From the NCBI GenBank assembly GCA_944350445.1, contig CALVOW010000017.1:1-34851 (forward strand): a DNA stretch of 34,851 bases, read 5' to 3'. Each line of letters starts with the position of its first letter. Within the stretch, counting starts at the first letter, position 1. The notes beneath the pieces are model-generated. The model did not search any database and was not told where the DNA came from. It was given only the letters and a program-made list of their open reading frames with translations. The position numbers and the translations under genes were made by a program. This DNA comes from an uncultured Bacilli bacterium. GTDB taxonomy: Bacteria; Bacillota_I; Bacilli_A; RF39; UBA660. Below are positions 1 through 34,851 of this stretch, piece by piece.

Positions 1-215
1 CCAGATGCAATATCTTGGTTTTGATTTAGAAAAAGTGCGTAATTATTATCAAGTGTTGGACCAGTTGCACCTGTTGGCCCAGTTGGTCCAGTTAATCCAA
101 TAGGACCAGTTGCACCTGTTGGTCCAGTTGGTCCAGTTAATCCAATAGGACCAGTTGCACCTGTTGGTCCAGTTGGTCCTATAATATAACAATTATTACC
201 ACAAAAATTTTTCAT
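1..215 (-). CDS. Collagen-like Gly-X-Y repeat protein, N-terminal part only
   Basis: The gene starts at ATG 215-213 and runs off the left edge, so only about 71 codons are visible. A good ribosome-binding site (AGGTGG) lies just upstream on the minus strand. The first 12 residues include two cysteines (C5, C9) and no signal peptide. Fourteen Gly-X-Y triplets follow (about residues 13-54) in a 15-residue pattern, [15 protein letters not shown], and then a non-repeat sequence begins ([13 protein letters not shown]). Short N-terminus, collagen stretch and globular C-terminus is the plan of bacterial collagen-like surface or exosporium (BclA-type) proteins. The function is inferred from that plan only. 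A weak TATAAT-like box on the minus strand (248-253) may be its -10 element. Confidence 0.8.
58..180. repeat. 45-bp tandem repeat encoding the collagen-like segment
   Basis: Units lie at 58-102, 103-147 and 148-180 (the last is partial, 33 bp). They are nearly identical, with one clear difference at about position 79 (c versus t). Each full unit encodes five Gly-X-Y triplets, so gain or loss of a unit keeps the frame. Such near-perfect repeats usually vary in copy number between strains. Confidence 0.9.
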
Positions 216-352
216 ATTATTACCACCTAGTATAAAATATGAACTATATTATAATTATGACATAGAGTAATATCGTTAAAATTGGATTAATTGTTTATAA
301 TATAGATTATTTTATCGTTTCATGATATAATTACATCAGCCAAAGGAGAGAT

Positions 353-607
353 ATGAAATCGTTTTATATTGCAATAATTATTTTTGTAGTTACTTTTGTT
401 TTGCAATTAATATTTATTATCTTAAATAGAAAAAAACTTTCTAACAAAATCGATAATAATATCGAAATAAATGTCAAAAGTGAAACCAAAAAAGAATTTA
501 AAATGTTTTTTAAAATGTTTTTAGCTTTTTTAATTTCTCTTATATGTGGAATACTAAGTTTTTTTATTAGTATAGTTATATATTTAGGAACGGATTTATT
601 TATATAA
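353..607 (+). CDS. Small two-helix membrane protein, unknown function
   Basis: 84 residues. One hydrophobic helix spans about residues 4-25 and a second about 55-82, with a short Lys/Asn-rich loop between them. I recognise no family. A strong ribosome-binding site (AAGGAG, 343-348) lies 4 nt before the ATG, and a TATAAT box at 326-331 is a plausible -10 element without a clear -35. The gene stands about 40 bp upstream of the DUF5131 gene and may be cotranscribed with it. Confidence 0.65.
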   Translation: MKSFYIAIIIFVVTFVLQLIFIILNRKKLSNKIDNNIEINVKSETKKEFKMFFKMFLAFLISLICGILSFFISIVIYLGTDLFI

Positions 608-650
608 CTATTTTTATTAGAAAATTAGTAATAGAAAGTGAGATGTAATT

Positions 651-1466
651 ATGAATATTAAAGATAAAACTTGGAATCCTTGGCATGGTTGTCATAAGTG
701 TAGTGAAGGATGTCAAAATTGCTTTGTTTATGTATTTGATCAAAGATATGGTCGAGATACGAATAAAGTTTTAAAAAATGAATCATCTTTTAAAGCTCCA
801 CTTGCCAAAGATAAAAACGGAAACTATAAAATAAAAAGTGGAAATTTTGTTAGAGTATGTATGACTTCGGATTTCTTTTTAGAAGAAGCAGATGAATGGC
901 GTTGCGAAGCTTGGAAAATCATTCGTCAAAGACCAGATGTTACTTTTTCCCTTCTTACTAAACGAGCTGAAAGAATAAAAGCCAATTTACCTGAGGATTG
1001 GGGTGATGGTTGGGATAATGTTCAAATAGCAGTATCAACCGAAAATCAAAAACGAGCTGATGAAAGAATCCCATATTTGCTTGATGTTCCATGTAAATCA
1101 AGATGGATAAGTGTTAAACCATTTATAGGAGAAATTAATTTAGAAAAGTATCTTGCAACAGGAAAAATTTATACTGTTTTAGCCGGTGGTGAAAATTATC
1201 GTGGTTCACGACCGCTATATTATGAATGGATAAAATCATTACATGATCAATGTGTAAGAACTAATGTACCATTAATCTTTGCTCAAACAGGAAATATTTT
1301 TATTAAAGATGGAAAAGAATATAAAATATATAATCTAAAAGATCAAAATAAGCAAGCAATTTTAGCAAATTTAAGTTATCCAGAACGCAATAAGGAAGAA
1401 ATAATAAAAGCAATCAAAGAAATAGATGAAATAAGTAAAAAAATAAACGTTAATTTAGAAGTTTGA
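651..1466 (+). CDS. DUF5131 (phage Gp37/Gp68-like) radical-SAM-type protein
   Basis: 271 residues. The start, with the TWNPWHGC motif at residues 7-14, is typical of the DUF5131 (Gp37/Gp68) family. A cluster CSEGCQNC at residues 17-24 has the C-x3-C-x2-C spacing used by radical SAM enzymes to hold a 4Fe-4S cluster, and LLTKR and the later VLAGGENYRGSRP stretch also fit the family. The substrate is unknown. In many genomes this family sits next to a three-Cys-motif partner (TcmP), but none is visible here. The next gene's ribosome-binding site overlaps this stop codon, so the downstream lipoprotein is probably translated with it. Confidence 0.8.
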   Translation: MNIKDKTWNPWHGCHKCSEGCQNCFVYVFDQRYGRDTNKVLKNESSFKAPLAKDKNGNYKIKSGNFVRVCMTSDFFLEEADEWRCEAWKIIRQRPDVTFSLLTKRAERIKANLPEDWGDGWDNVQIAVSTENQKRADERIPYLLDVPCKSRWISVKPFIGEINLEKYLATGKIYTVLAGGENYRGSRPLYYEWIKSLHDQCVRTNVPLIFAQTGNIFIKDGKEYKIYNLKDQNKQAILANLSYPERNKEEIIKAIKEIDEISKKINVNLEV

Positions 1467-1473
1467 GGTTTTT

Positions 1474-1887
1474 ATGAAGAAAATATTAAGATTATTAATT
1501 TGTAGCTTTTTAATCATTACTATAACTGGTTGTTTAAAAGATAATAGCTATACAATAGATATATTTGATTTAGAGGAAATAATAAGTATATCTATTGATA
1601 CCTTAGAACAATCTAATAATCTAAAAGAATTTAGCGATAAAGAAACTATTAATACGATTTATGATATTTTTCAGGATAAAACAACCTATACCCAAAGTAT
1701 AAATGATAATCCAACTGATCCTGACATATTATACTTTATTACTTTTAAAAATAAAGATAATGAGTTAAAATCTGTTTATGTTTATCAAAAAAATAGTAAT
1801 TATTATATAGAACAGCCTTATAATGGTATTTATGAATTATCCAAAGCTGATTTTTTAATAATTGCCAGTTTGGCAAATAATGATTAA
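1474..1887 (+). CDS. Small lipoprotein, unknown function (DUF5301-like)
   Basis: 137 residues. The N-terminus is a lipoprotein signal: positive start, hydrophobic core, and the lipobox ITGC with Cys20 as the lipidated residue. The mature part is acidic and about 115 residues long, ending with a pattern (YYIEQPYNGIYEL) that I associate with small DUF5301-type lipoproteins. That family name is from memory and tentative. The ribosome-binding site GAGG (1465-1468) overlaps the TGA of the gene before, which suggests coupling. It would be anchored on the outer face of the membrane. Confidence 0.7.
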   Translation: MKKILRLLICSFLIITITGCLKDNSYTIDIFDLEEIISISIDTLEQSNNLKEFSDKETINTIYDIFQDKTTYTQSINDNPTDPDILYFITFKNKDNELKSVYVYQKNSNYYIEQPYNGIYELSKADFLIIASLANND

Positions 1888-1931
1888 AAAAATAAAAAGT
1901 TTACTATATGATTGGAAAGAAGGGGATTTTA

Positions 1932-2465
1932 ATGTTATATTTGAAAACTTATTGTTCAAAAATAGGCTTAATCTATTTAGCAAGTGATGGAGAATTCTTA
2001 ACTGGTGTATGGTTTAAAGACTCAAGAGATGCAACAAAACATATTGGTAAATATATTGAAAAGGATTTACCTATTTTTGATAAAACTTGTAAATGGTTAG
2101 ATATTTATTTTTCTGGTCAAGAACCAGACTTTACACCTAAATATAAAATTAAAAATTTAACTCCTTTTCGCAAGCTTGTTCTTGATATTATAAAAAATAT
2201 TCCTTATGGTCAAGTAATTACTTATAATGACATTGCCAAAGAAATTGCTAAAATTAAGGGAATAGAAAAAATGTCGGCTCAGGCTGTTGGGGGAGCTGTT
2301 GGTTTTAATCCTATTTGTATTATTATTCCTTGTCATAGGGTTGTAGGAACAAATGGAAGTTTAACTGGCTATGGGGGAGGAATACAAAATAAAGTAAAAT
2401 TATTAGAAATTGAGAAAAATGATATGACGAAGTTTACCATCCCCAAAAAAGGAACGGCTTTATGA
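1932..2465 (+). CDS. ogt: Methylated-DNA--protein-cysteine S-methyltransferase
   Basis: 177 residues from ATG 1932. An in-frame ATG at 1908 exists, but the ribosome-binding site AGGGGA (1921-1926) lies 5 nt before 1932, so that start is preferred. The protein removes O6-alkyl groups from guanine in DNA onto its own cysteine in a single-use reaction. The family motif IIPCHRVVG is present with the acceptor Cys at residue 134. The preceding helix-turn-helix stretch (IPYGQVITYNDIA, arginine-finger loop NP) and the length match Ogt/MGMT. The last 4 bases (ATGA) overlap the start of the downstream glycosylase gene, giving tight translational coupling of two alkylation-repair enzymes. Confidence 0.93.
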   Translation: MLYLKTYCSKIGLIYLASDGEFLTGVWFKDSRDATKHIGKYIEKDLPIFDKTCKWLDIYFSGQEPDFTPKYKIKNLTPFRKLVLDIIKNIPYGQVITYNDIAKEIAKIKGIEKMSAQAVGGAVGFNPICIIIPCHRVVGTNGSLTGYGGGIQNKVKLLEIEKNDMTKFTIPKKGTAL

Positions 2466-3004
2466 AAAGATGTAATTGGTGTAATTTAAATAATCCTAAA
2501 TATGTTGAATATCATGATAAAGAATGGTGTGTTTTCAAAACTGATGATAGATATTTGTTAGAAATGTTAATATTAGAATCTTTTCAAGCAGGACTTAGTT
2601 TTGAATGCATTTTAAATAAGAGAGAAAATTTTCAAAAAGCATATGATAATTTTGATTTAATTAAAATTTGTTCTTATAATGAAACCAAAATAAAAGAGTT
2701 ATTAGAAAATAAAGGCATTGTTAGAAATAAGTTAAAAATTAAAGCTAGTATTAATAATGCCAAAATATTTAAAAACATTAAAGAAGAATATGGAAGTTTC
2801 TATAATTATTTAAAAGAATTTACTAATGATAAAATAATATATGAGGTTAATATTACAAGTTCAAAACTTTCTGATGCTATTTCCAAAGATTTAATTAAAA
2901 GAGGTATGAAGTTTGTAGGAACAACAATTATTTATTCTTATTTACAATCTATTGGTATTATTTATTCACATGATAAAAATTGTTATTTATATAAAAGTGA
3001 ATAA
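2462..3004 (+). CDS. tag: DNA-3-methyladenine glycosylase I
   Basis: 180 residues. It excises 3-methyladenine from alkylated DNA as the first step of base excision repair. The protein aligns along its length with E. coli Tag: the start MKRCNW, YHDKEW, the LESFQAGLSF segment and the KFVGTTIIYSYLQ segment. The zinc ligands of the Tag family are present as Cys4, His18, His170 and Cys174. The conserved acidic residue of the LEGQQAGLSW motif is Glu39, while the following Trp is Phe47 here. The start codon overlaps the ogt stop (ATGA). Confidence 0.93.
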   Translation: MKRCNWCNLNNPKYVEYHDKEWCVFKTDDRYLLEMLILESFQAGLSFECILNKRENFQKAYDNFDLIKICSYNETKIKELLENKGIVRNKLKIKASINNAKIFKNIKEEYGSFYNYLKEFTNDKIIYEVNITSSKLSDAISKDLIKRGMKFVGTTIIYSYLQSIGIIYSHDKNCYLYKSE

Positions 3005-3101
3005 AAACTTGATAGTAATTAATAATTTTTAAATTTATTTAAAATTAAAATAAATGAAATGTTTATTATCGAAAATTAATAAGTTATTAGGTGAGGAGTT
3101 T

Positions 3102-3800
3102 ATGAAATTAGTAGTTAAAAATTTAAAAAAAAGTTTTCTTAAAAAAGAAGTATTAAAAGATATTAATTTTTCCTTTGAAAAGGGAAAAATATATGGATTA
3201 TTAGGAAGAAATGGGGCTGGAAAAACAACTTTTTTTAATTGTTTAAATGAGGATATTGAAGTTGATTCGGGGGAGTTTTATATTATCTTGAATAATACTA
3301 AAAGACCGATTGAAACTGAAGATATAGGATATGTTTTATCAACTCCCAATGTACCAGAATTTTTAACTGGTCGTGAGTTTTTAAAATTTTTTATAGAAAT
3401 TAATGAATCAAGAATAAATAATTTAAAAACAATTGATGAATATTTTGATTTTATGAAAATTGCTCCGGATGATCGTGATAAATTATTAAAAGATTATTCC
3501 CATGGTATGAAAAATAAAATGCAAATGTTAGTTAATATAATAGCAAATCCTAATATTTTATTACTTGATGAACCTTTAACATCTTTTGATGTAGTTGTTG
3601 CTGAGGAAATGAAACAAATGTTAAAAGAAATAAAGAAAAATCATATTATAATATTTTCAACCCATATAATGGAATTAGCTCTTGATTTATGTGATGAAAT
3701 AGTTATTTTAAATAAAGGTATTTTAGAAGAAGTTGATAAAAATAATCTTGATAATAAGCAATTTAAAGAGAAAATAATTGCCTCTTTAAAGGAGGAGTAA
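3102..3800 (+). CDS. ABC transporter ATP-binding protein
   Basis: 232 residues from ATG 3102, chosen because GAGGAG (3093-3098) sits just upstream; the in-frame ATG at 3054 has no such site. Walker A GRNGAGKT is at residues 35-42, the signature is the divergent YSHGMKNKM in place of LSGGQ, Walker B is ILLLDEP with D-loop SFD, and the H-loop is STHIME. This arrangement is typical of ATPases paired with ABC-2-like export permeases (bacitracin, lantibiotic or Ecs-like systems). The permease follows after 1 nt, with its ribosome-binding site inside this gene's end. The cargo cannot be told from sequence. Confidence 0.92.
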   Translation: MKLVVKNLKKSFLKKEVLKDINFSFEKGKIYGLLGRNGAGKTTFFNCLNEDIEVDSGEFYIILNNTKRPIETEDIGYVLSTPNVPEFLTGREFLKFFIEINESRINNLKTIDEYFDFMKIAPDDRDKLLKDYSHGMKNKMQMLVNIIANPNILLLDEPLTSFDVVVAEEMKQMLKEIKKNHIIIFSTHIMELALDLCDEIVILNKGILEEVDKNNLDNKQFKEKIIASLKEE

Positions 3801-3801
3801 A

Positions 3802-5379
3802 ATGCTAAAAACTTTTATAATTTCCTTTAAATTGAAAAATACTTATCGCGTTAATAGTATAATATATTCTCTAAAACAATTTCCCATCATAAAAAAGATT
3901 TTACCAGATAGTTTATATAAAAATAAAGGTTTAAAGATATTTGCTAATATAATTAGTATTCTTGTAGAGATAATTAATATTTTTATTGGAAAATTATTAT
4001 ATATTTTGCTTATGATAGTTTTTGTCATGTCTTTATATAAAACCAATCAAGCTAATACTTTTATCCATATATTTACGTTTTTAACTTTTTGTGGTGGTCT
4101 CTTAAATACTTATATGTTAAATCCTACTAAGGATAAATATTATGCAATTATTATTATGAATATGGATGCTAGAAAATACGGCTTAGCAAATTATTATTAC
4201 AAATTAATACAAGTAGTAATAGGTTTTTTACCATTTACAATTATCTTTGGTATGATGTATCATATACCATTATGGATTAAAATAGCCTTACCGTTTTTTG
4301 TTGTTTCTATAAAATTAATTGTGATGAATTATATTTTAAATGATTTTTTAAAAACCAAACAAGCAACCAATGAAAATTTACCAAGTAAAATAGTTTGGAG
4401 TATTGTAGCAATATGCTTATTGCTTGCTTATTTACTACCTTTTGTAAATATTATAATAAACGAAGTTATTTTCTCTTTCATATTTATAATTTCTTTTATA
4501 TTAGGAATATATAGCCTTGTAAAAATTCATAATTTTTCAAGTTACAAACAAATGTATAAACAAATTTTAACAACTAAAAATGTCTATGCAACTTCTAATA
4601 ATACTGGAACCAAAGCCATGAAAGATATGAGCTTAAAACAAATTGAATTAGATAAAAATTATACAAGTACGAAATCAGGGTTTGCTTATTTTCATGATTT
4701 ATTTGTAAAAAGACATCGAAAAATATTAACAAAAGCTGTTAAAAAGCAAGCCATTGTAATAATTTTTATATTTATTGCTATTATAATTGGTTTTAAAATA
4801 AATGCTGATTTTAAAACTTCAATAAATAACATATTATTACAGTATTTACCATATTTTGTTTTTATAATGTATTGTTTAAATAGAAGTTCATCAGTTACTC
4901 AAGCTATGTTTATGAATTGTGATCATAGTATGCTTACATATAGAATATATAAAGAACCAAAAGTTATATTAGGAATATTCAAAGAAAGACTTAAAACTTT
5001 AATAATTATTAATTTATTACCAGCAAGTCTTATTGGTGTCGGTTTAGCCATATTATTATTTTTATCAGGAGGAACTACTAATTTTTTAAATTATTTCGTT
5101 TTAGTAGTATCTATAATAGCTATGAGTATTTTCTTTTCAGTTCATTATTTGGTAATGTATTATTTATTACAACCTTATAATGTTAATACAGAAATAAGAA
5201 GTAGTACTTATAAATTTGTTCAAGCTTTAACTTATTTTGTTTGTTACTATATGATTCAAATTAAATTACCAACAATCTCTTTTGGAATTACAATGATTAT
5301 TTTTTGCATTTTATATTCTTTAATTTCTTTAATATTAGTATATAAATATGCTCCTAAAACATTTAAATTAAGAATTTAA
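3802..5379 (+). CDS. ABC transporter permease, about 12 membrane helices
   Basis: 525 residues. A short N-terminal cytoplasmic part is followed by hydrophobic segments at roughly residues 65-85, 88-105, 133-150, 155-175, 197-217 and 222-243. A positively charged cytoplasmic loop spans about 244-325, and a second set of helices fills the rest. It is the membrane partner of the ATPase that ends 2 nt upstream, and a perfect AAAGGAGG lies in that gene's 3' end. The family is a large, poorly conserved ABC-2-type exporter group. Export of a peptide, lipid or toxin is likely but unproven. Confidence 0.85.
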   Translation: MLKTFIISFKLKNTYRVNSIIYSLKQFPIIKKILPDSLYKNKGLKIFANIISILVEIINIFIGKLLYILLMIVFVMSLYKTNQANTFIHIFTFLTFCGGLLNTYMLNPTKDKYYAIIIMNMDARKYGLANYYYKLIQVVIGFLPFTIIFGMMYHIPLWIKIALPFFVVSIKLIVMNYILNDFLKTKQATNENLPSKIVWSIVAICLLLAYLLPFVNIIINEVIFSFIFIISFILGIYSLVKIHNFSSYKQMYKQILTTKNVYATSNNTGTKAMKDMSLKQIELDKNYTSTKSGFAYFHDLFVKRHRKILTKAVKKQAIVIIFIFIAIIIGFKINADFKTSINNILLQYLPYFVFIMYCLNRSSSVTQAMFMNCDHSMLTYRIYKEPKVILGIFKERLKTLIIINLLPASLIGVGLAILLFLSGGTTNFLNYFVLVVSIIAMSIFFSVHYLVMYYLLQPYNVNTEIRSSTYKFVQALTYFVCYYMIQIKLPTISFGITMIIFCILYSLISLILVYKYAPKTFKLRI

Positions 5380-5405
5380 TAATAAGTAGTAAATGGAGAA
5401 AAATT

Positions 5406-6056
5406 ATGAAAAAAAAGATATTAATTACTTTTTGTATAGTATTTGTTTTGTTATTGATATTAATTTATGTTTTATATGTATTAAATTATATTCCTCATCG
5501 AAAATATAGTAATGAAGATTTTAATATTGACACCTATATTAGTCAAGTTGATAAGGATTTAGATGGAGTAGATGATCAAACAGATATTTTAGAAGGGGTA
5601 AGAAATTATATAGCGAAAAAGCCTAAATATAAAAGTAAATATTATGCAACTGGTTATCCAGATGATTTGTATGGAGTATGTACTGATGTGGTTGCTTTTG
5701 GTTTAAAAAATGCTGGTTATGATTTAATGTTATTAGTAAATGAAGATATTAAAAATAACAAAGAAGATTATAACATTGAAACAATTGATATAAATATTGA
5801 TTTTCGAAGAGTTCGAAATTTAAAAGTTTATTTTGCTAACAATGCCATTTCTTTAACAACGGATATTAAGAACATTGCTGAGTGGCAAGGTGGTGATATA
5901 GTTATTTTTGAAAATCATATTGGAATTATTTCTGATAAAAGAAATCGAAAGGGGATCCCTTTTGTTATTCATCATGCTAATCCTTATCAAAGATATTATG
6001 AAGAAGATATTTTAGAATATAAAACGGATATAGTTGGTCATTATCGAATAAGTTAA
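5406..6056 (+). CDS. Membrane-anchored DUF1287 protein, NlpC/P60-like fold
   Basis: 216 residues. One N-terminal membrane helix (about residues 5-27) is followed by an outside domain. The motifs YYATGYPDDLYGVCTDVV, LLVNEDI, NIDFRRVRNL and ENHIGIISD are those of the DUF1287 family, which resembles papain-like NlpC/P60 enzymes. The likely catalytic pair is Cys92 and His171. A cell-wall or peptide amidase/peptidase role is inferred from fold only. The gene follows the ABC permease by 26 nt and probably shares its transcript, so it may act on the exported product or on the wall near the transporter. Confidence 0.85.
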   Translation: MKKKILITFCIVFVLLLILIYVLYVLNYIPHRKYSNEDFNIDTYISQVDKDLDGVDDQTDILEGVRNYIAKKPKYKSKYYATGYPDDLYGVCTDVVAFGLKNAGYDLMLLVNEDIKNNKEDYNIETIDINIDFRRVRNLKVYFANNAISLTTDIKNIAEWQGGDIVIFENHIGIISDKRNRKGIPFVIHHANPYQRYYEEDILEYKTDIVGHYRIS

Positions 6057-6147
6057 GTGATTGTTTTAAAAATTATTATCTCCCTTGAAACATTTCCTAT
6101 TAAAATTAACTTTTATATTATAAGATGTTAGTTGAAAGGAGAGTATT

Positions 6148-6873
6148 ATGGATCAAGAAAAAATTGGAAAATTTCTTGCTAGTTTAAGAAAAGAAAAAAA
6201 GTTAACCCAACAAGAATTAGCTGAAAAATTAGGAGTATCCGATCGAACTATTGGCAATTGGGAAAATGGTCGGAATATGCCTGATTTGTCTTTGTTTAAA
6301 CCTTTATGTCAAGAACTTGATATTACTATTAATGAATTATTAAGTGGGGAAAGAATCACGAAAGAAAAATATCAAGAAAAATTTGAAGAAAATATTGTTA
6401 AGACAATTGATTATTCTACGAAAAAATTAAATGAATATCGTGGTATAATATCTTTAATTTTAATTATTTTAGGTTTATTTATTTTAATATCAGCAATTAT
6501 GATTTTTCCAAGTGAAAGTAGTTGGTCATCTATTTATTCTATTTTGGGAGTAATAATTTTTATGATAGGAATTACAAAGATAACTAAAAAACTTAAATGG
6601 TTTTATCGCTTGCCACTAATTATTTTAATTTTTGTAACAACGATGACGATTTTACTTTTTACTGATTATTTGAATGTTAAAAATAATCATCAAGTTCCAA
6701 TGTTTAGATTAAAAACAACTTTTATAGGTAATGTTATTTATTATGACACTTTATTTTATGATGTATATAGATGTAATTTTGGTGAAGATAATGAGTACTT
6801 TGTCATTGAAAAAAATAATAATCCAACAACTAATGAATTAATAAATTATTGTCAAGATAAAAAAACTAAGTGA
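6148..6873 (+). CDS. Membrane-bound XRE-family regulator with three helices and outside tail
   Basis: 241 residues. Residues 5-60 form an XRE helix-turn-helix (TQQELAEKLGVSDRTIGNWE). After a linker come three hydrophobic helices (about 97-118, 128-146, 152-172). These would put the last 70 residues outside the cell. That tail has two cysteines (in DVYRC and INYC). A strong ribosome-binding site (AAAGGAG) precedes the start. The N-terminus is almost a copy of that of the next gene, so the two are tandem paralogues. It could sense an outside signal and act directly on DNA, but the target is unknown. Confidence 0.85.
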   Translation: MDQEKIGKFLASLRKEKKLTQQELAEKLGVSDRTIGNWENGRNMPDLSLFKPLCQELDITINELLSGERITKEKYQEKFEENIVKTIDYSTKKLNEYRGIISLILIILGLFILISAIMIFPSESSWSSIYSILGVIIFMIGITKITKKLKWFYRLPLIILIFVTTMTILLFTDYLNVKNNHQVPMFRLKTTFIGNVIYYDTLFYDVYRCNFGEDNEYFVIEKNNNPTTNELINYCQDKKTK

Positions 6874-6932
6874 ACTAATAGTGTGTTTAAATATTTTTAA
6901 AAATTTGTTATCTTTTTTTTGAGGTGTTTATT

Positions 6933-7475
6933 ATGGATCAAGAAAAAATAGGTAAATTTATTGCTACTTTAAGAAAAGAGAAGGGCTTAACCCAACAAGA
7001 ATTAGCTGAGAAATTAGGAATAACCAAAAATGCCGTTAGTAAATGGGAGCGAGGTTTAGGCTTAATGGATATGTCTTTGTTAAAACCTTTAAGTGAAATT
7101 CTCGATGTTTCAGTTACGGAAATTTTAAATGGTGAAAGATTTTCAAAAGAAGAAATTAATACCCAAAGTGAAAAAGTTTTAATTTCAACCCTTGATTATT
7201 CTTCCAAAGAAATTAAAAAAATTAAAAAACGAAAATGGCTAACCATAACTTTAACAATTATTATTACGATTATTTCAATAATTTTTTTGGATACTTTTCA
7301 AGCGATTGTCTTTAAAAATAGTCCAATTATAAGTTTTCGGGAAGAATTACTTGATGATGATAGTTATGTTGATAGAGGAATTTTAATTGATACTTATTAC
7401 TGTATCCAGGAAGGAGATATAGAAACAGTTATTCCTACTTTTAAAAATACAAATTATAATTGTCCACTGGAATGA
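6933..7475 (+). CDS. Membrane-bound XRE-family regulator, single helix and outside tail
   Basis: 180 residues from ATG 6933. The GTG at 6924 is rejected because it lies within the ribosome-binding site GAGGTG (6921-6926). The XRE helix-turn-helix lies at about residues 5-60 (TQQELAEKLGITKNAVSKWE), followed by a basic stretch, one membrane helix (about 104-124), and a short outside tail of about 50 residues with two cysteines (TYYC and NYNC). Paralogue of the gene just upstream, with the same domain order. A hairpin at 7541-7567 probably ends the transcript. Confidence 0.85.
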   Translation: MDQEKIGKFIATLRKEKGLTQQELAEKLGITKNAVSKWERGLGLMDMSLLKPLSEILDVSVTEILNGERFSKEEINTQSEKVLISTLDYSSKEIKKIKKRKWLTITLTIIITIISIIFLDTFQAIVFKNSPIISFREELLDDDSYVDRGILIDTYYCIQEGDIETVIPTFKNTNYNCPLE

Positions 7476-7540
7476 TAAATTTAAATAGATTTTAAGATTT
7501 AAATATTGAATATTTAGATTTTGCCTTTATGTTGTAATAT

Positions 7541-7569
7541 AAGCTAGATTTTCTATTAATCTAGCTTTT
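7541..7569 (+). terminator. Hairpin, likely terminator after the XRE pair
   Basis: A perfect 10-bp stem (AAGCTAGATT, 7541-7550, with AATCTAGCTT, 7558-7567) encloses a 7-nt loop. The T-tract after it is short (TTTT then GG), so termination may be incomplete. Confidence 0.65.
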
Positions 7570-7736
7570 GGTATATTTAAATGTTATAATATATTATATA
7601 AGCAAGTGAAAGTGAGTTCTAGAAAAGCTATTTTAGTAATCTTCAATGCAAAATAGAGAGTTAAATTCGAGAATTATTAAATTATCAAAAACAATAAAAA
7701 GAAGTAGTTGATACATTTTACAGAGGTGAGCCAATA

Positions 7737-8135
7737 TTGACAATGGATGATATAAAATTGAAAATCGAAAATTTAGGTTATAAATTTGATCCTTCTAACT
7801 ATACCAAAATAGGTTGTGAAGCAATTGGAATGAAAGAATATAAAGTTACCATACATCATTTAAAAAACTTGGCTTGTGCTATATATGAATTTAAAGAAGA
7901 GACTGGGGCTGAAGAATATTTTAAAAAATGGAGTGAAGAATATAAAAAAGTATCAGAATCGAAATATGTGGAAATTCCAAATATAGGATATAAAAAATAT
8001 GAGCAAAATGTTCTAAAAAATGGATATTATTGTGTAATAATCAAAAGAGAAAATTTAGTATTATTTGCAACGGAATTTTGGAAAAGAAAAGATAATTTAG
8101 AAGCTTTATTAGAAAAAATAAATTATTTAAGATAA
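7737..8135 (+). CDS. Hypothetical protein, unknown
   Basis: 132 residues. The start is probably TTG 7737, because the ribosome-binding site GAGGTGA (7723-7729) is 7 nt from it but 13 nt from the in-frame ATG at 7743. The protein is charged and soluble-looking, with no membrane segment or signal peptide, and I recognise no family. An apparent alpha/beta pattern (N-terminal helix, short strands, ATEFW near the end, C-terminal helix) is all that can be said. It sits alone between XRE regulator genes. About 150 bp upstream contain no obvious gene remnant. Confidence 0.6.
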   Translation: MTMDDIKLKIENLGYKFDPSNYTKIGCEAIGMKEYKVTIHHLKNLACAIYEFKEETGAEEYFKKWSEEYKKVSESKYVEIPNIGYKKYEQNVLKNGYYCVIIKRENLVLFATEFWKRKDNLEALLEKINYLR

Positions 8136-8249
8136 CAAAAAACTCATAATTTAGAAATTAAAAATGTTAATAAAAATAGCATAACTGTAAAATATAGTTG
8201 ATGGAAGAAAATTAAATAAAGCAGTATACTTAATTTGGAGGTGGATAAA

Positions 8250-8705
8250 ATGAATTTAGGAAATAATTTATTTCACGCAAGGAAAAAAGCTGGATTATCA
8301 CAGGAAACAGTTGCTGAAAAGTTGGGTGTAAGTAGACAAACAATTTCCAAGTGGGAAACAGCAGAAACTGTGCCAGACATTTACGAAGCAAAGAAATTAG
8401 CAAAATTATATAATTTATCTTTAGATGAGTTAATAGAATTTAATATTGATGTAAAAGAGATAGAAGAAGTGATAAAAAATACTAATGAAGAAAAAGAAGC
8501 AAAAATTGATTGGACAAATGCTTGGAGTAAAAAGTATCCTGTCCTTGCAACATATCAAAATAAAGTTGATATATCAAAGTATGCTCTTGAAATTAGAAAA
8601 ATGTTTAATAGTTTACAGGTTGAATATGGATATAACGAATTAGATAGTATGTTAATTTTAAAAGATATACTTTACCATGAATGGAAAGATAAAGATAATA
8701 AATAA
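8250..8705 (+). CDS. Soluble XRE-family transcriptional regulator
   Basis: 151 residues from ATG 8250, 7 nt after GGAGGT (8237-8242). The in-frame TTG at 8235 lies in that site and is rejected. The XRE helix-turn-helix is at residues 4-60 (LSQETVAEKLGVSRQTISKWE). The C-terminal 60 residues (WSKKYPVLATYQ, ending ILYHEWKDK) form a helical domain that I recall from other Firmicutes XRE proteins. There is no membrane segment, unlike the three XRE proteins around it. Target unknown. Confidence 0.85.
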   Translation: MNLGNNLFHARKKAGLSQETVAEKLGVSRQTISKWETAETVPDIYEAKKLAKLYNLSLDELIEFNIDVKEIEEVIKNTNEEKEAKIDWTNAWSKKYPVLATYQNKVDISKYALEIRKMFNSLQVEYGYNELDSMLILKDILYHEWKDKDNK

Positions 8706-8818
8706 AACTAATTCTTAAATATTTTTTAGTAAATGTTAAAACTCTTTGCTAAATTTCCAAATATTTTTGGTAGTATGCTAACGTTATTTTCGCTATAATG
8801 TTTTTGAAAGGAGATAAT

Positions 8819-9376
8819 ATGAAATTAGGTGATCAACTATTTAAATTAAGAAAAGAGGCTAAACTTTCGCAAGAACAATTAGCTTTTGAAATAGGTGTTA
8901 CAAGACAAACAATTTCTAATTGGGAACTTAATGAAACTTCCCCAAATCCGGAACAATTAAAATTATTATCGAAGACATTAAATGTTAGCGTTGATGAATT
9001 ATTAGGAAATGATGTGAAACAAGTTTTAGTTGAGAAAGTAAGTAATACTGAAAAATTAGCGGGAATAATAATTAAAATATTAAAAGTTATGGCTATTTTA
9101 TTTTTATTTTATTTATTAATTGCTATAATGTCTTTTGTATTCTTTAATCGCGTAAAGGTAAATACTGAAAATACTTCCCAAACAGTTTATTTAGAATGTA
9201 AGTTAGATGATAAAGAATATGATTATTTAATTGAAATAGATAAAGATGGTAATATTGTAGAATCTAACGGTAGTGCTTATATTAGTGATTTCTTAAAAGA
9301 TCAAGAATTTAAAAAAGGTAAAATGCTAGTTCAATATATTGAATCCTATTTTAAAGATAATGGTGGTAGTTGTTAA
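8819..9376 (+). CDS. Membrane-bound XRE-family regulator with outside tail
   Basis: 185 residues from ATG 8819, chosen for AAAGGAG (8807-8813) 5 nt upstream. The in-frame ATG at 8798 overlaps the likely -10 box TATAAT (8794-8799). The XRE helix-turn-helix is at residues 3-58 (LSQEQLAFEIGVTRQTISNWE), one membrane helix at about 82-108, then about 75 outside residues. Those contain two cysteines, one in YLECK and one as the final residue (GGSC). This is the third regulator of this build in the cluster. The stop codon lies in the first arm of a strong terminator. Confidence 0.87.
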   Translation: MKLGDQLFKLRKEAKLSQEQLAFEIGVTRQTISNWELNETSPNPEQLKLLSKTLNVSVDELLGNDVKQVLVEKVSNTEKLAGIIIKILKVMAILFLFYLLIAIMSFVFFNRVKVNTENTSQTVYLECKLDDKEYDYLIEIDKDGNIVESNGSAYISDFLKDQEFKKGKMLVQYIESYFKDNGGSC

Positions 9377-9407
9377 ACACGATTAATATTAAAATCGTGT
9401 TTTTTTT
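9375..9407 (+). terminator. Intrinsic terminator after the last XRE gene
   Basis: A perfect 10-bp stem (AAACACGATT, 9375-9384, with AATCGTGTTT, 9393-9402) with an 8-nt loop is followed by a T-run to 9407. The first arm includes part of the stop codon. It separates the regulator cluster from the next transcript. Confidence 0.9.
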
Positions 9408-9434
9408 GATATAATAGTAATTACTGGAGGAGTT

Positions 9435-9644
9435 ATGGAAAAGAGAAAAATTTGTTTATTTTTATATTTCATATCAATATTATTAGTTATAGGATTTTTT
9501 ATTATTTTAGGAATTGATTATTCCAAATATAATGATTCTCAATCAGCGCCCTTTTATATAACGGTAATTACTAGGGGAGTAGAATTTATTTTTCCAAGTG
9601 TTATATTATTAATAATTTCAAAAATTCTTAAAAAGAAGTATTAA
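9435..9644 (+). CDS. Small two-helix membrane protein
   Basis: 69 residues with two hydrophobic helices (about 7-26 and 46-64) joined by a short polar loop. No family recognised. A strong ribosome-binding site (GGAGGAG, 9426-9432) lies just upstream, and a TATAAT sequence (9410-9415) directly after the terminator may be its -10 box. It could be an accessory subunit of the ABC exporter downstream, but position is the only support. Confidence 0.6.
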   Translation: MEKRKICLFLYFISILLVIGFFIILGIDYSKYNDSQSAPFYITVITRGVEFIFPSVILLIISKILKKKY

Positions 9645-9721
9645 TTTTTAATTTTTTAAATATTTAGTTTATTTTTTAAATATTTCTTGTATAATAGTAT
9701 TATTCATTAAAGGAGATTTAA

Positions 9722-9940
9722 ATGCGAAAAGATGTTAAAAAAATATTAAAGGTGAGTATATTTTTAATTGTTTTAGGAGAAATTTTATATTCTTTATTAA
9801 ATTATTCTAATGTTAATAATACAAGTAATTTTTCGGAGTTTACAACTGGACTTTTACTTGGTTTATCAGTTGGTATGAAATTAGTTGGAGTTGTATTATT
9901 ATTTATTTGCATATTTAAAATGGAAAGAGGTAGGAGATAA
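9722..9940 (+). CDS. Small two-helix membrane protein, upstream of ABC exporter
   Basis: 72 residues with helices at about 9-26 and 46-66 and a polar Asn/Ser-rich loop. It has its own AAAGGAG site and a TATAAT box at 9690-9695. It ends 6 nt before the ABC ATPase start, so it is very probably cotranscribed with the exporter. No family is recognised. Same size and shape as the gene at 9435, but little sequence identity. Confidence 0.65.
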   Translation: MRKDVKKILKVSIFLIVLGEILYSLLNYSNVNNTSNFSEFTTGLLLGLSVGMKLVGVVLLFICIFKMERGRR

Positions 9941-9946
9941 GAAGTT

Positions 9947-10675
9947 ATGATTGAAATTAAAAATGTTTCAAAATCTTATGTAAAGGGAAAAAAATCGGTT
10001 GATAATTTAAACTTAGAAATTAAAGATGGGGAAATTTTTGGCTTTTTAGGTCCAAATGGGGCTGGAAAGACAACCACAATTAGAATGATAACGGGGATAT
10101 TAGATTTTTTGGAAGGTGATATTTTAATTGATGGCAAAAGCATTAAAAAAGAACCCTTAGAAGCTAAAAAATGTTTTGGCTTTGTTCCTGATAATCCAGA
10201 TATGTTTTTAAAATTAAAAGGGATAGAATATTTGACTTTTATGGCCGATATTTATGATATACCTAATAATTTACGAAAGGAAAGAATTGAAAAATTAACC
10301 AAAAAATTTGCTATATATGATGATTTAAACAATCAAATGCAAAGTTATTCTCATGGTATGCGTCAAAAAATTGTTATATGTGGAGCCTTATTAGCTGATC
10401 CAAAGAATTGGATTTTAGATGAGCCGATGACAGGACTTGATCCAAAATCTGCATTTGATTTAAAAGAAATGATGAAAGAACATGCAAAAGCCAACAAAAC
10501 AGTCTTTTTTTCAACTCATGTTTTAGAAGTAGCTGAAAAACTATGTGATCGGGTTGGAATAATTAATAAGGGAAAATTAGTCTTTGTTGGAACCATTGCC
10601 GAACTTAAAAAGAAATTTAAAGAAGAAGCATCTCTTGAAAAGTTATTTTTAGAGATAACTGAAAAAGAAGACTAA
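9947..10675 (+). CDS. ABC transporter ATP-binding protein (EcsA/ABC-2 exporter type)
   Basis: 242 residues. Walker A GPNGAGKT is at residues 35-42, the signature is SYSHGMRQK, Walker B is WILDEPMTGLDP, and the H-loop is FSTHVLE. The form is that of EcsA-like and ABC-2 exporter ATPases. It binds and hydrolyses ATP for the permease that starts 12 nt later. The ribosome-binding site (GGAGAT) lies in the end of the preceding small membrane protein gene. The substrate is unknown. Confidence 0.93.
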   Translation: MIEIKNVSKSYVKGKKSVDNLNLEIKDGEIFGFLGPNGAGKTTTIRMITGILDFLEGDILIDGKSIKKEPLEAKKCFGFVPDNPDMFLKLKGIEYLTFMADIYDIPNNLRKERIEKLTKKFAIYDDLNNQMQSYSHGMRQKIVICGALLADPKNWILDEPMTGLDPKSAFDLKEMMKEHAKANKTVFFSTHVLEVAEKLCDRVGIINKGKLVFVGTIAELKKKFKEEASLEKLFLEITEKED

Positions 10676-10687
10676 AAAGGAATGTTT

Positions 10688-12355
10688 ATGAAAAAAATAA
10701 TTCAATTAACCAAAGTATTTCTTAAAAACTATTTTGATAATTTTAATATGAAAATGGGAATGAATTTGTCTTCTAAAAAGAAAATTTTTCCAATAATTTT
10801 ATACTTAATTCTTTTTATATATTTAGTAGGAATTGTTATTATTTTAAGTTATAATTTAATTGTAATATTAAAAGCAATTCACCAAGAAACTGTATTTATT
10901 GGTTTAATTTTATTTATGATATTAGGATTTACAATAATTCAAACGATATTTTCGAGTATTAATATTTTATATTTTTCAAAAGACAGTGAATATTTATTAC
11001 CATTACCAATCAAACCTTATCAAATAATAACTGCAAGATTTAATGTTATGTTAATATCAGAATATTTAGTAATATCATTAATTGGGCTAATACCCCTTAT
11101 TTTATATGGAATATTAACTAGTGCGGGAGTTATTTATTATCTAATAATGATCATTACTCTTCTTTTAATTCCTATTTTGCCAATTTTATTAATTAGTATC
11201 ATTGTAATAATTATCATGAATTTTGCAAGACTTACCAAAAATCGGGGAAGATTTCAATTAATAGCTTATTTAATTCTTTTAATTGCTATAATTGGCTTAT
11301 CAGTTGCAACAAGTGGCATGAATGAAAATATTTCAAATGAAGAAATGGCTCATATGTTACTTAATGCTAATTCAATGGTCGATTTGGTAAAGGGCTACTT
11401 TTTACCATTAGATTTCTTAATTTCGGCTTTAACAACTAACTCATATAGTATAGCTATCTTAGAAATTTTTAAAACTGTTATTCTTACAGTAGTAGTTTTT
11501 ATTGCTTATTTAGTAATTGCTGAAAAATTTTATTTTCATGGTCTAGTTGGAAATTTATTTGGTGGCGGAGCTTTGAAATCTTCAAAAATATTAAGTGAAA
11601 AACAATATTCTAGTAAATTATTTAAAAGTTATATTGGCAAAGAATTTAAAATCTTATATCGTAATCATATCTTTTTAATTCAATGTTTATTACCAGCTAT
11701 TTTTATTCCCATTATAATGCTAGTTGTTACTTTACCAAGTTTTAATAATGGTAATATGGAGTTAACAGAATTAGTTAACCAATTAGGAAACTTTAATATT
11801 AATTCTTTGCTAGTTTGTAGTATAATTTTAGGGCTTATTCAATTTTTTTCTATGTTTATTTATATTTCTATAACAGCCATATCAAGAGATGGTAATAATG
11901 CCAATTTTATAAAATATATACCAGTATCATTATATAAACAATATATTTATAAAATAGTTTTAAATGTTATTATGAATATTGTAACCATAATTATTACTTT
12001 ATTTTTAGCTTGGTTTATTTTTAAATTACCGATTATAACACTTATTGTTTTATTTATAGTTGCAACGATTATAGCTATTTTTCAAAGTATTTTAATGATA
12101 ATAATTGATTTAAAAAGACCAAAATTAAATTGGGATTTTGAATATGCTGTTGTTAAGCAAAATTTAAATTTAGTTTTTCCAATGCTTTTAGGCCTTTTAA
12201 ACATTTTAGTTATAGCTTTAATAGTCTTGTTATTTGAAAATATAAATGTTTATTTAGGATTAATTATCATTGGTATTATCTTTTTAATATTTACAATAAT
12301 TACCAATAATTACTTATATAAAAATCAATTTAAGTTAGCCGAAAAAATAATATAG
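10688..12355 (+). CDS. ABC exporter permease, about 12 membrane helices
   Basis: 555 residues from ATG 10688, 6 nt after AAGGA (10677-10681). The in-frame ATG at 10682 directly abuts that site and is unlikely. Long hydrophobic helices alternate with short loops, in two halves of about six. A loop near residues 95-110 carries SEYLLPLPIKPYQI, a pattern found in EcsB-like and other Firmicutes ABC-2 permeases. It forms the membrane channel for the ATPase just upstream. No clear terminator is seen after it. Confidence 0.87.
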   Translation: MKKIIQLTKVFLKNYFDNFNMKMGMNLSSKKKIFPIILYLILFIYLVGIVIILSYNLIVILKAIHQETVFIGLILFMILGFTIIQTIFSSINILYFSKDSEYLLPLPIKPYQIITARFNVMLISEYLVISLIGLIPLILYGILTSAGVIYYLIMIITLLLIPILPILLISIIVIIIMNFARLTKNRGRFQLIAYLILLIAIIGLSVATSGMNENISNEEMAHMLLNANSMVDLVKGYFLPLDFLISALTTNSYSIAILEIFKTVILTVVVFIAYLVIAEKFYFHGLVGNLFGGGALKSSKILSEKQYSSKLFKSYIGKEFKILYRNHIFLIQCLLPAIFIPIIMLVVTLPSFNNGNMELTELVNQLGNFNINSLLVCSIILGLIQFFSMFIYISITAISRDGNNANFIKYIPVSLYKQYIYKIVLNVIMNIVTIIITLFLAWFIFKLPIITLIVLFIVATIIAIFQSILMIIIDLKRPKLNWDFEYAVVKQNLNLVFPMLLGLLNILVIALIVLLFENINVYLGLIIIGIIFLIFTIITNNYLYKNQFKLAEKII

Positions 12356-12818
12356 TGATTTTAAATAAGAATTTCTTTGGAAAATACTAAATTAGTAAGG
12401 ATATTTATGAATAAGTTAAGTATTTTGAATCTATTATTGTGGTTTGAATTTTCTAAGATTTTCTAATTTTGAATTTATTATATGGTAAGAATTCAATAGA
12501 AAGAGAGGTATTTGGTATGGGAATAGTTTATTATAGGCAAATATTTATGTAGTGAAAAGTGAAAGATTAATAGATAATTTATAAAATTCTATTTATTGAA
12601 GTAGTAGAAGTCTTTAAGCAGAATTTATACTAATTATAGCGCAGTGATTTAACAAATAAAAAAAATCTGATTTGCTACTATACTTTGAAATAAGGTAATC
12701 AAAGTCGTTAAAATTATCGTTTATATATTGACTTTGGCATTATGTAAAAATTAATTTATTTTACTTAAAATAATGTTGTAAATTTAAAAGTTATACTAAA
12801 AAAATTATAATTCTTAAA
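12356..12818. other. Intergenic stretch with no gene recognised
   Basis: About 460 bp of AT-rich DNA between the ABC permease and the end of RNase J. I see only very short open frames, the best being 11 codons from ATG 12517 with a weak ribosome-binding site. Short inverted elements recur (CTTTGA/TCAAAG near 12680-12705 and CAAAGTC/GACTTTG near 12700-12735). No tRNA, riboswitch or clear gene remnant is visible. Confidence 0.5.
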
Positions 12819-12851
12819 AAAAAGATCTAACTTAATTGATTAGATCTTTTT
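12819..12851 (-). terminator. Terminator of the RNase J gene
   Basis: A perfect 12-bp stem (12819-12830 with 12840-12851) encloses a 9-nt loop. On the minus strand it ends in a T-run. The RNase J stop codon (TAG, 12829-12827) lies inside the stem, so the last codons are part of the hairpin. The A-run before it on the + strand may make it work in both directions. Confidence 0.88.
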
Positions 12852-14506
12852 ATATCCAATATAATTGGTAAGATAATAGGTTTTCTACCAGTTAGTTCCA
12901 TAATATAAGAATTTATATTTGTTTGTAAAAAACTTTTTATATCTTGAAAATTTGTTTGTTCTTTTAATTTGCTAGTAATTAATAAACTAGCTTTCATTTC
13001 TAACATTTTAATTAAACTTTCATTTTCATTAACTTGAATAAAACCACGAGTAACAATTGTTGGCTTGGTTAATAATTTTTTGTTTTTCATATCAATATTG
13101 GAAACAATTACCAAAATTCCATCACTAGCCATGATTTTTCTATCTCTTAAAACTTGGGTAGCAACTTCGCCAACCCGATTTCCATCGATATAAACCTCAT
13201 CCATTTTTATCTTTTCACCAATAGTAATATTCCCATTATCAAGCATTAAAGAATCACCATTATCTAATATAAATATATGATCTTTTGGTATTCCACACAT
13301 ATTGGCAATATCAGCATGACTTTTTAACATTCTATATTCACCATGAAAAGGCAACATATATTTAGGTTTGATAAGTCTTATCATTAATTTTAATTCTTCG
13401 CGATTAGCATGACCTGAGGTATGAATATTGGAAATGGTTGTATTCGTAAATACTTTTACCCCTTGTAAATAAAGTTTATTAATAGTTCTTGAAATACTAG
13501 AAGCATTTCCTGGAATAGGGCTAGATGAAAATATTACAACATCATCGGGTCTTAATTTAATATGTTTATGTTCCAAATCAGCAATTCTTGATAAAGCAGC
13601 TAAAGGTTCTCCTTGACTACCCGTACATAAAATACAAATTTCTTTTGGTTTTAAAGTATTAGCTTCTTCGGGGGAGATAAATAATTCTTTATGATTAATA
13701 TATCCTCCCTTAATAGAAATTTCAATATTAGCTTCCATACTACGTCCAAAGATACAAATCTTCCTACCATGTTTATAGCAAGTCTCAACAATATGTTTTA
13801 ATCTATATATATTAGAGGCAAAAGTTGCAATTATAATTCGACTGTTTACTTCATCATCAAAAATATCATTTAAAGCTGCATCTACTGATGATTCACTAGT
13901 AGAAATTCCATCATTTAAAGCATTAGTTGAATCACTAATTAATAAATCTACTCCTTCTTCGCCAATTCTTGCCATTTTATGTAAATCAGCCATTGGACCT
14001 ATTGGCGTAAAATCAAATTTAAAATCGCCGGTTGTAACAATTACTCCATTAGGAGTTTTAACTCTAATTCCATGAGAATCGGGAACTGAGTGAGTAGTTC
14101 TAAAAAAATCAACGGTAAAATGTTTAAACTTAATTACATCATCACTTTGATAACTATGTAAATTATCAAAACGAATATTTTTATCAAGTAATTTCATCTT
14201 AATAAGTTCACAGGCCTGATTGGGAGCATAAATATTTTTTAAATCAATGGTTTGTAATAAAATAGGAATAGCTCCAATATGATCTTCATGTCCATGCGTA
14301 ATAAATAAAGCTTTTATTTTTTTCTCATTTTCTTTTAAATAAGTATAATCAGGAACTAAATAATCAATTCCAAGCATTGTAAGTTCAGCAAAAGAAATAC
14401 CAGCATCAATAATAATAATTTCCTCTTCATGTTCAAGAGCATACATATTTTTACCGATTTCACCAAGTCCGCCTAAAATAACAAAACGAGTTTTGTTTTT
14501 ACTCAC
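12827..14506 (-). CDS. rnj: Ribonuclease J
   Basis: 559 residues, close to the usual 555. It is a metallo-beta-lactamase/beta-CASP ribonuclease with 5'-to-3' exonuclease and endonuclease activity in RNA processing and decay. The metal motif HGHEDH lies at residues 71-76, with later motifs (TTGDFKFD, HVSG-like TSGHANREE, PFHGEYRML). The start is GTG 14506: AGGAGG lies 10 nt upstream and the first in-frame ATG would remove the first beta strand. A matching promoter lies at 14552-14580. Only one RNase J gene is seen here, so J1 and J2 cannot be told apart. Confidence 0.94.
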   Translation of the reverse strand: MSKNKTRFVILGGLGEIGKNMYALEHEEEIIIIDAGISFAELTMLGIDYLVPDYTYLKENEKKIKALFITHGHEDHIGAIPILLQTIDLKNIYAPNQACELIKMKLLDKNIRFDNLHSYQSDDVIKFKHFTVDFFRTTHSVPDSHGIRVKTPNGVIVTTGDFKFDFTPIGPMADLHKMARIGEEGVDLLISDSTNALNDGISTSESSVDAALNDIFDDEVNSRIIIATFASNIYRLKHIVETCYKHGRKICIFGRSMEANIEISIKGGYINHKELFISPEEANTLKPKEICILCTGSQGEPLAALSRIADLEHKHIKLRPDDVVIFSSSPIPGNASSISRTINKLYLQGVKVFTNTTISNIHTSGHANREELKLMIRLIKPKYMLPFHGEYRMLKSHADIANMCGIPKDHIFILDNGDSLMLDNGNITIGEKIKMDEVYIDGNRVGEVATQVLRDRKIMASDGILVIVSNIDMKNKKLLTKPTIVTRGFIQVNENESLIKMLEMKASLLITSKLKEQTNFQDIKSFLQTNINSYIMELTGRKPIILPIILDIKRSNQLS

Positions 14507-14551
14507 TTAAATTTAACCTCCTTTCTTTAAGGTTTAAGAACTAACTTTAAC

Positions 14552-14580
14552 ATTATACTATTTTTTTAAAAAAATGTAAA
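14552..14580 (-). promoter_or_regulatory. SigA-type promoter of RNase J
   Basis: Read on the minus strand: TTTACA (14580-14575), a 17-bp spacer, TATAAT (14557-14552). One base differs from the consensus in the -35 and none in the -10. It lies back to back with the probable dnaG promoter. Confidence 0.75.
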
Positions 14581-14585
14581 TATAT

Positions 14586-14614
14586 TTCAAATTCTCGCAT
14601 TTGTATGATAAAAT
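14586..14614 (+). promoter_or_regulatory. Probable promoter of the dnaG-rpoD-trmK operon
   Basis: TTCAAA (14586-14591), 17 bp, TAAAAT (14609-14614), with a TG two bases before the -10 (extended -10 form TGATAAAAT). It is separated from the divergent rnj promoter by only 5 bp, so the two may compete for RNA polymerase. Confidence 0.5.
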
Positions 14615-14633
14615 AAGTAGGTTAGGAGGAATT

Positions 14634-16364
14634 ATGGATCAAGAAATTATTAGAAAAATTCGCGAAAATACGGATATTGTTGAATTTATTGGCAAATATA
14701 TTCCTCTTGTTAAAAAAGGGAAAAATTATTTTGGACTTTGTCCATTTCATAATGACAACAATCCTTCTTTAAGTGTATCAAGAGAAAAACAAATCTATAA
14801 ATGTTTTGTTTGTGGTGAAGCTGGTAATGTTTTTAATTTCTTAATGAAATTTGAAAATATTTCTTTTCTAGAAGCTGTGAAAATAATTGGAAATGAGATT
14901 GGAATTAGTGTTTTTTTAGATACTCCTAAAAAAGAAGATAAAAATAAAGCTTTTTATGATATATATGATTTGGCCAATAAATTTTATCAAAATAATTTAT
15001 TAGCTAGTGAAGGATTAGAAGCAAGAAAATATTTAGAAAAAAGGTCACTTGATTTAAAAGTAATTAAAGAATTTCAAATTGGTCTATCTTTAAATAAAAG
15101 AGATTCTTTAACGAAAATGTTACAAAAAAAAGGTTATGATTTAGATATTTTAAATAATTCTGGTTTATCATCGGGTGATAATGATACTTATATTAATCGT
15201 ATTATTTTTCCTTTAACAAATATTAATGGTATTGTAAATGGTTTTTCGGGAAGAATTTATCATGGGGAGAAAATTAATAAATATTTAAATAGCAAAGAAA
15301 CGCCTATTTTTAAAAAAGGGGAAAATCTCTTTAATTATAATCGTGCCAAAGAAGCTGTTCGAAAAGACAAATTTGTAATTTTAATGGAAGGTTTTATGGC
15401 TGTTATTCGGGCCTATACAATTGATGTTAAAAATTGTCTTGCGACTATGGGTACTTCTTTAACAAGTGATCAAATTAATTTAATTAAAAGATTAACAAAT
15501 GTTGTTTATTTATGTTTTGATGGGGACGAAGCAGGAATCAATGCCACTTTAAATAATGGAAAGTTATTAAGTGATGCTAATTTTTCTGTTAAAGTAATGC
15601 CTTTAAGTGATAATTTAGATCCAGATGATTTTATTTTAAAATATGGACGTGAGAAATTCTATAGTTTGATTAGTAATGCTATTAGTTATGAAGATTTTAA
15701 GATTCGTAATTTAAAAAAGGGAATAGACTTTAATAATAGTAGTGAACTTAGTAATTATATAAATTTAGTTTTAAAAGAAATAAGTTTAATAAATGATGAA
15801 ATTGAACGTGAAATAATGCTAAAAAATCTTGCTAAGGAAACTAATGTGTGGTATAATACTTTGGAAAAAAAGTTAAATGAGCTTTTATCTAAACCAAAAG
15901 TAGTTTTAAATACTTCTTCTTTAAGCCTTAAAACGAAACCTAAGAAAAATAAATATGAAAAAGCAATGCAAGCTATTCTTTATTACATGTTAAATTATAA
16001 GGAAACAATTACAATTGTTGAGAATAGTCATGTTTATTTTCCAATTGAAACATACCGAATTTTAGTAAGAGAAATTTCTTATTTTTATGAAAAATATGGT
16101 TATATTAATATGGCTGATTTTAAAGCTTATATAGAAGAGAAAAAAGAATTAAATGAAGTATTAAACGAAATTATGAGTTTAGAGTTTGAAGCACCGACGG
16201 AAAATGTTATTTTAGGTTATTTAATGGTAATTAAAGACTATAATGTGGCTCTGGAAATCAAAAGATTAGAGAATTTAATAATGAATGAAGTTGATCCAAT
16301 TGAACAAGCTAAAATAAGTAATCAGATAAGAAAACTTAGAATAGGGAGTGAAAATAATGATTAG
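14634..16364 (+). CDS. dnaG: DNA primase
   Basis: 576 residues from ATG 14634, preceded by TTAGGAGG (14622-14629). An in-frame TTG at 14601 is rejected because it lies in the promoter region. The enzyme makes RNA primers at the replication fork. The N-terminal CHC2 zinc finger has Cys36, His39, Cys57 and Cys60. The Toprim catalytic core carries Glu252 (EGFMA) and the FDGDEAG motif near residues 295-301. A C-terminal helicase-binding region follows. The gene overlaps rpoD by 8 bp, giving the classic macromolecular-synthesis operon without rpsU here. Confidence 0.95.
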
Positions 16365-17454
16365 TGAGGTTAAAACTTTTGAAGAAAGAAAAGAGGCGTT
16401 AGTAAAACTTGGTCGTGAAAAAGGTTATGTAACTTATGAACAACTGGCTAATGAACTAAAAGGTCTTGATATTGATGCTGACTCACTAGATGATTTATAT
16501 AACGTTCTATTAGAAAATAAGATTGAAATTCTCTCTGAGGAAGAAGAAAATGAGACAAGTGATAATGAAGAAATTGAATCACCAGATAAAATTTTAGAAG
16601 ATTTAACAAATTCTAAAGATATTAAAATAAGTGATCCAGTTCGTATGTATTTAAAAGAAATAGGACGTATTAACTTGCTTACAAGTGAAGAAGAATTTGA
16701 ATATGCCAAAAGGGCTAATGAAGGTGATGAAAAAGCTAAAAGTATGTTAGCAGAATCTAATTTACGTTTAGTTGTTAGTATTGCTAAAAGATATGTTGGC
16801 CGTGGTATGTTATTTTTAGATTTGATTCAAGAAGGAAATATTGGCTTAATGAAGGCAGTTGATAAATTTGATCCTAGTAAAGGTTATAAATTTTCAACCT
16901 ATGCTACTTGGTGGATTAGACAAGCTATAACAAGAGCAATTGCTGATCAAGCAAGAACAATTCGTATTCCTGTACATATGGTAGAAACAATTAATAAATT
17001 AGCTAGAGTACAAAGACAATTAACCCAAGAATTAAATCGCGAACCAACCGATGAAGAAATTGCTAAGAAGTTAGGAATTTCCTTAGAAAAAGTTAGAGAA
17101 GTTTATAAAATTAGTCAAGATCCCGTTAGTTTAGAAACGCCAATTGGCGAAGAAGATGATTCGCATTTAGGAGACTTTATCAAAGATGAAAGAACAATGT
17201 CACCCGAAGAATATACAGAAATTGGTATGTTAAAAGAAGAATTATCAGGAGTCTTATTAACTTTAACAGAAAGAGAAGAAAAAGTTCTTCGTCTTCGTTT
17301 TGGACTTGATGATGGACAGTGTAGGACGCTTGAAGAAGTAGGGCAAATTTTTAATGTTACCAGGGAGCGAATTCGCCAAATTGAAGCTAAAGCTCTAAGA
17401 AAACTACGTCATCCAAGTAGAAGTCGTAAATTAAAGGATTTTTTAACTGATTAA
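16357..17454 (+). CDS. rpoD: RNA polymerase primary sigma factor (SigA/RpoD)
   Basis: 365 residues from ATG 16357, with GGGAG 8 nt upstream; the GTG at 16348 overlaps that site. Region 1.1 is short and acidic at the N-terminus. It is followed by [17 protein letters not shown] (region 1.2), the near-universal 2.1-2.4 block ([16 protein letters not shown] and [14 protein letters not shown]), region 3 and region 4 ([20 protein letters not shown]), the -35-binding helix-turn-helix. It directs polymerase to housekeeping promoters, in keeping with the TTGACA/TATAAT boxes seen in the window. It overlaps dnaG by 8 bp and trmK by 1 bp. Confidence 0.97.
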
Positions 17455-18116
17455 TGATAAAATTAAGTAAAAGGCTACAATTGGTAGCCTCTTTTGTTCC
17501 TGATAATTCTTATTTAATTGATGTTGGTTGTGATCATGCGTTTTTAGATATATATTTATATAATAATTTAAAAAATATTAAAATATTAGCTACCGATATT
17601 AATGAAAATCCTTTAAAAATTGCCGAAGAAAATATAAACAAATATGGTTTAAAAGGAAAAATTAAACTAAAACTTCAAGATGGTATAAAAAATCTTGATA
17701 AAGAAATTGATACGATTGTTATTGCTGGTATGGGAGGCATTTTAATAAGTGATATTTTAAGTCAGAAAGAGTATTTAGAAAATATTAAAACAATTATTGT
17801 CTCTCCTAACAATGACTTTGAAATTGTTCGTAAGACTTTATCAAAAATTGGTTTTATGATTCAAAAAGAAGCCCTTATTACGGAAAATAAAATAACTTAT
17901 TTAGTTATAAGAGCTAAAAGAGGTAAACAGAAAAGAATAAATTATTTCTTCGGAACCTTAAAAGCTAATAATTTAGAAGTAATTTATTATTATACAAAAT
18001 TGTTACAAACTAATACAAAGATTTTAAAAAAGTTACCAAAAAAATATGTTTTTAAAAAATGGAAATTAAAAAATCAAAATAGAAGAATTAAAAACTTCTT
18101 AAAAAAGATTGATTAA
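17454..18116 (+). CDS. trmK: tRNA (adenine-22-N1)-methyltransferase
   Basis: 220 residues. The N-terminus has the SAM-binding motif I (YLIDVGCDHAFLDI, about residues 20-33), then ATDINENPLKIAEENI and the IAGMGGILISDIL motif specific to TrmK. The enzyme methylates A22 in tRNA. It follows rpoD with a one-base overlap (TAATG), the same order as in Bacillus. No separate promoter is needed. Its 3' end contains the -35 box of the next transcript. Confidence 0.92.
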   Translation: MIKLSKRLQLVASFVPDNSYLIDVGCDHAFLDIYLYNNLKNIKILATDINENPLKIAEENINKYGLKGKIKLKLQDGIKNLDKEIDTIVIAGMGGILISDILSQKEYLENIKTIIVSPNNDFEIVRKTLSKIGFMIQKEALITENKITYLVIRAKRGKQKRINYFFGTLKANNLEVIYYYTKLLQTNTKILKKLPKKYVFKKWKLKNQNRRIKNFLKKID

Positions 18117-18137
18117 TTTCTTTTTTTGTTATATTAT
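18109..18137 (+). promoter_or_regulatory. Probable promoter of the surface-protein leader
   Basis: TTGATT (18109-18114), 17-bp spacer, TATTAT (18132-18137). Each box has two mismatches from consensus. It overlaps the end of trmK. The start of transcription would fall about 20-25 nt before the leader ORF. Confidence 0.5.
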
Positions 18138-18169
18138 AAAAGAGTAAATTAGAAGGGTAGTTGATAAAT

Positions 18170-18226
18170 ATGTTAAGAATTTTGCTAAACAAAGTTAACT
18201 CTGTGTCAACCACGGGGGGGGTCTAA
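18170..18226 (+). CDS. 18-codon leader ORF with an eight-G slippery run
   Basis: ATG 18170 to TAA 18224-18226 encodes MLRILLNKVNSVSTTGGV. A weak ribosome-binding site (AAGGGT, 18153-18158) lies upstream. The last codons are ACG GGG GGG GTC TAA, so the eight-G run lies just before the stop. If read with one extra base (G insertion, transcript slippage, or a -1 ribosomal frameshift on G GGG GGG), the frame stays open for 58 codons. It then runs through the terminator and ribosome-binding site and ends at TAG 18343-18345, inside the start of the next gene. Such an open frame through a terminator is hard to explain by chance alone. Function as a leader peptide is inferred. Confidence 0.6.
   Translation: MLRILLNKVNSVSTTGGV
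18214..18221 (+). repeat. Homopolymer run of eight G
   Basis: This is the longest G run in the window; the next longest I see is six, in ligA. It is unusual for such AT-rich DNA and lies in a leader ORF upstream of a surface protein. Runs like this are typical sites of slipped-strand phase variation, transcript slippage or ribosomal frameshifting. Confidence 0.9.
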
Positions 18227-18270
18227 ACCGCCAAAGTTTTTCTAATTTTCTAAGAAATAGTAAGAAATTT

Positions 18271-18316
18271 AAACACTTAAAACTAGTACGCGAGTACTGG
18301 GTTTTAGGTGTTTTTT
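18271..18316 (+). terminator. Strong intrinsic terminator inside the leader (attenuator)
   Basis: The outer stem AAACACTTAAAAC (18271-18283) pairs with GTTTTAGGTGTTT (18301-18313), including one G-U pair. An inner AGTAC/GTACT stem is capped by a GCGA tetraloop, and a T-run follows to 18316. It stands between the leader ORF and the surface-protein gene, and ends 18 nt before that gene's ATG. This is the arrangement of an attenuator, not an ordinary end-of-gene terminator. Confidence 0.88.
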
Positions 18317-18334
18317 GCTGTTTAGGAGAAAAAT

Positions 18335-20902
18335 ATGAAAAATAGAAAGAAAATAATAAGTATAAGTTTAATAATAACTTTAATATTAATAGTAACCATT
18401 GGAGTAAGTTATGCTATTTTTAGTTTTTTAGGAATTGGAACTAATAATCAAGTAGCCATAACTGGAGATATTTATATGCATTATAATGGGTCAGACACAA
18501 TTACTTTAACTAATATGTTGCCAATGTCAGAAAGTGAAGCCTTAGCAAGAACTGATAATATTTTTAACTTTACAATCACTGGAAAAAATACAAGTAGTCA
18601 AGATATTTATTATGGTATCTCTTTAGAAGAAGGAGCAGAACAAACTGGAAAAACAAGAATAAAACCAAGTGATGTAATGGTATATTTAGAAAGTGATGGC
18701 GAAAAGTTGGTAAATTCACTTCGTTATCAAGATTTTACTAATCATATTTATGTTGATATGATTCCAGCTAATACTAATGAAGAAATAACCAAGAATTATA
18801 GTTTAAGAGTATGGTTAAGAGAAGGAATAATTGTTAGTGATACAGAAAGTAATGCTAGTTATACAACTGAAGAGTGGGCTAATAGTTATTTAAGTTTAAA
18901 GGTAAGAGTAGATGGTAATTTAGAAAGTATGAATATGCCACTTATGGTTGAAAATAATGAAACCTTTGTTGAAAATAATAAAGCCTATTTAATAGTTAAC
19001 ATTAAAAATTATGAAAATCCCAGTGAAGAAGGTGAAATGTTAACTGAAAATGATGAAATGAAGTTAGAAATAAGTGGAACTAACTCCGATGTAGTATTTT
19101 CTTATAAAGATAGTTTAGGAAACGAAGTAACTAATACAAGTGATACTTTAACCTTAAATTATTCTTTAAACAGAAAAACGAGTGTTGAAGTTCAAGTTTA
19201 TGTAATTCCTAAAAATGATGCTAATAGTAATACTGATGTAACCGTTAAATTAACCAAAAATAATACAGAAAGTTACCAAATAATTAAAAATATGAATGTA
19301 ATGGGCAATAACTATTGTTTAAACAATGGTTTTAATAAATTAGGAGATTGTATCTTAGTTTCGGAACATCAAACGGATAATGTTGAGACAGCAAAAACTC
19401 AGATAGCTGATAAAGGCTATCCCAATTTAAATGATACAGCTCCAAGTTATACTTATTTAGAAGAAACAACGACAAATGTTAGTAATGCGTTTACAGTTTC
19501 AAGTGGTTATAAATATTACTTTGCAAAAGACTATGAATTTAATGCCACCAATGGAACGTTTAGATTAACAGGTGATATTATAACCGATACATTAAGTGAT
19601 ACCTATTTAAATTACTATACATGTGGTGGAACTAGCGTAGGAAATAGTGCTTGTGGAACTATCTATAAAATCTTAGGAACTGATGTAAATACACAAACTA
19701 TAACTTTGGCTGACGTATATACCTATAAAATAGCTAGTACCATTAGAAGTGAAGTGGGCTTATATGCCGTGGAAGACGACTATGGAACTTCTTATATTTA
19801 CCGAGGCGATGTTTTAAATAATAATGTTTACTTTGGCGGATTTTACTGGAAAATAATTCGTATGAATGGCGATGGTTCGATTCGAATGATTTATAACGGA
19901 ACCACTCCTGATGCTACAGCTACTAGCATCAATAATCAAACTTATCAATATAATAGCCATTATCCCGACCCAACTTATGTAGGGTATATGTATGGAAAAG
20001 ACTTTTCCCTTCATACCAATAGTGAAACAACATATGCAAATATCCTTGCTTTAAGAACTTATTATTTTGGATCTAGTTATGAGTTTGATGAAGAGACGGA
20101 AACATTTAAATTAACTGGGGATATTACCAGTGGAACATTTCGTGATATGCAGGATCAATTTGCCGATTATCCTTATACATGTAAATTAACAAATGGAACT
20201 GGAAGTTGTCCAGTCATGATAAAAGTTAATAGTTATGTAAACGAAACGCAAGTGAGAGCTCAGTATATTTCCTATTCTTCAAATAGTTATGAAAGTACTT
20301 TAACGAATGATAATGACAGTAATGTCAAAACAATCATAGATAATTGGTATGAAACGGATATTATTGGAAAAAGTGATAATGAGGGGAATTTATTAACTAA
20401 TTACATTGTTGATGGAACTTTTTGTAATGATAGAACTTTTGCAAGTAATAATATTGGTGATGGGTATAGTCTAGTACCGATAACTTATTATTCAGCTTAT
20501 AAGAGATTACATGAAGATGATAATAAAACGGCGACGTTAAAATGCAGTCAAGATAGTGATAGATTTTCAATGACAAGTAGTCGCGGGAATGGAGATTTAA
20601 CCTATCCCGTAGCTTTAATCACTGCTGATGAAGCCGCCTTAGCTGGCGGAAGATATGGTTTAAAAAATCAAGAATATTATTTACGAGCGACTAATTATTA
20701 CTTTACGATGACACCTTTGATTTTCAATACTACGTATGCTTATGCTAGCTCATCTACCATTGGCCCAGCGGGCGAGTTGTATCCATGGGGCAGTGTCGCG
20801 TACTTATATGGCGTCCGTCCAGTTATCAATATTCGCTCCGATGTCTTAATTCAAGAAGGCGATGGAACCAGTGAAAATCCTTTCATTTTACAACTTGCTT
20901 AA
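18335..20902 (+). CDS. Large exported surface protein with C-type-lectin-like C-terminus
   Basis: 855 residues. A hydrophobic signal or anchor helix (about residues 8-30, ending VSYAIFS) resembles SipW/TasA-type signals. The next roughly 300 residues are rich in Thr/Asn/Ser and beta-strand-like. Two related blocks follow (about 390-465 and 572-648), each with a YEF...TF.LTGDI core and a Cys pair. The C-terminal part has FYWKIIRMNGDGSIRMIYNG, TFCNDR, LTYPVALITADE and YGVRPVINIRSDV, a form like the C-type-lectin/FGE-type folds. The ribosome-binding site AGGAG (18324-18328) is 6 nt before the ATG. No sortase motif or second membrane helix is seen. Role: adhesion or binding at the surface, inferred. 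Confidence 0.75.
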   Translation: MKNRKKIISISLIITLILIVTIGVSYAIFSFLGIGTNNQVAITGDIYMHYNGSDTITLTNMLPMSESEALARTDNIFNFTITGKNTSSQDIYYGISLEEGAEQTGKTRIKPSDVMVYLESDGEKLVNSLRYQDFTNHIYVDMIPANTNEEITKNYSLRVWLREGIIVSDTESNASYTTEEWANSYLSLKVRVDGNLESMNMPLMVENNETFVENNKAYLIVNIKNYENPSEEGEMLTENDEMKLEISGTNSDVVFSYKDSLGNEVTNTSDTLTLNYSLNRKTSVEVQVYVIPKNDANSNTDVTVKLTKNNTESYQIIKNMNVMGNNYCLNNGFNKLGDCILVSEHQTDNVETAKTQIADKGYPNLNDTAPSYTYLEETTTNVSNAFTVSSGYKYYFAKDYEFNATNGTFRLTGDIITDTLSDTYLNYYTCGGTSVGNSACGTIYKILGTDVNTQTITLADVYTYKIASTIRSEVGLYAVEDDYGTSYIYRGDVLNNNVYFGGFYWKIIRMNGDGSIRMIYNGTTPDATATSINNQTYQYNSHYPDPTYVGYMYGKDFSLHTNSETTYANILALRTYYFGSSYEFDEETETFKLTGDITSGTFRDMQDQFADYPYTCKLTNGTGSCPVMIKVNSYVNETQVRAQYISYSSNSYESTLTNDNDSNVKTIIDNWYETDIIGKSDNEGNLLTNYIVDGTFCNDRTFASNNIGDGYSLVPITYYSAYKRLHEDDNKTATLKCSQDSDRFSMTSSRGNGDLTYPVALITADEAALAGGRYGLKNQEYYLRATNYYFTMTPLIFNTTYAYASSSTIGPAGELYPWGSVAYLYGVRPVINIRSDVLIQEGDGTSENPFILQLA
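20729..20845 (+). other. Candidate DGR-type variable region at the 3' end of the surface gene
   Basis: Between the FTMTP and GVRPVINIRSDV motifs the base composition changes sharply. In 20761-20820 I count 37 G/C and only 8 A in 60 bases, against a clearly A-rich genome. The encoded residues (about YAYASSS, then GPAGELYPWGSVAYLY) are mixed and unlike the rest of the protein. Loss of A in a short 3' block before a conserved motif is the mark of adenine mutagenesis by DGRs. No template repeat or reverse transcriptase is in the window. Confidence 0.5.
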
Positions 20903-20938
20903 AATATATTTAAATTAAATCATAATTAAATTATTACG

Positions 20939-20969
20939 AAAATATATTTAAAAACAAATATATTTTTTT
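20939..20969 (+). terminator. Terminator of the surface-protein gene
   Basis: An 11-bp stem of A/T pairs (20939-20949 with 20956-20966) and a 6-nt loop is followed by a run of T to 20969. The stem lacks G/C, so it is weaker than most terminators here. Confidence 0.65.
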
Positions 20970-20991
20970 CTTTGAAAAAGTAATTTTCAAA

Positions 20992-21020
20992 TAGACTTTA
21001 AGATATTAATTTGATACAAT
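20992..21020 (+). promoter_or_regulatory. Promoter of the pcrA-ligA operon
   Basis: TAGACT (20992-20997), 17 bp, TACAAT (21015-21020), with TG at 21012-21013 giving an extended -10 (TGATACAAT). The same extended -10 occurs before lepA, and a near match before dnaG. Confidence 0.6.
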
Positions 21021-21037
21021 GAAGTTGAGGTATTGTT

Positions 21038-23179
21038 ATGGACATATTAGAAAATTTAAATGATAATCAAAAAGAAGCAGTTTTACATATAAATGGTCCC
21101 TTATTAGTTTTAGCTGGAGCTGGATCTGGAAAAACGAAAGTTTTAACAACGAGAATTGCTTATTTAATTCAAGAAGGAATATCTCCTTTAAATATACTAG
21201 CTATTACATTTACTAATAAGGCAGCTATGGAGATGAAAGGTCGTATTTATAAATTAATTGGTTATACGGCTCGTGATATGCAAATTTCAACTTTTCATTC
21301 CTTTGGCCTTCGAATTGTAAAAGAAAATTATGAATACTTAGGATATTCAAAAAACTTTGTAGTAATCGATAGTGATGATTCCTTAACGGTTGTTAAAAAA
21401 ATCTTAAAAGACAAAAATATTGATCCTAATAAATTTAATCCCCGAGCTATTCGCAGTAAAATTAGTACTTTAAAAAATGAATTAAAAACACCAGATATTT
21501 ATAAAAGAGAAGTAAGTGATGTTTTTGAGGAAGTAGTTTTGGATGTTTATTTAAAATATCAAAGTATTTTACAGGAAAATAATTCGCTTGATTTTGATGA
21601 TTTGTTAATATTACCAATTAAGTTATTTAAGGAAAAACCAGATATTTTAGAATATTATCAAGAGAAATTTAAATATATATTAATAGATGAGTATCAAGAT
21701 ACTAATGAAGCTCAGTATAAATTAACAAAGTTACTTGCTAAAAAGTACCAAAATATTTGCGCAGTTGGGGATGTTGATCAAGCTATTTATGGTTTTCGAG
21801 GTGCTAATTATAAAAATATTTTAAATTTTGAGCGTGATTATAAAAATACCAAAATAATTAATTTAGAGGAAAATTACAGAAGTACGAAAACTATTTTAAA
21901 AGCTGCTAATAGTGTTATTCGAAATAATAAAAATCGGAAAGTTAAGAATTTATTTTCCAATTTAGAAGAGGGGGAGAAAATAAATTATTACAGGGCTAGT
22001 GATTATCAAGATGAAGTTCAATTTGTTGTTCAAAAAATAAAAGAATTAGCCAAAAGTAATAATTATTCTGATATAGTCATTTTATATCGAACTAATGCTC
22101 AATCAAGAATGTTTGAAGATGGACTTGTTAAAGCAAATATTCCTTATAAAATTATTGGTGGTATTAATTTTTATGGTCGTTTAGAAATTAAAAATTTGTT
22201 AGCTTATTTACGACTTATTCATAATTCTCAGGATAATGTTAGTTTAGAAAGAATTATTAATGTTCCCAAAAGAGGAATTGGTGAAAAGACAATTAGTAAA
22301 TTAGCAAGTACAGCTGATCTTAAACAAATTAGTTTATATGAGGCAATTGATTCCGGAAAAGAACTAATATTTAAAAATATTATTGAAGAGTTAAAAGCTA
22401 AAAAAGATACGATGCCCTTAGTGGAATTTATTGATTTAGTCCTTGATAAATCAGGTATTAGAAAAGAGTATGAAAGTGAAAAATCACTTGATGCTGATAT
22501 TCGACTTGAAAACTTAGAAGAGTTTAAATCCGTTGCGAAAACCTTTGAAGATGAGTATGGAGTCGTTTCTTTGGAAGACTTTTTATTAAATATTAGTTTA
22601 GTAAGTGATAATACCGAAATTAAAGAAGAAAAAAATGCTGTTAGTTTAATGACTATTCATGCTGTTAAAGGACTGGAATTTCCATATGTTTTTTTAGTTG
22701 GTATGGAAGAAAATTTGTTTCCGCATGCAAATTCTTTATATAGTGAAGAAGAATTAGAAGAAGAAAGAAGACTTTGCTATGTTGCAATTACTCGTTGTAA
22801 AAAGAAGATGTTTATTACCAATGCGAGAATTAGACTTTTATATGGTACTAACCAAGTAAATCCTATAAGTCGCTTTATTAAAGAAATTGATCCAGATTTA
22901 TTAGACAATATTAGTGCAAATTGTTTTGAAAAAAATGAAAAAATAGATTATAATAATATTAAAGAAGAAAAGGTAGATATTAGCAAGAATTATGATAATG
23001 TTGATATTAACTATCAAGTAGGTGATTTTGTTTATCATGAAAATTTTGGAGCTGGGAAAGTTTTAGAAATTATTCCGAATTTAAAAGATCCAACAAGAAC
23101 ATTATTAAAGATTGCTTTTAAATTACCATATGGTGTTAAAACGTTAATTTATAGTCATAAAAATTTAAGAAAGGTGTGA
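21038..23179 (+). CDS. pcrA: ATP-dependent DNA helicase PcrA (UvrD family)
   Basis: 713 residues, close to the family length. It is a 3'-to-5' helicase for repair and for removing proteins from DNA. Walker A AGAGSGKT is at residues 26-33 and the helicase motif DEYQDT at residues 217-222. Later motifs include VGDVDQAIYGFRGA, LEENYRST, MTIHAVKGLEFPYVFLVG and the C-terminal EERRLCYVAITR. The C-terminal tail (QVGDFVYHENFGAGKVLEI) is typical of PcrA, not UvrD. The next gene starts 4 nt after the stop, and ligA is two genes further on, as in the Bacillus pcrA-ligA operon. Confidence 0.96.
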   Translation: MDILENLNDNQKEAVLHINGPLLVLAGAGSGKTKVLTTRIAYLIQEGISPLNILAITFTNKAAMEMKGRIYKLIGYTARDMQISTFHSFGLRIVKENYEYLGYSKNFVVIDSDDSLTVVKKILKDKNIDPNKFNPRAIRSKISTLKNELKTPDIYKREVSDVFEEVVLDVYLKYQSILQENNSLDFDDLLILPIKLFKEKPDILEYYQEKFKYILIDEYQDTNEAQYKLTKLLAKKYQNICAVGDVDQAIYGFRGANYKNILNFERDYKNTKIINLEENYRSTKTILKAANSVIRNNKNRKVKNLFSNLEEGEKINYYRASDYQDEVQFVVQKIKELAKSNNYSDIVILYRTNAQSRMFEDGLVKANIPYKIIGGINFYGRLEIKNLLAYLRLIHNSQDNVSLERIINVPKRGIGEKTISKLASTADLKQISLYEAIDSGKELIFKNIIEELKAKKDTMPLVEFIDLVLDKSGIRKEYESEKSLDADIRLENLEEFKSVAKTFEDEYGVVSLEDFLLNISLVSDNTEIKEEKNAVSLMTIHAVKGLEFPYVFLVGMEENLFPHANSLYSEEELEEERRLCYVAITRCKKKMFITNARIRLLYGTNQVNPISRFIKEIDPDLLDNISANCFEKNEKIDYNNIKEEKVDISKNYDNVDINYQVGDFVYHENFGAGKVLEIIPNLKDPTRTLLKIAFKLPYGVKTLIYSHKNLRKV

Positions 23180-23183
23180 TAAT

Positions 23184-24075
23184 ATGAAAAAAGAATTAAC
23201 ATTACTAATATTAGCGGCAGGGATGGGATCGCGTTTTGGAGGTTTAAAACAAGTTGAACCTATTGGACCAAACGGCGAATTTATTATTGATTATTCGATT
23301 TATGATGCTATTTTAGCAGGATTTAGTAAAGTAGTCTTCATTATAAAACGTGAAAACTATGAATTATTTCGCGAGACAGTTGGAAAAAGAATTGAAAATA
23401 AGATTAAAGTTGAATACGCATTTCAAGATATTTTAAATATTCCTGAGGAAGTAGTTATTCCCAAAACACGAGAAAAACCTTGGGGAACTGCTCATGCGGT
23501 TTTATGTGCTAAGCCGTTTATAAATTCTAATTTTGTTATGATTAATTCCGATGATTTTTATGGACGCGATGCTTATTTTAAAATTAAAGAGTTTTTTGAC
23601 AATTCCAATGATTTAAATTGTTACTCTATGGTTGGATTTAATGTTATTAATACAATGACTGAAAATGGCAGTGTTAAACGTGGTGTTTGTGAAAGTAGTA
23701 ATTCTTATTTAACCAATATTATTGAATCTAATATTGAAAAAGTTGGAGAGAAAATTATGGCTAGTCCCCTTGATGGACGTGATAGTTTTGAAGTAAAAGC
23801 AAATGATTTAGTATCAATGAATTTCTTTGGCTTTACACCTGCTATTTTTAATACATTAGAATCAGGAATTAAAAAGTTTTTTGAAGATAATAAAGATAAT
23901 TTAGAAAAATGTGAGTATTTAATACCGGATGTTGTTTTTAAAGAAATTAAAGAAAATAATAAACGTGTTAAAATATTAGAATCAAAAGATAAATGGTTGG
24001 GTGTTACTTACAAAGAAGATAAAGAGAATGTTGTCTTAGAACTTAACAAATTAATTGAGAAAGGAGAGTATCCGT

Positions 24076-24092
<17 letters not shown>
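23184..24092 (+). CDS. Nucleotidyltransferase, sugar-phosphate type
   Basis: 302 residues. The start LTLLILAAGMGSRFGGLKQ is the nucleotide-binding signature of GlmU/RmlA/GalU-like NTP transferases, and NSDDFYG gives the metal-binding acidic pair. It would transfer a nucleotide onto a sugar phosphate or related substrate. The exact substrate cannot be told, since this is a diverged clade often annotated only as nucleotidyltransferase. It sits in the pcrA-ligA operon, with 4 nt after pcrA and its end overlapping the next gene. Confidence 0.8.
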
Positions 24093-26449
<2,357 letters not shown>

Positions 26450-26471
26450 GATGATAAAAAATAATATGAAT

Positions 26472-26505
26472 CTCGTTTCTTGGTCCAAACAGAAACGAGG
26501 TTTTT
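26472..26505 (+). terminator. Terminator of the pcrA-ligA operon
   Basis: A perfect 9-bp stem (CTCGTTTCT, 26472-26480, with AGAAACGAG, 26491-26499) with a 10-nt loop is followed by T at 26501-26505. Confidence 0.85.
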
Positions 26506-26830
26506 ATATGTCTAAATTAAGATATGAAACTAAAAATATAATTTTTGAAAAATAATAAAAAATTATTAGTCTATTTAAAGTATTAAATTTAAGAGTATAT
26601 ATTAAAGTAAATTTTATGATTAGAAATAGTTATGGTTTTTAAAAATATTTAAAAAAATGAAAATATAGTAATTTGAGAAATTCCGTTAATTTTTCTTTTA
26701 AAAAATTTTTGGTTTTGTTGATTTGCTTGATAACCTTAATTTGGAATTTGCTTTTTTGGAAGTTTTTGCTATATCAATTTACAAAATCATCAGTTTGCTT
26801 CTCTTTTTCAAATATGCTACTTTTAATTTG
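26506..26830. other. AT-rich intergenic stretch, no gene seen
   Basis: About 325 bp without a convincing gene. A 15-codon frame from ATG 26508 (MSKLRYETKNIIFEK) has no good ribosome-binding site and is too short to call. No hairpin, repeat or RNA gene is obvious. A promoter for the nuclease gene at 26843 should be here, but no clear pair of boxes can be picked. Confidence 0.5.
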
Positions 26831-26842
26831 AAAGGAGGTTAA

Positions 26843-27772
26843 ATGGTTACAAAAAGTTTTTTAACACGAGATGATTTAGTAAAACTAGATAAAGAATTAA
26901 AACTTATTCCTTTAACATTTGATAAGATGTTTAAAAGTGTTTTTACTTATGATTTAGAGATTTTTAAAGAATTTTTAATTTTAGAAACTAATCTTGATCT
27001 AGATATTTCATCAACTAGTATATCTTTATTAAATAGTGAACTTCCCAAGGGAATTATCAAAGAATATCAAAAGACAATAGATATTTATGTTTCTTTAAAT
27101 GATAATACAAGAATTGATGTTGAATTAAATAATGCTAGTTACAATGACCTTTTAAGTATCAGAAATAGTTTATATGAAAGTAAATTATTTAGTATGAGTC
27201 TTGAAAGCGGAGAAAGTATTAAAGAGTTAGTTAATAAAAAAATAATTCAACTTAATTTAAATACTAAGGATTCAAATATAACTTATGGGGAAGATATTTT
27301 AATGACCTATGGTATTAAAACGGGAAACTTTTATCTGAAAAATCGGCAAATCATCTTGAAGTATCTTGCTTACTATAAGAAAATGTATTATAATTTTGAT
27401 ATTAAGTTAAGTAAAAGTGAATTATGGTTAGTTGTTATTTTAAGTGAGACTTTTACCGAACTTTACGATTTACTTGGTGAATTACTAAGTGATTCAAAAC
27501 GCGAGAAATTTATAAGGAAAGTGATTGAAATGAGTAAAGATACTTTCATTCTTCATGAATGGGAAAAAGAGAAGATGGATGAATTAACGAAGTTAGCTTA
27601 TGAAGAAGATGGACACAAACGTGGCCTTGAACAAGGTTTTGCTGATGGTGCTAATCATGAAAAAAGAGAAATTGCTAAAAACTTATTAAAAGAAAATGTT
27701 TCTCTTGATTTAATCAGTAAAAGTACTGGTTTATCCCATGATGAAATAGAAAAACTTAAAACAGAAATATAG
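26843..27772 (+). CDS. Rpn-family PD-(D/E)XK nuclease (transposase-like)
   Basis: 309 residues. The pattern PLTFDKMFKSVF, then a hydrophobic core with Asp80 (DIYVSL) and Glu94 (DVELNN), is that of the Rpn/PDDEXK_2 nuclease family. The usual E-x-Q/K end is E-L-N here, so activity may be altered. The tail GHKRGLEQGFADG followed by a short helix-turn-helix is typical. Rpn proteins promote recombination in E. coli, and those of many gut Firmicutes are uncharacterised. It is preceded by a perfect AAAGGAGG (26831-26838) and followed by its own terminator, so it is a single-gene unit between housekeeping operons. Confidence 0.8.
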   Translation: MVTKSFLTRDDLVKLDKELKLIPLTFDKMFKSVFTYDLEIFKEFLILETNLDLDISSTSISLLNSELPKGIIKEYQKTIDIYVSLNDNTRIDVELNNASYNDLLSIRNSLYESKLFSMSLESGESIKELVNKKIIQLNLNTKDSNITYGEDILMTYGIKTGNFYLKNRQIILKYLAYYKKMYYNFDIKLSKSELWLVVILSETFTELYDLLGELLSDSKREKFIRKVIEMSKDTFILHEWEKEKMDELTKLAYEEDGHKRGLEQGFADGANHEKREIAKNLLKENVSLDLISKSTGLSHDEIEKLKTEI

Positions 27773-27801
27773 TTTATTTATATTAATTTTTTACAATAAG
27801 G

Positions 27802-27829
27802 GATGATAAATTTTCATTTATCATCTTTT
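27802..27829 (+). terminator. Terminator after the Rpn-like gene
   Basis: A 10-bp perfect stem (GATGATAAAT, 27802-27811, with ATTTATCATC, 27816-27825) with a 4-nt loop is followed by TTTT. Confidence 0.82.
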
Positions 27830-27916
27830 ATATTTTAAGTTTTTAAGAACTAATGTTTAAAAATTTATCAAGGATAAAGTTTTTTTTAATATCTGCAACA
27901 AATTTAAAATAATTTA

Positions 27917-27925
27917 TGATACAAT
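27917..27925 (+). promoter_or_regulatory. Extended -10 box upstream of lepA
   Basis: TGATACAAT with no good -35 at 17 bp, the same extended -10 as the pcrA promoter. It lies 18 nt before the lepA ATG. Confidence 0.4.
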
Positions 27926-27943
27926 ACCTTGTGTGGTGATATT

Positions 27944-29749
27944 ATGGAACAAAAAAATATTCGAAATTTTTCAATTATTGCACATATTGATCATGGTAAA
28001 TCAACACTAGCTGATCGCATTTTAGAAGAAACGAAAGCCATTACGAAAAGAGAATTACAAGATCAAATGTTAGATAGTATGGATATTGAAAGGGAAAGAG
28101 GCATAACTATTAAATTAAACACCGTTAGACTAACTTATAACTATCAAGGAGTTGATTATATTCTAAATTTAATTGATACTCCGGGTCACGTTGATTTTTC
28201 GTATGAAGTAAGCCGTAGTTTAGCAGCTAGTGATGGAGCCATATTAGTTGTTGATGCCACCCAAGGGGTAGAAGCTCAAACGATTGCTAATATGTATCTT
28301 GCTCTTGATAATGATTTGGAAATTATTCCGGTTATTAATAAAATAGATTTGCCAAGTGCAGATATTTTAAAAGTAAAAAAGGAATTAATTGATACTTTTG
28401 GTTTTAAAGAAGAGGAAATTATTTTAACTAGTGCCAAAACTGGGGAAGGTATTAAAGAATTAATTCAAGCCATTATTGAAAGAATTAAGCCTCCTAAGGG
28501 CGATAAAGCTAAGCCATTAAAATCTTTAATCTTTGATAGTTTATATGATTCTTATCGAGGCGTTTTAACATTAACAAGAGTTTTTGATGGTGAACTTAAA
28601 GTCGGAGACAAAATTAAGTTTATGCAAACTAATTCTTTATATGATGTCACGGAATTATTTGTTTATACACCAAATTTTTTGAAAGTTAATAGTTTAAGTG
28701 TTGGGGAAGTAGGTTATGTAGTTGCTTCAATTAAAAACATTAGTGATGTTAAAGTTGGAGATACAATCACTTGCTTTAATAATCCAGCCGATGCTCCTTT
28801 ACCAGGATATAAACCAATGCAACAAGTTGTTTTTACAGGACTATATCCAACCGAGAGCAATAAATATAATGATTTACGAGAAGCTCTTGAAAAATTAAAA
28901 TTAAATGATGGTGGTTTTTCTTTTGAGCCAGAAACTAGTGAAGCTTTAGGGTTTGGTTTTCGTTGCGGTTTTCTTGGCTTATTACATATGGATGTTATTG
29001 AAGAAAGATTAGAGCGCGAATTTAATTTAAATTTAATTGCAACTAGTCCGTCTGTTATTTATGAAGTATTACTTACGGATGAAAGTATTATGATGATTGA
29101 CTCGCCTCAAAAATTACCAGCTCCAACGAAGATTAAAACTATTAGTGAACCTTATATTTTAACTCATATTTTTACTCCTAGTGAATATATTGGTCCTCTA
29201 ATGGAACTATGTCAAAATAAACGAGGAACTTATAAATCAATTGAATATATAACCCCTGAGCGAGCTATTTTATATTATGAATTACCACTTTCTGAGATTG
29301 TTTATGATTTTTTTGATAAATTAAAAAGTATTTCCAAAGGCTATGCCTCTTTTGATTATGAATTAATTGGTTATAAAGCTAATAATCTTGTTAAGATGGA
29401 TATTTTAGTAAATGGGGAAATTGTTGATGCTTTATCAGTTATTGTTCATAAAGACTTTGCTTACAATCGGGGTAAAGTAATTGTTAATAATTTAAAGAAA
29501 ATGATTCCAAGACAAATGTTTGTCGTGCCTATTCAAGCGGCAATTGGTTCAAAAATAATTGCTAGAAGTGATATTAAAGCGATGCGAAAAGATGTTTTAG
29601 CTAAATGTTATGGAGGAGATGTATCAAGAAAGAAAAAACTTTTAGAGAAACAAAAAGAAGGAAAAAAACGCATGAAACAAATTGGTAGTGTAGAAATTCC
29701 GCAAGAAGCTTTTTTAGCGGTTTTATCTAACGAGGAAATTGATGACTAA
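27944..29749 (+). CDS. lepA: Elongation factor 4 (LepA), ribosome-acting GTPase
   Basis: 601 residues from ATG 27944; the GTG at 27929 lies too near the promoter box. The G1 motif AHIDHGKST is at residues 13-21. It is followed by the [11 protein letters not shown] switch [20 protein letters not shown], and TSAKTGEGI, then the LepA-specific C-terminal domain ([31 protein letters not shown]). It acts on the ribosome during translation. The next gene overlaps its stop by 8 bp. Confidence 0.97.
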
Positions 29750-30833
29750 TTCTGTCTATTTACATATTCCTTTTTGTAGTTCTCTTTGTACTTATTGTAG
29801 TTTTACAAAGTTTTTTTACAACGAAAAAATGGTCTATTCTTACTTAAATTCGCTTTTAAGGGAAATTAAAACTAAATATAGAGGAGAAATAATAAAAACC
29901 ATTTACATTGGGGGAGGTACACCTAGTTGTCTTTCAGTAAAAGAATTAGAATATTTATTTAAAATTATTAAGATTTTTAATTTTGATGCAAATATAGAAT
30001 TTACAATGGAAGTAAATCCTGAATCATTAACTCTTGAAAAATTAAAGTTAATGCAAGAAAACAAAGTTAATCGTATTAGTATGGGAGTAGAATCAACAAT
30101 TTTAAAAAATTTAAAATATTTAGGTCGTAATCATGATTTTTCCCTGGTTAAAGAAAAAATGCAATTAATTAGGGAAGTTGGTATTACAAATATTAATATT
30201 GACTTAATATATGCTTTAAAAGATCAAACCTTAAAAGATTTAAAAATGGATATTTTAAATATTTTATCTTTAAAACCAACACATATATCAACTTATTCCT
30301 TAGAAATTTACCCTCAGACGATTCTTGGAATTAAGCAAGAAAAAAATATCTCGGAAGACCTTGATTTTCAAATGTATGAATTAATATGTCAAGAGTTAAA
30401 AAAACATGGTTTTATGCATTATGAAATTAGTAATTTTTCCAAACCTGGTTATCAATCTCGTCATAATTTAGTTTACTGGAATAATGAAAACTATTATGGT
30501 TTTGGATTAAGTGCCGCCTCTTATATAGAAAATATTCGAAGAACTAATACTTCCTCTTTAAAAAAATATTTAGCTGGCAATTTCTTAGGTGAGGAAGAAG
30601 TTTTAACAAAAAAAGATATTTTATCATATGCTTTAATTTTAGGATTTCGAAAAATTGAAGGAATTAATAAAAACATGTTTTTTAAAAAATACGGAGTTAA
30701 TCTTTTAGATTTATATAACATAAAAGATTTATTAAAAAAAGGATTATTAAAAGAAAATGCTTTTAATATTTATATTCCTTGTGATAAAATATATATAGAA
30801 AACAGTATATTAATAAATTTTGTAGGAGAGTAG
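29742..30833 (+). CDS. hemW: HemW-type radical SAM heme chaperone
   Basis: 363 residues from ATG 29742. The radical SAM motif CSSLCTYC (Cys12, Cys16, Cys19) is followed by Ser-Phe. The lack of the extra Cys seen in HemN points to HemW, a heme chaperone, over true coproporphyrinogen oxidase. [16 protein letters not shown] and the C-terminal [20 protein letters not shown] also match. It overlaps lepA by 8 bp, the same order as in many Firmicutes. A GAGGAA site (29731-29736) precedes it. Confidence 0.93.
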
Positions 30834-30834
30834 T

Positions 30835-31416
30835 ATGGATAAAATAAATTATTTTCAAAAAGAATTAACATATATAAAAAACGAAAGAATAAGAAATAGT
30901 TGTAAGACAATGATTAGTTTACTTCCTGATTATTTTTTTGAAATACCAGCTTCATCAACTGGTAAATATCATCCTGAGTTTACGCTAGGAGAAGCAGGGT
31001 TAGTTCGCCATGTAAAAGCTGCTGTTATGATAGCTAAAGATTTATTAGATAACCCTTGTATTGGTTCTAAATATACAAGTGATGAAAAAGATTTAATGTT
31101 AATGGCTTTAATGCTTCATGATGGACTTAAAAGTGGTTTAACGCATAATCGCTATACACAATTTGATCATCCAACATTAATTAAAAATTATATTATGGAT
31201 AATAAAGATGAGTTAGAATTAACTCCTGATGAATTAAAATTTGTCGGACGGGTTATTGAATCACATATGGGTCCTTGGAATAAAGATTATAATGGTAATG
31301 AAGTTTTACCAGTTCCTAAAACGAAATATGAAAACTTTGTTCATATGTGTGATTATTTAGCTAGTAGAAAATATTTAAATATTAAATTTGATTCTAATAA
31401 TGATATTATATTATAA
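30835..31416 (+). CDS. HD-domain phosphohydrolase
   Basis: 193 residues. The HD metal ligands are visible: His59 (RHVK), His95-Asp96 (LHDG), His112 (FDHP), His144 (ESHMGPW) and Asp173 (MCDYLAS). This is the full HD set for a phosphohydrolase or phosphodiesterase. The substrate is not known. It follows hemW by 1 nt with an AGGAG site, so it belongs to the lepA-hemW transcript. Confidence 0.87.
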   Translation: MDKINYFQKELTYIKNERIRNSCKTMISLLPDYFFEIPASSTGKYHPEFTLGEAGLVRHVKAAVMIAKDLLDNPCIGSKYTSDEKDLMLMALMLHDGLKSGLTHNRYTQFDHPTLIKNYIMDNKDELELTPDELKFVGRVIESHMGPWNKDYNGNEVLPVPKTKYENFVHMCDYLASRKYLNIKFDSNNDIIL

Positions 31417-31439
31417 TTTTAGTTGTCAACAAAAATAGG

Positions 31440-31468
31440 TTGACACGTATTTATTTTTAGTATATAAT
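31440..31468 (+). promoter_or_regulatory. Consensus promoter of rpsP-khpA
   Basis: TTGACA (31440-31445), 17 bp, TATAAT (31463-31468): both boxes match the SigA consensus exactly, as expected for a ribosomal protein gene. Confidence 0.9.
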
Positions 31469-31495
31469 CTTATTGAAATGAAAGGAAGTGTTAAA

Positions 31496-31768
31496 ATGGC
31501 AGTTAAATTAAGATTAAAAAGAATGGGAAGTAAAAAGAAACCAGTATATCGTATTGTTGCTATTGATTCACATACAAAAAGAGATGGTGAATATATTGAA
31601 CTTGTTGGTACTTATAATCCCCTAACAGAACCAAAAACTGTAAAAATTGATGAAACAATAGCTTTAAAATGGTTAAGTAATGGAGCTATTCCAAGCGATA
31701 CAGTTCGTAATTTATTAAGCGAAGCTGGTATTATGAAAAAATTCCATGAATCAAAGAAAGGCAACTAA
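31496..31768 (+). CDS. rpsP: Small ribosomal subunit protein bS16
   Basis: 90 residues from ATG 31496, with AAAGGAAG just before it; the in-frame ATG at 31478 lies too close to the -10 box. The sequence [39 protein letters not shown] and the C-terminal half match bS16 throughout. The khpA start follows 1 nt after the stop. Confidence 0.97.
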
Positions 31769-31769
31769 T

Positions 31770-32018
31770 ATGGATTATGTTGCTTTAACAGATAAACTTG
31801 TCAAGTCTTTGGTTTTAGAACCAGATATGGTAACTGTTAAAGAATTTAAAACAGATTCCGAAAACAAAGTCGTGATTGAAGTTTTGGTTAGTAATCAAGA
31901 TTTACCAAGAGTAATTGGTAAAGGTGGTCGTACCATTAATGCTATTCGTACAATTGTAGCTGCAAGTAGTAGTTTACACGATCATAAATATGTCCAAATT
32001 AATGTGGAAGGCTTTTAA
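31770..32018 (+). CDS. khpA: KH-domain RNA-binding protein KhpA
   Basis: 82 residues from ATG 31770. A single type-II KH fold with the GxxG loop IGKGGRTI is followed by NAIRTIVAASSS. It is an RNA-binding protein that in other Firmicutes pairs with KhpB/EloR and affects cell elongation. The ribosome-binding site is within the rpsP end. In Bacillus the order continues with rimM, trmD and rplS, but here a terminator follows at once. Confidence 0.93.
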   Translation: MDYVALTDKLVKSLVLEPDMVTVKEFKTDSENKVVIEVLVSNQDLPRVIGKGGRTINAIRTIVAASSSLHDHKYVQINVEGF

Positions 32019-32039
32019 ACTAGTTTTACTAGTTTTTTT
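32017..32039 (+). terminator. Terminator of rpsP-khpA
   Basis: An 8-bp stem (AAACTAGT with ACTAGTTT, 32017-32024 and 32028-32035) with a 3-nt loop is followed by T to 32039. The stem starts in the khpA stop codon. Confidence 0.82.
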
Positions 32040-32053
32040 AATATAAAAATATC

Positions 32054-32084
32054 TTGACTTTCTAGTTAACTGGAATGTTATCCT
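32054..32084 (+). promoter_or_regulatory. MerR-type operator and promoter with 19-bp spacer
   Basis: TTGACT (32054-32059) and TATCCT (32079-32084) are 19 bp apart. The spacer holds the palindrome TTCTAGTT-AACTGGAA (32060-32075), with one mismatch. A stretched 19-bp spacer with a dyad between the boxes is the hallmark of MerR-family targets. It lies upstream of the merR gene, so it may serve autoregulation. Confidence 0.6.
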
Positions 32085-32101
32085 TGATATGAAAGGAGAA
32101 T

Positions 32102-32130
32102 TTGACATTTTAGCTTAAATATTATATAAT
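32102..32130 (+). promoter_or_regulatory. Consensus promoter of the merR gene
   Basis: TTGACA (32102-32107), 17 bp, TATAAT (32125-32130), an exact SigA match. It is the second promoter before merR and should give steady expression. Confidence 0.82.
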
Positions 32131-32153
32131 TTACCTAATTTTAGGGGGTAGTT

Positions 32154-32504
32154 ATGTATCGAATAGGTGAATTTGCTATTTTAACTGGGGTTAGCGTTAA
32201 GACTCTTCGTTATTATGATTATATTAATTTACTGAAACCTTCAAAGATTGATCAATATACAAATTATCGATATTATACTAATGAAGAATTAACAAAGTTT
32301 CAAAAAATTGAATATTTAAAGAAATTAGGTTTTACCTTAGAAGAAATAAAAGCTAATTTAGCAAATCTTACACCACATTGTATAGAACAAAAAAAGGAAG
32401 AATTAAAAGCTAAAAGAGATTTAATTATGACCCAAATTGCAGAACTAGATCTTTTAAAAGAAAGTCTAATTCAAAATAAATCGAAAGTATTAAGTAAACG
32501 TTAA
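32154..32504 (+). CDS. MerR-family transcriptional regulator
   Basis: 116 residues. The N-terminus (MYRIGEFAILTGVSVKTLRYYD) is the MerR winged helix-turn-helix, then NYRYYTNEEL and a helical dimer arm (about 75-110). There is almost no C-terminal sensor domain, so the signal bound is unknown. Ribosome-binding site AGGGGG. The operator-like dyad and 19-bp spacer upstream fit its own family. Confidence 0.9.
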   Translation: MYRIGEFAILTGVSVKTLRYYDYINLLKPSKIDQYTNYRYYTNEELTKFQKIEYLKKLGFTLEEIKANLANLTPHCIEQKKEELKAKRDLIMTQIAELDLLKESLIQNKSKVLSKR

Positions 32505-32521
32505 TAAATGTCAATAAAAAA

Positions 32522-32728
32522 ATGGATAGAAAAAAAAGAATAGAAGAGTTAGAAAATTTAAGACAGAATTATTTAGCTTTGAGGGAATTTGTTATTTATT
32601 ATAAAAATGCTTTGGAATATAATGAAAACCTTCAAAATAGCCAAATAGAACATGAAAAAGAAAATGTTAAAGTTAAAAAATTAGTTTTAACAAAGCCATT
32701 TTATGGCAAAAACTTAGTAGTTGATTAG
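32522..32728 (+). CDS. Small charged coiled-coil-like protein, unknown
   Basis: 68 residues, rich in Glu/Lys, with a helical heptad-like start (RIEELENLRQNYLALREF). It begins 17 nt after the merR stop, but no clear ribosome-binding site is seen before the ATG. It could be translated by coupling, or could be a remnant. No family recognised. Confidence 0.45.
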   Translation: MDRKKRIEELENLRQNYLALREFVIYYKNALEYNENLQNSQIEHEKENVKVKKLVLTKPFYGKNLVVD

Positions 32729-32750
32729 TCAAATAAATAATCATAGTATT

Positions 32751-32777
32751 AAAGGGAATAATAGTTGTTCTCTTTTT
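32751..32777 (+). terminator. Terminator of the merR unit
   Basis: An 8-bp stem with one G-U pair (AAAGGGAA, 32751-32758, with TTCTCTTT, 32768-32775) and a 9-nt loop is followed by T to 32777. Confidence 0.6.
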
Positions 32778-32912
32778 GTTTATTTATAAAATTTATAAAT
32801 ATATATAAGAGTATAGCGTAAAAATTAATTTATTGTTATAAATAAACACTTTTAATTATTCTCTTTATTTATTTTTAAAAATATAATATAATTATATCTA
32901 AGGAGTTAAAAA

Positions 32913-34058
32913 ATGAATGCAGAAATGATAAATGAACGTGATTTAATTACAATGAAATTATTGTATTATTTTATCACGATAAAAAATTATAACCCTATTA
33001 TTGTGCAAGGGGCTAAAAATGAAATATGGCTTGAAAATTTAGAAGAAGATGTGAAAATTGTTCGAATTGTTAACAATTATATTCACAATAACGAACAAAT
33101 GGAATTTGATATTTTTAAAACTAAAAGATTAGTTAATAAAATTAAGAAAAAAACGTTTTCTTTTAAAATGCAAGTTTTAAATATATTTACAGATCTTGGG
33201 GAAAATGTTAATTTTCAAAAAATAAGTACTGATGATAAAATATATAAATATATTAATGTCAAAGAAGAAGAGGATATTTTAAATAATAGTATTATTCAAA
33301 GTAATTTTAGTGATTTAAAGAATAATTTTCAATTTAATGAAAATGGTTTTAATTTATTTTTAAAAATTACTAATGAAATTAATCAAAAAAATAGACAAGA
33401 AGCTATTAAAAATGGAGATATATTTGAACCAAAAAAGATAATTGTAACTTATGTTTTAATAGGTATTTTAGTGTTTATTTATTTATTTGGTTTAATTACT
33501 AAAACTGATTTAATTCAACCATTTGCTGTTTATGGTCCATATATTCGATACTATAATGAATATTATCGACTTATAACAGGTACCTTTTTGCATGGAGGTA
33601 TTCTGCATTTGCTTAGTAACTGTTATGCTTTATATATAATTGGTTCGCAAATTGAAGGTTTTTATGGTAAAAAGAAATTTTTACTTATTTACTTTTATAG
33701 TGCCATTATGGGAAGTTTATTAAGTATTACTTTATCAGATTATGCCTCAGTTGGAGCCAGTGGAGCTATCTTTGGTTTAATGGGAAGTTTATTATACTTT
33801 GGGTATTACTATCGTGTTTATCTTGGAAGTACTTGGAAAAGTAATATATTACCGGTCATTGTTTTAAATATTGTTTTAAGTTTTATGGTTCCGGGAATTG
33901 ACTATTTTGGACATATTGGTGGCTTAATTGGAGGAATTCTGATGAGCATGGCAGTTGGACTTAAATATAAAGATAATAAGCGTGATCAAATTAATGGTAT
34001 TATTCTATCAATTATCTTTTTTGTCTTCTTAGTTTATTTAGGAATATTTTTAAAATAG
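32913..34058 (+). CDS. Rhomboid intramembrane serine protease (GluP/YqgP type)
   Basis: 381 residues. An N-terminal cytoplasmic domain (about 1-170) precedes about seven membrane helices, the layout of Bacillus YqgP/GluP. The catalytic serine is Ser283 in VGASGAIFG and the partner is His334 in FGHIGGLIGG. FLHGGILHLLSNCYAL carries the conserved His/Asn helix. It cuts membrane proteins within the bilayer. The ribosome-binding site AAGGAG and AT-rich TATAAT-like boxes precede it. It is followed by a terminator. Confidence 0.93.
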   Translation: MNAEMINERDLITMKLLYYFITIKNYNPIIVQGAKNEIWLENLEEDVKIVRIVNNYIHNNEQMEFDIFKTKRLVNKIKKKTFSFKMQVLNIFTDLGENVNFQKISTDDKIYKYINVKEEEDILNNSIIQSNFSDLKNNFQFNENGFNLFLKITNEINQKNRQEAIKNGDIFEPKKIIVTYVLIGILVFIYLFGLITKTDLIQPFAVYGPYIRYYNEYYRLITGTFLHGGILHLLSNCYALYIIGSQIEGFYGKKKFLLIYFYSAIMGSLLSITLSDYASVGASGAIFGLMGSLLYFGYYYRVYLGSTWKSNILPVIVLNIVLSFMVPGIDYFGHIGGLIGGILMSMAVGLKYKDNKRDQINGIILSIIFFVFLVYLGIFLK

Positions 34059-34083
34059 AAGAAGTTTCATACTTCTTTTTTTT
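34057..34083 (+). terminator. Terminator after the rhomboid gene
   Basis: A stem of 7 bp (AAGAAGT with ACTTCTT), extended by a G-U and an A-T pair, has a 5-nt loop and is followed by a T-run to 34083. The 5' arm includes the stop codon. Confidence 0.82.
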
Positions 34084-34109
34084 ATCTCATAAAGTTTAAA
34101 GAGGTGTAT

Positions 34110-34787
34110 ATGAGATTTTTGAAAAATTTAATGGTAATGCTCCTTCTTTTGACGCTTGCAAATCCAATTTTTGTTCAGGCTGAAGAGAGTTTAATTCCAA
34201 ATGCTAAAAGTGGACTTTTAATGGAAGCATCAACGGGGACAATTATTTGTGAGAAGAATATTCATGAAAAAGTAAGTGTGGCTTCAATGACTAAAATGAT
34301 GGGGATGATTTTAATAATGGAAGCCTTAGAAGATGGTAGTATTAGTTTGGAAGAAAAAGTTACGGTTAGTAAAAATGCTAGTGGTATGGGTGGATCCCAA
34401 ATTTGGCTTGAAGAAGGCGAGCAAATAACGGTTTTGGATTTAATTAAAGGAATTATGATGGCTAGTGCTAATGATGGTATTGTTTGTATGGCTGAACGAA
34501 TTGCCGGAACTGAGGCTGATTTTGTGAAAATGATGAATGATAAAGCCAAAGAATTAGGACTTAAAAATACTAATTTTGTAAATCCAACGGGACTTGATGA
34601 AGAAAATCATTATTCAAGTGCTTATGATATGGCAATTATTGCTCGTGAGTTAATTAAACATGAAGAAATATTTAACTATACAAGTATTTATGAAGATTAT
34701 TTAAGAAAAGGAACAAATCGTGAATATTGGCTTGTTAATACTAATAAAGTCGTGTTTATATTTTGCAATAAAATCAATTATTGTTAA
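34110..34787 (+). pseudogene. D-alanyl-D-alanine carboxypeptidase (S11), interrupted 3' end
   Basis: 225 residues from ATG 34110. The start has a signal peptide (cleavage likely after Ala24, VQA), then the active-site SMTK (Ser59-Lys62) and SAN (Ser119-Asn121) of penicillin-binding D,D-carboxypeptidases. Up to LVNTNKVV (about residue 215) the sequence matches the family, but it then changes to VFIFCNKINYC and stops. The usual KTG motif and C-terminal domain are missing; the family is about 380-400 residues. The change falls at 34754, next to repeat-bearing DNA, so the gene was probably split by an insertion. A real second half may lie beyond the window. Confidence 0.8.
34755..34770. repeat. 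First copy of a 16-bp direct repeat
   Basis: TTTATATTTTGCAATA, identical to 34811-34826, with copy starts 56 bp apart. It begins at the point where the carboxypeptidase gene loses its family sequence. Confidence 0.85.
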
Positions 34788-34790
34788 ACG

Positions 34791-34814
34791 TAAATACAAT
34801 TAGACTTGTATTTA
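34791..34814. repeat. 9-bp inverted repeat next to the direct repeats
   Basis: TAAATACAA (34791-34799) and TTGTATTTA (34806-34814) form a perfect stem with a 6-nt loop. Together with the direct repeats it looks like recombinase-binding DNA at a mobile-element end. Confidence 0.6.
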
Positions 34815-34826
34815 TATTTTGCAATA
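34811..34826. repeat. Second copy of the 16-bp direct repeat
   Basis: TTTATATTTTGCAATA, identical to 34755-34770. Its first bases are also part of an inverted repeat with 34791-34799. Confidence 0.85.
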
Positions 34827-34851
34827 GTTTTATATGTTTGTACGAATAGTG

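Follow-up and report, generated by a model that had tools for sequence, protein, structure and literature searches.

Diversity-generating retroelements (DGRs) with remote or multiple targets are known from several bacteria. The DGR of Treponema denticola serves two to seven dispersed targets of the TvpA type and, in addition, 'suspicious' targets which carry excessive mutations (PMC4891356), and for cyanobacterial DGRs remote targets have been defined by an identity above 50% between the variable region (VR) and the template repeat (TR) (PMC7517822). A remote or multi-target DGR is also known from Thiohalocapsa (PMC10907252). DUF6273 belongs to the domains already known to be targeted by DGRs and was described for targets of Faecalibacterium prophage DGRs (PMC11792537) and for tentaclins (PMC10743442), and for the DGR of phage BPP-1 the stem-loop located 3' of the IMH is not strictly required (PMC12875486). 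Our literature search returned no paper joining a DGR with RF39, nor RF39 with phase variation.

Here we describe a stretch of 34,851 bases, called the window in the following, which represents contig C17 of assembly G000 (1,338,029 bases in 46 contigs, 94% complete). VR copies from this genome are named by contig. The window harbors a gene for a surface-type protein with the following features.

18335 to 20902, plus strand: target gene for a surface-type protein of 855 amino acids, an open reading frame (ORF) with 12 paralogs in its own genome.
Within 18335 to 20902, plus strand: N-terminal hydrophobic anchor MKNRKKIISISLIITLILIVTIGVSYA of the target gene, seen in the sequence.
19745 to 20899, plus strand: C-terminal domain (amino acids 471-855) with a predicted C-type-lectin-like (DUF6273-type) fold, according to an AF2 model and structure alignment.
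20711 to 20822, plus strand: VR, a gap-free match to the TR on contig C6 (76 of 112 positions identical).
20810 to 20822, plus strand: IMH-like 3' end of the VR, GGCGTCCGTCCAG compared to GGCGTGCGCGCAG in the TR (3 mismatches), its position being suggested by analogy with BPP-1.

The gene had attracted attention because of a GC-rich, A-poor block, for which a preliminary description based on the letters alone had counted 37 G/C and 8 A within the 60 bases from 20761 to 20820, and these counts proved exact. This 60-mer marks the GC maximum among all 60-mers of the window, and the value of 37 is reached by only three of them, which overlap each other. The surroundings are indeed A-rich, as had been stated (39% A and 26% GC over the whole window), and the elevated GC is limited to about 20740-20830, the 300 bases 5' of the VR having a GC content of 35%. 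The location at the 3' end of the surface gene, between FTMTP and GVRPVINIRSDV, is the same in the 855-codon ORF. The extent of the block, in turn, has to be corrected, since the GC-rich 60-mer is real but the stretch homologous to the TR is broader (20711-20822). An Rfam search of the window gave no match.

It had also been predicted that a reverse transcriptase (RT) and a template repeat must lie elsewhere, to be found by searching the genome for a template copy and a DGR-type RT. Indeed, both are located on contig C6 of the same genome. The RT search of G000 returned two places, C6 (L030) and C19 (L031), and C6 carries a complete DGR in the order target, TR, MutS-domain-I-like ORF, Avd and RT.

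L030 10870-8300, minus strand: target gene with the cis VR at 8491-8380.
L030 8041-7930, minus strand: TR, non-coding and near the RT, identical to the cis VR at 93 of 112 positions.
L030 7654-7211, minus strand: ORF with a domain match to MutS domain I.
L030 7224-6865, minus strand: Avd (PF22296 bAvd, 42.3 bits, cut-off 40).
L030 6878-5757, minus strand: DGR-type RT (RVT_1, 62.9 bits; motifs IGNMTSQ and YMDD).
L030 5623-5512, minus strand: degenerate TR-like copy 3' of the RT, in which the 3' flank of the TR is retained.

Judged by its sequence, the C6 reverse transcriptase is of the DGR type. Its motif contains SQ, which we take to be a marker of DGR RTs, and its best PDB match by sequence is 8ub7, presumably the RT of BPP-1. 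The Avd protein scores 34.4 bits against NF033474, which is below that model's cut-off of 80. The RT cassette is chromosomal, adjoining ffh-like and sufS-like genes, and its TR has a GC content of 52%. Differences between the TR and the cis VR are practically confined to template A's, 18 of the 32 A's being substituted and 1 of the 80 remaining bases. In the degenerate copy 3' of the RT, the 5' half has acquired A-type changes, as though a non-coding duplicate of the TR had itself been overwritten. On C19 a second DGR is apparent (L031 4757-7041), which comprises a TR-VR pair with A-only differences over the repeat and an Avd-like ORF; its RT frame is split in two (pseudogene or assembly error) and its target is truncated by the contig end.

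A genome search with the C6 TR returned the TR itself, its degenerate copy, six other VRs, the window at 20711-20817 and one chance match of 14 bases. The alignment with the window is ungapped over the full 112 nt, and 17 of the 32 template A's are changed (53%) compared to 19 of the 80 other bases (24%; p=0.003), an excess that was also obtained upon stratification by codon position (p=0.0026). All 12 window codons located opposite AAY codons of the TR are still NNY. From this we conclude, with a probability of roughly 85%, that positions 20711-20822 represent the VR of a remote (trans) target of the C6 DGR, which has since drifted and has not recently been overwritten by the current TR. The non-A divergence of the window VR from the TR (0.24) is close to the divergence of the flanks from their siblings (0.18-0.25), so that there is no sign of recent overwriting. 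The A bias at this site is partial, since the 19 non-A differences and the 3 mismatches within the 13-nt 3' end (10 of 13 positions identical to the TR end) count against A-specific writing. The proposal that the block is a DGR target thus stands with regard to the TR alignment and the excess at template A's, but the non-A differences characterize it as aged or retired and not as demonstrably active. Its base composition would follow from the same origin: a GC-rich TR as the source would explain the high GC content, the replacement of template A's the low A content, and the block would drift back with time. The explanation of the A-depletion by mutation of A's, which had been put forward before, therefore accounts for a part of it, to which the GC-rich template contributes as well. 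A horizontally acquired GC-rich patch was ruled out as a candidate, since the source TR is present in the same genome.

Alternatively, the window VR could be live today, having been written by a second, unassembled TR or by an older form of the TR with the 3' end GTCCGTCCAG, in which case the non-A differences would be template differences and not drift. We regard this as unlikely. The assembly is incomplete by 6%, the 3' end CCGTCCA is common to the window, C16 and C2, while the C6 TR has GCGCGCA, the TRs of relatives end in CGTCCAG, and L170 and L196 each possess two TRs for one VR, all of which is in line with another template. However, a genome search with the window VR revealed no non-coding copy nearer than the C6 TR, and G>A or C>T accounts for 14 of the 19 non-A changes, which is the direction expected of drift toward the AT-rich genome.

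The drifted-target reading is placed in context by the sibling copies. Relative to the TR, the VR of C24a is changed at 15 of 32 A's and at none of the 80 other bases, followed by C9 (17 A, 3 other), C24b (12 A, 3 other) and C2 (11 of 32 A, 5 other, none of which lies in the first 99 nt and all of which lie within the last 13 nt, leaving the core clean). C31 and C16 are intermediate between clean and drifted copies, and C28, C7b, C7a, C27 and C34 are without A-specific excess in the ungapped comparison over 112 nt. With rising non-A divergence, the GC content of the VR decreases from 0.60 to 0.30 (13 copies, Spearman -0.98), and that of the 300 bases 5' of the VR is constant at 0.31-0.36 over the 13 copies. 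As far as can be judged from these alignments, the 13 copies are a gradient, ranging from pure A-only variants of the TR to unrecognisable ones, with the window copy in the middle of the series, and we interpret this gradient as a decay series of rewritten sequence. In some of the drifted copies AAY codons are changed more than the rest (C7b, p=0.004; C34, p=0.003), which means that a position-specific excess alone is not unique to writing by a DGR. Ordinary diversifying selection on an exposed loop, acting in the absence of any retroelement, could be invoked for C34, C7a and C27, the oldest copies, which have no DNA-level link to the TR. Nevertheless, such an explanation is most improbable for the window block, because it is contradicted by the gap-free homology to the TR, the GC gradient and the pure A-only siblings elsewhere in this genome.

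The genome of 1.34 Mb encodes 12 long paralogous surface genes, several of which are truncated by contig ends, and a 13th VR is located in a prophage module. The long paralogs of the window gene are 72-82% identical to it, and the VR is the sole deep conservation trough across the 12 paralogs (amino-acid identity of 0.33 vs 0.64-0.99 elsewhere). The paralogs look mosaic, the window gene being nearer to C7b in its body and nearer to C24a in its VR, and for the recent pair C7a/C27 the divergence is 0.23 over the final 77 nt compared to 0.01 upstream of the VR, as would be expected if the block varied by gene conversion between paralogs, i.e. by cassette swapping instead of a retroelement. However, gene conversion shuffles existing variants and cannot create A-only differences from a non-coding TR, and the 13 VR copies are all distinct, the closest pair from different genes differing at 12% of positions; we consider this explanation to be quite unlikely. 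C7a (L033 4244-4355) and C27 (L036 2932-2821) are recent duplicates with a divergence of 1% in the 360 nt upstream and of 12% in the VR. A genome search for a TR of this VR type returned the two genes only, and another TR, lost or unassembled, may have served them.

The C-terminus of the window protein had been described as lectin-like, and a fold prediction, which had been suggested as a check, supports this. The AF2 model of amino acids 471-855 (pLDDT 80.5, pTM 0.75) aligned with the N-terminal domain of the T. ramosa IgAse (residues 37-305) with a VIA-align Z of 12.7 over 194 residues, the next best value being 2.7. This IgAse domain is a DUF6273 domain (PMC12402451) with a C-type-lectin-like core (PMC12237041). 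PF19789 was weakly matched by 7 of 22 homologs (best E 0.0007) and not by the window protein itself, a Foldseek search of the PDB with the domain model gave no match at E<=0.001, and a sequence-profile search of the PDB yielded only chance matches to antibodies. Based on the model, the VR-bearing domain is predicted to be DUF6273-like with a C-type-lectin-like core.

The C2 copy resides in a gene for a 158-aa protein of a prophage module (L045 2345-2821, VR at 2672-2783), whose neighbors match Sak4-like annealing protein, SSB and NinB phage families. Given the composition of its changes, it is likely that the chromosomal DGR wrote in trans into this prophage gene, 5 of 13 positions at the 3' end of the VR being mismatched. 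Among the viral contigs and phage records searched, no relatives of the C2 target were found.

Upstream of the window gene lies a leader, which comprises the following elements.

18170 to 18226, plus strand: mini-ORF MLRILLNKVNSVSTTGGV with its stop codon, preceded by an SD-like AGAAGGG and conserved in the genome's 16 leader copies.
18214 to 18221, plus strand: G8 tract within the mini-ORF, found in a run search of the genome.
18272 to 18313, plus strand: predicted terminator-like hairpin followed by T's, just 5' of the start codon.

From the 17 runs of at least eight G's in the genome, 16 sit in this one conserved leader element, which beside the window (18170-18313) occurs on C4, C6, C7, C11, C19, C24, C25, C28, C29, C30, C31, C32 and C41. 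The layout consists of an SD-like AGAAGG or AGAAAGG, a mini-ORF ending in KVNS(M/V)ST.GGV and the G tract, with the hairpin before the start codon in aligned copies; a terminator-like hairpin was predicted in 9 of 9 aligned leaders, and one of its pairs shows a compensatory change (U-A/C-G) in 4 of 9. The tract is mostly G8 across the paralogs, G9 in C28 and C31b, and G10 in C6. A mini-ORF with G8 has its stop at the tract. That of C28 stays open until 79 nt past the tract start, in the hairpin region, and those of C31b and C6 also extend beyond the tract. The G9 of C7a was rejected as a case of slippage because it is a T>G substitution that leaves the end of the mini-ORF unchanged. For the window family, the idea that poly-G serves as a promoter spacer was likewise rejected, since inspection by eye gave no convincing -35/-10 pair. 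In the relative L190 (9534, 16594), G8 and G9 tracts lie between TTGACA and TATGAT boxes, which fits a poly-G promoter spacer, and at least the first of them is directly upstream of a gene with the DGR domain.

The leader resembles a phase-variable attenuator superimposed on the DGR, which would regulate expression through slippage in the G tract. Tentatively, a two-layer system could be envisaged, in which the DGR rewrites ligand-binding tips across a dispersed surface family and slippage between G8 and G10 in the mini-ORF decides whether leader translation runs into the terminator-like hairpin, so that few variants would be expressed at once, while the same chromosomal DGR would write in trans into the resident prophage gene.

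In the same-genus genomes G014 and G002 the RT is 67-68% identical to that of C6, and each encodes about 22 homologous C-termini with a strongly varied VR. No TR was seen next to the RT in G014, G002 has only a degenerate TR-like stretch there, and a fresh TR was identified in neither. TR-VR pairs that differ only at A's are also present in further uncultured Bacilli, in most cases within genes homologous to the window C-terminus. Two TRs matching one VR are located beside the RT in L170 (2147 and 2567) and in L196 (354 and 844). Among the relatives, a G run of this kind, counted from 350 nt before the start onward, was present in 7 of 24 target-domain ORFs vs 5 of 569 other ORFs (p=5e-8); the G002 and G014 copies examined have no such tract.

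Following the mechanism of BPP-1, the TR RNA would be reverse-transcribed with random bases placed opposite template A's, and the cDNA would replace the 3' part of the target gene as far as the GVRPVIN codons, which would vary surface residues of the C-type-lectin-like domain. According to the copy gradient, the window copy would have been written by the C6 TR or its ancestor and then drifted, so that its GC-rich block probably represents a DGR-rewritten surface-protein tip, which was partly eroded by ordinary mutation. One RT system in a small gut-bacterial genome thus appears to rewrite roughly a dozen related surface proteins at their tips. This would place a multi-target DGR in a gut Bacilli lineage whose genome measures only about 1.3 Mb, and the 13 VR copies would provide a natural time series for the decay of rewritten sequence after the last retrohoming, from which target turnover could be measured. 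Should the poly-G leader act as a switch, random protein design would be combined with an on/off choice of the displayed design.

Since remote multi-target DGRs are already known from T. denticola, cyanobacteria and Thiohalocapsa, the C6 DGR with its window target is not a new kind of system. With the DGR of Bordetella phage BPP-1 (PMC12875486, PMC3240598) it shares RT, Avd, TR, A-specific mutagenesis and a VR at the 3' end of a lectin-fold gene; BPP-1 has a single cis target and a stem-loop directly after the IMH, whereas such a stem-loop was not seen here, no inverted repeat or stem-loop common to the targets being found up to 160 nt after the stop codon. The window VR, at 68% identity to the TR, lies above the 50% used for cyanobacterial targets, which are, however, mostly cytosolic signalling proteins, whereas the present targets belong to a single family of surface-type proteins with an N-terminal anchor. 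As in the Faecalibacterium prophage DGRs and tentaclins, a DUF6273 domain carries the VR at its C-terminal end or as a surface hairpin of the C-lec fold, but those systems are phage-borne, whereas the present RT cassette lies on the chromosome and serves cellular targets. Like in T. denticola, one RT and TR serve several remote C-type-lectin surface-protein targets, and the window copy resembles the 'suspicious' targets with excessive mutations (PMC4891356). In contrast to T. denticola, the targets comprise 12 long paralogs and a prophage gene within some 1.3 Mb of genome, and the system combines a MutS-domain-I ORF and Avd, instead of HRDC, with a DUF6273-like domain and a poly-G leader.
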